The notes beneath the pieces are model-generated. The model did not search any database. It had not been told where the DNA came from and saw nothing but the letters and a program-made list of their open reading frames with translations. Below are positions 1 to 64,000 of a stretch of 64,000 nucleotides of DNA, piece by piece. Both the position numbers and the translations under genes were made by a program. The stretch is from an uncultured Myxococcales bacterium (GTDB lineage Bacteria; Myxococcota_A; UBA9042). Position 1 is the first letter of the stretch; every line of letters starts with the position of its first letter. The stretch spans positions 1 to 64,000 of the forward strand of contig CAIXGW010000357.1 of the NCBI GenBank assembly GCA_903919145.1. Reading direction: 5' to 3'.

Positions 1-240
1 CCCCTAGGCAATGTCCGATGCGCCACCGCGCCGGTCCGCGCCTCCGCCGGACACTCCCCTAGGCAATGTCCGATGCGCCACCGCGCCGGTCCGCGCCTCC
101 GCCGGACACTCCCCTAGGCAATGTCCGATGCGCCACTGCGCCGGTCCGCGCCCCCGTCGGACACTCCCCTAGGCAATGTCCGATGCGACACTGCGACGCC
201 GCCCGGCTCGGTCGGACACTCCCCTAGGCAATGTCCGATG
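1..240. repeat. 55-bp tandem repeat array (4 units plus a partial fifth), cut by window edge
   Basis: Units begin at 1, 56, 111, 166 and 221 with an exact 55-bp period. Units 1 and 2 are identical, unit 3 has three changes, and unit 4 is diverged in its middle. The part kept in all units starts CCCCTAGGCAATGTCCGATG and is preceded by CGGACACT. This makes a dyad CGGACA-N13-TGTCCG at 48-72, 103-127, 158-182 and 213-237. The array may extend left of the window. It lies about 70 bp upstream of the lipoprotein gene at 331. No coding role is supported: the ORFs here are GC-rich shadows. Its core recurs in the array at 32511-32826. Confidence 0.95.
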
Positions 241-303
241 CGACACCGGCGACCACGGCAGCAGCCAGCGCGCCATTGCCTACCAGACTCGTGGCGCCTG
301 CGT

Positions 304-309
304 TAGACT
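304..309 (+). promoter_or_regulatory. possible -10 element upstream of the propeller lipoprotein
   Basis: TAGACT matches four of six bases of TATAAT and lies 21 bp before the ATG at 331. No good -35 is seen at 16-18 bp spacing. Similar TAG-type hexamers occur before kbl, livK and the gene at 52154. Confidence 0.25.
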
Positions 310-330
310 GTGCCCGCACAGGAGGAAGCG

Positions 331-1386
331 ATGCTCCACAGCCAATTCCAATTCCAGAAGGCGCGCCGGTGGGCGGCGGTGGCGCTGATGACCGCGGTCT
401 CTGCACTGGGCTGCGAAACCGAGCCCGCGGCGCCCGCAGTGCCCAAATGGCAGATCGTCTTTCAGGAATTGCCGGGTGCGCTGTTCTCTGTGTGGGGCAG
501 TGGACCCAGCGACGTGTGGATGGTCGGCGCCCGCGACCCCAGCAAAGTGGGCTCCAACCCAACGGTGTTGCGCTGGAACGGCAAGGCGTGGAGCCGCGTG
601 CAGGTCGCTGCGCCCGGCATCGACCTGTGGTGGGTCTCTGGCGCGCCCGACGGCGACGTATGGATGGCCGGCACTGGCGGCACCATCGCCCGTTGGCGCA
701 AGTCCACCGGTACCACAGAGGTCCTGCCGACGCCCGGAACCTCGCATTTGTTTGGCATTTTTCCGGTCAGCGCCACCGAGGCCTGGGCCGTCGGCGGCAG
801 CAACGGCGGCCCAGGGGTAGTCTGGCGCTGGGACGGCAAGACCTGGAGCCACGCCGATGTGCCCGCCGCCCTGATCAGCCAGACCACCCAGTGGTTCAAA
901 GCCTTCAAGCACCAGGGAATCCTGTGGATCGTTGGGCTGGATGGCAAGCTGCTGCGCTTTGACGGCACCACGTGGACCAGCCCGCCCAGCGGCATCGAGC
1001 GCACTCTGTTGACGGTGCACTGTGCCGGCAGCCTGTGCGCGGCCGTCGGCGGCTCCAACACCGGCGACATCGTCGAGCTGCAAGGCGGCACCTGGAAAAA
1101 GGTGACCCCCGGCAAAGTGCCTCAGTTCAATGGCGTGTTCTTGCGACCCGACGGCAGCGGCATGGCCGTAGGCGCCAACGGCAACATCTACGCCCGCAGC
1201 ACCGCCGGCCAGTGGAGCCCCGTGACGGCCGCCCCCGAGGCGCTAGAGGACTACCACGCCGTGTGGCTCGACAGCAGCGGCAGCGCCTGGGCTGTTGGCG
1301 GCCAGCTGCTGGGCTCGCCTCAGGTGCTGGGCCAAGTGGTGCACTTTGGGCCAGCCAAGGTCAGCACGGTGGTGCCGGCCGAGTAG
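331..1386 (+). CDS. Lipoprotein with WG-type beta-propeller repeats
   Basis: This is a predicted secreted lipoprotein of 351 aa. The start at 331 is chosen over the GTG at 310 because AGGAGG sits 7 nt upstream and gives a clean n-region. The signal peptide ends in a lipobox (VSALGC), so the protein should be lipid-anchored. The mature part shows at least six repeats of the type 'VWGSGPSDVWMVG' (VSGAPDGDVWMAG, PVSATEAWAVGG, CAGSLCAAVGG, RPDGSGMAVG, DSSGSAWAVGG), spaced as expected for propeller blades. Such proteins are common in Myxococcota and their ligands are mostly unknown. It stands alone, convergent with the GNAT gene. The fold is fairly certain; the function is unknown. Confidence 0.85.
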   Translation: MLHSQFQFQKARRWAAVALMTAVSALGCETEPAAPAVPKWQIVFQELPGALFSVWGSGPSDVWMVGARDPSKVGSNPTVLRWNGKAWSRVQVAAPGIDLWWVSGAPDGDVWMAGTGGTIARWRKSTGTTEVLPTPGTSHLFGIFPVSATEAWAVGGSNGGPGVVWRWDGKTWSHADVPAALISQTTQWFKAFKHQGILWIVGLDGKLLRFDGTTWTSPPSGIERTLLTVHCAGSLCAAVGGSNTGDIVELQGGTWKKVTPGKVPQFNGVFLRPDGSGMAVGANGNIYARSTAGQWSPVTAAPEALEDYHAVWLDSSGSAWAVGGQLLGSPQVLGQVVHFGPAKVSTVVPAE

Positions 1387-1406
1387 CGCGGCGATCAACG
1401 GCCAAG

Positions 1407-2087
1407 CTACTTGTCTTTTTTGGCAGGTCCACCGCCACCAGCCGCCCCCGGCGCAGGTGCAGCAGGCTCGGAAGAGACAGCCGCCGCTGCCGCCAACCGC
1501 GCGGCCCTCTTGGCCTCTGTCTTGGCCCGCCGCTTGACCGCCGCCCGCCGCCGCGCCGCCGCCTCGCGCAGCTTCTCGCGCTTGCGATGGGCCTTGTACT
1601 CCGGCTCATCGGTCAAGTTCTTGGACAGGTAGACGTGCTCCTCGGGGTCGCCAAAACCCAGCTTGGTAAAGAAGTTCAGCGCCGCTTGGTTGTCTGCCGC
1701 AGTGTCTACCAGCAGGATCCGCGCGCCTTCTTCGATAAACAGCTCGGTCAGCCGGTCCACCAGCCGCTGGGCAATGCCGCGCCGGCTGGCCATGGGGTCC
1801 ACGCCCAGCCACAACAGGTGCCCATAGGTCCACGCGGAATTGCGCTTCTCTAGGATGGTGCCCAGGGCAAAACCCACGATGCGGTCCTCAATCTCAGCCA
1901 CCAGACACATCTCAGCATCGGCGGCAAACAGCACGGCGAGCTCATAGTCGTCCCAGGTGCGGTACAGCGTCGGCCAGAGCTCGGCGGTAAACAGCTCTTC
2001 GCCCAAGCTGTAGACCTCCGCCAAGTCGTCGATCTCCATCGAGCGGATCTCTACCGCGCCGCGCATTTTGGGGATGGTTGCCGACAT
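1407..2087 (-). CDS. GNAT-family N-acetyltransferase with long basic C-terminal tail
   Basis: This 226-aa protein has an N-terminal GNAT domain of about 150 residues. The acetyl-CoA-binding motif A is visible (LGVDPMASRRGIAQRL, the RRGIA loop), followed by the beta-6/7 region 'NFFTKLGF'. Motif order matches the RimI/ribosomal-protein acetyltransferase type, but the substrate cannot be read. After about residue 155 the protein becomes a Lys/Arg/Ala-rich tail and ends Pro/Gly/Ala-rich with KKDK. Such tails often bind nucleic acid or acidic partners; this is inference. SD GGGAG lies about 8 nt before the ATG. It runs opposite to the lipoprotein at 331 and is separated from the kbl stop by 140 bp. 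Confidence 0.85.
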   Translation of the reverse strand: MSATIPKMRGAVEIRSMEIDDLAEVYSLGEELFTAELWPTLYRTWDDYELAVLFAADAEMCLVAEIEDRIVGFALGTILEKRNSAWTYGHLLWLGVDPMASRRGIAQRLVDRLTELFIEEGARILLVDTAADNQAALNFFTKLGFGDPEEHVYLSKNLTDEPEYKAHRKREKLREAAARRRAAVKRRAKTEAKRAARLAAAAAVSSEPAAPAPGAAGGGGPAKKDK

Positions 2088-2227
2088 GAATTCTCCCAGG
2101 CTCCTGGCGCACCAGACCTCAACCAGCCCAAAGACCAGCAGGACAGCCGGCGCGACCGCTTGGGCACGCTCGGCGACTTACCAAACAGAGAAGCTACCGA
2201 CCCCAAACAGGGTTCAAAATCAGCGAT

Positions 2228-3418
2228 CTAGCTGATGACACCCAAGCGCTTGCCCACGCGGATGAACGCGGCAATCGCGACCTCTACCTGCTCTGGCGTG
2301 TGCGCCGCCGACAGCTGCACGCGAATGCGCGCCTGCCCCTTGGGCACCACCGGAAAGAAGAAGCCAATGACGTAGATGCCTTCTTCCAGGAGCTGCGCCG
2401 CCATCTCCTGGGCCAGCTTGGCGTCACCTAGCATCACCGGCGCAATCGGATGGATGCCCGGGCGCAGGTTGAAGCCGGCCGCCGTCATGGCCTGGCGAAA
2501 GCGCGTGGTGTTGGCGTGCAAGCGCTGGCGCAGCTCGTCGCCTTCTTCAATCAGCGCCAGCGCCTCCAGGCTGGCAGCGGCAATCGCCGGCGCCAGCGTG
2601 TTGCTGAACAGGTACGGCCGCGAGCGCTGGCGCAGCAGGGCCACAATCTCTTTCTTGCCGGTCACAAAACCGCCCGAAGCGCCACCCAGCGCCTTGCCCA
2701 GCGTCGAGGTAATGAGGTCCACGCGGTCCATCACGCCGTGGTACGCCGGGACGCCGCGGCCGCCAGGGCCAAAAAAGCCCGTAGAGTGGCTCTCGTCGAC
2801 CATCAGCAAGGCGCCGTAGCGGTCGCACAGGTCGGCGATGCTCTTGAGGTCGGCGACGTCGCCATCCATGCTGAACACGCCATCGGTCACGACCATGCGG
2901 CTGCGCTGCGCTTGGCTTTCCTGCAGGCAGCGCTCCAGGTCGGCCAGGTTGCCATGCTCGTAGCGGTACCGCACCGACTTGGCCAGGCGGATGCCGTCAA
3001 TGATCGAGGCGTGGTTGAGCGCGTCAGAGATGATCGCGTCCTCTTCGCCCATCAGCGTCTCAAAGACACCGCCGTTGGCGTCAAAGCAAGACGAATAGAG
3101 GATGGTGTCCTCAAAACCAAAGAACTGGCTGACTGCCGCTTCCAGCTGCTTGTGCACACCCTGGGTGCCGCAGATGAAGCGCACCGAAGAGAGGCCGTAG
3201 CCCCAGCGGTCCAGACCTTGGTGAGCGGCGGCGACAATGCGCGGGTGGTTGGCCAGGCCCAGGTAGTTGTTGGCGCAGAAATTCAGCACTTCCCGACCGT
3301 TTTGCACGCGGATAGCGCCGCCCTGCGGGGTGACGATGACGCGCTCGGGCTTGGTCATCCCTGCCGCCTCGATTTCTGCCAAGGTATCGGTCAACCGCTG
3401 CTGAACACCTGCGTACAT
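2228..3418 (-). CDS. kbl: 2-amino-3-ketobutyrate CoA ligase (glycine C-acetyltransferase)
   Basis: This is a PLP enzyme that cleaves 2-amino-3-ketobutyrate with CoA to glycine and acetyl-CoA, the second step of threonine breakdown after threonine dehydrogenase. The 396-aa length matches Kbl (about 398 in E. coli). Kbl-specific blocks are clear: '[14 protein letters not shown]', 'SVRFICGTQ', 'SSCFDANGG', '[12 protein letters not shown]', and the PLP lysine in 'STLGKALGG'. These favour Kbl over BioF or HemA of the same fold. The start at residue 25 of the ORF (MYAGVQQ) is chosen to match family length. No tdh is nearby. Glycine made here could feed GlyA, encoded elsewhere in the window. Confidence 0.95.
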
Positions 3419-3913
3419 GGGGCCTCTGGGGCTGGCGCACGGTGGCCAGCGCGTTGCCTGGGTTCTACGGTTGAACCGCGCTGCCGTCAACCATCGCCGG
3501 CCCGCAACTCAAAGGTCAAAAGTTGCCTGCATTCAGATTGTGACGACCTACCGCCTCAGCGCGGACATAGAAGGCATTTTTATGTGGTTTTCCAGCCGAC
3601 AGCCGAAGCAACGGGACCAACCTCACGCCGACTGTCTACGCAGGCGACATGACCGTGCCCTCCGCGACGGCGGATGGCGCCAGCATAGCTCGCAAATTCA
3701 TTGACTGGGTGCCTTCTCCGCGAGCCCCGCAACAAAGACTGCCTCTGGCCCCGTTGTGACGCCCCTCTTGCCCTGCTGTGACGCCCCTGTGATACCCGCC
3801 GCTGCGAAGTTCCTGCAGACATCGATGCGCAATTGCGCCGATCGCCCGCAGGTGTCATTCTGGCCAAGCATCGAAAAATGGCCTGCCTGGCCGCGGCCCC
3901 CATACTGAGGACG
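3419..3913. other. Gene-free region upstream of kbl and the PAS fragment
   Basis: No ORF here looks coding. It holds a candidate kbl promoter (3462-3490), a more AT-rich stretch near 3575-3590, and a direct repeat TGTGACGCCCCT at 3755-3766 and 3777-3788 (22-bp period). Divergent promoters for kbl and the PAS gene would have to lie here. Confidence 0.6.
3462..3490 (-). promoter_or_regulatory. Candidate sigma70-type promoter for kbl
   Basis: On the minus strand TTGACG, a 17-bp spacer and TAGAAC are found. The -10 ends about 43 bp before the chosen kbl start. It matches the consensus in five of six and four of six bases. It was found by eye in a GC-rich genome, so chance matches are possible. 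Confidence 0.4.
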
Positions 3914-4312
3914 ATGATCGCTCTCGATGCAATGACTTTGGATGGCGGAGCCCTGTCGGCGGGGCTGGTCGCCGTGGCGGCTGTGCTGGCCCTGCGCCGC
4001 AAGAAGGGCGCTCCGCCAGGATTCGCCGCCCATTCGCCCCAGCCGGCCCGCGCGGCCGAAGAAGCCAACCGCTACTACCGGGCCATGGTCGAGCACAGCT
4101 GGGATACCGTGGTCGTGGCAGATGCCATGGGTGTTATCTGCTTTGCCAGCGACGCGGTCTGGCGGATGTTTGGCATCACGGCCAAGCAGGCAGCGCGCCC
4201 AGCGCCGACGTGCCGTCCTACGTGGCCGCCAAGCTGCTGCACCCGCAGGGGTTTGACCTGCCGGGCCAGCCAGCGTCGCGCATGCCGCTGCAGCCGCGGC
4301 TTAGCCCCCTAG
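3914..4312 (+). pseudogene. 5' fragment of a membrane-anchored PAS sensor gene
   Basis: From the ATG at 3914 the frame encodes one transmembrane helix (GALSAGLVAVAAVLAL followed by RRKK) and then the start of a PAS domain: 'YRAMVEHSWDTVVVADAMG', 'FASDAVWRMFGITAKQA'. PAS similarity stops near 4190. The rest of the frame to 4312 is low-quality Arg/Cys-rich sequence that overlaps, in another frame, real cytochrome c coding. A full gene would continue through the PAS core, probably into a histidine kinase or GGDEF output. The fragment therefore looks like the 5' remnant of a sensor gene joined by deletion, or an assembly misjoin, to the cytochrome gene that follows. Confidence 0.6.
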
Positions 4313-5001
4313 AGGCCCAGGCGCTGGGCGTGGCGGGGGCGGCACTGCGGCCGGTGGCGCTTCCCCAGGCTTACCAGCGGTTGCCCAAGCGTCTGCCGGG
4401 CCAGGTGCCGGCGGGCCCGGTGGCGCGGCTGGCAGAGACCTACCGCTGCCTGGTCTGCCACCAGTACCAAGGGCAGGGCGGATCGGTGGCGTGGGTGGCT
4501 CTGGATGGCGCCGGCACACGGCTAAACCAGCGCTGGCTGCAGCAATTTCTCCGCGAGCCGCTGACCGTGCGCATGGACCAGCCAGAGCGCATGCCGGTGC
4601 TGGGCCTCAGCCCGGCCCAGGCCGAGGTGCTGACCGCGTGGCTGGTGGCCAACACCGCCGACCCGCGGGTGGCGCCGCAGCTGCCCCTGGAGCCCGGCCA
4701 AATCCCCAGAGGCAAAGCCCTGTTTGTCCAGCACCAGTGCGGGCAATGCCATGTGGCCGACGGCGGTGGCACCATGCGCGGCCCTACGCTAGATGGCGCC
4801 CTGCATCGGCTGCAGCCCGATTACGTGGTCGCGCTGTTGCACCAAGGGCCATCCCTGCTGCCAGAACAGCGCCACCCAGCCACAGCCCAGTTTTCACTGG
4901 TAGACGCTCGCGCCCTGGCCGCCTATGTGCTAAGCCTGCCGGCGCCGTGGCCGTGGGCCGAGGCCGCCGCACCGTCGCCAGACCAAGGAGCCCAACCATG
5001 A
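4210..5001 (+). pseudogene. c-type cytochrome, 5'-truncated (two intact heme domains, signal peptide lost)
   Basis: The frame encodes 263 aa from a GTG that has no ribosome-binding site. It begins inside what looks like the second half of a cytochrome c domain ('YVAAKLLHPQGF...RMPLQPRLSPLEAQAL'). Two further heme c domains follow, with CLVCH and CGQCH attachment motifs and distal RMP/Met segments. No signal peptide precedes them, so as written the protein could not reach the periplasm for heme attachment. The upstream sequence in the other frame belongs to a PAS domain. The stop overlaps the next ATG (ATGA at 4998-5001), so it was once translationally coupled to the barrel gene. I infer a truncated gene; an annotation error hiding a real upstream start seems unlikely. 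Confidence 0.6.
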
Positions 5002-5942
5002 CCAGAGGGGGACCCTTCCTCAAATCCCTGTGCCTGCTGGGGATTTTGGCCAGCCTGGGGCGGCCGACCAGCGCGCGGGCCGCCGCCTGCTGTGCGTCCT
5101 CGGCCGTCTCGGGCATTGGCCGCCTCAACCTGTGGGAGCGCGCCGGCATGGGCTTGCTCAGCAACTACGCCATCTCTACGGGCCGCTGGGACCAGGACGG
5201 CCACTTCACCGCCTATCCCCCCGGCTACAGCGAAGCCGAATGGCGCACCGACCTGTGGGGCCAGCTGCGGGTGGCAGAGAACTGGCAGGTCTACGCGCGC
5301 ATGCCGTGGGTGGTGGGCCTGCGCTCGGCTGAAGGCCTGGGCGACCACCGCGGCGCTGGCCTGGGCGACCTGATGCTGGGCGGCCGCTGGGATGCGATTG
5401 GCATCGGCGAAATCCGCGGCTGGCCGGCGCTGGCGATCACCGCCGTGGTTACCGCCCCGACGTCGCGCACCGCAGAGGAGGCCACAGACGACCTTGGCGC
5501 CGATGCCACCGGCCGCGGCGGCTGGACCACCGGCCTTGGCATGCAGATAGAGAAGACGCATGCGCCGTGGTTTGTGCGCGGCGACGCGGGCGTCAGTGTG
5601 CCGCTGCCGTTCCAGCGGCCTGACAACGGCCCCAGGGTGCGCTATGGTCCCTTGCTGCAAGGGGGTTTGCTGGCCGGTCGCGAGCTGCTGACCGACTCTC
5701 TGGTGCTGGCCCTGCAATTCACCGCCGAGACAGAGGCCAGCCTGACCGCCGATGGAGCGGTGCAGCCGCGCACCGATGCCAGCACCTACGTGACCTCACT
5801 GGCCCTTTCCTGGCGCATGCACCCAGAGTGGACGTGGATGCTCAACGCCAGCAGCGATGCCGCGGGCCAGTGGCTGGGCGCCCACAATCGACCCGAGCGG
5901 TGGTCGGCGACGCTGGGAATCCGCCATGGCTTTGTCGAATGA
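4998..5942 (+). CDS. Outer-membrane beta-barrel transporter-like protein
   Basis: This 314-aa protein starts at the ATG in the ATGA overlap with the cytochrome frame, with AAGGAG 7 nt upstream. An N-terminal signal peptide (LCLLGILASLG...ARA) precedes a mature start rich in Cys/Ala/Ser. The rest alternates aromatic and polar residues typical of beta strands and turns, and ends in a terminal strand, as in outer-membrane 'transporter' families related to phenol-degradation MetA-like barrels. No ligand can be assigned. Coupling to a periplasmic cytochrome and proximity to a FixH/YtkA-like lipoprotein suggest a redox- or metal-linked envelope function; this is inference from neighbours only. Confidence 0.7.
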   Translation: MTRGGPFLKSLCLLGILASLGRPTSARAAACCASSAVSGIGRLNLWERAGMGLLSNYAISTGRWDQDGHFTAYPPGYSEAEWRTDLWGQLRVAENWQVYARMPWVVGLRSAEGLGDHRGAGLGDLMLGGRWDAIGIGEIRGWPALAITAVVTAPTSRTAEEATDDLGADATGRGGWTTGLGMQIEKTHAPWFVRGDAGVSVPLPFQRPDNGPRVRYGPLLQGGLLAGRELLTDSLVLALQFTAETEASLTADGAVQPRTDASTYVTSLALSWRMHPEWTWMLNASSDAAGQWLGAHNRPERWSATLGIRHGFVE

Positions 5943-6061
5943 CCTTTGAGGTTGCTGCAGTTCGCGTACAATGACCGAGTGCTGCTGCACCACCGCGAGC
6001 TCCGGACACCGCCAAGCTGGCCAAGCGATGGGCCAAGCTGATCGAACGAGGGAGAGACAAA

Positions 6062-6988
6062 ATGCTTGAGAAAACTAGGGTATTTCGGTGGCTGGTGTAC
6101 GCAAGCTGTGGTTGGGCGCTGGCCGCTTGCGGCGAGGCGGCGACTCCGGCCAGCGCAGCCGCGTCGGACACCAGCGCCGCCGACACGCTGGCAGCGGCCG
6201 ACGCTGCAGCAGACACGCTGGCCAACGCAGCCGATTCCGCAGGCGGGCAGGGTGCAGCCGATGTAGCCGTGGCAGCGCTGCCGACCCCGGCCGGGCTGAC
6301 GCTGCTGGGCACTGCCAAATCAGGTGCCGTCCAGGCCCAGCTGTTTGCCGCCCAGCCGCTGTTTACCGGCATGAACACGGTCTTTTACCGCCTGCAGGAC
6401 TCTCAAGGGGTGCTGATGGAAGGCCAAGCGGTGCAGCAAGCCCTGATGGCGATGACGCCTCCGCACGCTTGCCCGGCCATCCAGTCGCCGCCGCAAGCCG
6501 ATGGCGATGCGCTGTTTGAGGGGCTGCTGATCCCGCAGATGCCTGGCGATGCGCAGCAGCCGTGGACGGTGCAGCTGGCCTTCACCCCGCTGACGGGCTC
6601 GCAGCTGAAATTCGAGTTTGCCGACCTGCCGGTAGTGGCCCAGCCGCTGGTCAAGACCGTCACGGGTGCCGACGGCAAGAGCTATGTGGTGGCCCTGCGC
6701 CTGGCGGCCAAGGCCAAGCTGGGCAAAAATCCGCTGACTATCGCGGTCTACCGGGCCAGCGCCGACCAGCTCAGCTACACCGCCGTCACCGACGCTACCG
6801 TCAAGCTGACCACGCTGATGGTGTCGATGGGCCACGGTTCCAACGGCAATGTCAGCCCAGTGCACAAGAAAGACGGGCTCTACGATGGCACTGTGTCCTT
6901 CAGCATGCCCGGCGATTGGCGCATCAGCTTTGGCATAACTCTCAACGGCGCAACCGTGGGAACTGCCAGTTTTGACTTGAAGATCTAA
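6062..6988 (+). CDS. Lipoprotein with C-terminal FixH/YtkA-like domain
   Basis: This 308-aa lipoprotein has SD GGGAGAG before the ATG at 6062, a signal peptide and a lipobox (ALAACG). Next comes an Ala/Ser/Asp-rich stalk of about 50 residues. The middle region (about 75-200) has no family I recognise. The C-terminal 80 residues carry the pattern 'SMGHGSNGNVSP...GLYDGTVSFSMPGDWRISFGI', which resembles YtkA-like/FixH domains associated with copper handling and cytochrome oxidase assembly. The three preceding frames (PAS, cytochrome c, barrel) point the same way, and a 119-bp gap separates it from the barrel gene. A copper or redox role is inference. Confidence 0.75.
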   Translation: MLEKTRVFRWLVYASCGWALAACGEAATPASAAASDTSAADTLAAADAAADTLANAADSAGGQGAADVAVAALPTPAGLTLLGTAKSGAVQAQLFAAQPLFTGMNTVFYRLQDSQGVLMEGQAVQQALMAMTPPHACPAIQSPPQADGDALFEGLLIPQMPGDAQQPWTVQLAFTPLTGSQLKFEFADLPVVAQPLVKTVTGADGKSYVVALRLAAKAKLGKNPLTIAVYRASADQLSYTAVTDATVKLTTLMVSMGHGSNGNVSPVHKKDGLYDGTVSFSMPGDWRISFGITLNGATVGTASFDLKI

Positions 6989-7007
6989 GGTCTTACAGCA
7001 CAAGACC
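6989..7007. terminator. Hairpin between convergent genes
   Basis: GGTCTT, a 7-nt loop and AAGACC fill the 19 bp exactly between the stop of the FixH-like lipoprotein and the stop of lpd. There is no U-tract, so termination is plausible in both directions but not certain. Confidence 0.4.
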
Positions 7008-8423
7008 CTACATGTGAATCGCCCGCCCATCCACAGCCAGCGCGGCTTCTTTGACCACCTCAGCCAGCGTCGGATGGGCGTGGCAAGCCCTGCCGATGTC
7101 TTCGCTGCTGGCGCCAAAGGCCATCGCCACGGCCACTTCGGCAATCAGGTCGCCGGCGCGCGGCCCCAGGATCGCACAGCCCAGCACCCGATCGGTCTCG
7201 GCGTGGGCCAGGATCTTGACCATGCCGTCGGTGCTGTTCAGCGCGCGGGCACGGCCATTGGCAATAAACGGAAAGGTGCCTTTGCGATAGGGGATTCCGG
7301 CGGCCTTGAGCTCTTCTTCGCTCTTGCCGACCGACGCAATCTCTGGGTCGGTGTACACAATGCCCGGAATCGCGTCGTAGTCCACGTGGCCCCAGCCGGT
7401 CACCATGTGCTCGACGCAGGCAATGCCTTCTTCCTCTGCCTTGTGGGCCAGCATCGGCCCGGCAATCACATCGCCTACGGCGTAGAGGCCCGCCACGTTG
7501 GTGGCAAAGTGGCCGTCTACGGCGATCCTGCCTCGAGAATCCAGCGCGACGCCGGCGTTCTCTAGCCCCAAGCCCTGGGTGAAGGGCCGCCGGCCGACCG
7601 CCAGCAACACCCGGTCGCAGCTGAGCTCTTTGGTCTCTTCGCCGCTGGTATAGGTCACGGTGCAGGTCTCGCCGGTCACCCGCGCCCCGGTCACCTGAAC
7701 GCCAAGCTGGAACTGCAGCCCCTGCTTGGCCAGGACTTTCTGCGCCAGCGCGGCGATCTCAGCGTCCAGCCCCGGCAGAATCCGCGGCAGGTACTCCAGC
7801 ACGGTAACCTTGGCCCCCAGCCGCTGCCAGACACTGCCCAGCTCCAGGCCAATCACGCCCGCGCCTATGACCACCAGGTGCTGGGGAACGCTAGGGTATT
7901 TCAGCGCTTCGGTAGAGGTGCCTATGCGGTCGCCGTCGAGCTCAACCCCGCGCAGCGGCGTCACTTCAGAGCCTGTGGCAATCAGCACCTTGCCCGCCGT
8001 GACCTCGGTCTGGGTGCCATCGGCAGCCGTCACGCCAATTCGCCAGCCGCTTTCGGTCTTTGCCAGCAGCGCGCCCAGGCCCTGCAGCCGCACCACCTTG
8101 TTCTTCTTGAACAGCCCTGCCACGCCCTGGGTCAGCGCCCCGACCACGCCGTCCTTGCGCTTCATCATCTGCGCCAGGTCCAGGCCGGCCTGCGAGATGA
8201 CCACGCCGTGGCGCGCTAGCTCTCCCTGGGCTTTGTGGTAGTGCTCTGAGCTCTCTAGCAGGGCCTTGGACGGAATGCAGCCGACCCGCAGACAGGTGCC
8301 GCCCAGCGCCGCTTCCTTCTCGATGCACGCGACCTGCAAGCCCAACTGCGCCGCCCGGATCGCCGCGACGTAGCCACCGGGCCCGGCGCCGATGATCACC
8401 AACTCAAAATGCTGAGCACTCAT
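7008..8423 (-). CDS. lpdA: Dihydrolipoyl dehydrogenase (E3)
   Basis: This FAD enzyme reoxidises dihydrolipoamide on E2 with NAD+, completing the 2-oxoglutarate (and usually pyruvate) dehydrogenase cycle in the cytosol. The 471-aa product has the FAD motif 'VIIGAGPGGYVAAI', the redox disulfide 'GGTCLRVGCIPSKALL', the NAD motif 'VIGAGVIGLELG', and the C-terminal His-Glu pair in 'CHAHPTLAEVVKEA'. The start at 8423 is preferred because GGAGG lies 8 nt upstream; the ATG five codons earlier lies in that SD. It is the last gene of sucA-sucB-lpd, 48 bp after sucB, which ties it to the 2-oxoglutarate complex. Confidence 0.97.
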   Translation of the reverse strand: MSAQHFELVIIGAGPGGYVAAIRAAQLGLQVACIEKEAALGGTCLRVGCIPSKALLESSEHYHKAQGELARHGVVISQAGLDLAQMMKRKDGVVGALTQGVAGLFKKNKVVRLQGLGALLAKTESGWRIGVTAADGTQTEVTAGKVLIATGSEVTPLRGVELDGDRIGTSTEALKYPSVPQHLVVIGAGVIGLELGSVWQRLGAKVTVLEYLPRILPGLDAEIAALAQKVLAKQGLQFQLGVQVTGARVTGETCTVTYTSGEETKELSCDRVLLAVGRRPFTQGLGLENAGVALDSRGRIAVDGHFATNVAGLYAVGDVIAGPMLAHKAEEEGIACVEHMVTGWGHVDYDAIPGIVYTDPEIASVGKSEEELKAAGIPYRKGTFPFIANGRARALNSTDGMVKILAHAETDRVLGCAILGPRAGDLIAEVAVAMAFGASSEDIGRACHAHPTLAEVVKEAALAVDGRAIHM

Positions 8424-8471
8424 CTCTTGTTCCTCCATGTGGCGCCGCGCCGCTGGCAGGGTGCGGGGGAG

Positions 8472-9836
8472 CTACAGGTCAAACAGCATGCGCTCTGGCG
8501 CCTCGATGTTGTTCTTGATCCGCACCAAGAACTGCACGGCCTCGCGCCCATCGACAATGCGGTGGTCGTAAGACAGCGCCAGGTACATCATGGGCCGCAG
8601 CACAATCTGGCCGTTGACGCCGATGGGCCGCTCTTGGATGGCGTGCATGCCCAGGATGGCCGACTGCGGCGGGTTCAGAATCGGCGTGGACATCAGCGAA
8701 CCGTAGACACCGCCATTGGAAATGCTGAAGGTGCCGCCGGTCAGCTCGTCGATCTTGAGCTGGTTGGCCTTGGCGCGGCTGCCGAGGTCGGCCAGCTTCT
8801 TCTCAATGTCGGCAAAGTTCAGCTGGTCGCAGTCTCGCAGGACCGGCACTACCAGGCCTTTGCCGCCGCCCACCGCCACGCCGATGTCGTAGAAGTGCTG
8901 CAGCACCACGTCATTGCCGCGAATCTGACCGTTGACCAGCGGAAACGCCTTGAGCGCGTCGACTGCGGCCTTGACAAAGATCGACATGAACCCAAGCTTG
9001 ACGCCGTGCTTCTTGGTGAATTCGTCTTGCCAGCGCTTGCGCAGTTCCATCACGCCGGTCATGTCGACTTCGTTGAAAGTCGTCAAGATGGCGGCCGTCT
9101 GCTGCGCTTCTACCAGCCGCTGCGCCACCCGCTTGCGCAGGGGAGACATGGGGATGACTTCTTCGCGGCGCGCCCCCACAGCCGGCGGCGCTGCCCCGGC
9201 GGCTACCGGCGCCGCGGCCTGCCCCTTGGCAGCCGGGGCCGGTGGCACAGCTGGCGCTATGGCAGCCGCTGGGACCGGAGCAGCCGCTGGGGCCGGGGCT
9301 GGCACTGGCTCAGTGGCCGCATACACCAACGGAATGTTCAGGCCTTCAGACAGCTTGAGCGCCGCCGCCTGGGCATCTTGCTTGAGGATTCGCCCCCCAG
9401 GTCCAGAGCCGGCGACCGTGGCCGCATCCACGCCCGCCTGGGCCAGAATCCGCTGGGCTGACGGCATCACCACGGCGCCCGCCACCGGGCCAGCCACCGC
9501 CGCTGCCGGCGCGGGAGCCGCTACCGCCACCGGCACTGCTGCCTGCACTGGCACCGCCGGCTGCCCTGGCGCCACAGCTGCCGACGCCCCAGCTTGCAGG
9601 TAGCCAATCACCTCGCCAACGCGGGCTGACTCGCCATTTTGCTTAAGGATCTGCACAATCACGCCGGCCGCCGGGGCGGGGATGTCGACGTTGACTTTGT
9701 CGGTCTCCAGAGCCACCACGCTCTCGTCCAGCTTGACGGCGGCGCCCACTGGCTTCAGCCACTCAGCAATCAGCACCTCGCTGATCGACTCGCCCACCGT
9801 CGGCACCCTGATTTCCAGCTTGTTCTCAGATGACAT
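8472..9836 (-). CDS. sucB: Dihydrolipoyllysine-residue succinyltransferase, E2 of 2-oxoglutarate dehydrogenase
   Basis: E2 transfers the succinyl group from lipoyl-lysine to CoA and forms the core of the complex. The 454-aa protein has one lipoyl domain with the lipoylated lysine in '[13 protein letters not shown]', an Ala/Pro-rich linker, a peripheral-subunit-binding domain ('[22 protein letters not shown]'), a second long Ala/Pro linker, and the catalytic domain ending in '[16 protein letters not shown]' with the HxxxDG active site. One lipoyl domain and '[16 protein letters not shown]' favour SucB over AceF. The start at 9836 is set by AGGAG 8 nt upstream; the 24 preceding ORF codons lack family similarity. 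It lies 84 bp after sucA. Confidence 0.96.
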
Positions 9837-9920
9837 GGACTCGACTCCTGACGCTTTTCGGCGAATGTGATCGGCGAAGGTCGCAGTGGCTGCGCCAACC
9901 CCAACCAAATGGGGCGCAGC

Positions 9921-13079
<3,159 letters not shown>

Positions 13080-13449
13080 CGGTTGCTCCGGGTAGGGTCG
13101 CTGAGAGGGGGGCTGGTCGGCGCGGTGACGCGTTGGCGCCGCCCCCAGGGGCGCAACAGGATGCTCGCAGCGCGGCGACTTGTCCATGCTGGCGCAGGCA
13201 AAGCGCAAGGGCTGACCAAGATGCATTTGATGTTTCAGCCAGTTGCCGGGCAGTCCAGCGCTCGCCGGCTGTCAATCCACCGGGCCGGCGCCAGCGGCAG
13301 CCGCAGCCCAATTCCCCCGGCAAGCAGCAGCTCAGAGGACGAGTCGCGGCGGTGCTGGCAGCGGGCGGCAGGGCGTGGGTCCGGCGCCAGTCCATCGACG
13401 CGGCAGCACTAATTGGCTGTGGCGGCGGTCCTGGAAGCCGGTTGCTTGG
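13080..13449. other. Gene-free region upstream of sucA
   Basis: The region contains the sucA ribosome-binding site. The sucA frame stays open to 13226 but without recognisable similarity. I see no convincing promoter hexamers, repeat or RNA gene. Confidence 0.5.
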
Positions 13450-13707
13450 CTACTTCTCAGCTTTCTCTGGCTTCTCGCCCTTTTCGGGGGCGCCAGTGCG
13501 GGCCGACATGTGCAGCGAGTCGGCCTTCTCCTGCATGCTGGCCAGCTTGCGGTAGAGCTGCGAGAAGTGCGGGTTCTCAATGTACTTCATCAACGGATTG
13601 CGGCCGCGGAACTCCTGCGAGGTCGCCTGGTCGATGATGTCCTTGAGAATGCGAATCTCTTGGCGCGTAAAGGAGTTGGAAACGCGGACAATGTTGGTCT
13701 TGCTCAT
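13450..13707 (-). CDS. Small conserved-looking protein of unknown function (85 aa)
   Basis: The ATG at 13707 has AGGA about 6 nt upstream. The protein starts 'MSKTNIVRVSNSFTRQEIR', is rich in charged and helix-forming residues, and has the pattern 'ILKDIIDQATSQEFRGRNP' followed by a helix 'LYRKLASMQEKADSL'. It ends in a Lys/Glu/Pro tail. No signal peptide, membrane segment or cysteines are seen, so it is probably cytosolic and helical. I do not recognise the family. It is isolated, on the same strand as sucA and 195 bp downstream of the GT-C gene. Confidence 0.7.
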   Translation of the reverse strand: MSKTNIVRVSNSFTRQEIRILKDIIDQATSQEFRGRNPLMKYIENPHFSQLYRKLASMQEKADSLHMSARTGAPEKGEKPEKAEK

Positions 13708-13902
13708 GGAGATTCCTGAACGGCGATGGGGCCCAAGGTGGCGCTATGGTGACCAGTGCGGCGGCTTTTTTGACCAGACTCGCTCGGAGAGAACGGTGCA
13801 GCAGGCCGAAGCGCACAGCACCGCGGCTTCTTCCCGAGGCGTCGATCTTGCACCAGATCGCGGCGATCAGAAAAGGGGCAGGCCCACAACCGAGCAAAAA
13901 CG

Positions 13903-16368
13903 CTATCGGTGACCGGGGCAGCGCGCCTTGCCCAAACGCCAGTCTAAAGGGTCCCTTGCATAAGTATGGAATTCTCCGCGCAATCCTCGCGGATCGAAGT
14001 CTACCATCGGCTTGATGAAGCCGCCGCGCACCGGCACGGCCGGGTCGATCAGCGCCTCCAGGCCGGCGCATGGCGTAGAAACATCTGGCAGATCAACGGC
14101 TTGACAAGCCGGACCCAGGAACACATAGGCCGGTTGGGGCGGCGTCCCGTTGCGACAGAGCTTCTGGTACTCTGCAAGGGTCACAACCTTGGATTCTGGC
14201 CCTTCTTCCGACCACTTGCCTACTGGAAAGTCAGCCACCACATGACGTTTCTCCGAGCCGCGCTCGGGCGCCACCAGCCACAGCACGCCGCGCTCGTCGC
14301 CCAGTTCGCGGCGCAGGACCTGATAGGCCTGGCCCTGGGCATCCAGCGAATGGGTTGCCGCCGAACCCAGCAGCACCTGCACCACTGCGGCCAGCAGCGC
14401 CACCGCCGCCACACCTTTGCCAATCAGCAGCTGAGAGGGCGGCAGCAGGTCGGCAAAGCGCATGGCAAACGCCCCAGAAATCAGCCAAACCGCCATCATC
14501 GGCGCCTGGTAGCGCGCGGCGTCGGTCACGCATGCCACAACCACCAAACCGGCAGCCCCCAGCGCTCCGCAGCCGGCCAGCCACGCCAGCAGGGTCCACG
14601 CCGCCAGCGCACGGCCATGCACCCGCCGCTGCGCCCACAGGCCGCCCAGGCCCAGCGCCGCCACCGAAGTCGTGAACGCCGTGGCCACCCAAGCCCGGTC
14701 CCACCACAGCTCAAAGGACCAGAACACGCTGGGAAAGGGCAGGGCATTCTCTTGCACAGACAGCCGGTTGCCCAGTAGCTCTGGCCGCAGCGACCAGTGC
14801 CAGGCCGCCGCCAGCCCAACCGCCAGCGCGCCGACAGCCAGGGCCAGCAGATTCCAGCCGCCCGGCAGCCAGCGCCAGACGCCGCCAGCCACCGAAGCGG
14901 CAGAGGCTGAGACACCAGAGCCGGCGGAAGCAGTGGAGGGGGACCCTTGCAGAACATCCTCCAGCTCCAGCGGTTTTGGCTCACTCGGCCCATCGTCGGC
15001 GGGTTGAAGGGCCGGCGAGGGCAGGGCACGCGGGCCCCGCGCAACCAGCGACGGATGAAGGAATTCGACCCGGACGTCATCGCCGGCTGCGCCAAAACCG
15101 TCGGGGACCAGCTCAGCCACCGCCTCGGCCGCCGCGGTACCCGCAGCACCGCCAGCTGCCAGGCCAGCTGCGCCCGGCTTGAGGCTCAGGGCCCAAGCGC
15201 ACAACCCAGCGCCCACCGCCAGCATCGGCCCCAAGGGGTGCCCCCAGGCCAAGAGGAGTAGGGCGGCCACAACCCCCACCAGGTCCCAGCGCCCTGCCCT
15301 TGGCGGCGAGGGCGGAGAAGCCAGCCACAGCGCAGCCGCCACCAGGAATTGCGCAACCACCAAAGTACTTTCTGAGTGGGCCACCCTCGCCGCCGCCGGC
15401 GCGGCCGCCATCACCAGCGCTCCCACCAGGCCAGCCAGCCAGCGCCCGCTGACCCGCCGCGCCGTCACTGCCGCCAGCGCCACCGCCAAGGCCCCCACCG
15501 CGGCGGCCCAGCGGCCCACGGCATCGTGGTGGTCGCCAAACAGCGGTACCGTCCAGCGCTGCAGCTGCCACCACGCTGGCCCGTAGTCGGCCAACAGCGC
15601 CGCAGCCCGGCCATCCAGCTCGGGCAGCGCCAGCGCCACCCCAAGCTCGCGAAAGGCGTGGTCATCGGCGTGCAGTGGAGTCAGCGGCATCGATCGCCGC
15701 AGCGCCGCCGCCGCCGCCAGCACCAGCGCCCCGACCACAAAGGTGATCCAGGTCCGCGGCGGCCGCCAGGCCTTGGCCAGCATCGCCAGCACCAACACCA
15801 GCCAGGCCAGCGCCGACGCCACAGCTTGGGGGCCCGCCAATTCCACTGGCGCCGCGCCGCGTTCTATGGGGGTCCCCCCCGGGTTGGGCCTGGCCGCAGC
15901 CGCTGGCCCGCGCGGTCGCTGATCGGCGGAGTCGGCGGCGGCAAAGAAGCGCCCGTCGTCGCTGCGGGTCACGGCGGCGGCCAGCTTGTCGATCGCGTCC
16001 TTGAGCGGCCCGGCGGCCACGTCGGCCCGCTGTAGCGCAAAAGCCGTAGGCCCAGCCTGCGCCACCAGCTCCAGCTGAGCCCGGCCGCCGCGGGCGTCGC
16101 CGACTTCCAGGACCACCCGCTGGGCTTCAATCCGCACCTGCTGCAGCACCACCCCGGGCACCACCTCGGCGCCATCGCGGTGGGGCGCCAGCAGCGCCAG
16201 CACCTCGGCCTCGCGGCCCGGCCCAATGTACTGTTGCGCTTGGGCCGTTGTCGGCAGCCCCACAGACTGCAGCGCCAGCGCCGCCACCAGCTGCAGCAGC
16301 GCCAACCGCCACGGGCCGACCCGCCGCAAAGGCTTTAGGTGGCAGGGTTTTTTCGAAATGCCGGTCAT
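13903..16368 (-). CDS. Polytopic membrane protein, GT-C (PMT/ArnT-like) glycosyltransferase candidate
   Basis: This 821-aa protein begins with a signal-like segment (LALLQLVAALALQSVGLPTTAQA) and an extracytoplasmic domain of about 140 residues. About ten hydrophobic segments follow. The first long loop contains 'HADDHAFRELGVALALPEL', with the acidic pair typical of GT-C enzymes that use polyprenyl-phosphate sugars. A later loop has 'RVAHSESTLVVAQFLVAAALW', as in PMT_2-type proteins. An Ala/Pro/Ser-rich loop of about 80 residues divides the membrane part, and a soluble C-terminus follows. The acceptor is unknown. It lies 3 bp after the OB-fold-like lipoprotein gene and has no clear SD, so translation is probably coupled. 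Confidence 0.7.
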   Translation of the reverse strand: MTGISKKPCHLKPLRRVGPWRLALLQLVAALALQSVGLPTTAQAQQYIGPGREAEVLALLAPHRDGAEVVPGVVLQQVRIEAQRVVLEVGDARGGRAQLELVAQAGPTAFALQRADVAAGPLKDAIDKLAAAVTRSDDGRFFAAADSADQRPRGPAAAARPNPGGTPIERGAAPVELAGPQAVASALAWLVLVLAMLAKAWRPPRTWITFVVGALVLAAAAALRRSMPLTPLHADDHAFRELGVALALPELDGRAAALLADYGPAWWQLQRWTVPLFGDHHDAVGRWAAAVGALAVALAAVTARRVSGRWLAGLVGALVMAAAPAAARVAHSESTLVVAQFLVAAALWLASPPSPPRAGRWDLVGVVAALLLLAWGHPLGPMLAVGAGLCAWALSLKPGAAGLAAGGAAGTAAAEAVAELVPDGFGAAGDDVRVEFLHPSLVARGPRALPSPALQPADDGPSEPKPLELEDVLQGSPSTASAGSGVSASAASVAGGVWRWLPGGWNLLALAVGALAVGLAAAWHWSLRPELLGNRLSVQENALPFPSVFWSFELWWDRAWVATAFTTSVAALGLGGLWAQRRVHGRALAAWTLLAWLAGCGALGAAGLVVVACVTDAARYQAPMMAVWLISGAFAMRFADLLPPSQLLIGKGVAAVALLAAVVQVLLGSAATHSLDAQGQAYQVLRRELGDERGVLWLVAPERGSEKRHVVADFPVGKWSEEGPESKVVTLAEYQKLCRNGTPPQPAYVFLGPACQAVDLPDVSTPCAGLEALIDPAVPVRGGFIKPMVDFDPRGLRGEFHTYARDPLDWRLGKARCPGHR

Positions 16369-16371
16369 CGG

Positions 16372-16908
16372 TTAGGGCTGACCGGCAGGTTCCGCCGGCG
16401 GTGGCAGGGGCGCCAGCAGCAGCATGCCCGTTGGCGAGAAGTACACGCCATCGGCGCTGGACTGGCCAAACCGCCCCTTGAGAGAGACGCGCTGGCCGAC
16501 CAGCAGGTGCCGCGCTTCCAGGTCGCGCTCGCCACCCACCAGCAGGCGCCGCCCCAGCCCATCAGCCTGGTCAGATAACCACAGGTGCGGCGCGGGCTTG
16601 CACAGCTTCTCCGTCACCGGGCACACCGAGATCGAGGCCACGTAGCCGCGCACCCACAGCTCCTCGGGCACCGACTTCTTGTCGCTGGTGAGCAGGCCCG
16701 ACACAGAATACGCGCCATCTTCTGGGTACTTGACCGGCGGACGCTGCGGGTCCAGCTCGGGCACCGCCGGCAGGTCCGCCTTGCCGGGCTTGGGGGTGCG
16801 CTTGGCGTGCTCTGGGGGGGCTTGGACGCCACAGGCCGGCAGCCAAGCGATCGCCGTCAGGGCCACCGTCAGCGACAACACAGCATACATCCATGGCTTT
16901 TTTGGCAT
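16372..16908 (-). CDS. Lipoprotein with OB-fold-like domain
   Basis: From the ATG at 16908 (GGAAGG 5 nt upstream) the 178-aa protein has a model lipoprotein signal (MPKKPWMYAVLSL...WLPACG). An ATG seven codons earlier is possible but its SD is too close. After a Pro/Lys-rich linker, the segments 'LWVRGYVASISVCP', 'PHLWLSDQADG', 'LLVGQRVSLKGRFG' and 'YFSPTGMLLL' follow the strand pattern of tRNA_anti-like OB folds found in bacterial lipoproteins. A pair of cysteines (CPVTEKLC) may form a disulfide. It is probably co-transcribed with the lipoprotein at 18327 and the GT-C gene. The ligand is unknown. Confidence 0.65.
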   Translation of the reverse strand: MPKKPWMYAVLSLTVALTAIAWLPACGVQAPPEHAKRTPKPGKADLPAVPELDPQRPPVKYPEDGAYSVSGLLTSDKKSVPEELWVRGYVASISVCPVTEKLCKPAPHLWLSDQADGLGRRLLVGGERDLEARHLLVGQRVSLKGRFGQSSADGVYFSPTGMLLLAPLPPPAEPAGQP

Positions 16909-16953
16909 CCTGGCCTTCCAACTGGTCATTCTCCGACCCCTGCGCTGTTGCGC

Positions 16954-18327
16954 CTACTTGGACAGCACCGGGATCCGCCCCGGCAGCGACACGATCATCA
17001 GCGCATCGGGGATGACAAAAACATCAACGCCGCCCAGCGAAGTCGCCTTGCCATCGACCCACGACGTCGCCGCGATGCGGTTGGCGCCGGGCATCAGGTC
17101 CACCGCGGCAAAGCGGCCCAGGGTGTCGGTGGCGGTGTTGGTCTTGACGGGCACGGTGTCGTCCTCGTTGTCATTGAAGTAGGCAAAACCCTTGGGCTGA
17201 ACTCCCAGTCCTACCTTGGCGTTGTGGATGGCCCAGCCGCCGCGGCCGCCGGTCACGCCGCAGTCGCGGATGCGTCCGCCAATCACGCCGTGGGGGTACT
17301 CGATCTCGCCGACGCCCAGGGTGTTGGGCACCAGCGTCCACTGGCCCTCGCCAACGATGGTTGGGTTGACGCGATAGGTGTCCTTGTCTACGTACTTGCT
17401 TGGCTGCTTGCCGGCGCCCTTGGCATCGGTGTGGCCAGCAAACAGCACGATGTCCCAGTAGTAACCAGGATGCCACTTGTCCTTGGCATTCAAGCCGCGA
17501 ACGCGGACCACCAGGCGGGTGTTGGTGGGCACGTTGTCAATGGCGTAGACACCGTGGGTGCGGATGCAGATCTTCTGGACGGCGCCGGACTCCTTGCGGC
17601 ACTCGTAGCCGCCCGGGCAGTCCATGTGCTTAGAGCAGCCCTCGTCGGCCTTTTTGGCGCTGGCCAGGTCCAAGCCGGCCTCGGCGGCCTTGTCTGGGTC
17701 AACCGACACCGTGGTGCCAATGGGCTTGCCGACTTTGTCGCTGAGAAAGCAGGCGTCGCGCTTGTCGTCATCTTCTATGCCTACGCAAGCTTCCGGGTGA
17801 AACTTGGCCAGCTCAAAGACGGCCACTTCAACGTTGACGGTCACGCCGCCGCCGCCAAAGCGGTCCACGCGGCCCCACATCGTCACCGCGGTTGGGCCGG
17901 TCTGGCCCTTGATCTGATCTTCAAACGGTTGATCGACGCAGCCCAGCTCGACCTTGTCTTTGGTCGGCAGATAATCGTTGCCGGGGTCGGTCACTTCAGC
18001 GACTTGCTCGGCCTTGGGCTCCACCGTGCAGACGCCCGATGCGCACATCTTGCCGGTGGCGCAAGGCTTGCTGGCGCTGCAAATCGCTTTGAACGATGGC
18101 GTGCTGGTGTCCGCGCTGCCAGAGGAATCGCCGGCTGCGCTGGCGTCGGTGGTGGCGGTGGCGTCGGCGGCCAAGCCGTCGCTGCTGCTGGCGTCTGCAG
18201 AGCTCGAGCTCTCTGAGCCGCAGGCCATCGCCGCCGCCGCGACCACGCCGATCAGCAGAGCTCGGAGCGCAAAGCCCGCCTCAACCTGGGGGTGACCCTT
18301 ATGGAACCACTTTGCGCGCATAGACAT
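16954..18327 (-). CDS. Surface lipoprotein with Cys-rich motif and carboxypeptidase-regulatory-like C-terminus
   Basis: This 457-aa protein starts at 18327 (MSMRAKWF), with GAGG 6 nt upstream; the ORF's 33 earlier codons are not needed. The lipobox is AMACG, followed by a Ser/Ala/Asp-rich stalk. A short Cys module (CSASKPCATGKMCASGVC) follows, of a kind frequent in myxobacterial surface proteins. The middle has further Cys pairs (CSKHMDCPGGYEC). The C-terminus ('DTLGRFAAVDLMPGANRIAA') resembles carboxypeptidase-regulatory-like beta-sandwich domains. It is probably exposed at the outer membrane or in the periplasm. It is divergent from nadE across a 238-bp region with an AT-rich dyad. Confidence 0.7.
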   Translation of the reverse strand: MSMRAKWFHKGHPQVEAGFALRALLIGVVAAAAMACGSESSSSADASSSDGLAADATATTDASAAGDSSGSADTSTPSFKAICSASKPCATGKMCASGVCTVEPKAEQVAEVTDPGNDYLPTKDKVELGCVDQPFEDQIKGQTGPTAVTMWGRVDRFGGGGVTVNVEVAVFELAKFHPEACVGIEDDDKRDACFLSDKVGKPIGTTVSVDPDKAAEAGLDLASAKKADEGCSKHMDCPGGYECRKESGAVQKICIRTHGVYAIDNVPTNTRLVVRVRGLNAKDKWHPGYYWDIVLFAGHTDAKGAGKQPSKYVDKDTYRVNPTIVGEGQWTLVPNTLGVGEIEYPHGVIGGRIRDCGVTGGRGGWAIHNAKVGLGVQPKGFAYFNDNEDDTVPVKTNTATDTLGRFAAVDLMPGANRIAATSWVDGKATSLGGVDVFVIPDALMIVSLPGRIPVLSK

Positions 18328-18398
18328 TTGAACCTCATGACCGCATTCCAGCAAATCCGCCTGGCGAAGCGTCAGGATAGCGGCACTTGGCGGTTGGG

Positions 18399-18425
18399 GC
18401 AATCGGTTCAGGCGCAATCGGTTCA
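18399..18425. repeat. 12-bp direct repeat GCAATCGGTTCA
   Basis: Two exact copies at 18399-18410 and 18414-18425 give a 15-bp period in the divergent region between the lipoprotein and nadE. Such spacing could be a regulator site, but chance duplication is possible. Confidence 0.6.
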
Positions 18426-18444
18426 AGGGCCCTGCCCGCTGCTA

Positions 18445-18480
18445 CCAATTGGATAGTTTACATAATACCTATTATCAGAC
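18445..18480. promoter_or_regulatory. AT-rich island with dyad ATAATA-CC-TATTAT
   Basis: A markedly AT-rich patch in GC-rich surroundings holds a perfect 6+6 inverted repeat at 18462-18475. TATTAT reads as a five-of-six -10 on either strand. It lies about 90 bp before nadE and 135 bp before the divergent lipoprotein start, so it may be an operator or promoter core for either gene. Confidence 0.4.
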
Positions 18481-18565
18481 GTCACTGATACCGGCGCAAT
18501 GCGCCCTACACCGGCCGGCGGCGGCGGGTTCCGGTTCCTGGGCTGCGCTGGTACACTGCGCGCCC

Positions 18566-20290
18566 ATGCGCGTCCGCCTTGCCCAACTCGACCCGACTAT
18601 CGCTGACCTGGACTCCAACCTTGCCTTGGTGGTCGCAGCCTGCCACCGCGCCCGCGCGGCCGGTGACGACGCCGTGCTGACCCCAGAGCTGGCGCTGTGC
18701 GGCTATCCACCGCTGGATCTGCTGGAGCGGCCCTCTTTTCTCAACGCTGCGGTCGAGCGCCTGCCTGAGCTGCGCGCCGCGTCTCAGGGCCTGGTGCTGG
18801 TGGTCGGTGCGGCGGTGCCGGCTGGCTGGGCCGGTGTGGCGGACCCACGGCGAGCGGCCGCCAACGCAGCGCTGGTGCTGGTCGACGGCGTTCACGTCGC
18901 CACCGTGGTCAAGCGGCTGCTGCCGACCTATGACGTCTTTGACGAGGATCGCTGGTTTGCGCCGGGCTCGACGCCGGGCGTGGTCGACGTGCCGCTGCGC
19001 AATGGCCAGCGCGTCCGCATGGGCGTGACCATCTGCGAAGACATCTGGTCTGGCGAGGATGACGGCCCCCAGCGCTACGCCTGCGACCCCGTGGCCGAGG
19101 TGGTCGCCGCGGGCGCCCAGGTCATGCTCAACCTCTCAGCGTCGCCTTTTGACCTGGGCAAGGCTGCGCGCCGGCTGGCGCTGGTGCGCGAACACGCCGT
19201 GGCCCACCAGCTGCCAATCGCCTACTGCAACCAGGTCGGCGGCAACGACCAGCTGATCTTTGACGGCCGCTCTTTTGCCGTGGCCGGCGATGGCCGACTG
19301 CTGGCGGCCGCTGCTGCCTTTGCCCAAGACGAGCTGGTGGTCGACCTGGCCCCCAGCTCCGCTCGGGCGCCCAGCAGCGAGCCCACCAGCGATCCCACAG
19401 ATGTTCCGCCGGGCTTTGCCCTGAGCAAGCCCCGCGAGGCCCGCGCGGCCCTGGTGCTGGGCGTGCGCGATTACGTGCGCAAGTGTGGATTTAAGCAAGT
19501 GCTTCTTGGCCTGTCTGGCGGCATTGACTCCGCCCTGACCGCCGCCATCGCCGTAGAGGCCCTGGGCGCCGAGTGCGTGTTTGGCGTGGCGATGCCCGGG
19601 CCGTACAGCAGCGCCGGCAGCGTAGACGATGCCCTGGCTTTGGCGGCCAACCTGGGGATCCGCTGCCCGATAGTGCCCATCACCGATCCTTATCAGACGT
19701 TGCTGCAGACCCTGGCCCCAGAGCTGCAGAACTGGCCCGGCTCGGCCCACGACATCACCGACCAGAATCTGCAGGCGCGGCTGCGCGGTACCACGCTGAT
19801 GGCCCTGTCAAACCGCAGCGGCGCCTTGCTGCTGACCACCGGCAACAAGTCCGAGCTGGCCGTGGGCTACTGCACCCTCTACGGCGACATGAACGGCGGC
19901 CTGGCGGTCATTGGCGACCTGCCCAAAATGCTCGTCTATGCAGTTTCTGAGACCTACAATGACGATGTAGCCAGTGAGGGTCGCGAGATCATCCCGGTTT
20001 CTACGCTGAAGAAGCCGCCATCGGCTGAGCTGGCGCCCAACCAGACCGACCAGGACAGCCTGCCGCCTTACCCACTGCTCGATGCGATCCTCGAGCGCTA
20101 CCTGGAGCACGGCTTTGAGCCGCAAACCCTTGTGGAGCAGGGCTATGACCCGGCGATCGTCCGCAAGATCGTGCGGCTGGTAGAGATCAGTGAATTCAAG
20201 CGCCGCCAGGCCGCGCCGGTGCTAAGGGTGACCCGCAAGGCGTTTGGCACGGGGCGGCGGATGCCCATGGCCCGCGCGATGCCCAGATAG
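18566..20290 (+). CDS. nadE: Glutamine-dependent NAD+ synthetase
   Basis: The enzyme amidates nicotinate adenine dinucleotide to NAD+ using glutamine-derived ammonia. The 574-aa protein has an N-terminal nitrilase-type glutaminase with its triad visible: Glu in 'LTPELALCGYPP', Lys in 'VVKRLLPTYDVFDEDRWF', Cys in 'GVTICEDIW'. The C-terminal synthetase follows, with the PP-loop 'LGLSGGIDSALTAAIA' and 'TTGNKSELAVGYCTLYGD'. The ORF's first 39 codons precede the domain and are excluded. No SD is seen before 18566. A TACACT hexamer ends only 10 bp upstream, so the message may be leaderless; this is inference. malQ follows after 55 bp. Confidence 0.96.
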   Translation: MRVRLAQLDPTIADLDSNLALVVAACHRARAAGDDAVLTPELALCGYPPLDLLERPSFLNAAVERLPELRAASQGLVLVVGAAVPAGWAGVADPRRAAANAALVLVDGVHVATVVKRLLPTYDVFDEDRWFAPGSTPGVVDVPLRNGQRVRMGVTICEDIWSGEDDGPQRYACDPVAEVVAAGAQVMLNLSASPFDLGKAARRLALVREHAVAHQLPIAYCNQVGGNDQLIFDGRSFAVAGDGRLLAAAAAFAQDELVVDLAPSSARAPSSEPTSDPTDVPPGFALSKPREARAALVLGVRDYVRKCGFKQVLLGLSGGIDSALTAAIAVEALGAECVFGVAMPGPYSSAGSVDDALALAANLGIRCPIVPITDPYQTLLQTLAPELQNWPGSAHDITDQNLQARLRGTTLMALSNRSGALLLTTGNKSELAVGYCTLYGDMNGGLAVIGDLPKMLVYAVSETYNDDVASEGREIIPVSTLKKPPSAELAPNQTDQDSLPPYPLLDAILERYLEHGFEPQTLVEQGYDPAIVRKIVRLVEISEFKRRQAAPVLRVTRKAFGTGRRMPMARAMPR

Positions 20291-20345
20291 CCGGGCCCAC
20301 CGCCCTACCCTGCGCTGCGTCGCAGATTTTCCAGTGGAGTTTCAA

Positions 20346-21854
<1,509 letters not shown>

Positions 21855-21998
21855 GCAATGGCGGATCTCCCGCCGCCCCTGAGCCCACCGCCCTTGCGTG
21901 ACGCAGTGGTGGCGCGCGGCTCTCGACATCGCCCATCGCCCAGCCCATAGTAACAGCGTAGGTTCACGCGATTCGCACGGACTGCGCAGGAGGACGCA

Positions 21999-23378
21999 AT
22001 GGCTCGCACACTGGCAATGATTCTAGCGGGTGGCAAAGGATCTCGCCTGGCCCCCCTGACGTCTCACCGCGCCAAGCCCGCTGTGCCCTTTGGCGGGCGC
22101 TACCGCATTATCGACTTTGTGCTGTCCAACTTCATCAATTCTGGCTACTACCGGGTCCATGTGCTGACCCAGTACATGTCGACTTCGCTGATCCGCCACC
22201 TCAACCACACGTGGAACCTGGGCGGCACCCTGCCCGACCAGTTTGTCGAGCCCGTGCCGGCCCAGATGCGCCGCGGCGAGCACTGGTACTTTGGCACGGC
22301 CGATGCGGTCTACCAAAACCTCAACCTGATTCACGATGACCACGCGGACCACGTAGCGGTGTTTGGCGGCGACCACGTCTACAAGATCGCTGTAGACCAG
22401 ATGGAAGCCCACCACGTGGCGCTAGAAGCGGACCTGACGGTGGCCGCCTTCCCGGTGCCCAAAGAAGAAGCCTATCAATTCGGCGTCATTGAGGTAGATG
22501 CCCACGGCGCCATCACCGGCTTTCAGGAAAAGCCCAAGGTAGAAGACGCCGCCACCATCCCCGGCCAGCCAGACATGTGCTTGGTCTCCATGGGCAACTA
22601 CTTCTTCAAGCGCAAAGTGCTGGAGACGATCCTGGTAGAAGACGCCGCCCGCGCCGACAGCAGCCACGACTTTGGCAAGGACATCATCCCCAAGATGGTC
22701 CGCGACGGCCAGCGGGTCTACGTCTATGACTTCGCCACCAACAAAGTCCCTGGCGAAGCAGAGGATTCCAAGCCCTACTGGCGCGACGTGGGCACGGTCG
22801 ACAGCTACTTTGAAGCCACCATGGACCTGCGCGCCGTGCTGCCCGCCTTCAACCTGTACAACCGCAAGTGGCCGATCCGCAGCGCTTACTACCAGCTACC
22901 GCCCGCCAAGTTTGTGTTGGCCGGCAAGCAGCGCGAGTTTGGCCAGGTCGTCGATTCGATGATCTGCGAAGGCACCATTGTCTCTGGCGCCGTGCTGGTA
23001 CAGGTAGTCGCCGGACCCGACTGCTATTTTCACCGCTTTGCCAGCATCGAAAACAGCATCTTCTGCGGCCGGGACCGCATTGGCCGCCACTGCTGGATCC
23101 GCAACGTGCTGGCAGATACCAACGTCGTCATCGCCGAAGGGACGACCATTGGCTATGACAAAGACGTGGACGCGCTGCGCTTTCCCTTCATCAGCGCCAA
23201 GGGCATCGTGGTGTTGCCCAAGGGCACTTTTGTCCCCAAGACCGGGCCGATTGAGCTGGCGCGCGACATGGTCGGCGACCTGGAGCAGGACCCGGCGACC
23301 TGTGAGGCGATGGCGGCTTTCCGTGACCGCTTGGTGGTGGCGGACCGCCACTCCAACGACCCCATCCGCAGCACCTGA
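21999..23378 (+). CDS. glgC: Glucose-1-phosphate adenylyltransferase
   Basis: GlgC makes ADP-glucose from glucose-1-phosphate and ATP, the committed step of glycogen synthesis. AGGAGG lies 6 nt before the ATG. The 459-aa protein has the nucleotide-binding signature 'AGGKGSRLAPLTSHRAKPAVPFGG', 'DFVLSNFINSGY', the substrate region 'FGGDHVYKI', and 'YWRDVGTVDSYFEA'. The C-terminal part is the left-handed beta-helix, ending in an unusually plain tail. Arg/Lys-rich allosteric positions near the N-terminus are not obvious. glgA follows 101 bp downstream, and the two are probably co-transcribed. Confidence 0.97.
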   Translation: MARTLAMILAGGKGSRLAPLTSHRAKPAVPFGGRYRIIDFVLSNFINSGYYRVHVLTQYMSTSLIRHLNHTWNLGGTLPDQFVEPVPAQMRRGEHWYFGTADAVYQNLNLIHDDHADHVAVFGGDHVYKIAVDQMEAHHVALEADLTVAAFPVPKEEAYQFGVIEVDAHGAITGFQEKPKVEDAATIPGQPDMCLVSMGNYFFKRKVLETILVEDAARADSSHDFGKDIIPKMVRDGQRVYVYDFATNKVPGEAEDSKPYWRDVGTVDSYFEATMDLRAVLPAFNLYNRKWPIRSAYYQLPPAKFVLAGKQREFGQVVDSMICEGTIVSGAVLVQVVAGPDCYFHRFASIENSIFCGRDRIGRHCWIRNVLADTNVVIAEGTTIGYDKDVDALRFPFISAKGIVVLPKGTFVPKTGPIELARDMVGDLEQDPATCEAMAAFRDRLVVADRHSNDPIRST

Positions 23379-23479
23379 CACTCTAGGCTGCGCTGTGCAA
23401 GCGGCGGGCTTGCCGGGATTTTTGTTGATTTCACCGCGCCTGCTTGGCCCCCAGCGGCGGCGCTGGCGCAGGAGTGACC

Positions 23480-25051
23480 ATGTCTCACCGGTTGCGGGTA
23501 GCGTTTGCGTCGGCGGAGCTGTCGCCGTGGGCCTCGACCGGCGGGCTGGGCGAAGTGGCGGCAGCTCTGCCCAAAGCACTGGCGGCGGCCGGGTGCGACG
23601 TGGCCGTGTTTGTGCCCCTTTACCGCACGGTCAAGACGGCGGTGCTGCAGCGCTCTGGGCGCTTGGTCGACACCGGCGTACAGAGCTCGGTGTGGATCGG
23701 CGGCTACCGCCTCGACAGCCGGATTTTTCGCCTGTTCAGCGCAGAAGAACTGACCGAGCGCGCCAGCCACAGCGGTCGCCTGGAAGCCTGGAGCCACGCC
23801 GACGACGCGCCAGAGTCGGCCACCGGCCCGCGCAACAGCGGTCGGCTGCGCTTTTTTGCCGTTGACTGCCCAGTACTTTATGACCGCGAAGGCATCTACG
23901 GCCACGTCGACGAGCCGGCCCGCTTCAGCAATTTCGCCCGCGCTGTGCTCAACACGGCTTCCGCGCTGCTGGGCGGCCCCCCAGATGTGGTGCATGGCCA
24001 TGACTGGCACGCGGCGCTGCTGCCTGTGTACCTCTACGGCCCCTACCGCCACCTGCTGCCGCGCACTGCTGCGGTGCTGACCATCCACAACCTGGCGTAC
24101 CAAGGCGTGTTCTCTGCCTCTGAGCTGGCCAACATTGGCCTGGACCCAGCGCTGTTTCGCCCCGACCTGCTCGAATTCCATGGCCACCTCAACTGGCTCA
24201 AGGGCGGCATCTGCACCGCCGACGTGGTGACCACCGTCAGTCCGCGCTATGCCCAAGAGATCCGCACCCCGGAATTCGGCGAGAGGCTGGAGGGGGTGCT
24301 GCGCTTTCACGAGCACAAGCTCATTGGCATCCTCAATGGCATCGACACCGATGTGTGGAATCCCCAGACAGACAAGTACTTGCCCGCGCGCTTCCATGCC
24401 CGCAACCTGACAGGCAAGCAGCTGTGCCGTGCGGCCATCCTCAAGATGGCGCGGATGGACCCCCACGACCCGCACCCCGTCCTGGGGGTCGTGTCGCGGC
24501 TCAACGTCCAAAAAGGCTTGGATCTGGTTGCAGATTTGGTGCCCTACCTGGCGTCGCGCTCGGTGCGGCTGCTGTTGCTGGGCAGCGGCGACCAGGCCCT
24601 GCAGAGTCGTTTTGAGCAGCTGGAGCGCGAATTTCCCCGCCACGTGCGGGTGCGCATTGGCTTTGAGCCCGACCTTGCCCACTTGCTGCAAGGTGCTGCC
24701 GACATCATGGTAATGCCCAGCCGCTATGAGCCCTGCGGCCTGTCGCAGATGTACGCGATGCGCTATGGCACGGTGCCGGTGGTGCGCGCCGTGGGCGGCT
24801 TGGCAGACACGGTGGTGCCCCTGACAGCGCGCACGGCCCGCGAGCACACCGCCTCGGGCTTCACCTATGAGCACGACACGCTGGCCGGCCTGCAGTGGGC
24901 TATGGATCGCGCCCTCGACACGTTCTACACCGACAAAGACGGCTGGCGGCAGCTACAGCAAACAGGGATGAACACTGACTTTTCCTGGGAGCTGTCGGCC
25001 CAGCAGTACATCCGCATCTACCGCGTGGCCATGCACCGGGCCCGCGAATAG
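23480..25051 (+). CDS. glgA: Glycogen synthase (ADP-glucose, GT5)
   Basis: GlgA extends alpha-1,4-glucan with ADP-glucose. The start at 23480 has GGAG upstream and gives 523 aa; the ORF's 12 extra codons are not conserved. The N-terminal GT5 motif is 'STGGLGEVAAALPKAL' (STGGL where most have KTGGL). The Rossmann domain has 'HGHDWHAALLP' and 'LTIHNLAYQG', then 'TTVSPRYAQEI'. The C-terminal catalytic motif is 'PSRYEPCGLSQMYAMRYG' with 'RAVGGLADTV'. Family identity is firm. It is the last gene of the glycogen run and is convergent with glyA; the inverted-repeat element lies between them. Confidence 0.96.
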   Translation: MSHRLRVAFASAELSPWASTGGLGEVAAALPKALAAAGCDVAVFVPLYRTVKTAVLQRSGRLVDTGVQSSVWIGGYRLDSRIFRLFSAEELTERASHSGRLEAWSHADDAPESATGPRNSGRLRFFAVDCPVLYDREGIYGHVDEPARFSNFARAVLNTASALLGGPPDVVHGHDWHAALLPVYLYGPYRHLLPRTAAVLTIHNLAYQGVFSASELANIGLDPALFRPDLLEFHGHLNWLKGGICTADVVTTVSPRYAQEIRTPEFGERLEGVLRFHEHKLIGILNGIDTDVWNPQTDKYLPARFHARNLTGKQLCRAAILKMARMDPHDPHPVLGVVSRLNVQKGLDLVADLVPYLASRSVRLLLLGSGDQALQSRFEQLEREFPRHVRVRIGFEPDLAHLLQGAADIMVMPSRYEPCGLSQMYAMRYGTVPVVRAVGGLADTVVPLTARTAREHTASGFTYEHDTLAGLQWAMDRALDTFYTDKDGWRQLQQTGMNTDFSWELSAQQYIRIYRVAMHRARE

Positions 25052-25138
25052 GCTGTTTGCGTTTTTTCCAGTCGGGCAAGAAATATGGGAAGTGAATTCC
25101 AATCTTTCGCCCGCCTGGGCGCTCGCAAGACGATCGCC

Positions 25139-25223
25139 CTAGGACCCTGTCGGACGCCGCGGCGGATTCAATAGTTTTATTGAGTTATCCGTAGGTGACG
25201 GCATTGCTCCGACAGGCTCCTAG
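25139..25223. mobile_element. MITE-like inverted-repeat element, 85 bp
   Basis: Terminal arms CTAGGACCCTGTCGGA (25139-25154) and TCCGACAGGCTCCTAG (25208-25223) are inverted with 15 of 16 matches. Nested inside are GCCG/CGGC and a perfect TCAATA-GTTT-TATTGA hairpin (25168-25183) in an AT-rich centre. The right arm contains the glyA stop codon (25220-25222). The left arm resembles the CTAGG...TGTCCGA core of the 55-bp array. There is no transposase. It may be a non-autonomous element, a bidirectional terminator, or both; a target duplication beyond CTAG is not evident. Confidence 0.6.
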
Positions 25224-26494
25224 CGCAGCGGCACGCCCGGCGCCGGCCGGATGGCCATCAGATCGCCAACTTCGCTGCGGATCCGCGCCAGAGCGTCGCC
25301 GTCTTCGCGAGCGCGAATCGACCGGGCGATCCAATTGCCGATGTGGCGCATGTCGTCCAGCGAACAGCCGCGCGAAGTCAGCGCCGGAGTGCCCACCCGC
25401 ACGCCAGAGGGATTCATCGGCGGCTGGGTGTCAAAGGGAATCGAGTTGAAATTCGCTTCCAGACCAGCCAGATCCATGGCCTTGGCTGCTTGCTTGCCGG
25501 TCGCGCCCAGGGGCATGGTGTTGAACAGCACCAGGTGGTTGTCGGTGCCGCCAGTGATGACCTGCAAGCCTTCAGACTGCAGGACTTCTGCCAGCATCTG
25601 GGCGTTGGCGACCACCTGGTGGGCGTAGCGGCGAAAGTCCTCGGTGTTGGCCTCGTGAAGGGCTACAGCCAAGCCCGCCGTGGTGTGGTTGTGCGGACCG
25701 CCTTGCAGCCCCGGAAACACGGCCTTGTCGATCGCCTGGGCATACTGAGACTTGCACAGCAACATGCCGCCGCGAGGGCCGCGCAGGGTCTTGTGGGTGG
25801 TGGTCGCCACCGCTGCGGCATAGGGCACCGGGCTGGGATGCGCACCGCCAGCCACCAGCCCGGCGATGTGGGCCATGTCGGCGACCAGCAGAGCGCCAAC
25901 CTCCTCTGCAATCTCGGCAAATTTGGCAAAATCAATCGTGCGCGGGTAGGCCGTGGCCCCGGCGATGATCAAGGCTGGCTTGAATTCGCGGGCCTGAGCC
26001 AGGATCGCGTCAAAGTTGAAGCGGTGCGACTGCGGATCCACGCCGTAGTGGGCAAAATCAAAAAATCTGGACGTCATAGAGACTTTCCAGCCGTGGGTCA
26101 GGTGCCCGCCCGCCGGCAGGCCAAGGCCCAGGATGCGCTTGTTGTCGCTGTCTCTTGGAATCAGCGCGCAGTACATCGCCAGGTTGGCCGGCGAGCCCGA
26201 GTACGGCTGGACGTTGGCGTGGTCGGCGCCGAACAACGCTTTGGCGCGGTTGATGGCCAGCTCTTCAATCGGGTCAACGAATTGCTGGCCTTCGTAGTAG
26301 CGCTTGTGCGGGTAGCCTTCGCTGTACTTGTTGGTCAGGACCGAGCCAGAGGCCTCCAGCACTGCCGCCGAAGCGTAGTTTTCTGAGGGAATCAGCTTGG
26401 CTGTCTGGGCCTGCCTCTCCTCCTCTTGGGCAATGAGCCCGGCCAGAATGGGGTCAACAGCGGCAAGGTGAGACGTCGGTACCAGGTGCGACAT
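25220..26494 (-). CDS. glyA: Serine hydroxymethyltransferase
   Basis: This PLP enzyme interconverts serine plus tetrahydrofolate and glycine plus methylene-THF. GGAGG lies 6 nt before the ATG at 26494, and the 424-aa length is typical. Signatures: 'LIPSENYASAAVLEASGS', 'NKYSEGYPHKRYYEGQQ', 'NVQPYSGSPANLAMY', and the PLP lysine in 'TTTHKTLRGPRGG'. The stop codon lies inside the right arm of the inverted-repeat element, so the last codons (PLR) may owe their sequence to that element. It lies 123 bp after livF on the same strand, so it could be read from the liv operon or its own promoter. Confidence 0.97.
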   Translation of the reverse strand: MSHLVPTSHLAAVDPILAGLIAQEEERQAQTAKLIPSENYASAAVLEASGSVLTNKYSEGYPHKRYYEGQQFVDPIEELAINRAKALFGADHANVQPYSGSPANLAMYCALIPRDSDNKRILGLGLPAGGHLTHGWKVSMTSRFFDFAHYGVDPQSHRFNFDAILAQAREFKPALIIAGATAYPRTIDFAKFAEIAEEVGALLVADMAHIAGLVAGGAHPSPVPYAAAVATTTHKTLRGPRGGMLLCKSQYAQAIDKAVFPGLQGGPHNHTTAGLAVALHEANTEDFRRYAHQVVANAQMLAEVLQSEGLQVITGGTDNHLVLFNTMPLGATGKQAAKAMDLAGLEANFNSIPFDTQPPMNPSGVRVGTPALTSRGCSLDDMRHIGNWIARSIRAREDGDALARIRSEVGDLMAIRPAPGVPLR

Positions 26495-26617
26495 GGGGAA
26501 CCTCCAAAGCGCCCGCAGGATGCCCTGTTGCCGCTGCGGCGTCAAAACCACCACCCTTGGCGACCGGCTCGGCGGCATGGCGCGGGCCGCCCATCGTCTG
26601 CTTGGCCGGCGCGGCCG

Positions 26618-27322
26618 CTACTCGCCCAGATAGGCCGCCTGCACCTTGGGGTCCGCCAGCAGCTCGGCGCCAGTGCCCTGGGCAATGACCTGGCCGGTCT
26701 CCAGCACGTAGCCGCGGTGGGCAATGCGCAGCGCCATTCTCGCGTTCTGCTCTACCAGCAACACCGTGGTGCCAAGGCGGTTCAGCTCCAGGATGACCTC
26801 AAAAATCCGTTTGACAATCAGCGGTGCCAGGCCCAGAGACGGCTCGTCCAGCAGTAGCAGCCGCGGCTGCGCCATCATCGCCCGCCCCACTGCCAGCATC
26901 TGCTGCTCGCCGCCAGACAGGGTGCCGGCCAGCTGCTGCTGCCGCTCTCTCAGCACCGGAAACAGGTCGTAGATGCGCTGGTAGTCCCTGGCGATTCCGT
27001 CTTTGTCGTGGCGGATGTAGGCGCCGAGCTCCAGGTTCTCTGCCACGGTCAGGCGCGGAAACACCCGCCGGCCCTCGGGCGAGTGGGCGATCCCCAGGCG
27101 GACGATGTCGTGGCACGGCACCGGCACCAACTCCTTGCCTTCAAAGGTCACCCTGCCCGACTTTGGCTTGTGCAGGCCAGAGATGCACGTCAACGTGGTG
27201 GTCTTGCCCGCGCCATTGGCGCCGATCAGCGTGACGATCTCGCCCTGCTCTACCCGCAGCGAGATGCCGTGCAGCACCTCAATGGCGCCGTAGGCTGCGC
27301 AGATGTTGTCCACCACCAGCAT
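26618..27322 (-). CDS. livF: Branched-chain amino acid ABC transporter, ATPase LivF
   Basis: One of the two ATPases of the LIV-type importer, bound to the inner face of the LivHM permease. The 234-aa protein has Walker A 'GANGAGKTTT', the Q-loop region, the signature 'LSGGEQQMLAVGRAMM', Walker B 'LLLLDEPSLGL', and H-loop-region 'LLVEQNARMAL', which is characteristic of LivF. GGAG lies 7 nt before the start. It is normal in length, in contrast to LivG, the next gene upstream, which has two extra hydrophobic segments. It is 15 bp after livG. Confidence 0.95.
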   Translation of the reverse strand: MLVVDNICAAYGAIEVLHGISLRVEQGEIVTLIGANGAGKTTTLTCISGLHKPKSGRVTFEGKELVPVPCHDIVRLGIAHSPEGRRVFPRLTVAENLELGAYIRHDKDGIARDYQRIYDLFPVLRERQQQLAGTLSGGEQQMLAVGRAMMAQPRLLLLDEPSLGLAPLIVKRIFEVILELNRLGTTVLLVEQNARMALRIAHRGYVLETGQVIAQGTGAELLADPKVQAAYLGE

Positions 27323-27337
27323 GGGCTGTCTCCGCGG

Positions 27338-28654
27338 TCAGTGCGCGCTGTCGGCGCCGAGGTAGGCTTCGATCACTTTGGGATCCCTGCGGATCTCCGC
27401 GGGCGTGCCGTGGGCGATCTTCTTGCCGTGGACCAGCACTGTGATGTGGTCGCTGATGCCCATCACCACCCGCATGTGGTGCTCTATCAGCAACACCGTG
27501 ACCCCGCGGTCGCGAATCGAGCGGATGAGCTCCATCAGGGCCACGGTCTCGCTGGGATTCATGCCGGCGGCCGGCTCGTCTAGCAGCAGGACTTTGGGGC
27601 GGGTCGCCAGAGCGCGGGCAATCTCCAGGCGGCGCTGCTCGCCATAGGCCAGGTTCTTGGCCAGATCGCCGCTGCGCTTGTCGAGCCCGACAAACCGAAG
27701 CAGCTCGCTGGCTTCCAGCCGGGCCACCCCCTCGATGACCTGCCCCGCCGCCGTCAGCGCCCCGCGGCGGCCAATGCGCCACAGCCAGCCCAGCAGCGCC
27801 GCCAGCCACAGCGCCAGCACGGCACTGGGCAGTACTTGGTCGTCCACACCGTCGCCAGTCAACCAGCCCAGCGCAGCCAGCCCCAGCACCAGCACCGCCG
27901 GCAGAGCCAGGTCCAGCGCGCCGTGCCGCGGTACCCGCCCGGCCATCGCCCCTTTGGCTGCCGCGCCGCCCCCCAGGTTGCCGCTGCGCAAGTGGCGATC
28001 CATGGCCACCAGCACGTTCTCTAGCACGGTCATGTGCTGAAACAGCCTAATATTTTGAAATGTTCTGGCAATACCCTGCAGTGCAATGCCCTGAGGCGTC
28101 CGCCGCCCGCGCAGCCACACCGCCCGCGCGCCCAGCGTGCCAAACAGCAGGCCGACCAGGCCGCTAAGGGCCAGCACCGCGCCACTTTGGGCCGCCAGGT
28201 GGGCTGCAAAGTCGCCAAAGGCCTGGCCCAGGGCAAAATCCCAAGGGGCGTGCGCCTTGACCACCGCTTTCCACGTCGCATCGATGCCGGCCGCGACCAG
28301 GGTTGCCACTGCGGCCGACGCCACGCCCGTCAGGGCCCAGCCGGTCATCACCCGGGCGGTCAGTGGCGCCCGCACGTCGCGACCGTCCAGCCAGACTTCG
28401 CCCGAGGTCGGCTCATAGATCCCAGTGATCGCGTTGAAAAGGCTGGTCTTGCCAGCGCCATTGGGGCCAATGACCGCGGCAATCTCGCCTTGCTTGACCT
28501 GCAGCGCGACTTCGCTCACCGCGGTGAGGCCGCCAAACCTCAGAGTCAGATTGCGCACTTCCAAAAGGGTGGCCCCAGCCCCGCCAGTTTCCTGAGCAGG
28601 CGCAGCAGTACCCACAGCTGCCGTGGCCGCGGCTGGCGAGCTGGCGTGGATCAC
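27338..28654 (-). CDS. livG: LivG-type ATPase with two hydrophobic insertions
   Basis: Second ATPase of the LIV importer, but 438 aa instead of about 255. All ABC motifs are present: Walker A GPNGAGKT (63-70), Q-loop in 'GIARTFQNIRLFQ' (Gln200), signature 'LAYGEQRRLEIARAL', Walker B 'VLLLDEPAAG', and 'LLIEHHMRVVMG'. Between Walker A and the Q-loop lies an insertion of about 88 residues (98-185) with two likely membrane helices. Between the Q-loop and the signature is another of about 79 residues (227-305) with two more. A Pro/Ala-rich 30-residue N-terminal extension is also present. The frame is open throughout and the stop of livM overlaps its ATG. The ATPase may be membrane-anchored; this is inference. 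Confidence 0.9.
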   Translation of the reverse strand: MIHASSPAAATAAVGTAAPAQETGGAGATLLEVRNLTLRFGGLTAVSEVALQVKQGEIAAVIGPNGAGKTSLFNAITGIYEPTSGEVWLDGRDVRAPLTARVMTGWALTGVASAAVATLVAAGIDATWKAVVKAHAPWDFALGQAFGDFAAHLAAQSGAVLALSGLVGLLFGTLGARAVWLRGRRTPQGIALQGIARTFQNIRLFQHMTVLENVLVAMDRHLRSGNLGGGAAAKGAMAGRVPRHGALDLALPAVLVLGLAALGWLTGDGVDDQVLPSAVLALWLAALLGWLWRIGRRGALTAAGQVIEGVARLEASELLRFVGLDKRSGDLAKNLAYGEQRRLEIARALATRPKVLLLDEPAAGMNPSETVALMELIRSIRDRGVTVLLIEHHMRVVMGISDHITVLVHGKKIAHGTPAEIRRDPKVIEAYLGADSAH

Positions 28655-29778
28655 GCGTCCTCCGCGGTGGTGTGGAGCTCTTCGGCGACCCGCCTGGCCG
28701 GAAACAGGCCCTCTGGGCGCAGCCGCATCATGGCGATGAGCGCAGAGCCAAACACAAACCAGCGCCAGGAAGAAAAGCGCGCCAGCGGGTGGGTCGCGTC
28801 TCCCACCAGCACCTGCAGACCGCGATCCAGCAGCGGAGACAAGACGTTGTCAAAGCCAATGAGGATCGCCGCCCCCAGCAGCGCGCCGCGCAGGCTGCCC
28901 AGGCCGCCCAGGATGAGGCAGGCCAAGACCATGATCGAGTTGTTGAAGTCGTAGTTGGTGGGGTCGGCGGTCGTGGTCAAGTTGGTGGCATACAGAGAGC
29001 CGGCCAGGCCCGCCAGCGCGGCGCCGCCGGCAAAGGCCGCCAGCTTGACCCGCCCGGGATCCAGCCCCATGCAGGCGGCGGCCAATTCGTCCTCTCGCAG
29101 TGCCACAAAGGCGCGCCCCAGCCGGGTTTTCTCGACGACCCGCAGCAGCACCACGGCCGAAAGCAGCAGCAGCAGCGTGGTGTAGTACATCACCAGCAGC
29201 GTCGCCTCGCTGGCATCGCCGCCGCCCACTAGCTCGCGCACCGCCATGGGCACCCAGGCTTCGGCGACCGGATTGAGGCCGCGCGGGCCGTCGGTGATGT
29301 TCTCTAGGTTGATCAGCACCGTTCTGAGCACTTCGCCAAAGCCGATGGTGACAATGGCCAAGTAGTCGCCGCGCAAGCGCAGGGTCGGCGCTCCAATCAG
29401 CACCCCCGCCAGCCCCGCCAGCAGCGGCGCCCCCAGCAGCGCACCCCAAAAGCCAAAGTGAAACGGGTACTTTTCTACGGTCATGACGCCCGTGGCCATG
29501 GCGCCAATGCCAAAGAAGGCGGCAATGCCCAGCTGCAGCAGGCCGGCATAACCCACCTGGACGTTGAGAGCGACGACCAGCAGGCCGTAGATGAAGATCG
29601 TGACCAGCCGCTGGTCCAAGCGCAAGCTGAAGCCCCCGGCTTCGGCTATCAGGTCCACCACTGGAAACAGCGGGTAGAGCAGCACCATGGCCAGCAGCAC
29701 CCGCTCGGTCGAAAACAGCCGCCGCCAAGCAGGACTGCGGGCGGGCGACTCCGGCGATGTCAGGGCCTGGGCGCTCAT
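28651..29778 (-). CDS. livM: Branched-chain amino acid ABC transporter permease LivM
   Basis: A 375-aa polytopic permease that pairs with LivH. It has the family hallmark 'GYAGLLQLGIAAFFGIGA' (GxxxLxxxGxAxFxGxGA) and the cytoplasmic coupling region 'TRLGRAFVALREDELAAACMGLDPGRVKLAAFA', followed by 'SLYATNLTTTADPTNYDFNNS' and 'LIGGLGSLRGALLGAAIL'-type sequence near the end. About ten membrane segments are visible. Its stop overlaps the livG start (28651-28654), which implies coupled translation. It starts 3 bp after the livH stop. Confidence 0.95.
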   Translation of the reverse strand: MSAQALTSPESPARSPAWRRLFSTERVLLAMVLLYPLFPVVDLIAEAGGFSLRLDQRLVTIFIYGLLVVALNVQVGYAGLLQLGIAAFFGIGAMATGVMTVEKYPFHFGFWGALLGAPLLAGLAGVLIGAPTLRLRGDYLAIVTIGFGEVLRTVLINLENITDGPRGLNPVAEAWVPMAVRELVGGGDASEATLLVMYYTTLLLLLSAVVLLRVVEKTRLGRAFVALREDELAAACMGLDPGRVKLAAFAGGAALAGLAGSLYATNLTTTADPTNYDFNNSIMVLACLILGGLGSLRGALLGAAILIGFDNVLSPLLDRGLQVLVGDATHPLARFSSWRWFVFGSALIAMMRLRPEGLFPARRVAEELHTTAEDA

Positions 29779-29781
29779 GGG

Positions 29782-30735
29782 CTACACCTTCTCTCGGGCC
29801 GTGGAACCCAGCAGGCCAGCGGGGCGAAACACCAGGATCACAATAAGGATCCCAAACAAGACCGCCGGCTGCCACTGCGCCCCAATAAACTGGTCAGAGA
29901 AGGCCCGCACCAGGCCCAGCAGCAGACCGCCCAGCACCGCGCCTGGGATGTTGCCAATGCCCCCCACTACCGCCGCAGTAAAGGCGTACAGGCCATTTTG
30001 GTAGCCCATCTGGTAGTAAACCGTATTGATGTACAGGGCATAGATGACCGCTGCAAAGCCCGCCAGCCCACCGCCGACCAAAAACGTCGCCGCCACCACC
30101 TGATCGGTGTCGATGCCCATCAGCCGCGCAGCTTGCGGATCCTGCGCCGTGGCTCTCATGGCCTTGCCGAGCTTGGTGCGCGTCACCAGCAGGTACAGCG
30201 CCGTCATCACCGCCAGCGAGGCGCCAATGACCAGTACATCCTTGATCTGCAGCGTCAATCCTGAGCCGGCCCCCAGCAGATTGTCGGACGGCAGCAGCTG
30301 CGGAAAGGACTTGGGAGCCGCCGGCTGCCCCCCGCCGCCAAACACCGCCAGCGGCAGCGCCCCCCAGATCAAACCAATGTTCTGCAACAGGAAAGACACG
30401 CCAATCGCCGACACCAGCGGCGCCAGCTTGGGCGACTTGCGCAGCGGTCGGTACACCAGCCGGTCAATGCTCAGGTTGACCACAGCGCCAAAGCCCGCCG
30501 AGGCGATGACGATGCCGCACAAGAGCACCGCCAGCATCGGGCCGTGAAACTGCCCCACGTCGATGACGCCGACCAGGGTCAGCGCAAAAAACGCCGACAG
30601 CATAAAGACATCGCCGTGGGCAAAGTTGATGAACTCCAAGATGCCGTAGACCATCGTATAGCCCAGCGCCACCAAGGCAAAGACCATGCCGTTGGTCAGG
30701 CCGATGATCAGCTGCTGGGCCACTGTCTCAAACAA
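29782..30735 (-). CDS. livH: Branched-chain amino acid ABC transporter permease LivH
   Basis: A 317-aa permease subunit with about eight membrane helices. The LivH signature 'LTNGMVFALVALGYTMVYGI' and 'INFAHGDVFMLSAFFAL' are at the N-terminus, and the coupling helix region 'TKLGKAMRATAQDPQAARLMGID' comes later, followed by 'VVGGIGNIPGAVLGGLLLG'. It lies 60 bp after livK and 3 bp before livM, giving the order livK-H-M-G-F on the minus strand. Substrate specificity (Leu/Ile/Val or another amino acid or amide) cannot be decided from the sequence. Confidence 0.95.
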   Translation of the reverse strand: MFETVAQQLIIGLTNGMVFALVALGYTMVYGILEFINFAHGDVFMLSAFFALTLVGVIDVGQFHGPMLAVLLCGIVIASAGFGAVVNLSIDRLVYRPLRKSPKLAPLVSAIGVSFLLQNIGLIWGALPLAVFGGGGQPAAPKSFPQLLPSDNLLGAGSGLTLQIKDVLVIGASLAVMTALYLLVTRTKLGKAMRATAQDPQAARLMGIDTDQVVAATFLVGGGLAGFAAVIYALYINTVYYQMGYQNGLYAFTAAVVGGIGNIPGAVLGGLLLGLVRAFSDQFIGAQWQPAVLFGILIVILVFRPAGLLGSTAREKV

Positions 30736-30795
30736 TCAGAACCTCATCCACTCACAACAATTGCCAGAGGACCGCCGCTACGGCTGGTGCAAAAT

Positions 30796-32283
30796 TCAGG
30801 GCTGGACGGTCGTCGCCGCCGCTGGTTCTGCCACTGCCTCGCCCGCAGGCACGCACTGCCACGCGCGCACCTCGGCCGGGCTCTTGCCCTTGCTGTCAAA
30901 GAAGAATTGGGCCGAAGGACCCAGCCCGACTCCGCGGCCCGCTGCCGGCGCCTCGGCCTGGGCGCGGCCGCCGTCCTCTGCGCCCCCACCGCCGCCAAGC
31001 TGAGTGGCAAACTTGAACTCGCCGCCCTCTACGATGTTGCCGCTCATCGTCGTCATGCTGGTATCGCCGTTGGCGTCAAAGTGCCAATTGCCCAGCGCTC
31101 CGCCTTTTTGGCTGTATTTCTCCATCGCCAGGCGCAGGCTCTCGCGGTCCTTCTTGCCCACCTGGGCCAGCACGTCCAGGGCGGTCTTGGCGGCCACATA
31201 GCCGTAGACCGCGTAGCCCTCGGGCTCGGACTTGAAGCGCTCGCGGTACTTCTTCACAAACTCCGCACCCTTGCCGGTCAGCTTCTCAGGTGGCACTCCA
31301 CCAAATGTCACATAAGCCCGGCCATTGACGTTGTCTATGCCCGCCGCCTCGATGAAGGCTTTTTCAAAGCAGCCGTCGGGCACCATCAGCTTGGCGGCCA
31401 GGCCGACCGCCACCATGTCCTTGGCAATCTGCCCGGCATTGGACTGGGTCGTGCCACCAAAGTACACAAAATCAGGATTCTTTGCCTTGATCTTGGTCAT
31501 CAGCGACCGGTACTCCTGCGCCTTGGGGTCAATGCCCTCTCGGCCCAACAGCGCCAGGCCTGCGCTCTTGGCGGTCTGCTCAAAGACGTCGGCAATGCCT
31601 TTGCCGTACAGCCCGCGATCATCTAGGATGTACACTGACTTGGCGCCCATCTGCCCCATCCACTCGGCCGCCACCCGGCCCTGGATGTCATCGGCCGGCA
31701 CCACGCGGAAGTAGTTGACCTTGCCGGTGGGCCGGTAGACCGCCGGCTCACTGGGCTCGCCCATGCCGGGCTTGGTCAGGCCCGTGTAGGTGTTGGCGGG
31801 CGAGATCATGACAACGCTGGCTTTGTTGAGCACCGGCATCGAGATCTTGGCCGCGCCAGAGTTGTAGGTGCCGATGTAGAACATCACGTCGGGGTCTTTG
31901 ACGGCCTTGTCGGCGTTGGCGGCCTCTACCTCTGGGTCCCAGTCGCCCTTCTTGGCGCTGGCATCATCCCAATCCTCATAGGCAATTTCAAAATCGCCGA
32001 CCTTGCCGCCGACTTCATCCAGCGCCATCTTGATGCCGTTGACCGTGGTGGTCGTTTGGGCATTGGCCGACCCGGTCCGCGGCAAGCTAGAGACAATCTT
32101 GACCTTTCCGCTGCTTGCAGCCTGGGAGTTGACGCCGGTGCCGGCCGCAGGATTGCCCTCTGTGGCTCCCCCCGCGGGCCGTCGGCGTGCGCAACCGGGC
32201 GCGATCACAGCCGCCGCCACGGCACAGGCGAGCAGCGGCAACAGGCGATGGCAGAGGAACTGGCGGCGGTCAGCTAGGGGCAT
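30796..32283 (-). CDS. livK: Branched-chain amino acid ABC transporter substrate-binding lipoprotein
   Basis: A periplasmic binding protein of the Peripla_BP_6 (LivJ/LivK) type, 495 aa. The ATG at 32283 has GGAG 6 nt upstream; the ORF's earlier codons run into the repeat array. A signal with 'CAVAAAVIAPGC' makes it a lipoprotein. Family sequence begins 'KIVSSLPRTGSANAQTTTTVNGIKMALDEVGG', and continues 'FYIGTYNSGAAKISMPVLNK', 'VVMISPANTYTGLT', 'SVYILDDRGLYGKG', 'DFVYFGGTTQSNAGQI'. It carries a C-terminal Gly/Ala-rich extension of about 70 residues with no clear fold. It is first in the liv operon. Confidence 0.93.
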   Translation of the reverse strand: MPLADRRQFLCHRLLPLLACAVAAAVIAPGCARRRPAGGATEGNPAAGTGVNSQAASSGKVKIVSSLPRTGSANAQTTTTVNGIKMALDEVGGKVGDFEIAYEDWDDASAKKGDWDPEVEAANADKAVKDPDVMFYIGTYNSGAAKISMPVLNKASVVMISPANTYTGLTKPGMGEPSEPAVYRPTGKVNYFRVVPADDIQGRVAAEWMGQMGAKSVYILDDRGLYGKGIADVFEQTAKSAGLALLGREGIDPKAQEYRSLMTKIKAKNPDFVYFGGTTQSNAGQIAKDMVAVGLAAKLMVPDGCFEKAFIEAAGIDNVNGRAYVTFGGVPPEKLTGKGAEFVKKYRERFKSEPEGYAVYGYVAAKTALDVLAQVGKKDRESLRLAMEKYSQKGGALGNWHFDANGDTSMTTMSGNIVEGGEFKFATQLGGGGGAEDGGRAQAEAPAAGRGVGLGPSAQFFFDSKGKSPAEVRAWQCVPAGEAVAEPAAATTVQP

Positions 32284-32311
32284 CGGCATCTCCGTTCGCA
32301 GGGCGGCGTGG

Positions 32312-32340
32312 ACTCTAACGAATCGCCGCGGTTTCGACAA
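32312..32340 (-). promoter_or_regulatory. Candidate sigma70-type promoter for livK
   Basis: The minus strand reads TTGTCG, 17 bp, TAGAGT. The expected transcription start is about 20 nt before the livK ATG, leaving room for the GGAG ribosome-binding site. Each hexamer matches four of six consensus bases. Confidence 0.4.
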
Positions 32341-32510
32341 TCGCCGCTGGGCGGTCCGCCGCTGGCCGTAGACCGTTGGCCGGTTCCTCCAAGCTACGGA
32401 CCGTCTCTCCGACCGTGACGGCCCCATTGCACAGAATCTCCCGTTCACGCAAGGTATTAGCCTGGCCCCCCGCCTTTGCGAGGGTGACGGTGGGGGCTTT
32501 GGGGGAGGTT

Positions 32511-32826
32511 GCCGCACGTCTCGATGGGCTCCAGGGTCGCCAGCCGTGAATTCCCCAATGGCCAAGCGGATCAGACATTGCCCACCCGACTGTCCGAGGC
32601 CGGTGGGGGCCATCGCCAGGCTGCCGCACGTCTCGATGGGCTCCGGGGCCGCCAACCGTGAATTCCCCAATGGCCAAGCGGATCAGACATTGCCTACGGT
32701 ACTGTCCGAGGCCGGTGGGGGCCATCGCCAAGCTGTCGCACCTCTCGATGGGCTCCGGGGCCGCCAACCGTGAATTCCCCAATGGCCAAGCGGATCAGAC
32801 ATTGCCTACGGTACTGTCCGAGGCCT
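32511..32826. repeat. 112-bp tandem repeat array with the same dyad core as the left-edge array
   Basis: Units start at 32547, 32659 and 32771 (period 112), preceded by a partial unit from about 32511 and ending at 32826. Copies 2 and 3 are nearly identical; copy 1 differs at scattered positions. Each unit carries CAGACA-N13-TGTCCG at 32572-32596, 32684-32708 and 32796-32820. Read on the minus strand, this region aligns with the 55-bp array core (about 26 of 33 positions by eye), including TAGGCAATGTCYGAT. Nothing suggests coding. Confidence 0.93.
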
Positions 32827-32953
32827 TCTGCCCCTGGCCGTCCACCGCCCGTCGCTGACCTTGCGCCGCTGGCCGTTTGCCGTCCGCGGCCTAGGGAATT
32901 CGACTGAGGGGTGCTACACTCGCGCCCGCGCATGGTGGCGCACGAGACTCGCC

Positions 32954-34534
32954 GTGGTTCAAGCCCTTGCCGATCAGTATCAAGCCAACCTCGCACGCCT
33001 GAAAGAACTTCACGCCATCGAGCGCCTGTGGCAGCGCGACGGAACGCTGTTCAGCAGTGACATGGAGGTGGCGCGCAGCGTGCGCAACCGCCTGGGCTGG
33101 CTGTTCAGTTCGCAGGTGATGCGCGACCAGGTCGACCGGCTGGCCGTGCTGGCCAAGGTGGTAGAACGCCAGCGCTATGACCGGGTGCTGGTGCTGGGCA
33201 TGGGCGGCTCCTCCCTGTGGCCAGAGGTCGTTGGGCGCCACCTGCAGGGCCACCGCGGCTTGCCGGTGCGCATCGCCGACAGCACCCACCCCGCCGCCGT
33301 CGCCGAGCTGATCGAGTGGGCGCGCCAGGGCAAGCCGCTGTTTGTGGTGGCCACCAAGTCGGGCTCCACCGTCGAAACCGCCAGTCTCTACAAGGTCCTG
33401 CGCCCTCTGTGGAATGACGGAGAGCACTTTGTCGCGATCACCGACCCGGGCAGCGCCCTAGAAGATCTGGCCAAGGCAGAAGGCTTCCGCGACATTTTCA
33501 TCAACCCCGCGGATATCGGCGGCCGGTTCAGCGCCATCAGCTTGTTTGGCCTGGTACCCGCGGTGCTGGCCGGTGTGGTGCTGCACGACGCCCTGACGCG
33601 CATCGAGGAGATGCTGGAGGCCTGCCGCGAGCCCGATCCTTCGCTCAATCCCGGGGCCATCCTGGGCGCTTGGATGGCCGCCGCCAGCCAGACCGGCCAC
33701 TGGCAGCTGCGCCTGACCATGAGCAAAGACGTGCGCGCGTTTGCTTCTTGGATCGAGCAGCTGGTGGCTGAGTCGACCGGCAAGCACGGCCGCGGCTTGC
33801 TGCCCGTCATTGGCCAGGTCGAGGCAGACGGCCCCGCTCTGGCTACCCGCATGGGCCATGCCACCGTGGTCGGCTTGAGCACCTTTGCCCATCCCGACGA
33901 CGCTTTCCTACAGCGCTGCCAAGCCATTGGCGTGTCCGACCAGAGCTTTGTGATGCCTGAGCCGGCCGACCTGTGGGGCGAAGTCGTGCGCTGGTGCTTC
34001 GCTACGGCGATGTGCGGCTTGCTGCTGGACATCAATCCGTTTGACGAGCCGGACGTTTCTTCGGCCAAGGCGGCGACCAATGCTCTGCTGAGCGGCCAAG
34101 CGCAGCCGGTCGAGCCAGACGAGCACCTGCAGGTGGCCAGCATCGGTGCCCTGGTTCAGGCGCTGCAGCCGCGCCTCACCACCCTGACGGCCGATGACTA
34201 CCTGGCGGTCCTGGCCTATGTCTCTCCCAGTCCAGCCAATTTGCAGCGGCTGGAGTCGCTGCGCCAGGGGCTGCAGACCAGGACCTCGGCGGCGATCGTC
34301 GTCCAGGTGGGGCCGCGGTACCTGCACTCGACCGGCCAATTCCACAAGGGCGGCGTGGCCCGCGGCCAGTTTGTGCTGTTGACGGACCTGCTGCAGCCCG
34401 GGCTGCCCGACCTGGCGATCCCCGGCGCGGCCTACTCCTTTGGCCAGCTGGCCCGCGCCCAGGCCCAGGGCGATGTGTGGGTGCTCAAGCAGCGCGGCAA
34501 GCCCGTCCTCTTGGCCGAATTGGCCCTGGGCTAA
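32954..34534 (+). CDS. pgi: Phosphoglucose isomerase of the transaldolase-PGI fusion type (PGI domain only)
   Basis: The enzyme interconverts glucose-6-phosphate and fructose-6-phosphate. The sequence follows the PGI half of bacterial bifunctional transaldolase/PGI proteins rather than classic Pgi: 'VLVLGMGGSSLWPEVV' (sugar-phosphate SIS motif), 'VATKSGSTVETASLYK', 'DIGGRFSAISLFGLVPAVLAG', 'ESTGKHGRGLLPV'. No transaldolase half is present upstream, where there are only repeats. GTG 32954 is the best start in frame (526 aa), but no SD is clear; a TACACT hexamer lies about 30 bp upstream. The ATG at 32932 is out of frame. Glucose-6-phosphate links it to the glycogen genes. Confidence 0.88.
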   Translation: MVQALADQYQANLARLKELHAIERLWQRDGTLFSSDMEVARSVRNRLGWLFSSQVMRDQVDRLAVLAKVVERQRYDRVLVLGMGGSSLWPEVVGRHLQGHRGLPVRIADSTHPAAVAELIEWARQGKPLFVVATKSGSTVETASLYKVLRPLWNDGEHFVAITDPGSALEDLAKAEGFRDIFINPADIGGRFSAISLFGLVPAVLAGVVLHDALTRIEEMLEACREPDPSLNPGAILGAWMAAASQTGHWQLRLTMSKDVRAFASWIEQLVAESTGKHGRGLLPVIGQVEADGPALATRMGHATVVGLSTFAHPDDAFLQRCQAIGVSDQSFVMPEPADLWGEVVRWCFATAMCGLLLDINPFDEPDVSSAKAATNALLSGQAQPVEPDEHLQVASIGALVQALQPRLTTLTADDYLAVLAYVSPSPANLQRLESLRQGLQTRTSAAIVVQVGPRYLHSTGQFHKGGVARGQFVLLTDLLQPGLPDLAIPGAAYSFGQLARAQAQGDVWVLKQRGKPVLLAELALG

Positions 34535-34740
34535 AAGGCGGCAAGTAGGGTCCCTACCATCGCGCGCCAATTTGCCGTTCTGGGCTCCAGGAGCCTGCTG
34601 CTGGCAGTGTCCAAAGGCCCGGCGGACGGTTTCCCTGGCCAGCCGCCGCTGAGTGCAGCCCATTGTGGCCAAGCGCCGCGGGTCTGGGTACGATGAGCCC
34701 CCTAGCGGCCAGCGCCGCGCCACTTCAGCGGAGCAAGAGC

Positions 34741-35094
34741 ATGGAGTTTCTGAACACGGACGCCCTCAACCTCAAGTCTGCGCTGATGTTTTTTATCGCG
34801 CTTGGGGCGGCCTACTTCATGTTCAAGGCGACCAAGCACTTGCTGGTGGGCCTGCTGTGCCTGATCGCGGCGATTGGCGGCGCCGGCTACCTATCTGGGG
34901 TGATCACACCGGACCGCGTGCGCCAGGCCGCGGATGCCGTCAAGGACAAAGCCGCCGGATCGCTAGAGTCAGCCAGCGACAAAGCCAAGAAAATCGGCGA
35001 GCAAGGCTACTCGACCTCCGCAGGCGGCGCGTCAGAGGTCAACGACGCCTACAAGCAGAACCTAGAAGCCAAGAAGAAGAAGCGCGCACCCTAG
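34741..35094 (+). CDS. Small membrane protein with charged C-terminal helix (117 aa)
   Basis: GGAG lies 8 nt before the ATG. The N-terminal half has two hydrophobic helices ('ALMFFIALGAAYFMFKATKHLLVGLLCLIAAIGGAGYL' region, split by KATK). The second half is polar and helical ('AADAVKDKAAGSLESASDKAKKIGEQG'), like apolipoprotein/LEA-type amphipathic helices, and ends KKKKRAP. An inner-membrane location with the basic tail in the cytosol is likely. I do not recognise a family. It stands alone, convergent with mutM. Confidence 0.65.
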   Translation: MEFLNTDALNLKSALMFFIALGAAYFMFKATKHLLVGLLCLIAAIGGAGYLSGVITPDRVRQAADAVKDKAAGSLESASDKAKKIGEQGYSTSAGGASEVNDAYKQNLEAKKKKRAP

Positions 35095-35152
35095 GGGCCA
35101 ATCGCCCGTGCCGTGCATTTGCCTGGCCCTGAGCGGCGCCGCCTGCCCAGGT

Positions 35153-36004
35153 TCAGGGCTGGCAGGTCGGACACCAGTAGGTCGCGCGCTGCCCCAGGAC
35201 CGCTTTGACCACAGCTGAGACCACGCCAGCCTGCTCGCAGCGATGGCAAGGCTGCCCCTTTCGGTCGTAGACGTCCAAGCGCTGCTGAAAGTAGCCCGGC
35301 TTCTCATCGCCGCTGGCAAAATCGCGCAGAGTCGAGCCGCCGGCGGCTATCGCTTCCTCCAAGACCCCGCGGCTGGCCCGCACCAATTCAGCGCACTGCT
35401 GCAGGGTCAGAGAGAGGGCTGGCCGCAGCGGGCTCACCTTGGCGCGATAGCACGTCTCGCTGGCATAGATGTTGCCGATACCGACCACCACCGCCGAGTC
35501 CATCAGCACCTGCTTGATCGCCACCTGCCGACCGCTGCAGGCCTGTAGCAGGACCTGGGCGTCAAAGGCCCCTTCCAGCGGCTCGGGGCCCAGGCCGGCC
35601 AGCAGCGGATGGCGCAGCGCCTCGGCCGCCACATCCAGCGACCCAAAGCGCCGCGCATCCACGTAGCGCAGCCACTGATCGCCCTGAGGCCCCTGCAAGC
35701 GCATGCGCCAATGTTCGTGCTTGCGCCGCTCTGGGGCGTCGCCGGCGGCCGCGGGCTCGACAAAGAGCCTGCCGCTCATGCCCAAATGCACCAACAGCGT
35801 CGGCCCGCTGGCGGTGGTCAGCAGCAGGTACTTGGCCCGCCGCTGCACCGCCGCCAGGGTCTGGCCCGGCAGCTGCCGCAGCTCTTCGACGGGCATGGGG
35901 TAGCGCAGATCCGCCCGATAGAGCGTGACTTCGGCGACCTGCTGGCCAGGCAAGCACGCCTGCAGATAGCGGCGCACCGTTTCGACTTCGGGCAATTCCG
36001 GCAT
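35153..36004 (-). CDS. mutM: Formamidopyrimidine-DNA glycosylase
   Basis: This base-excision repair enzyme removes 8-oxoguanine and other oxidised purines and nicks the strand. The 283-aa protein begins with the diagnostic 'MPELPEVETVRRYL', where Pro2 is the catalytic nucleophile after Met removal. It has 'RRAKYLLL' with the conserved lysine, the H2TH region ('QVLMDSAVVVGIGNIYASE'), and a C-terminal zinc finger CHRC...CPTC. Fpg is more likely than Nei because of the 'GIGNIYASE' and finger spacing. It is on the minus strand, next to the lipoprotein gene at 36029. Confidence 0.96.
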   Translation of the reverse strand: MPELPEVETVRRYLQACLPGQQVAEVTLYRADLRYPMPVEELRQLPGQTLAAVQRRAKYLLLTTASGPTLLVHLGMSGRLFVEPAAAGDAPERRKHEHWRMRLQGPQGDQWLRYVDARRFGSLDVAAEALRHPLLAGLGPEPLEGAFDAQVLLQACSGRQVAIKQVLMDSAVVVGIGNIYASETCYRAKVSPLRPALSLTLQQCAELVRASRGVLEEAIAAGGSTLRDFASGDEKPGYFQQRLDVYDRKGQPCHRCEQAGVVSAVVKAVLGQRATYWCPTCQP

Positions 36005-36028
36005 GGTGGGATCCTGGGGCTGGGCGGT

Positions 36029-36970
36029 TCAGCGCTCTCGCATCAGCCTGCCGGCGTGCTTGCTGCAGTCCAGCGTGCGCATCATCAAGCCCATGTCGCG
36101 GGACAGTTGCTCTCCGGGAGGCGGAGTTTTGCGCAGCTGGTCTTCGGTCTGCCCCTGGGCCAGCGCCGCTGTCAGCGCCTGCCCGTGCTCCAGCCGCGCC
36201 TTGAGGTCCCTGCCAGCGCAGAAGGTAAACGCCGCCAGCCTCCGCAGCTTGTCGGCGCGGGTCAGGCGAGCGGCAGGGGCGCCACTCTCCTGCGGCTGAT
36301 CCCCTTCCAGCGCCAGACCTTGCTGCTTGGCGATGGCAGAGTAGCGGTCGTACAGCGCCTCGGCCCGCCGGCGCAGCCCCTGCAGCTCGGGCGCCAGGCT
36401 TGAGTGGACCCGCAGCAGCGGAATCGGATCGTAGTCCTCTTCACTGCCCCGTCGCGCAGAGAATTCGCGGTACAGCGCCTCTACCACGCCAAAATAGCCT
36501 CGCAGCAGGACCTCTGTATGTTCGTCTCGCAGTGCGGCGTTTTGAACTTCTTTCTCCAGCTCGTCCGCAGGAGGCGGCGGCGGCGGTAGGCGCGCCAGGC
36601 GAAGGCTGGGCGGCGGTACGGCCCGCTGGGGAGCTCCCGCCGGCACGGGCTGCGGCGCCGGATAGCGCGCCCCGGCAAACGCTACAGCGTGGGGCTGCGG
36701 GTCCTTCTTGAGCTCGACCTGCGGGCCGCCACAGCCAGCCAGCACCGACACTGCCAGCACCGACACTGCCAACGCCGACACACCCAACACTGACCTACCC
36801 AACACTGACCCACCCAACACTGACCCACCCAACACTGACCCACCCAACTCTGACCCACCCAACTCTGACCCAGCCAGCGTCAAAAACGCCGCGAGGCGCC
36901 CTGGACTCCCTAGCTGGTCCAAAGCGCCCCGCGCGACTGCCCATGGCTGGCTAGACTTCAGCAAATCCAA
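36029..36970 (-). CDS. Lipoprotein whose signal peptide is encoded by 15-bp tandem repeats
   Basis: The frame (up to 313 aa from a TTG) has no ATG before the lipobox 'SVLAVSVLAGC'. The stretch before it is made of GSELG/GSVLG repeats encoded by 15-bp units with GTG and TTG codons, so the true start is uncertain. After the Cys come a Pro-rich linker and a helical domain of about 190 residues with heptad-like Leu/Ala spacing ('ELQGLRRRAEALYDRYSAIAKQ') and a few Cys at the end. The TTG lies 3 bp after the stop of the PQQ-like gene, suggesting one operon. Function is unknown. Confidence 0.6.
   Translation of the reverse strand: MDLLKSSQPWAVARGALDQLGSPGRLAAFLTLAGSELGGSELGGSVLGGSVLGGSVLGRSVLGVSALAVSVLAVSVLAGCGGPQVELKKDPQPHAVAFAGARYPAPQPVPAGAPQRAVPPPSLRLARLPPPPPPADELEKEVQNAALRDEHTEVLLRGYFGVVEALYREFSARRGSEEDYDPIPLLRVHSSLAPELQGLRRRAEALYDRYSAIAKQQGLALEGDQPQESGAPAARLTRADKLRRLAAFTFCAGRDLKARLEHGQALTAALAQGQTEDQLRKTPPPGEQLSRDMGLMMRTLDCSKHAGRLMRER
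36741..36880. repeat. 15-bp tandem repeats inside a signal-peptide coding region
   Basis: On the plus strand the unit is ACCCACCCAACACTG, repeated about six times with small changes (GAGCTC variants at the right end), flanked by diverged CAGCACCGACACTGC copies. On the coding strand each unit contributes one GS[V/E]LG block. Because 15 is a multiple of three, unit gain or loss keeps the frame while changing signal-peptide length. Confidence 0.9.
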
Positions 36971-36973
36971 GCC

Positions 36974-38371
36974 CTACTGCGGAATCCGCCCGTCGTTGCG
37001 CGGGCTGCCAAACGGCGCGATCCACGCGTCTGAGGTGGCGATCTTGCCGGCGTTGAAGGCGCGGATGGTGGCGCCGTCCCACACGTACAGGGTGCCGTCG
37101 GGGCCAAGCACCGGAGACGGCCGCACGCCCGGGTTGATCCAGGTGGCCGGCTGAGCCATAAAGCCAGTCGACAAGCTCACTTCGCCCACAGAGGCGTCGT
37201 ACAGCGCAATGCCCAGGACCTGGCCGTTCTTGTCGAGCGCCGTCACAGCGCCGTCGGTCGACACGTACAGCGTGCCATCAGCGGCTATGACCGGCCGACC
37301 CGCGGGGTGGTGCTGGGTGTGGAAGGTGTCGACCGGCGTGGTGCCGCTGGACGCCGGAGCCAGGAACTTGCTGGGAGAGAAAGAGCTCTGCTTGGTAGAG
37401 AAGCCGTCATACACCCAGCGCTTGGCGCCCGTGGCGGCGTCGATCGCGTACAGCGGGTCAATGGGCTCTACCCGCTTCTCCCACACCGGAAAGTAGACCA
37501 CGTCGCGGGTGACCGTCGGCGCCGAGGCCACGGTGCAGTCCTGGCAGTCAGGCTGGAACGACCACTCGATCTCGCCACCGTCAGAGACGCGCACCAGCTT
37601 GTGGTCTTGGGCGGTGACGACGTAGGTCTCGCCCTTGGGGCCCGGGGCAAAGTCGACGGCGCCAGTGGAGAACTCGCGGGTCCACAGCACCTTGCCGGCA
37701 GCATCTTCAGCCACCAGCTTGCCAAACTGCTGAACAGAGGCGACCTCACTGCCGATCAGGCTGGTAAAGCCCTTGGGCTGCTGCAGGTAGCGGATGGAGC
37801 CATCGGGCAGGACGGCCGCGGGCGAGGCGCCGGTGCGCTGGCTGGAGACCTGGCCGGTCGTGCTGTCCATCACGTGCAAGGTGGCGTCACCGCCGTTGTC
37901 GCTGGTGGCTACGTAGACGCGGCCGTTGCCGATCGACGCCGGGGTGCCCACCGGCGCGCCCTTGATGGTGGCAGTCCAGCGCTTGGACTGCACCGCGCTG
38001 CCATTGAGGGACGCCACCTGGGTGTTGGAGAAGTCGCCCCCAACGATCATCAGGTTGCCCGAGCCGTCTTGCGACGGAACGGTGAGCTCTTTGTCGGCTG
38101 CGCCCAGCGACTCTAGCCCGCCGGTCTTGGTGATGCGCAGCAGTTCTTTGCCGCGGGCGACCACCAGCTGGCCATCCTGCATCGCCACCGGCGGCCACTC
38201 TACCGGGGTCGCCGTCAGGTCGATGTTGTAGACCAGGTTGCCGAACTCACCGCAGACGTGGACCCCCTGGACGTCGCGGCAGGTGTCATTTTCCTGGCAG
38301 CCCGCCATGCCCAGGCCCACCAAGGCACTGGCGGCAAGCACGGCAGAGACTAGAGAATTCAAAGGGCGCAT
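36974..38371 (-). CDS. Lipoprotein with PQQ-like beta-propeller
   Basis: This 465-aa protein starts at 38371 with GGAGG 5-6 nt upstream. Its signal ends in 'LGMAGCQEND', a lipobox. The mature part has repeated propeller strands ('AMQDGQLVVARGKELLRITKTGG', 'ASIGNGRVYVATSDNGGDATLHVMD', 'SAPTVTRDVVYFPVWEKRVEPID', 'IAADGTLYVSTDGAVTALDKNG', 'LGPDGTLYVWDGATIRAFN'), like BamB and PQQ-dependent propellers but without dehydrogenase catalytic residues that I can see. It probably acts as a scaffold or binding protein in the periplasm. The lipoprotein at 36029 follows directly. Confidence 0.85.
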   Translation of the reverse strand: MRPLNSLVSAVLAASALVGLGMAGCQENDTCRDVQGVHVCGEFGNLVYNIDLTATPVEWPPVAMQDGQLVVARGKELLRITKTGGLESLGAADKELTVPSQDGSGNLMIVGGDFSNTQVASLNGSAVQSKRWTATIKGAPVGTPASIGNGRVYVATSDNGGDATLHVMDSTTGQVSSQRTGASPAAVLPDGSIRYLQQPKGFTSLIGSEVASVQQFGKLVAEDAAGKVLWTREFSTGAVDFAPGPKGETYVVTAQDHKLVRVSDGGEIEWSFQPDCQDCTVASAPTVTRDVVYFPVWEKRVEPIDPLYAIDAATGAKRWVYDGFSTKQSSFSPSKFLAPASSGTTPVDTFHTQHHPAGRPVIAADGTLYVSTDGAVTALDKNGQVLGIALYDASVGEVSLSTGFMAQPATWINPGVRPSPVLGPDGTLYVWDGATIRAFNAGKIATSDAWIAPFGSPRNDGRIPQ

Positions 38372-38501
38372 GAGTTCCTCCTGGATAGACGCAACGGAAG
38401 GCACGCGAAGATAACGTCCAAGTGGTCAAACGATTCAATCGACGCGATTCCAAGGTAACTGTTGCCCGGGCCGCACGCAACAAGGATTTTTGGGTCTGCC
38501 A

Positions 38502-40169
38502 TCAGCTGGGTCCTGGAGCCCCCAAGCCAGTGCGCCGACTGCGCAGGCGCGAGGCCAACCCCACAAGGCGCCTGGGCATTCCGGGCATGCTGACCAAGCC
38601 ACCCACCACCAGCAGCACGGCCAGCCAGGCCGCTCCGGCCACCGCCAGCTGAACCGCTCGCACCAGCGCCACGGGCACTGCGCCAAGCCCAGCCAGCCAG
38701 GCCGCCAGCGGCTGGGCCGCCCAGCGATCGGCAGCCGCGGTCGCCAATCCGGCGAGCACCGCTACCAGGGCCGCCTTGGCCGCTCCGCGCAGCAACTGCT
38801 TGAGGTCCAGGCCCAGGTGCTTTCGCGCCAGCCCAGCCAGCACCGCCACTTGCAAGGTGATGCCCGAGGTGCCGGCGATGCAAAGGCCCAGGATCTCGTG
38901 GCCGGTCCAGCCCGCCAGCGCCTGGTAGACGGGAAACATGCCAACGGTGACGATCGTGGTGGCCACCATCGGTCGCCAGGTGTCGCCCGTGGCGTAGAAG
39001 GCCCGCGCCATCACCTGCTGCGCACCCCAAGCCGCAATGCCAATGGACAGCGGCACCAGCGCCTCGGCCGTCGCGGCGGCATCGGCTGGAGAAAACCTGC
39101 CGTATTGAAACAAGAACTCTACCACGGGCTGGGCCAAGGGCAGCAGCGCCGCCGTAAAGACCAAAGACAAGCCGATGACCGCCGCCAGCGAATTGGCCAA
39201 GGTTGTGGCCAGCTCTTCGCGCTTGCCCTCGGCGTGCAGCCGCGCCAGATAGGTGCCCGCCGCTTGGCCAGCCGCCGTGCCCAGCAGACCAATCGGCACC
39301 AGCATCACCCGCCGGGCTGTCATCAGCCACGAGATCGAGCCGGGGGCCAGCGAGGAGCCAAAGTGCTTGACCAGCCACTCGTCCACCGTGGTCAGGCTGA
39401 CGCCGATCATCAGCGGCGCGGCCACCCACAGAAAGCGCCGCACTTCGTGGTCTCGCAAGCGCAGCTCAAAGCGGAATTTCAGCTGGTTGCGCGCAGCGAT
39501 CACCGGCACCAGCAGGCCGCCCAGCAGCGCCCCGACCAGCGCACCCCAAGAGAACCCTTCGATCTGACCGGCTTGGCCGCCGATGAGACCGCCGACAATG
39601 ATGCCGCCGTTGTACAGCAGCGGGGTCAAGGCCATGGCGCGGAAGCGCTGACGGGCCAGCAGCGCCGCCTGCACCAGGCCGCCGATCAGGAAAAACAGCT
39701 GCGCTGGCAAGACGATGCGCGTCAGGTGGACGGTCTGCTGGATCTTGTCGGCCGAGAAGCCGGGAAACCACAGCGCCACCGCCGGCTCAGCCAGCAGCCA
39801 GGCCGCGCCAATGAGCACCAAGGCGGCGACCATCATGGCCGTGCAGACCACAGAGAAAGCCCGGTCGGCCTCTGAAAACTCGCCCATAGCTTGGGGATTG
39901 CGGTCTTGCTTGGCGTACAGCTCGGCCATGCGCGGCAGCAGAGACACAGACAGCGCGCCGCCAGCCAGCAGGTAGTTGATCAGGTCGGGCAAGGTGAAAG
40001 ACGCCTGGTAGACGTCGGTCTGGCCGGTGGCGCCAAACTCATAGGCGATGAGCCAGTCGCGCCCGTAGCCCAGCAGCCGCGACAGCAGACTGCTGGCGGC
40101 CAACAGCAGCGCCGCCGCGCGGATGCCCTGCTGGGTAGACTGGGGCGACGATGGGGAGGCGTCCTTCAT
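38502..40169 (-). CDS. murJ: Lipid II flippase MurJ
   Basis: A MOP-superfamily membrane protein that moves lipid II to the outer leaflet for peptidoglycan synthesis. From ATG 40169 it has 555 aa and about 14 membrane helices. MurJ hallmarks include 'SLLSRLLGYGRDWLIAYEFGATGQTDVYQASFTLPDLINYLLAGGALSVSLLP', with the Arg and Asp residues of the central cavity, and 'RVMLVPIGLLGTAAGQAAGTYL'. An upstream in-frame start at 40199 is less likely. It is divergent from uppP across 168 bp, pairing the two steps that handle the undecaprenyl carrier. Confidence 0.95.
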   Translation of the reverse strand: MKDASPSSPQSTQQGIRAAALLLAASSLLSRLLGYGRDWLIAYEFGATGQTDVYQASFTLPDLINYLLAGGALSVSLLPRMAELYAKQDRNPQAMGEFSEADRAFSVVCTAMMVAALVLIGAAWLLAEPAVALWFPGFSADKIQQTVHLTRIVLPAQLFFLIGGLVQAALLARQRFRAMALTPLLYNGGIIVGGLIGGQAGQIEGFSWGALVGALLGGLLVPVIAARNQLKFRFELRLRDHEVRRFLWVAAPLMIGVSLTTVDEWLVKHFGSSLAPGSISWLMTARRVMLVPIGLLGTAAGQAAGTYLARLHAEGKREELATTLANSLAAVIGLSLVFTAALLPLAQPVVEFLFQYGRFSPADAAATAEALVPLSIGIAAWGAQQVMARAFYATGDTWRPMVATTIVTVGMFPVYQALAGWTGHEILGLCIAGTSGITLQVAVLAGLARKHLGLDLKQLLRGAAKAALVAVLAGLATAAADRWAAQPLAAWLAGLGAVPVALVRAVQLAVAGAAWLAVLLVVGGLVSMPGMPRRLVGLASRLRSRRTGLGAPGPS

Positions 40170-40300
40170 GGCTGCGTACAGTAGCCGCTCAATTGGCAAA
40201 TCACCAGACCGGCCACGGCAGGTCGATCACCCAACCCCCTGCCGCAGAAACTAATTTGCACTTGCTGACGGGGACGGCTGCAGCGTTGTACCTGGGGAAC

Positions 40301-40328
40301 TTGACAGTGCCGGCCGATCGCGTACACC
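40301..40328 (+). promoter_or_regulatory. Candidate promoter for uppP, possibly leaderless
   Basis: A perfect TTGACA (40301-40306), a 16-bp spacer and TACACC (40323-40328). The ATG at 40338 lies 9 bp after the -10 and has no SD, so transcription would start at or next to the start codon. Confidence 0.45.
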
Positions 40329-40337
40329 CCGCACCCC

Positions 40338-41165
40338 ATGAATCTACTCGACGCGACATTGCTGGGCCTCGTAGAAGGGCTGACCGAATTTGTGCCCGTT
40401 TCTTCTACCGGCCACCTGATCCTGGCCGGAGCGGCGCTGGGGCTGGAAAAGGACCCGCAGCTCAAGGCCGCAGTAGATGCCTTTGACATTGTTATTCAAG
40501 CCGGGGCGTGGCTGGCGTGCATCTGGTACTACGCGCCGCTGCTGCTGAACCGACTGGCCGATCTGCGCAGCGACTCGGCAGAGAGGCGGGAGCGCGGCAC
40601 GCGGCTGGTGGTGGCCTTGAGCATCGCCTTTGTGCCAGTGATGATCGTCGGGCTGCTGGGGCGCAAGCTGATCAAGAGCCTGCTGTTTGGCACCGCGCCG
40701 GTGGCAGTGGCTCTGGCGGTGGGCGGGGTGGTCATGATCGCTGCCGACCTTTGGCTGAACCGCCGGCCCAGGCCCGCCAAGCCGCTGGAGCAGATCGACC
40801 TGAAGACCGCGGCGATTGTCGGGTTCTTTCAGTGCTTCAGCTTGGCGCCCGGCACGTCGCGGTCGATGGCGACCCTGATTGGCGGGTTGGTGGGCGGGCT
40901 GGACCGGCGCGCCGCCGCTGATTTTGCGTTCTTGCTGGCGATACCAGTACTTGGCGCGGCAACGGCCTACGAGCTGATCAAAGAGTGGCGGGTGCTGGTC
41001 GATGGCATTGGGCCGGTCGCCATCACCGTGGGCCTGATCACCAGCTTTATTACCGGCTGGGCGTCGATTGCCGTGTTCCTCAAGGTACTGGCGCGGGTGG
41101 GGCTGGTGCCGTTTGGCATCTACCGCTTGATCCTGGCCGCCGTGGTGTGGAAAACCCTGGTGTGA
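40338..41165 (+). CDS. uppP: Undecaprenyl-diphosphatase (BacA type)
   Basis: An integral membrane phosphatase that recycles undecaprenyl-PP to the monophosphate used by lipid II and other polymers. The 275-aa protein has both BacA motifs: 'GLVEGLTEFVPVSSTGHLIL' and 'QCFSLAPGTSRSMATLIGGLVGGL', holding the catalytic Glu/Ser/His and Arg residues, with about eight hydrophobic helices. The start follows family length. It is divergent from murJ and is followed after 56 bp by the CoaB gene on the same strand. Confidence 0.97.
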   Translation: MNLLDATLLGLVEGLTEFVPVSSTGHLILAGAALGLEKDPQLKAAVDAFDIVIQAGAWLACIWYYAPLLLNRLADLRSDSAERRERGTRLVVALSIAFVPVMIVGLLGRKLIKSLLFGTAPVAVALAVGGVVMIAADLWLNRRPRPAKPLEQIDLKTAAIVGFFQCFSLAPGTSRSMATLIGGLVGGLDRRAAADFAFLLAIPVLGAATAYELIKEWRVLVDGIGPVAITVGLITSFITGWASIAVFLKVLARVGLVPFGIYRLILAAVVWKTLV

Positions 41166-41221
41166 CCGGCCCATCGTCGCTGGGGTGGGCCCAGCAATTG
41201 CCAGCGTTTGTGGAGGATCAC

Positions 41222-42043
41222 GTGACCGCGACCGTGCTGCGCCCCATCGCCGTTGTGACCGCCGGGGGAACCCGCGAGCCGCTGGATGAAGTCCGCCACC
41301 TGACCAACCTGGCTACCGGGGCGCTGCCCGCGGCCATGGCAGAGCAGCTGCTGGCACGCGGCTGGCAAGTCGAGTACATCTGCGGTCCCGGGGCGGTGCG
41401 GCCGGGGGTGCTGCACCTGGACCTCAACGTCCGGGCCGACGACTGGCGCGCCCGCCTGGCCGAAGCCGAGCTGCGGGCCGCCGACCTCCACAACAGGCTG
41501 CGCCACGGCGAGCTGCATCTGCATCCGATTCAAACAGCTGTAGAAATGGCAGCGACCCTGGCGGACGTCTGTCGGCGCGCCCAGCCAGCAGCGGTGGTGT
41601 GCGCTGCGGCGGTGGCCGACTACGCCCCGCGGGCCCAGCCAGGCAAGCTGAGCTCGCGCCAAGGGCCCGATGGCAGCGCGGCCCCCCTGACCCTGCACCT
41701 GGATCCCACCCCCAAAGCCATCGACGGGGTCAAGGTCGCGGCGCCCGCCACGCGGCTGCTGGGCTTTAAACTGCTTGCCGGCGCTGCAGAATCCGAGCTG
41801 ATAGCGGCAGCCAGGGCGCTGTCGACCCGGGCCGGGGCTGACATGGTCTACGCCAACGACGTCCGCACCTACAAGGCGGGCCAGCGCACCGGGCTGCTGC
41901 TGGGTCCCCAGGGCCAAGAGCTGGCCAGGCTGGACGGCGGAACGGGACCGCAAGCCCTGCGCCATCTTGCCGAACTGCTGGTCCATGCGCTGATTTTTGA
42001 CCTCGACCGCCGCGGCGATTCAGAGAATCCCACGGCCAAGTGA
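41222..42043 (+). CDS. coaB: Phosphopantothenate-cysteine ligase, monofunctional CoaB
   Basis: CoaB joins phosphopantothenate to cysteine in CoA synthesis. GTG 41222 has GGAGG 5 nt upstream and gives 273 aa. Domain features: 'VVTAGGTREPLDEVRHLTNLATG', 'AAAVADYAPRAQPGKLSS' with the lysine, and 'GFKLLAGAAESELIAAAR' then 'ADMVYANDV'. There is no N-terminal CoaC flavodoxin-like domain, unlike the usual bacterial CoaBC fusion. A CoaC-like gene lies at 60720-61337. An extended insert around 'LHNRLRHGELHLHPIQTAVEM' is present. It is convergent with the amidase gene 3 bp away. Confidence 0.9.
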   Translation: MTATVLRPIAVVTAGGTREPLDEVRHLTNLATGALPAAMAEQLLARGWQVEYICGPGAVRPGVLHLDLNVRADDWRARLAEAELRAADLHNRLRHGELHLHPIQTAVEMAATLADVCRRAQPAAVVCAAAVADYAPRAQPGKLSSRQGPDGSAAPLTLHLDPTPKAIDGVKVAAPATRLLGFKLLAGAAESELIAAARALSTRAGADMVYANDVRTYKAGQRTGLLLGPQGQELARLDGGTGPQALRHLAELLVHALIFDLDRRGDSENPTAK

Positions 42044-42046
42044 GGA

Positions 42047-42952
42047 TCACTGGCCGCGGGCCGGTCTCTTGGCCTTGGCGGGTGGCGGCCGCTGCGCTTG
42101 GGCCTGGGCTTGCGCCGCCATCTGGCTGTCCAGCGCCACCAGCGCCTTGAGCATCGCCCGGCCAAATTGGTCCTGGACCGCGGGATCCGTCAGCTGCGGC
42201 GCTTCCTCTGGATGGGTGACATAGCCGATCTCCAGCACGACCGCCGCCATCCGGGCCTCTTTGAGCACGCCAAACGGCGCCTGGCGCACCCCGCGAAACC
42301 GCGCTGCCGGGCGAACGGTCTTCAGCGCTTCGCCCAGTGCCAGCGCCAGCCTTTCTGAGCGCTGGTGCTGCGCCGCCAGCTCCATGTCAGAGAGAATGCC
42401 GCCCACCGACCAGGCCAGCCCGCCGGTAGCGTCGGCGACGCGGATCCCTTCTTCGCGCTCGACCAGGGCCCGGGCGGCTTCTGCAGAAGCATCAGCAGCC
42501 AGAAAAAACACTTCCATGCCGCTGGCTTCACCGGCCTCATGGGCGTTGGCGTGGATGCTGATCAGGGCGTCGGCTCGCCAGTCATTGGCCAGCCGCGGCC
42601 GCTGGCGCAGCTCGACGGCCACGTCGCGCTCCCGCGTCAGCAGCACTTCTACGTCGCTGCGGGCGCTCAGCCACGCCGCGGCGCGCCTGGCCACGTCCAG
42701 GCATAGCTCTTTCTCGCGTATGCCGGCGCTGCCCAGTGCCCCCAGGTTGTCGCCACCGTGGCCCGGGTCCAGCACCACCCGTCGCACGTGCTTGAGGCTG
42801 ATGCGCTTGACCGCCGGCTCCGCCTTGGCATCCGGGCTGCGACCTTGGCCTGGGCCAGCGGGCTTGTCTGTGGCTGAGGCTGGCAAGGCTGACACGGCCG
42901 CACTGAAGGCAGTGACCAGGACCAGGGCTTTGACAAATCGGCGCACTGCCAT
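42047..42952 (-). CDS. N-acetylmuramoyl-L-alanine amidase (Amidase_3)
   Basis: A zinc amidase that cleaves the stem peptide from peptidoglycan, of the AmiA/B/C or CwlM type. Start 42952 has GGAAG upstream and gives 301 aa. A signal peptide (ALVLVTAFSAAVSALPASA) exports it. The domain has zinc ligands in 'VVLDPGHGGDN' and 'KELCLDVARR', plus 'ISIHANAHEAG', and the catalytic Glu in 'VVLEIGYVTHPEEA'. An Ala/Gln/Pro/Lys-rich C-terminal tail follows. There is no AMIN domain or SPOR repeat. It is probably a periplasmic cell-separation or remodelling enzyme. Confidence 0.93.
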   Translation of the reverse strand: MAVRRFVKALVLVTAFSAAVSALPASATDKPAGPGQGRSPDAKAEPAVKRISLKHVRRVVLDPGHGGDNLGALGSAGIREKELCLDVARRAAAWLSARSDVEVLLTRERDVAVELRQRPRLANDWRADALISIHANAHEAGEASGMEVFFLAADASAEAARALVEREEGIRVADATGGLAWSVGGILSDMELAAQHQRSERLALALGEALKTVRPAARFRGVRQAPFGVLKEARMAAVVLEIGYVTHPEEAPQLTDPAVQDQFGRAMLKALVALDSQMAAQAQAQAQRPPPAKAKRPARGQ

Positions 42953-43063
42953 GGCTTTCTTCCAAATACGACGGCCCATCGGCCAGCCATCCCGCCGGGC
43001 GTGGCGCCGACAGGGCCCAACCGTAGCGCAGACTAGACAAATGTCAAGTGCGAGCCCGCTCGG

Positions 43064-44677
43064 CTAGTGCAAGCCGGCCATCACCTTGGCCAACAGAGCC
43101 TCTAGCATATTGAAATCCAGGGGCTTGGTCAGATACCCGTCCATCCCGGCGGCAATGCAGTTGGCGTCGTCGCCCTTCATGGCGTTGGCGGTCAAGGCCA
43201 CCACCGGCAAGCGACTGCCCGGCGCTTCAGCCTGACGGATGCGCTGGGTGGCCACCAGACCGTCCAGTACCGGCATGTGGACGTCCATCAGCACCAGATC
43301 GAAGGGCTGCAGTGTAGCCGCGGCAAAGGCGGCCTCGCCGTCGGTCACGTGATGCACCACGCAGGCCCGCCGGTGGAGCCAGCGCTGCAGTACCATGGCG
43401 TTGACCGGATTGTCTTCCGCCAGCAGGATCTTGAGGGGGCGCGACAGGGTCTTGGGCATGTGCCGCGGCGTCACTTCCTGCAGCCAGGCCTTGCTCGGCG
43501 GCGGCTCTGCCCGCGGCGCTGGAATCTGCACGGTAAAGCGCGTGCCGCACGGCTGCTCTCCCTGCACGGTGACGGTTCCGCCGAGCTTGATCACCAGCTC
43601 GCGGCAGATGGTCAGCCCCAAGCCGGTGCCGCCAAAGCGGCGGGTCGTCGAGCCGTCTTCTTGGACAAACGGCGCAAAAACGGCGTCTCTGCGGTCTGGC
43701 GCGATGCCGATGCCCGTGTCAATGACGGCCAGCGTCAGGCAGTCCTGGCCCCAGGCGATGGTCACAGCAATGCCACCGCGCTGGGTGAACTTGACGGCGT
43801 TGTCGACCAGGTTGCTGAGCACCTGGCGTAGGCGGGTGGGGTCGCCAGTCAGCCACTCGGGCACGCCTGGGGCCTGCTCTACGGCGAATTCCAAGCCCTT
43901 GGACAAGGCGTTGGTACGAAAGCTGGCCAAGGTCTCGCGAAGCAGTCGGTTGACCTCATAGGGAACGGTCTCTACTTCCAGCTTGCCAGCCTCGATCTTG
44001 GACAGGTCCAAAATGTCATTGACAATGGCCAGCAGCCCGCGTGCGGCTCCGTCGATCGCCGTGATGTACTCGTGCAGTTCGTCAAAGTCCCTGGCGTCCT
44101 GCGCCAGCCCGGTCAAGCCCAGGATGCCGGCCACTGGGGTGCGCACCTCATGGCTGACGTTGGCCAGGAACTGCGACTTGGCTTGCAGGCTGACCTCAGC
44201 GGCTTCGCGGGCCAGCACCAGGTCCGTCACGTCCTGGGTCGTGCCCGATATTCGCCTCATCCGTCCCGTGGCGTCGCGTTCTACATCGCCGATGCCCTGC
44301 ACGTGGCGCACGGTGCCATCGAGCCGGACGATACGGTAAGACACCGTCTCAAGCTGTCCAGCAAAGTCGGTTCGCCGCAGAAACCCCAGCACCCGCTCGC
44401 GATCTTCGCTGTGAATCTGGTGGTAGTACTCGGCCAATTCTGGCGCGCCATCGCTGGGATCGCGACCAAAAATCAGGCACATCTCTGGGGACCAGACCAT
44501 CTGGCGCTGGGAGTAGTCGTAGGACCACAGGCCTACGTGGGCCAGGCGCTGGACCTTGGCAAGCTCGCCGCGGGCACTGTCCAGCTGAGCGCGCAGTGCG
44601 GCCATTTCGCTGCGGCAAGACGCAAGGTCCGCGGCCTCAGCGCAGTCCAGTTCATCGGCTGTCCTTGTTGTTTCCAC
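43064..44677 (-). CDS. Hybrid histidine kinase: PAS-HisKA-HATPase-REC
   Basis: This cytosolic sensor kinase has 537 aa from a GTG start with GAGG 7 nt upstream. A short N-terminal coiled coil (20-43) is followed by a PAS fold with PAC (about 45-155, 'HVGLWSYDYSQRQMVWSPEM'). Next is HisKA with His176 in 'NVSHEVRTPVAG', then the ATPase with N-box 'LSNLVDNAVKFTQ', G1 'VIDTGIGIAP', F-box, and G2 'GTGLGLTIC'. The C-terminal receiver has 'LLAEDNPVNAMVL', phospho-Asp in 'LVLMDVHMPVLDG', and 'YLTKPL'. No membrane segment is seen. There is no separate response regulator or HPt next to it, so phosphate probably passes to an unlinked partner. Confidence 0.95.
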   Translation of the reverse strand: METTRTADELDCAEAADLASCRSEMAALRAQLDSARGELAKVQRLAHVGLWSYDYSQRQMVWSPEMCLIFGRDPSDGAPELAEYYHQIHSEDRERVLGFLRRTDFAGQLETVSYRIVRLDGTVRHVQGIGDVERDATGRMRRISGTTQDVTDLVLAREAAEVSLQAKSQFLANVSHEVRTPVAGILGLTGLAQDARDFDELHEYITAIDGAARGLLAIVNDILDLSKIEAGKLEVETVPYEVNRLLRETLASFRTNALSKGLEFAVEQAPGVPEWLTGDPTRLRQVLSNLVDNAVKFTQRGGIAVTIAWGQDCLTLAVIDTGIGIAPDRRDAVFAPFVQEDGSTTRRFGGTGLGLTICRELVIKLGGTVTVQGEQPCGTRFTVQIPAPRAEPPPSKAWLQEVTPRHMPKTLSRPLKILLAEDNPVNAMVLQRWLHRRACVVHHVTDGEAAFAAATLQPFDLVLMDVHMPVLDGLVATQRIRQAEAPGSRLPVVALTANAMKGDDANCIAAGMDGYLTKPLDFNMLEALLAKVMAGLH

Positions 44678-44984
44678 TGAGGAGCCTCATGAGGAAAGGT
44701 GCCGCAAACGCCCGCGCCCCTGGCCCTGACCCTGACCCTGGCCCTGACCCTGACCCTGGCCCTGACCCTGACCCCCAACCCGGCCTGCGCGCATGGCCCT
44801 GACAATGAAAGCGACAAGGAAGACACAGTATCGCACCGAGGATGCACCGTTGGCAGTTTGGGCGCAAGATCGGCTAGCCGCAACACCAATCTGCGGTGCA
44901 AAAGCTCGCGGCGACCGCCCCGGGGATGCAGTGGAGGATTGGCCGGGATCGTGGCAAGATAGGGCAAGGTCTGCGGAGGACGCC
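44678..44984. other. Intergenic region holding a 6-bp repeat tract
   Basis: Divergent region between the kinase and the lipoprotein at 44985. It contains the CCCTGA/CCCTGG tract (44716-44775) and the two ribosome-binding sites. I see no RNA gene and no convincing promoter. Confidence 0.5.
44716..44775. repeat. Hexanucleotide tandem repeat CCCTGA/CCCTGG
   Basis: About ten head-to-tail 6-bp units with an 18-bp higher-order pattern (CCCTGGCCCTGACCCTGA). It is non-coding on the evidence here, although both strands stay open because of the 6-bp period. It lies 40 bp upstream of the kinase GTG. Confidence 0.9.
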
Positions 44985-46490
44985 ATGCACAGCCCAGCCA
45001 GAGAAATTCGACCCCTCTACAGGCGCGCCAATGGGACGGCTGGAGCGGTGGCCCTGTTGTGCATGGTCAGCGCCTGCAACTTGGACGGCCTGATCCTGAC
45101 CGAGTCCACGCGGGTAGGCCACAAACAGCTGCCCGATCCGGCGCCGCAGACGGTGACGGGTGCGGTGGTCAACGGCAGCGGGGCGGCGATTTCGGTGCTG
45201 TCTGGCGAAGGCAAGCCGCTGGGTGGGCTGGCCGCGGTTGCCCAGGACGGCGGCAAGTTTCAGCTGCAGATCGATGGCACAACTGCCTTGAACAACGTGG
45301 TTCTTCAGGCCAGGTTGGGGCGCCGCCAGTGGCTGGCGCTGGTGCCTGAACTGCCGGCCCAGCCCTCGGTGCTGGCCCCGCCGCGGACCTTTGCCCTGGC
45401 GGACCTTTCGCCCGGCGTGCTGCAGATGGAGCCGACCGGCACGGTGCTGACCCTGCTGCTGGCCGGCAAGCTGCAGCGCATGGGTCAAAGCCTGGGCTCT
45501 GCTTCGTCTTCTGCCCTGGTCGACACGGCGATTGCGGTCCACCAGCAGCTGCTGGCAGGCGACCCGGCGCTGGTGGGTTTTGCCCAGGTGGTCGCGCGGC
45601 TGCACGCCCAGGCCAAGCCGGAGCAAGGCACTGAACAGGAAGTTCCCTTTACGGTGGCCACCGGCGGATCGCTGCTGCGCATGGCATTTTTGCAGGCCCA
45701 GGCGGTGGATGTCGATGGCGACAACGCGGCGGACCTGACCACAGCGGCCTTTGACGCCGCCCTGGCTGCCGCCACCGATGCCTTTCAGTTCAAGGCCTGC
45801 TACGTGCCAAACAAGATCCGGGTGGTCCTGCAAACCCGCCTGCTCGACAACCCAAAAAACGCCAACTGCGAGAGCTTCTTGCCCTACCAATGGACCGACA
45901 AGAAGGCCGAAAAGCGCGTCTTTATCACCGGCGGCATCCACAAAGACACGCTGCGCTGCACCGCCGCTGGCCAGACGGGCTGCTTGACCCAGGATCAGAT
46001 CGATGCCGGCAGCGCGGCCCTGGGCAACTGGAAGCCCAACGTGGTGCCCCTGTTTGACGACGGCAGCCACGGCGACGGCACCGCTGGCGATGGCGTGTGG
46101 ACGGCGGCTCTGGATCTGCCCTATCTCGAGCCGCTGGCGGGGGTGACGCCGGTGCGGATCGCCTACAAGTACACCTACGGCCAGCCGTCGCAGGGCTGGA
46201 CTGACAGCGAGGAGTTCCCCGGCAACCAGCGAATTCTCGAGCTTGTCGACGTCAGCGGCGACCACGTGATTACCCGCTTTGACCTCTTTGCCGACGAAAC
46301 CTCTAACAAAGACAAGAAGAACGGTCTATTTTCAGGCTGCGACGGCCAGATGAAGTGGCTGGACCAGACCGCGACAGACTGCCCGTCGGACACCCGCGAG
46401 CGCAAGGTCGACATCGACGGCGACTGCGTCATCGACGGTTGGCCGCCGGCAAGCAGCGTCGGCCCGCTGTCTGTGCCCTGCAAGAAATGA
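44985..46490 (+). CDS. Secreted lipoprotein, 501 aa, with Asp-rich calcium-type motif
   Basis: The ATG at 44985 has GGAGG 5 nt upstream. The signal ends in 'LLCMVSACN', a lipobox. A beta-rich N-terminal domain ('VTGAVVNGSGAAISVLSGEGKPLGG') resembles carboxypeptidase-regulatory folds. A helical middle follows ('LVDTAIAVHQQLLAGDPALVG'). The C-terminal region has 'PLFDDGSHGDGTAGDGVWTAAL', an Asp/Gly motif typical of extracellular sandwich domains. The end carries Cys residues and 'DIDGDCVIDGW', a dockerin- or thrombospondin-type Asp loop. Its stop overlaps the next ATG, coupling it to the Cys-rich lipoprotein. The function is not known. Confidence 0.75.
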   Translation: MHSPAREIRPLYRRANGTAGAVALLCMVSACNLDGLILTESTRVGHKQLPDPAPQTVTGAVVNGSGAAISVLSGEGKPLGGLAAVAQDGGKFQLQIDGTTALNNVVLQARLGRRQWLALVPELPAQPSVLAPPRTFALADLSPGVLQMEPTGTVLTLLLAGKLQRMGQSLGSASSSALVDTAIAVHQQLLAGDPALVGFAQVVARLHAQAKPEQGTEQEVPFTVATGGSLLRMAFLQAQAVDVDGDNAADLTTAAFDAALAAATDAFQFKACYVPNKIRVVLQTRLLDNPKNANCESFLPYQWTDKKAEKRVFITGGIHKDTLRCTAAGQTGCLTQDQIDAGSAALGNWKPNVVPLFDDGSHGDGTAGDGVWTAALDLPYLEPLAGVTPVRIAYKYTYGQPSQGWTDSEEFPGNQRILELVDVSGDHVITRFDLFADETSNKDKKNGLFSGCDGQMKWLDQTATDCPSDTRERKVDIDGDCVIDGWPPASSVGPLSVPCKK

Positions 46491-48928
46491 GCGCGCTCTT
46501 CAAGCTCTGCATGACGCTTGGGGTGCCAACCATTTGCGGTGCTTTGATCATCGCAGTTGCGGCATGTAGCGAGGCCGGCCCTGCCCAGCTCGCCAGCGCC
46601 GTGGCCGACGGTGGAGCCAACGGTGACAGCGCCGCCCTGGCCGACGGCTCCTCTGGGCAAGCTGATGCGCAAACCTTGGATGCAGCTGGTGATTTGGCCG
46701 ATGGCACCGGGGCACCTGGCGACACCGCCGGGCCGGATGGCATCCTTTCCGACAGCACTCCGTTCGACAGCGCCTTTGCCGACAGCGGCGGTTCCGACGC
46801 GGCTGGCACGGATGGCGGCGCAGAGACGGCCGGGAAGGACAGCGCCGGAGCCGATGCTGCGGCCAGCGACACCTGGAATCCCAAGGAAAATCCTGAGGTG
46901 GTCAAAGGTGGCCTGGGCTACAAGTGCAAGACCCAGTCTGACTGCCTGGCGGCGATGTTCTGCGTCGGCGCTGGCGGACCCAATGCCTACTGCAGCAAGA
47001 GCGGCTGCCAATCCCATCTGGATTGCGTTGTTGCCACAGAGAGCCCAATGTGTTGCCTTACCTATGGCAGCCAATCCTACTGCCTGCAACAGTTTGGTGG
47101 CAGCACCTGCGGCACCCAAGGCAAGGGCCCGGGGGAAAGCTGCCTTGCCGGCCTCCAAAGTGACTGCGACCCCAGCGACGGCGGCTTCTGCTATCACCTG
47201 GGCTCCAGCGCGGTGTGCGTGGCCGGCTGCAAGGGCAAGCCCTGCGCCGCGGGCAGCGTCTGCCAGGAATTCGGCAACACGGCGGCGGGCTGCATCCCCT
47301 ACACCGCCGGCAAGCCAGACGGCACGCCCTGCGCCAGCAACCCTATTGGCGGCTGCGGCGCTGGGTCGGTCTGCGTGGGCGCCTTTGCCAACGACCCGCT
47401 GGCCTATTGCGCCAAGCCGTGCACGGCTGACAGCCAGTGCAGCGCCGGTCTGGCCTGCGCCAAGTGGAACAGCTCTCAGGGGCTTTGCCAGCCGTTTGGC
47501 ACCCTTGGCGTTGGCGCCAGCTGCGCCAATGACCGCTTCTCTTGCGCCAAAGGCCTGTGGTGCGGCGGGCAGGACCACGCCTCGGCCGTGTGCACCCACC
47601 CCTGCACAAACCCCAGCGATTGCGCGGATCTAAGCGCCAAGCTCGGCGGCAGTGCCACCTGCCTGGTCGGCAACGGCCAAGCAAGTGACGGCCAGGGCAG
47701 TGGCGGCCCGGCCAGCGGTCTGTGCTGGCCCAGCGGAGACAAGGCCAACGGCGCCAGCTGCGGCAAGACCCCCCTGAGCTGCGCGGCGGGCTCGTGGTGC
47801 GTGGGCGGCTTGGATGCGTACAACCCAGATGCGTTCTGCCAAAAACTCTGCGGAAACAACAGTGATGGCCAGTGCCCCGCCGGCTCGACTTGCGTGCAGA
47901 TGGGCAGCAACTACGCGGGATGCCAGGTCCAGGGCGCCAAGGGTCAGGGCGAGTCCTGCGCCGGCGCCCCCACCAGCTGCCAAGCGGGCTTTTGGTGCCT
48001 GGGGCCCCAGGGCGGCGAGTTCTGCAGCCAATTGTGCAGCGCCGCTGCGGCACCGGGCAGCAAGGGAGCCTGCCCGACCGGCAATTGGTGCTCGACGTGG
48101 AACAGCGGCCAGGGCTCCTGCTTGCCTGCGGGGACCACCGCCGTGGGAGCCTCTTGCGCCGGCAAGCCGCTGAGCTGCAGCGCCGGGTCGTTCTGCCAGA
48201 ACTGGGGCCAAGGTCCGGCTGCGGTGTGCATCGCTGCCTGCGGCGCCAGCGGCCAGTGCCCCAACGGCACGGACTGCAAGGACTTTGGCCAGGCCGGCAA
48301 GTACTGCCAGCCCACCGGCGGCAAGGCCCAAGGGCAGTTCTGCAGCAGCACCGCCGACTGCGCCGTGGGCAGTGTCTGCTTGGCCGCCGGCCAGCCCCAC
48401 GCCATGTGCTCTCTGCAATGCAAGGCCGACGCCGACTGCGGACCCAGCGGCGGCAAGCCCGGGGGGCTGTGGTGCGGCGTGGGCAAGTGGGGCGGCTACT
48501 GCCTGCCCAACGGCGCCGGCGGCGAGTTTGAGTCCTGCTACGCCAAGGCCTGGCAGTGCCAAAAAGGTCTGGTGTGCCTTGGCGATCCGTCCAGCAACCC
48601 GGGAGCCTTTTGCGCCAAGGAGTGCAGCGGCTTTGCCTCGGTCTGCGGCAGCGGCGCCAAGTGCCAGTACCTGGGCGGTGGCCAGTCGTGGTGCTACAAG
48701 ACCGGCGCCCTGCAGCACGGCCAGGCGTGCCTGGAGCAGCCCCAAGCCTGTGACCCGGCAACGCTGTGCATCAAGGGCTCGCCTCTGCCAACCTGTCTGC
48801 AGCTCTGCGGAATTGGCAAGCCACCCTGCCCGGCTGCCAGCGCTTGCACCTGGTTTCCAGGATCGGCGCTGCAGCTGTGCGTCCCGCCCGGATTTGACGT
48901 GGGCGGTGCGGTCAGGGCACCTTTCTGA
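46487..48928 (+). CDS. Large Cys-rich surface lipoprotein with repeated modules
   Basis: The start lies in ATGA overlapping the previous stop (46487-46490), so translation is probably coupled; no separate SD is seen. The 813-aa protein has a lipobox ('IIAVAACS'), a stalk of about 100 residues rich in Asp/Ala/Ser/Gly, and then about eight Cys modules of 70-80 residues following the pattern GxSCA...SCAxGxWC...C...CPxGxxCxxW..GxGxCxPxG. Even numbers of Cys in each module suggest disulfide knots, so it must be exported. I infer a surface adhesin or structural role; no enzymatic motif is seen. Confidence 0.85.
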   Translation: MSALFKLCMTLGVPTICGALIIAVAACSEAGPAQLASAVADGGANGDSAALADGSSGQADAQTLDAAGDLADGTGAPGDTAGPDGILSDSTPFDSAFADSGGSDAAGTDGGAETAGKDSAGADAAASDTWNPKENPEVVKGGLGYKCKTQSDCLAAMFCVGAGGPNAYCSKSGCQSHLDCVVATESPMCCLTYGSQSYCLQQFGGSTCGTQGKGPGESCLAGLQSDCDPSDGGFCYHLGSSAVCVAGCKGKPCAAGSVCQEFGNTAAGCIPYTAGKPDGTPCASNPIGGCGAGSVCVGAFANDPLAYCAKPCTADSQCSAGLACAKWNSSQGLCQPFGTLGVGASCANDRFSCAKGLWCGGQDHASAVCTHPCTNPSDCADLSAKLGGSATCLVGNGQASDGQGSGGPASGLCWPSGDKANGASCGKTPLSCAAGSWCVGGLDAYNPDAFCQKLCGNNSDGQCPAGSTCVQMGSNYAGCQVQGAKGQGESCAGAPTSCQAGFWCLGPQGGEFCSQLCSAAAAPGSKGACPTGNWCSTWNSGQGSCLPAGTTAVGASCAGKPLSCSAGSFCQNWGQGPAAVCIAACGASGQCPNGTDCKDFGQAGKYCQPTGGKAQGQFCSSTADCAVGSVCLAAGQPHAMCSLQCKADADCGPSGGKPGGLWCGVGKWGGYCLPNGAGGEFESCYAKAWQCQKGLVCLGDPSSNPGAFCAKECSGFASVCGSGAKCQYLGGGQSWCYKTGALQHGQACLEQPQACDPATLCIKGSPLPTCLQLCGIGKPPCPAASACTWFPGSALQLCVPPGFDVGGAVRAPF

Positions 48929-48933
48929 TCGCC

Positions 48934-49407
48934 ATGAGCAACAAGCCCAACCAGAACACCGTCCGCTCTTTGGCTGCAGAGGCCAAGCTGCCGGTCGACG
49001 ATGCGCTGATTCAGCTGCAGCTGGCCGGGTTTGACGTGCGCCACTCGACCAACAAACTGGCTGGGCAGCAGCTGCGCGATGCCCGCGAAGCGCTGGGGCT
49101 GCGCGCCTGGGGAGACAAGCCGCCGCCGGCCGATCGCCTGCCTGGCGACGAGCTGGCAATTCGGCTGCTGCGGCCGTTGCGCGAAAAAGGCAAGCTGGCC
49201 CGCAACTACCACACAGAGATCGCCAACGTGTGGGCTCACGGCGTGCCGCCGCACCAACGCGCAGAAGCCCAGGCGATGACCGAAGCGTTCCTGCGCGACG
49301 GGCTGCTGGAAGAAAAGCGCAACGTCGGGCAGCGCCACGTGTGGATGACCCAAGAAGGGCTGCTGTACCTGGCGCAGGTGGAGCAGCGGCTCAAGGACCT
49401 GCCGTGA
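48934..49407 (+). CDS. Cytosolic protein with IF2-N-like helix bundle and winged-helix-like C-terminus
   Basis: This 157-aa protein lies 5 bp after the surface lipoprotein. The N-terminal 50 residues ('TVRSLAAEAKLPVDDALIQLQLAGFDVRHSTNKL') resemble the small IF2_N module that binds nucleic acid in initiation factor 2. The rest ('AQAMTEAFLRDGLLEEKRNVGQRHVWMTQEGLLYLAQVE') looks like a winged helix with a beta hairpin. A DNA- or RNA-binding role is inference. Its stop overlaps the GTG of the next gene (GTGA, 49404-49407), so the two are probably coupled. Confidence 0.65.
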   Translation: MSNKPNQNTVRSLAAEAKLPVDDALIQLQLAGFDVRHSTNKLAGQQLRDAREALGLRAWGDKPPPADRLPGDELAIRLLRPLREKGKLARNYHTEIANVWAHGVPPHQRAEAQAMTEAFLRDGLLEEKRNVGQRHVWMTQEGLLYLAQVEQRLKDLP

Positions 49408-50816
49408 ACCTACGCCCGCCGATTGGCGAATTGCAGGCCCTGCTGGGCGCCGAGGCCGTCAGCCAGGATCCCGGCGAATTGCTGCACTGGGGCCGCGACT
49501 GGACAAGGATCTACGCCGCGGCGCCGTGGGCGGTGTGCTGGCCGCGCAGCACGGCTGAAGTGGCTGCCGTCCTGCGCTGGTGCCATGCCCGCGGCGTGCC
49601 GGTGGTCCCCTCTGGCGGCCGCACCGGACTCGCTGGCGGCGCCATGGCCACGGCGGGCGAGCTGGTGCTTTCTCTGGACCGGCTGCGCTACCTGGGGCCG
49701 GTCGACGTGCTCAATCGCAGCGTGGCCGTTGGCGCCGGGGTGCCCAATCAGGTGCTGCAGGAGCACTGCGCGCCTCACGGCCTGTGGTGGCCGGTGGACT
49801 TGGCGGCCAAGGGAACGGCGACCATCGGCGGCAACCTGGCAACCAACGCCGGCGGGCTGCGGGTGGTGCGCTACGGCCATGCGCGCAACTGGCTGCTGGG
49901 TCTGGAGGCCGTGGGCGCAGACGGCCAAATCATCAGCGAGCTGAGGGCATTGCACAAAGACAACAGCGGTCCGGACCTGCGGCAGCTGCTGGTGGGCTCA
50001 GAAGGCACGCTGGCCGTGGTTACGGCGGCGACCCTGCAGCTGGCGCCTCTGCCCGGACCGACGGCGGTGGCGCTGCTGGCCTGCCCGTCGATGCAGGCGG
50101 TGCTGGAGGTGCTGGCCCAGGCGCATACCCTCAAGCTTGAGCTGCACGCCTTTGAGGTGTTCAGCGACCTGTGCCTCAGCCACGTGTTGGCCCGCACCGG
50201 CCTGCCTCAGCCACTGCAAGCGCGCCTGCCGTTCTATGCCTTGGTCGAGCTTGGCCTGGATCCAGCAGGGTCAGCCCACCAGCCACCAGCGGGGGCTCGC
50301 ATGGAGAGGTGGCTGGAGCGGCTGCTGACCGACCGCACCGCCGCCGATGGCACCCTGGCCGTGGACCACCGCGCCGCCCAAAAGCTGTGGGCCTACCGCG
50401 AACGCATCACAGAGAGCCTGCAGCCGTGGACGCCCCGCAAGAATGACATCTCGGTGCCAGTCAGCCGCTTGGCCGAATTTGTGGTGGAACTGCAGCGGTG
50501 GCTGGACCACAGCCGGCCCGGGTGGCAGGTGGCGCTATTTGGCCATGTGGGCGATGGCAACCTGCACATCAACGCGCTGCGGCCCGAAGGCATGGCCATG
50601 GTCGAGTTTCAGCAAGCCTGCGACCTTGCCGACGAAGCGCTGTATCAGCTGGTTGCGCGCTTTGGCGGCAGCATGTCTGCTGAGCACGGCATTGGCCTTG
50701 TCAAGAAGCGCTGGCTGCCGCTTTTTCGCTCCAAGGCCGAGCTGCAGGCCCTGGGTGCCCTCAAGCACGCCCTGGACCCGGCGGGGATCCTGAATCCAGG
50801 CAAGGTCTTGTCGTAA
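49404..50816 (+). CDS. FAD-linked oxidase, GlcD/D-lactate dehydrogenase type
   Basis: This flavoprotein oxidises a 2-hydroxyacid (glycolate, D-lactate or D-2-hydroxyglutarate). From GTG 49404 it has 470 aa. The PCMH-type FAD domain is clear: 'VVPSGGRTGLAGGA', 'GTATIGGNLATNAGG', and 'DLRQLLVGSEGTLAVVTAATL'. The C-terminal cap has 'VALFGHVGDGNLHIN' with metal/substrate His residues and 'GGSMSAEHGIGLVKKRW'. D-2-hydroxyglutarate dehydrogenases share these motifs, which would fit with the TCA genes, but the substrate cannot be fixed by reading. It is coupled to the IF2-N-like gene by a GTGA overlap. Confidence 0.93.
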   Translation: MNLRPPIGELQALLGAEAVSQDPGELLHWGRDWTRIYAAAPWAVCWPRSTAEVAAVLRWCHARGVPVVPSGGRTGLAGGAMATAGELVLSLDRLRYLGPVDVLNRSVAVGAGVPNQVLQEHCAPHGLWWPVDLAAKGTATIGGNLATNAGGLRVVRYGHARNWLLGLEAVGADGQIISELRALHKDNSGPDLRQLLVGSEGTLAVVTAATLQLAPLPGPTAVALLACPSMQAVLEVLAQAHTLKLELHAFEVFSDLCLSHVLARTGLPQPLQARLPFYALVELGLDPAGSAHQPPAGARMERWLERLLTDRTAADGTLAVDHRAAQKLWAYRERITESLQPWTPRKNDISVPVSRLAEFVVELQRWLDHSRPGWQVALFGHVGDGNLHINALRPEGMAMVEFQQACDLADEALYQLVARFGGSMSAEHGIGLVKKRWLPLFRSKAELQALGALKHALDPAGILNPGKVLS

Positions 50817-50987
50817 TTGACGGTTTGCATTGGTCGGTGATCGGCTCGCGGAGTCGGCCAGCCGCGCCGGCGCTGGATGAGCCCGATGCTTTGGCCAAAA
50901 CCGGCGAAGGACAAGGGCAAACAAGTGGCCAGCGCCGGCAGGCAAGCGGTCAGCGAGCCCCGCAGTCCCCGGGCTGACGGGCGGCGC

Positions 50988-51851
50988 CTACTCGTCGCCG
51001 TCGGGCTCGTCGGCGACCATGGCAAATTGGCCCTCCAGCTCGCCGCCCGCGCGCTTGCCATAGTCAATCCAGCGATAGACCTGCCGGCGGTTGACGTTGA
51101 GATGGGCGGCCACGTCGGCTACGCGGTTGTCATACAGCATCAGCAGGCGCTGCAATTCCTCTGGCGTGGGGCGGCGCAAGCCCCAGTGCGGTGCGTTCAA
51201 GTTGGCCGACGGCCGCGACTTGAGCAGCGTCATCACCGATCGCTCACTTAGCGCAGCATAGTGCAGCAACTCTTGAAACACCGTTTTGACTTCGTCTTCA
51301 GCCCCCAGCCAGCGGTGCAGCAGCAGGTGCTCGGTGGCCAGGATGTCGAGCTCGTCGACCCACCGCTTGCGATCAGGGCGCGGCACCAGCGCGTCGGCCA
51401 AAGCCGGCAGGTCGGCGCGCACCCCCAGCCAGTCACTGGGCGGCTGACCGCAGCTCAGCACTGTCAGGACTTGCCCCAGGCGCAGCACCGAGCGGTCTGA
51501 GATCTCGCCCACCTGAACGCTGATTCCATTGATAAAAGACCCGTTGCGGCTGCCGCAGTCTTGCAGCCTGATCCCGCGGCCCGGCCCCAGTGGCTCGAGC
51601 AAGGCGTGGCTGCGCGACAACGTCGGGTCGTCAATCGCCAGCGGACTGCGCACCCCGCGCGGCTGGCGGCCGACCTCGATTCCAATCAGGTTGACGACCC
51701 ATTGGCTGCCGGTCAGCTTGGGCGATCGGGCCGCCACCACCGTCAACGTCCAATCGCCGCGCTGGGTCGGCTCACTGGCATGACCGACGTGCAGGTCTTC
51801 GGTGTCTAGCGACGACCTGGCCTCTTGGTTGGAGCGTTGGGGTGGGGACAC
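50988..51851 (-). CDS. FHA-domain protein with Fis-type helix-turn-helix and no AAA+ domain
   Basis: The start is GTG 51851 (AGAGG 8 nt upstream) rather than 51860; the product is 287 aa. An FHA phosphothreonine-binding domain covers about residues 30-130, with 'DDPTLSRSHALLEP' and 'RLQDCGSRNGSFINGISV', the core Arg/Ser/His/Asn residues all present. A helical region of about 90 residues follows, without Walker motifs. The C-terminus has 'TPEELQRLLMLYDNRVADVAAHLNVNRRQVYRWID', a Fis-like HTH as in sigma54 activators. It looks like a myxobacterial FHA enhancer-binding protein that has lost its ATPase, so it probably binds DNA without activating sigma54. Confidence 0.85.
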   Translation of the reverse strand: MSPPQRSNQEARSSLDTEDLHVGHASEPTQRGDWTLTVVAARSPKLTGSQWVVNLIGIEVGRQPRGVRSPLAIDDPTLSRSHALLEPLGPGRGIRLQDCGSRNGSFINGISVQVGEISDRSVLRLGQVLTVLSCGQPPSDWLGVRADLPALADALVPRPDRKRWVDELDILATEHLLLHRWLGAEDEVKTVFQELLHYAALSERSVMTLLKSRPSANLNAPHWGLRRPTPEELQRLLMLYDNRVADVAAHLNVNRRQVYRWIDYGKRAGGELEGQFAMVADEPDGDE

Positions 51852-52153
51852 GTCGATCACCTCTTGCTGCCGGGCCGGTCAGCGCTCGCTGGCAACAGTC
51901 CTGGCGCGGCCGGCCCCTGCACGCCCGTTGGCATTGGCCGGGCGGAGCAAAGCCGATTGGGCCCGCTGTGGTGCGTCAAGGGTAGGAGCCTCATAGCTCG
52001 CCGGTCAACTTCCACGAGGCCTGCGCTGTTTGGATGCGACAACGGCTGTCGCGATGGGATTGGCAGTTGAAGCGCGGGCCGGCCGCCCCTAGGATACGCG
52101 CCATTGCGCATGCGCCAGCTGCCGATCGGCGGCTGCGCAGCGGGCGAACGGGG
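51852..52153. other. Divergent intergenic region between the FHA-HTH gene and the CDDGN-repeat lipoprotein
   Basis: About 300 bp with no supported gene. The only signal I can point to is the candidate promoter at 52067-52095. The FHA-HTH protein might bind here to regulate its divergent neighbour; this is inference. Confidence 0.5.
52067..52095 (+). promoter_or_regulatory. Candidate sigma70-type promoter for the CDDGN-repeat lipoprotein
   Basis: TTGAAG, a 17-bp spacer and TAGGAT, ending 58 bp before the ATG at 52154. Four of six matches in each hexamer. Confidence 0.35.
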
Positions 52154-53767
52154 ATGTCGATGAAGATGCAGCTAACACTAAGGATTACAGGTGCGTTACT
52201 ACTCGCAGTGCTGGCTGCTTGCGGCTCGCCGCGGCCCACATTGAGCGCGGAGGGCATCGCCGACGCCTCGGGTGCCGATGGCGGTCTGGACGCGGTCGGC
52301 GATGCGGCAGCGATCACGCCCACTGGCGAAGACGGGTCTGCTGACAGCGCCGATATCCAAGCCGATGATTCACAAACTGAATCAGATGCCAGCGACAGCA
52401 GTGCCCCCCAGGACGCCGCCGCAGATGCCATCCAACCAACGGATCTTGCTGACACCGATCCGGGCGACGCGCCGTCAGCAGACAGCAGCGACCCCGGCGA
52501 CGCTGCCGCTGATGGGCTCGACCCAGGCGATGGCGGCTTGGATGCGCCTGCGCCCGACAGCGCCGGCCCAGATGCTGCGGATGGCACCCCCGGTGCCGAT
52601 GCTTGGGTCGACGGCGGCAGCTCTGACGTGCCCGGCTGCAAGCTCGCCGGCGATTGCGACGACGGCAATGCCTGCACCTTTACCGATGCCTGCACGCTGG
52701 CTGGCGCCTGCGTGGGGGCCGCGGGCAATTGCGACGACGGCAACCCCTGCACCAATGATGGCTGCGACCCCAAGTCCGGCTGCACCTTTCCGGCCAACAC
52801 CGCCGCCTGCGATGACAAGAATCCCTGCACCGACAAAGACACCTGCGGCGGCGGCAAGTGCCAGGCCGGCAGTGCCGCCAAGTGCGACGACGGCAACGCT
52901 TGCACCGATCAGACCTGCGACCCGGCCAAGGGCGGCTGTGTGTTCACCAGCAATAGCGCGACCTGCGAAGACGGCAACTCTTGCACCCTGCCCGACAAGT
53001 GCACCGTCGGCAAGTGCGTCTCTGGGGCCTTGGTCACCTGCGATGACAAGAACGCCTGCACCAGCGATACCTGCGATGCCGTCAAAGGCTGCACCTTTGC
53101 CCCCACCAACGCGTGCGACGACCAGAACCCGTGCACCAACGACTCCTGCAACAGCCAGAGCGGCGCCTGCACCAACGCGCCCATCGCCGGGTGCTGCGAG
53201 GTGGGCAAGGTCTTGTACCAGCAGAGTTTCGACAGCGGTCCCCCCACCGAGCTGGCCACCGCCAACAACTCAGGGCTGGCCAAGAAGGGCTGCCAGGTGT
53301 GGGACCCGGCAGATTTGGCCAAGTCCGCAAAAGGCGTGCTGTATTTTGGCGACCCGTACACCAAAAACTACGAATTTGCCCAGCCCGGCGTCAGCACCGC
53401 GACGGTGAGCCTGCCGCCGCTGCCGCCGACGGGCGCCAAGACCTTGAAACTGCAGATCGCCATCGATGTAGAAGGCTATCTGGAGTACGACAAGGTGTGG
53501 ATCACCGTCGAAGCCAACGGCAAGCCAGCCGTGCAGCTGTGGGACAAGAGCAAGCTGGGCGCCAACAGCAAGTGCGGATCGTCGTCCTCCCTGAATTGCG
53601 TGCAGTTTACCGCGCTGACCTGGTACCAGGTGCAAGTTCCCTGGCCCACTGGCTACAGCCAAAATGCCCAGATCAAGCTGCACTTTGACGCGGTCGACAA
53701 TGGCTACAACACCGGCAAGGGCGTGTTTGTCGACGACCTGCAGGTCGTGCAAGCCACCTGCAATTGA
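52154..53767 (+). CDS. CDDGNxCT-repeat surface lipoprotein with C-terminal jelly-roll domain
   Basis: The protein has 537 aa from 52154; ATGs at 52160 and 52166 are equally possible starts. The lipobox is 'AVLAACG', followed by an acidic Asp/Ala/Ser/Pro stalk of about 140 residues. Next come about seven repeats of roughly 25 residues of the form CDDGNxCTxDxCDxxxGC ('NCDDGNPCTNDGC', 'CDDKNPCTDKDTC', 'CDDGNACTDQTC', 'CEDGNSCTLPDKC', 'CDDKNACTSDTC'). The last 200 residues form a beta-rich domain ('VLYQQSFDSG...VFVDDLQVVQATC') with the strand pattern of MAM or jelly-roll modules. The gene at the right edge is a paralogue of the same design. Its stop overlaps the next gene's TTG. Confidence 0.9.
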   Translation: MSMKMQLTLRITGALLLAVLAACGSPRPTLSAEGIADASGADGGLDAVGDAAAITPTGEDGSADSADIQADDSQTESDASDSSAPQDAAADAIQPTDLADTDPGDAPSADSSDPGDAAADGLDPGDGGLDAPAPDSAGPDAADGTPGADAWVDGGSSDVPGCKLAGDCDDGNACTFTDACTLAGACVGAAGNCDDGNPCTNDGCDPKSGCTFPANTAACDDKNPCTDKDTCGGGKCQAGSAAKCDDGNACTDQTCDPAKGGCVFTSNSATCEDGNSCTLPDKCTVGKCVSGALVTCDDKNACTSDTCDAVKGCTFAPTNACDDQNPCTNDSCNSQSGACTNAPIAGCCEVGKVLYQQSFDSGPPTELATANNSGLAKKGCQVWDPADLAKSAKGVLYFGDPYTKNYEFAQPGVSTATVSLPPLPPTGAKTLKLQIAIDVEGYLEYDKVWITVEANGKPAVQLWDKSKLGANSKCGSSSSLNCVQFTALTWYQVQVPWPTGYSQNAQIKLHFDAVDNGYNTGKGVFVDDLQVVQATCN

Positions 53768-54618
53768 GCGAGGTTGCGGTGGAGCTGCCCTACACGCTGA
53801 CCCGGCCTCTGCTGGCGCGGGTGGCAGAGAACCGCCGGCTGACGGCCCCTGGCAACCCGAGCGATGTCCGCCACGTGGTGCTGGAATTCGCCAGAGATGC
53901 ACTGGCTTTTCAAGAAGGTCAGGCCGTGGGCGTGCCACCGCCGGGTCTGAATCAGCGCGGGCGGCCGCATCCACCGCGGTTGTTTTCGGTCGCTTCAGCG
54001 CGCGACGGCGAGTACGGCGATGGGCAGTCGCTGGCTCTGACCGTCAAGCGCTTCTTTGGCCAGGACCCTGCCACGGGTGCGGCGATTCCAGGGCTGGCCT
54101 CCAATTTCCTGTGCGATTGCGCGGTGGGCGACCAGGTCCGCTTGACCGGGCCGCTGGGCGACCTGCTCAGGATCCCCGACGATGAGCCAGGCCCCCTGCT
54201 GCTGTTTGCCACCGGTACCGGCGTTGCGCCCATGCGCGGTCTGCTGCAGCGGCGGGCCAGGTCGGCGGCGGCGCGCCAGTTTGCCGCAGCCTTGCTCCAC
54301 GGCGCGCCAACCGCCGATGACCTGGCGTATTCTCAAGAGTTTGAGCAGCAAGCCCGCGGCGACAGCGGCCTTGCCTACCTCACGGCGCGCTCGCGCGAGC
54401 AGACCGACAACGCGGGTCAGCGCCTGTATGTTGGGCAGCTGGCTTTGAACCACCGCGATCAGCTGGCGCCGCTGCTGGCGCATCCGGCGCTGCAGGTGCT
54501 GGTGTGCGGGGTGCGCGGCATGGAGGAAGGGGTCGAGCGGGCGATCGCTGCCATAGGCGGGGAGGATCGGCTCGCTAGGTTGAGGGCTGAGGGCCGCTGG
54601 CGGGTAGAGGTCTACTAG
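53764..54618 (+). CDS. Ferredoxin-NADP+ reductase-like flavoprotein
   Basis: A cytosolic plant-type FNR-like enzyme of 284 aa that moves electrons between NADP(H) and ferredoxin or flavodoxin. The FAD motif 'RLFSVASA' (RxYS type), the pyrophosphate region, the NADP motif 'FATGTGVAPMRGLLQRR', 'LLHGAPTADDLAYSQEF', 'VCGVRGMEEGVERA', and the C-terminus 'GRWRVEVY' with terminal Tyr are all FNR features. The start is a TTG in a TTGA overlap with the surface lipoprotein stop. A GTG five codons later is possible. BoxA-like reductases share this module, but no BoxB partner is present. Confidence 0.88.
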   Translation: MSEVAVELPYTLTRPLLARVAENRRLTAPGNPSDVRHVVLEFARDALAFQEGQAVGVPPPGLNQRGRPHPPRLFSVASARDGEYGDGQSLALTVKRFFGQDPATGAAIPGLASNFLCDCAVGDQVRLTGPLGDLLRIPDDEPGPLLLFATGTGVAPMRGLLQRRARSAAARQFAAALLHGAPTADDLAYSQEFEQQARGDSGLAYLTARSREQTDNAGQRLYVGQLALNHRDQLAPLLAHPALQVLVCGVRGMEEGVERAIAAIGGEDRLARLRAEGRWRVEVY

Positions 54619-54669
54619 AGCCCCTGGCGCGGAACTCAGCCGGCCCCAGCGAAACCGCAGCAAAGAAAG

Positions 54670-55149
54670 CTACTCCGCGTGCAAACGCGGATCCTTCGGC
54701 CCGCTGACCTTCTGCACCTCGACCCCGTGCTCCTCCAGGTACGAACAGCCATTGGCGCCGCCATACCCGCCGTCGACCACAATCACCCGGGTGATCCCGG
54801 CGTGATGGATCAGCTTGGCGCACATCATGCACGGCTCGCCGGTGACGATGATCCAGCCGCCGGCCGTCGCCACGCCGCTGGCCGCAGCGTTGCAGATGAC
54901 ATTCATCTCGGCGTGGTGGCAGCCGATCTCCATCCTCTCGCCCGAGGGGATGCCCATGGTGTCGCGCAGGCAGACGTCGCCGCCGCACAGCTCGCCGCCG
55001 CCGCGCGGGCCACCGTTGTAGCCGTCCATCAAGATGACGTTGCGGCGCGGGTCCAGCAGCAGCGCGCCAAACTTGCGCCGCGGGCAATTCGACGCCTGTG
55101 CCAAAGCGAGACACTGTTCGAGACGAATGCGCAAGTGCTTGTCTTTCAT
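54670..55149 (-). CDS. dCMP deaminase-like zinc enzyme
   Basis: This 159-aa protein belongs to the cytidine/deoxycytidylate deaminase superfamily, which hydrolyses dCMP to dUMP for dTTP synthesis. The ATG at 55149 has GGAG 5 nt upstream. Zinc site: 'CHHAEMNVICNAA' (HAE) and 'TGEPCMMCAKLIHHAG' (PCxxC). The N-terminal 'CALLLDPRRNVILMDGYNG'-like segment and 'PRGGGELCGGDVC' match dCMP deaminase/ComE-type proteins, including a likely structural metal site. It is convergent with the FNR gene. Confidence 0.9.
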   Translation of the reverse strand: MKDKHLRIRLEQCLALAQASNCPRRKFGALLLDPRRNVILMDGYNGGPRGGGELCGGDVCLRDTMGIPSGERMEIGCHHAEMNVICNAAASGVATAGGWIIVTGEPCMMCAKLIHHAGITRVIVVDGGYGGANGCSYLEEHGVEVQKVSGPKDPRLHAE

Positions 55150-55223
55150 AATATCTCCTGCTCGGCGGCGCTGCGTTTTGGCGATTTTGCTGGCCCGCCG
55201 AGTCTAACCCGGGCCGAGCGGCC

Positions 55224-55245
55224 TTGACAGCGCGGCGCTGCCGAT
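55224..55245 (+). promoter_or_regulatory. Possible heat-shock-type promoter for htpG
   Basis: CTTGACA followed after 10 bp by GCCGATTT resembles the sigma32 elements CTTGAAA and CCCCATNT, about 70 bp before the htpG ATG. The TTGACA alone has no good sigma70 -10 at 17 bp. Spacing is at the short end, so this is tentative. Confidence 0.3.
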
Positions 55246-55313
55246 TTTCTTTGGCGAGCCACTTTGGCCCCGACGTCTACCCGCCGCCCCGCTGTCTTCC
55301 CCAAGGAGCCTCC

Positions 55314-57287
55314 ATGTCAGAGACCCGCCAGTTCCAGGCCTATACCAAGAAGCTCCTCGACCTGATGATCCACAGCATCTACGCCCACAAAGACGTCTTT
55401 GTCAGAGAGCTCATCTCCAACGCGTCGGATGCGATTGACAAGGTGCGCTTTGAAGCCCTGACCAACAGCGAATTGCTGGAGGGCGACGGCGACTTCAAGA
55501 TCAAGCTGTTTCCCAATGCAGAGAAGCACACGCTAAGCATCTCTGACAACGGCATCGGCATGACCTATGACGAGGTGATCGAACACATCGGCACCATCGC
55601 CCGCTCGGGGTCAGAAGCCTTTGCAGAGAAGCTCAAGGCCGCTGGCGGTGACGCGGCAACTCCCGACCTGATTGGCCAGTTTGGCGTGGGCTTCTACTCA
55701 GCGTTCATGGTCGCCAAGAAGGTGACCTTGCACACCTGCAAGGCCGGCGCCGACCACAGCGTCCGCTGGGAGTCCCTGGGCGACGGCGAGTACACCATCG
55801 AGAAGGGCGACAAGACCCGCCGCGGCACCACGATTACCCTGTATCTGCGCGACAAAGAAGCCCCGCGGGTAGAGGGCGAAGAGGACGAGGACCACGAAGT
55901 CTTCAACCAGGACAGCTACAGCGACACCTGGACCATCAAGCGCATTGTCAAGAAGTACTCTGACTTCATTGCATTTCCGATCGTAATGGACGTCGAGAAG
56001 CACGAGCACGAGCGCGACGAGGAAGGCAACGTCGTCGAAGGCGGCAAGTCAGAGACCAAGATCGTCGAAGAGCAGATCAACTCTGGCAAGGCCCTGTGGA
56101 CGCGGCAGTCGAGCTCGATCGAGAAGGAAGAGTACAGCGCCTTCTACAAGCACCTCTCGCGCGACTGGACCGATCCGGCCGACACCCTGCACTTCCACGT
56201 CGAAGGCGCCCAGGAATGGACGGCGCTGCTCTTTGTGCCAGAGAAGGCGCCCTTTGACCTGTACTCTCGCGAGCCCAAGCGCGGCCTGCAGCTGTACATC
56301 AAGCGCGTGTTCATTGGCGAAGACATCAAGGAGCTGGTGCCCGAGCACTTCCGCTTTCTCAAGGGTCTGGTCGACTCGGCCGATCTGCCGCTCAACGTGT
56401 CGCGAGAGACGGTGCAGCAGGACCGCCAGGTGCCGCTCATCCGCAAGCGCATTGCCACCAAGGTGACCAGCCACTTCAAGGACATGCTCAGCAAGGACCG
56501 CGCTGGCTATGAGAAGCTGTGGGTCGAGCTGGGCCAGTGCATCAAAGAGGGCTTCCACTACGAGCCGGCCAGCAAAGACAAGCTGGCCGACATTGTGTTG
56601 GTCCGCAGCACCCACGGCCCGGGCTGGACCACGCTGGCCGAAGTCGCGGCGCGCAAGCAAGAAGGCCAGACGGCCATCTACTACCTGACGGGAGACAAGC
56701 TCGACGTGCTGCAAAACGCCCCGCAGCTTGAGGTTTTCCGCAAGCGCGACGTCGAAGTGCTGCTGCTGCCTGACCCGGTGGACGAGATCATGGTCGCCGC
56801 GCTGGAGAAGTACGCCGACCTGCCGATCAAGTCGGCCGCCAAGGGCGAGCTGGACGGCCTGCCAGAGAGCGCCGAAGCCGCCGAGCACAAGAAAGAGCAA
56901 GAGGGCACCTACAAGCCATTGGTCGAGCGCCTGAGCAAGCTACTGGCCGACCAGGTCAAGGAAGTGCGGATCTCCGAGCGCCTGACCGACAGCGCAGTGT
57001 GCCTGGTCAGCGAAGAGAACGGCTTGTCTGCCCAGTACGAGCGCATGCTGCAGGCGATGGGCCAAGACGTGCCCGTGCAGAAGCGCGTGTTGGAGGTCAA
57101 CCCGGACCACGGGCTCATCCAGGCCCTGGCGGCCCTGGCAGAGCGAGACAAGTCCGACGAGCGGCTGGGCGACTACGCCGAGATGCTGCTGGATCAAGCG
57201 CTGCTGGCCGAAGGCGCGCCGCTCAAGAACCCGGCGAAGTTCGCCCAGCGCATCGCTGGCGTGATGGCCGCGGCGGTTGGGCACTAG
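55314..57287 (+). CDS. htpG: HSP90-family chaperone HtpG
   Basis: An ATP-dependent cytosolic chaperone of 657 aa. AAGGAG lies 5-6 nt before the ATG at 55314. The N-terminal GHKL ATPase has 'LISNASDAIDKVRFEAL', 'ISDNGIGMTYDEVIEHIGTIARSG', and 'LIGQFGVGFYSAFMVA'. The charged linker is 'EDHE...HEHERDEEGN', and the middle domain has 'WTRQSSSIEKEEYSAFYKHL', 'LYIKRVFI', and 'LPLNVSRETVQQDR' with the catalytic Arg. A C-terminal dimerisation domain follows. It is slightly longer than E. coli HtpG (624). It has no linked cochaperone and is followed by a structured non-coding region. Confidence 0.97.
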   Translation: MSETRQFQAYTKKLLDLMIHSIYAHKDVFVRELISNASDAIDKVRFEALTNSELLEGDGDFKIKLFPNAEKHTLSISDNGIGMTYDEVIEHIGTIARSGSEAFAEKLKAAGGDAATPDLIGQFGVGFYSAFMVAKKVTLHTCKAGADHSVRWESLGDGEYTIEKGDKTRRGTTITLYLRDKEAPRVEGEEDEDHEVFNQDSYSDTWTIKRIVKKYSDFIAFPIVMDVEKHEHERDEEGNVVEGGKSETKIVEEQINSGKALWTRQSSSIEKEEYSAFYKHLSRDWTDPADTLHFHVEGAQEWTALLFVPEKAPFDLYSREPKRGLQLYIKRVFIGEDIKELVPEHFRFLKGLVDSADLPLNVSRETVQQDRQVPLIRKRIATKVTSHFKDMLSKDRAGYEKLWVELGQCIKEGFHYEPASKDKLADIVLVRSTHGPGWTTLAEVAARKQEGQTAIYYLTGDKLDVLQNAPQLEVFRKRDVEVLLLPDPVDEIMVAALEKYADLPIKSAAKGELDGLPESAEAAEHKKEQEGTYKPLVERLSKLLADQVKEVRISERLTDSAVCLVSEENGLSAQYERMLQAMGQDVPVQKRVLEVNPDHGLIQALAALAERDKSDERLGDYAEMLLDQALLAEGAPLKNPAKFAQRIAGVMAAAVGH

Positions 57288-57291
57288 TCCG

Positions 57292-57424
57292 CCAAACCCC
57301 AAGTTCGTTCGGCGTTCCGCAACGGACGTGGTTTGGGGTACGGAAAAAGACCCAGCAGTAGTAGCCAAGGCCCGTGAACAAGAACCGGGTGTAACCCGGA
57401 TCGAATTAACGGCCTTGGGTACTA
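57292..57424. ncRNA. Structured intergenic element (two hairpin domains)
   Basis: Between htpG and the zinc-finger gene. The first part pairs CCAAACC (57292-57298) with GGTTTGG (57330-57336) around an inner CGTT/AACG. The second pairs TAGTAGCCAAGGCC (57359-57372) with GGCCTTGGGTACTA (57411-57424), 13 of 14 complementary, enclosing a perfect CCGGGT-GTA-ACCCGG hairpin. No T-tract follows. It could be an RNA element, a 3'-UTR structure of htpG, or a small mobile palindrome. It is not a recognisable tRNA or known riboswitch. Confidence 0.5.
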
Positions 57425-57431
57425 GCAGCAC

Positions 57432-57773
57432 CTACCCGCGCTTGGCCTGACAGTCCCCGCAGTCCTCGATCCACGGCGTGTCATCCAGGGCTCCGTAGGG
57501 AAAGGCGACGCCGCAGCTCTGGCACTTGCCCCACTGGTCGGTGCCCAGCCGCCGCTGAGCCGCGCTGATCTGGTTGAGAAACCGCCGCAACCTCTCGACC
57601 GGCTTCTCGCCCGGCTTGCCCTCTCCAGGCAGGTCCATCGTTGCCAAGGTGGCGTTCTGCTTGGAGAGAAGCTCGGTCAGCTTGGCGTTGACGGCCATGC
57701 CTTTGCGCATGATGTCGCCGCGCCAGCGGGCCAATTGCTCAGGCGTGGGGGGATGAACGGGCGCGGTCGGCAT
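57432..57773 (-). CDS. DksA/TraR-type zinc-finger protein
   Basis: The ATG at 57773 has GAGG 6 nt upstream and gives 113 aa; the TTG at 57779 is less likely. The C-terminus has the C4 finger 'CQSCGVAFPYGALDDTPWIEDCGDC', like DksA-family fingers (CxxCG...P...Px...CxxC). The N-terminal 60 residues are helical but lack the acidic DxxDxA tip typical of true DksA, so it may not act in the RNA polymerase channel the same way. It is on the opposite strand to its neighbours; the clpS start lies 186 bp away in the divergent direction. Confidence 0.75.
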   Translation of the reverse strand: MPTAPVHPPTPEQLARWRGDIMRKGMAVNAKLTELLSKQNATLATMDLPGEGKPGEKPVERLRRFLNQISAAQRRLGTDQWGKCQSCGVAFPYGALDDTPWIEDCGDCQAKRG

Positions 57774-57958
57774 CGGCAACCTCTTGAAGCGGGGGACCGG
57801 CAGGATGGCACGCGCCGCGCGAGCTTGCCATGGCAGTTCGCTGCTTGAGGGCCGCCCGGCTTGCCTCTGCCGCCGCCTGTCCTATGCTGACTTGCGCTGA
57901 ACCGCGCGGCGCCGACAACGCGATCGGCGCGCGCCTTCTCCAACCCAACGGCTTGCCT

Positions 57959-58282
57959 ATGTCCAACCCCAAGGATCAGAACCGCGACGACCAGGGCGTG
58001 CTCTTGGCCACCCGACCGCGCGTCAAGCGGCCTACGCTCTACAACGTGCTGCTGCACAATGACGATTACACCACCCAAGAGCTGGTCGTCGAAGTGCTGA
58101 AGACCTTCTTTGGCAAGAGCGAAGCCGAGGCCATGACCATCATGCTCACCGTGCACCACAAGGGCATGGGCGTGGCCGGCACCTACTCCAAAGACGTGGC
58201 CGAGTCCAAGGTCGCCCAAGTCACCGATTTTGCGCGGGCCAATGGTGCTCCGCTCAAGCTCACCGTCGAACCCGCTACCTGA
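57959..58282 (+). CDS. clpS: ATP-dependent Clp protease adaptor ClpS
   Basis: A 107-aa N-end-rule adaptor that delivers substrates to ClpAP. The start at 57959 is chosen because the domain begins soon after; no strong SD is seen. The ClpS core has 'YNVLLHNDDYTTQELVVEVL' with the Asn-Asp pair that binds the N-degron amino group, then 'IMLTVHHKGMGVAGTYSKDVAESKVAQV' with the conserved His. It ends 7 bp before the clpA ATG, the usual clpS-clpA pairing. Confidence 0.96.
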   Translation: MSNPKDQNRDDQGVLLATRPRVKRPTLYNVLLHNDDYTTQELVVEVLKTFFGKSEAEAMTIMLTVHHKGMGVAGTYSKDVAESKVAQVTDFARANGAPLKLTVEPAT

Positions 58283-58289
58283 GGCCCCC

Positions 58290-60698
<2,409 letters not shown>

Positions 60699-60719
60699 AG
60701 ACTGCGGGGCTTGCTGCCG

Positions 60720-61337
60720 CTACCGCCCCAGCGCCCGCGCCACAGCATCCACCAGCACAGCGTCTTCTGGCAGCAGCGCCTTGCCGTCGCGGCCCAGCGG
60801 CGGCACGACCACGCAGCCCAGATTGGCCAGCCGCGCCAAAGACTCTCGCAAGATCGCGTTGACCATGCTGCCGTGCATCGTCGGCGCCAGCACAATCCGC
60901 GCCCTGCCCGCCTCTTGCAGCCCCAGGGCGCTGGCCAGCGTGGTGGTCACTGCGTTGTCGGCAATGCCCGCGGCCAGCTTGTTGAGCGTCGAGTAGGTCG
61001 CCGGCGCCACCAGGTACACGTCCATGGCCCGCTCAACGTGCTGCGCGCGGCCATCCAGCGCAGAGACCAGCGGCTGCAGCGTGGTCCACTCCAGGGCATC
61101 GCGGGTCACAAACTGCAGGGCCGCTGGCGTGGCATAGGCGTACACCTCCGCACCCGCACGGCGCAATTCGCGGGCCAGCGCCGGGGTGCGAAACGCGGCA
61201 ATCCCGCCGGTCACCAGCAGCGCCACGGCTTTGCCGGCCAGCCGGTCTGACGTCATCGCCAGCGCGCGGTCGCCATCCAGCAGCTCGCCCAGAGCCCAGC
61301 GAAAATCGTCTGGCCCTGCGGCCGTGGGCCCGGTCAT
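60720..61337 (-). CDS. coaC: Flavoprotein, CoaC-like (phosphopantothenoylcysteine decarboxylase family)
   Basis: A 205-aa HFCD-family flavoprotein. After a 30-residue N-terminal extension comes 'AVALLVTGGIAAFRTPALARELRRAGAEV', then the active-site His in 'RAQHVERAMDVYLVAPATYSTLNKLAAGIADNAV', and the substrate clamp region 'VLAPTMHGSM' in place of the usual PAMN..M. This fits a monofunctional CoaC, complementing the stand-alone CoaB at 41222; UbiX/EpiD-type flavoproteins are alternatives. Its ATG overlaps the stop of the large surface protein (ATGA, 61334-61337), an odd translational coupling of a cytosolic enzyme to a secreted protein. Confidence 0.8.
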   Translation of the reverse strand: MTGPTAAGPDDFRWALGELLDGDRALAMTSDRLAGKAVALLVTGGIAAFRTPALARELRRAGAEVYAYATPAALQFVTRDALEWTTLQPLVSALDGRAQHVERAMDVYLVAPATYSTLNKLAAGIADNAVTTTLASALGLQEAGRARIVLAPTMHGSMVNAILRESLARLANLGCVVVPPLGRDGKALLPEDAVLVDAVARALGR

Positions 61338-64000
61338 GGGGCAAAGACGCCGTTGGTCACGGTGATCTGGTCGAGCACCACGCCAAAGCCCTCGTTGGCG
61401 GCGCCGTCGGTGGTGTTGAACTCAAAGCGGATCGCGTAGTTGGCGTCGACCGGCATCCCAGCGGTAAACGGCGCCAGATCCACCTTGACGTGCTGCCAGC
61501 CGTTGATCTGAAAGTCCTGCTTCTTGATCCACACCTGAATGGGCGGCGGCGGCTTGGTGCCTACCGGAACGACCTGCTGAATCCAGACGCGCAGGACGTC
61601 GTACACATCGCCGCCCTCTGTGGCCATGTACAGGTCAAAGTCCAGGTTGGGGTACTTGGCCCCGGCGCTGATCGGCGGGGTCACGGCGTTGCCAAAGCTG
61701 GCACCAAAGTTGAAGCTCATGATCGAGAAGTCGCCAAAATACAAGGCGCCGGGCGTGTCTTTGTAGGGTCCGCTGCAGAAGTTGGGCAGGCCCGCGGGGC
61801 ACTGGAACTTGTACATCAGCTGCCAGCCCTGGGTAGGCGAGATGCTGTTGTCCAGGACCATCCCCTTGAGGTGGTTGGTGTCAAAGTCGTTCTGGTACAA
61901 GATGTTGCTTGGGCAGCTGGCCACGGCCGAGTAGGCGCACTTGCCCAAAGTGCAGTTGTTGGTGGTGCAAGGCTTGCCGTCGTCGCACTGGGCGGCAGTC
62001 GAGCAGCAGTTGGGGTCTGGCTTGCTGGCACAGGCGTCTTTGCCTTCGTCGCAGTAGCCAATCACGCAGGCCCCGCCCTTGCACACGGTCTGGGTGGTCG
62101 AAATGCACTCGCCGGTCTCTGAGCAGACGTCGCCCGAGGTACAGAACTTGCCGTCGTCGCAGGCTTCGCCCGGCTTCTTGGGGATGTTCTCGCACTGCTT
62201 GGACGTCTCGCTGCACACGCCGGGGTAGCAGCCACTGCCCTCGCACATTAGCGGCTGGCCCGCGCACTGACCGGCGCCGTCGCAGATGTCCTCTACGGTA
62301 CAGAACTTGCCGTCTTCGCAGCCGTAGCCCTTGTCCAGCGGCTTGACGGCGCACTTGAAGGTGGTGGCCGAGGTCGACTGGCACGCCTGCTCGGCGCAGG
62401 CCGTGTTCTTGCACGTCGGCGGGGGGGCGCCAGCCAGGCACTTGCCGCCCTTGCAGACGTCGCCCACGGTGCAGCCGTTGCCGTCGGCGTCGCAGGGGCT
62501 GCTGTCGGCCTTGGAGACCTTCTCGCAGGTGCCGGTGGCGCCATTGCAGACAGCGTTGTTGCACGAGTCGGCCAGCGCTGAGCAGTCTTTGGGCTTGCCG
62601 CCGGTGCAGGTGCCGGCGCTGCAGATACCGGTGCCGGCCTGCACGCACTTGTTGGCGACGTCGCAGGTCTGGGTGGTCGGCGCGTTGGCGTAGGCGCACT
62701 TGCCGGCACTGCAGGAGTCCACGGTGCAGGGGTTCTTGTCGTCGCAGTCGGTGGCCGCCGCGCACTGGCAGGTGTTGACCGACTTGCAGGCGCCGGCCGA
62801 GCAGGTGTCGCTGGTGCAGGCGTTGCCGTCGTCGCACTTGCCGGTGTCGTCGGCGGCAAACACGCAGCCCTTGGCCCCGCAAGAGTCCTTGGTGCACGGG
62901 TTGTTGTCATTGCAGCCGTTGTCCTGGCCCTGGCTGACGCACTTGCCAGAGTTCTCGTCGCACTGGTCGTAGGTGCAGGGCACGCCGTCGTCGCAAGAAA
63001 CCTTGGCACCCGAGCACAGGCCCAGCGCGTTGCAGGCGTCGCCGCTGGTGCACTTGACGCCGTCGTCGCACACACCGGTTGTCGGCGCGGTGACGCAGCC
63101 CTTCTTGGGGTCGCAATTGTCCAGGGTGCAGGGGTTCTTGTCATCGCAGGTCACCGGTCCGCCGCTGCAGACGCCCTTGGTGCAGAGGGTGGCGGTGGTG
63201 CACGAGTTGTTGTCGTCGCAGGCCTTGCCCTCGTTGTTGGGCACGCCAATGCAGTCGCCGCTGCCCGGATCACACTTGGCGGTGCTGCAGATGTCTTCCG
63301 AGGCTGTGCAGACGACGATCGTCTCTGGATTGACCAGGCAGGTCCCGGCTTTGCAGGCAAATTTGCCGCCGCACGGGGTGTTCTTCTCGGCGCAGTCCAC
63401 GTCGGTCTTGCAGCCGCACAGCTTGGAAGAGGCGGTGCCAACGCACTTGCCGGTCACGCACTTGTCGGCCTCGGTGCAGCCGTTGCCGTCGTCGCAGGGG
63501 CCGACCTTGATCGAGGTGGTGGTGCAGCCTTCAGCCAGGTCGCAGCCGATGTTCACGCACGGCTCGTTGTTGGCGCAGAGCTCTTTGACCGGCTGGAACA
63601 CACAGCCTTTGGCGGGGTCGCAGGTGTCCTTGGTGCAGGGGATGCTGTCGTTGCAGGCCTTGTCTGTGCCTTTGCAGGCGCCGTTGACGCAGATGTCGGC
63701 GTCGGTGCAGGCGTTGTTGTCATTGCAGGTGGCGTCCAGGCTGGAGATGGGCTCGTGCTTGACGATCTTGCCCTGGTCGCAGTAGTCGATGGTGCACGGG
63801 TTCTTGTCGTCGTAGTCCGAGGCGCTGGCGGCCACGCACAAGCCCACGCCGTCGCACTTCTTGCCGCAGGCCCCCAAGCCGCACTTGGTGCCGCTTGGCC
63901 TGGCGGTCTTGAGGCACTCGCCGGTGGCGGTGCAGGCGGCCACTTCGCACTCGCCGGCTTCGTCCAGGGGATTGGTGCAGCTCTCTCCCGCTTGGCGCAG
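61334..64000 (-). CDS. Giant CDDGNxCT-repeat surface protein, N-terminus beyond the window
   Basis: The frame is open to the right edge (at least 888 aa); the GTG at 63943 in the ORF track is not a credible start because Cys-rich sequence continues upstream ('LRQAGESCTNPLDEAGEC'). It contains more than twenty Cys modules such as 'CDDKNPCTLDNCDPKKGC', 'CDDGVKCTSGDAC', 'CNDNNPCTKDSCG', and 'CDDGKFCTSGDVC', each with an Asp/Asn pair suited to calcium binding. The last 200 residues are a jelly-roll-like domain ('NILYQNDFDTNHLKG...GVVLDQITVTNG'), paralogous to that of the lipoprotein at 52154. It is secreted or surface-bound by inference. The signal peptide and anchor are not visible. Confidence 0.9.
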   Translation of the reverse strand: MRQAGESCTNPLDEAGECEVAACTATGECLKTARPSGTKCGLGACGKKCDGVGLCVAASASDYDDKNPCTIDYCDQGKIVKHEPISSLDATCNDNNACTDADICVNGACKGTDKACNDSIPCTKDTCDPAKGCVFQPVKELCANNEPCVNIGCDLAEGCTTTSIKVGPCDDGNGCTEADKCVTGKCVGTASSKLCGCKTDVDCAEKNTPCGGKFACKAGTCLVNPETIVVCTASEDICSTAKCDPGSGDCIGVPNNEGKACDDNNSCTTATLCTKGVCSGGPVTCDDKNPCTLDNCDPKKGCVTAPTTGVCDDGVKCTSGDACNALGLCSGAKVSCDDGVPCTYDQCDENSGKCVSQGQDNGCNDNNPCTKDSCGAKGCVFAADDTGKCDDGNACTSDTCSAGACKSVNTCQCAAATDCDDKNPCTVDSCSAGKCAYANAPTTQTCDVANKCVQAGTGICSAGTCTGGKPKDCSALADSCNNAVCNGATGTCEKVSKADSSPCDADGNGCTVGDVCKGGKCLAGAPPPTCKNTACAEQACQSTSATTFKCAVKPLDKGYGCEDGKFCTVEDICDGAGQCAGQPLMCEGSGCYPGVCSETSKQCENIPKKPGEACDDGKFCTSGDVCSETGECISTTQTVCKGGACVIGYCDEGKDACASKPDPNCCSTAAQCDDGKPCTTNNCTLGKCAYSAVASCPSNILYQNDFDTNHLKGMVLDNSISPTQGWQLMYKFQCPAGLPNFCSGPYKDTPGALYFGDFSIMSFNFGASFGNAVTPPISAGAKYPNLDFDLYMATEGGDVYDVLRVWIQQVVPVGTKPPPPIQVWIKKQDFQINGWQHVKVDLAPFTAGMPVDANYAIRFEFNTTDGAANEGFGVVLDQITVTNGVFAP

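Follow-up and report, generated by a model that had tools for sequence, protein, structure and literature searches.

Tandem arrays in an uncultured Myxococcales bacterium probably derive from both ends of a RAYT-type transposase element

Introduction

A 64,000-nucleotide stretch of DNA from an uncultured Myxococcales bacterium (hereafter the window) carries two tandem repeat arrays, one at its left edge and the other ~32 kb away. What kind of element would place the same palindromic core at two such distant sites? A first-pass annotation had reported that the arrays share a dyad, with the second array lying on the opposite strand before livK and pgi. It had further suggested that selection on a protein-binding site or a structured element, rather than simple slippage, preserves the dyad while the filler around it drifts. 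Here we describe the repeat family to which both arrays belong, the genes that its members flank, and the explanations that could account for its distribution.

Results

Two arrays share a palindromic core

Both arrays are real, and their common core is a 27-bp imperfect palindrome, YCGGACA-N13-TGTCYGA (roughly YCNGACANTNCSSTAGGCAATGTCYGA). Tandem Repeats Finder (TRF) resolves the left array into 4.5 units of 55 bp and the livK-pgi array into 2.9 units of 112 bp. The pattern CGGACA-N13-TGTCYG is matched 11 times over both strands of the window (7 distinct sites), whereas 0.03 matches are expected from shuffled sequences. The repeat features of the window are as follows.

1 to 248, plus strand: left array of 55-bp units, 3'-type repeats (TRF; contig overlap; unit matches the 3' flanks of three RAYT-like genes)
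47 to 73, plus strand: copy of the 27-bp core (dyad), left array (core pattern match)
102 to 128, plus strand: copy of the 27-bp core, left array (core pattern match)
157 to 183, plus strand: copy of the 27-bp core, left array (core pattern match)
212 to 238, plus strand: copy of the 27-bp core, left array, followed by the 3'-type extension TGCGACAC to 246 (core pattern and 3'-flank match)
32506 to 32825, minus strand: array of 112-bp units, 5'-type repeats, between livK (minus) and pgi (plus) (TRF; missing at the syntenic site of five same-genus genomes)
32548 to 32597, minus strand: 5'-type repeat, core 32571 to 32597 and AT-richer tail 32548 to 32570
32660 to 32709, minus strand: 5'-type repeat, core 32683 to 32709 and tail
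32772 to 32821, minus strand: 5'-type repeat, core 32795 to 32821 and tail

Copies in the livK-pgi array have an extra conserved, AT-richer tail of ~23 bp that is absent from the left-edge copies. Contig C357 terminates in the left array, and contig C63 carries at its right end the same array, continuing into the same downstream sequence, which indicates that the assembly breaks inside this array. The 112-bp unit is also arrayed on contigs C53 and C364 (83-88% identical). An Rfam scan of the window gave no match. Tandem repeats with periods of 15 and 18 at 36738 to 36876 and 44718 to 44774 are unrelated to the dyad arrays.

The earlier impression that the dyad is kept while the filler drifts is quantitatively right. 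Within arrays, pairwise differences amount to 0-7% in the core and 6-22% in the filler; because copies were found via the core this comparison is mildly biased, and the arrays show no missing units.

The core is expanded throughout one genome

The first-pass annotation had called for a genome-wide search and had made its reading depend on the core being present elsewhere. The genome (6.97 Mb, 404 contigs) contains 124 exact copies of TAGGCAATGTC, compared with none of the reversed control. This expansion is lineage-specific: the maximum in 52 relatives is 6 copies, and five same-genus genomes have 0-1 each. A covariance model likewise gives at least 114 matches in the genome and nothing convincing in the 52 relatives. 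With a weight matrix at a threshold of 14 bits, at least 149 copies were found at 76 sampled loci and none in the reversed sequence (848 kb, mostly around matches). The count of 149 is a lower bound, since covariance-model matches also occur on contigs outside the 848-kb sample.

The repeats are placed almost entirely between genes. Although 84% of the sampled DNA is coding, 142 of the 149 copies are intergenic; these counts are approximate because genes on the sampled contigs were called with a simple home-made gene finder. High-scoring core copies do lie within predicted genes at L079:1276-1308, in a threonine synthase-like reading frame (SDKALGNVREV), and at L072:7412-7444, and both are possibly in-frame repeat insertions. 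Counted by locus, 20 sites fall in convergent gaps, 19 in divergent and 19 in tandem ones, with convergent gaps over-represented for their length. Mapping copies relative to genes, as had been proposed, revealed no promoter-side or gene-strand preference at the sampled loci. Nor does the strand of the copies follow GC skew (37 of 72 loci).

Single copies account for 39 of the 76 loci, and these have the same core in unrelated flanks. The remaining loci have 2-7 copies each, spaced at periods that differ from locus to locus (38, 44/45, 55, 76, 89, 100, 112, 134 and more). Neighboring copies are on the same strand in 67 of 73 cases, forming direct tandem arrays rather than the inverted pairs that characterize REPINs. 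One 45-bp array is common to contigs C208 and C364, where it is 94% identical.

Repeats come in two end types

Sequence outside the repeats is unrelated between loci, and two types of repeat can be distinguished. In the commoner 5'-type, the ~23-bp AT-richer tail (roughly TCCATGAAATTnCTGnGGATTTC) follows TGTCTGA, so that this end consists of the 27-bp imperfect palindrome plus the tail (roughly TGTCTGATCCATGAAATTnCTGnGGATTTC). The 3'-type is inverted and has the same palindrome with another extension (TGTCCGATGCGACACTGCG). The unit of the left array aligns with the 3' flanks of three RAYT-like genes (31 of 35, 27 of 32 and ~35 of 42 positions), and the alignment extends beyond the palindrome. 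The left array is thus made of copies of the 3' end of an element and the array at 32.5 kb of copies of its 5' end.

Covariation within the 27-bp imperfect dyad does not exceed that of shuffles and lends no support to a hairpin under selection or to the structured element suggested earlier. Palindromes near other RAYT-like genes mostly score no better than shuffled sequences, and the flanking repeats of most other RAYT-like clades are not self-palindromic. No GT[AG]G foot precedes the core, where positions -25 to -14 are essentially unconserved; (C/G)TAG occurs in the repeat only in the center of the dyad.

The livK-pgi array is absent from relatives

Each of the five same-genus genomes has livK and pgi side by side without the array. 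The spacer between conserved stretches is ~360-530 bp in these relatives versus ~900 bp in the window. This synteny favors a gain of the array in the present lineage over five losses.

Two other loci are less clear-cut. At the 38-bp array on contig C243, homology with the relative G005 stops at the array start and the right side is non-orthologous, so this is not a clean empty site. The C53 locus shows homology on the left side only. At the matching position in G005 (L235), directly behind the gene that corresponds to the left side of the 38-bp array, there is a different inverted pair, CTAGGAGCTTGTCGGA ... TCCGACACGCTCCTAG, which may belong to a repeat family of that species' own.

Inverted copies bracket transposase genes

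Genes located between inward-facing copies encode paralogs of ~370-390 amino acids with the motif FHFMSNHYHGLYG. In this genome five of these genes group as a single clade, and about eight others are more distant. Upstream of all five (on L096, L071, L048, L099 and L151) lie 5'-type copies, at distances of ~100-190 and 300-500 bp; those at L099 are diverged. An inverted 3'-type copy lies ~60-100 bp past the stop codon of the genes on L096, L071 and L151; no 3' copy is recognizable at L099 and L048. This clade of five HUH-Y1 transposase genes is the likely source of the repeats.

The same arrangement recurs more widely. In a set of 34 RAYT-like genes from several genera, the upstream and downstream sides of a gene have inverted repeats in common that are peculiar to that gene or its close kin (self score 11.9, mismatched pairs 8.5; 0 of 20000 permutations), a result that is significant for the 34 genes as a set and is not recognizable at every gene. 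Direct-orientation repeats yielded nothing in the flanks of these 34 genes. An ungapped 5' motif ending in TGAAATT precedes the majority of 30 RAYT-like genes and crosses genera (score 528 versus 306-333 when shuffled).

If each transposase has its own repeats, then flanks of other genes should predict further families, and in two further cases they do. The word CAGGGCTTTGKYA, taken from the flank of another RAYT-like gene, has 73 further copies in this genome (control 0). The word CACCCTTGTGTCA, from the flank of a relative's gene, occurs 31 times in one relative and 20 times in another, and is absent from this genome. A third flank-derived core, TGACCCAATGTYA, has just 8 copies, mostly beside its transposases. 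The CAGGGCTTTGKYA family occupies contigs C249, C363, C368, C16, C187 and others of genome G000; C363 and C249 also carry the RAYT-like genes that belong to it. CAGGGCTTTG is a repeat of another family. A second conserved block (roughly AACTTTTTTCGCC ... CCGCGGCAAAA ... CGATCACC; L151-L170, L191-L216) is located between the 5' repeat and the gene, ~20-100 bp upstream of RAYT-like start codons, and may be a promoter or leader, or belong to the element end.

The proteins have HUH and tyrosine residues in a Y1 fold

The encoded proteins match Y1_Tnp (PF01797; best E 4e-6), with L096 above the Pfam cut-off. Their sole NCBIfam match is REP_Tyr_transpos (NF047646), for which four proteins of this genome score 22.8-28.2 bits, below the curated cut-off of 80 bits. 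Of 22 relatives, 21 match NF047646 as well, at a best E of 1e-14. The catalytic residues are conserved: 19 diverse members all have H61 and H63 (as H61-Y-H63), Y121 and Q125. All 19 aligned members have Y[IV]xxQ[AG] in place of the class 2 signature Y---NP.

Structure prediction for the homolog L191, a protein from another genome than the five genes above (22 sequences, pLDDT 83), gave a fold whose top match in the PDB is 4ER8, a complex of the E. coli REP transposase with a REP hairpin; the ISDra2 and IS608 transposases come next. The proteins thus combine an HUH motif and a catalytic tyrosine in a Y1 fold, as in RAYT (TnpA_REP) proteins. A PDB sequence search with a single protein gave no match, and a profile search gave IS200/ISDra2 transposases at marginal significance (E 0.013).

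Four aligned genes are 55-66% identical, and there are no near-identical gene copies. The subclass or near relatives of it occur in 94 of 284 Myxococcota genomes. Named matches are Myxococcales or Deltaproteobacteria MAGs except for one labeled Proteobacteria and one labeled Klebsiella. The latter record, titled as a Klebsiella pneumoniae MAG (CAMDBH010000008.1; L196), has a Myxococcota-type transposase, is the same-family genome G006 and is probably mislabeled. These named relatives are the basis for placing the window in the Myxococcota.

Discussion

Comparison with known systems

The family resembles REP/REPIN repeats and their TnpA_REP (RAYT) transposases, such as the E. coli REPtron (PMC6006769, PMC8049555, PMC8266576), in having short palindromic, intergenic, high-copy repeats. 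As with REPs, the repeats are lineage-specific and flank a cognate RAYT gene, there are several gene-specific families per genome, and the protein has HUH and Tyr residues and a fold like 4ER8. In contrast to REP/RAYT systems, the GT[AG]G foot and hairpin covariation are absent, and one end type joins a 23-bp AT-richer tail to the 27-bp core. The proteins also differ from RAYTs, with Y---Q rather than Y---NP and ~320-410 amino acids including a C-terminal extension.

TIRtrons and their TIRYT proteins (Di Nocera et al. 2013, PMC3733652) are similar in that inverted repeats bracket a Y1 transposase gene, solo repeats are moderately abundant and the protein is longer, with a C-terminal extension. 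TIRtrons mostly belong to subclass 2.1 (PMC6006769). However, the class 2 Y---NP motif is missing from the proteins described here, and many published TIRs share GGGGWSAS whereas the cores here read GGGGASTG on inspection. Class 3 TnpA_Y1 proteins (PMC6006769) are alike in having Q instead of NP and in their numerous repeats (about 600 in Solibacter), which are atypical and lack GTAG. They are ~178 amino acids long, with NHVH, Y----Q and a CnGA foot, and come from Planctomycetes, Acidobacteria and Proteobacteria, whereas the proteins described here have NHYH, Y---QA and ~320-410 amino acids and come from Myxococcota. IS200/IS605 elements share the catalytic HUH/Y domain with Y---Q, but here near-identical gene copies are absent, the C-terminal extension is long and end repeats alone reach high numbers.

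The system is therefore known in kind (REP/TIR-type), the protein subclass is undescribed and its ends are atypical. The signature of NHYH, Y---QA and a C-terminal extension fits no subclass tabulated in PMC6006769, and no report of REP/RAYT-like systems in Myxococcota was found in the literature searched.

Origin of the arrays

The best explanation for these observations, and one that we consider very probable, is that the arrays are REP-like non-autonomous mobile repeats derived from both ends of a RAYT-type (HUH, single catalytic tyrosine) transposase element. Genome-wide expansion, transposase flanking, the confirmed predictions and the absence of the array from the livK-pgi site of relatives together support a REP/TIR-type mobile repeat with its transposase. 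Some observations count against a mobile repeat: the lack of covariation and of a GTAG-type foot, the flanking repeats without self-palindromes in most other RAYT-like clades, the few repeats at some RAYT-like genes, the missing 3' copies at L099 and L048, the non-orthologous right side at the C243 site, and the absence of a GC-skew strand bias, which one might expect from lagging-strand transposition of single strands.

Dyad symmetry, the preserved core and the high copy number would also suit a genome-wide operator or nucleoid/partition site, at which a dimeric host protein binds GACA-N13-TGTC and selection keeps it. The first-pass annotation had favored a protein-binding site or a structured element, and its view that the dyad looks protein-recognized and is not plain slippage holds up. 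A host regulatory or structural role is nevertheless very improbable: same-genus genomes hardly contain the family, which ignores promoters, strand and gene orientation, forms up to seven near-identical tandem units, shares entire 112-bp arrays between loci, and marks the ends of HUH-Y1 transposase genes as inverted repeats. Ordinary minisatellite slippage at unrelated loci would explain why about half of the loci are tandem and why units in one array share local filler. As a full account it is refuted by the single-copy loci, with a core that is the same genome-wide, and we regard it as extremely improbable; existing arrays may still grow by slippage or unequal crossing-over.

It is also conceivable that another mobile element spread the repeats and that RAYT-like genes merely adjoin them. 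Copies do have neighboring genes of many kinds, and no function is assigned to the protein's C-terminal region. Such an origin is very improbable given that RAYT-like genes are flanked by inverted repeats of their own, that the 5' motif is common across genera and that flank-derived words predicted new families.

A mobile repeat of this type could operate as the known family does (PMC6006769, PMC8266576, PMC3733652), and by that analogy the protein would bind and cut the palindrome and move it as single-stranded DNA. The transposase presumably recognizes the element ends and then nicks one strand, and the ends would be copied or moved into intergenic DNA. Units in place might then be multiplied in tandem together with the local sequence between them. 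A bolder and rather doubtful proposal is that in this Myxococcota HUH-Y1 subclass the two ends spread independently as solo repeats and the transposase itself amplifies direct tandem arrays, for example through a rolling-circle single-stranded intermediate. If this is true, then Y1 enzymes would have a further way to shape genomes, beside REPINs and IS200/IS605.

These findings define the element behind a previously unexplained repeat, propose an enzyme for it and extend REP/RAYT-like systems to the Myxococcota, a phylum with large genomes. The tandem arrays provide a way into the question of REP-type repeat replication. Where a genome combines at least five related transposases with several repeat families, the co-evolution of transposases and their repeats becomes testable.
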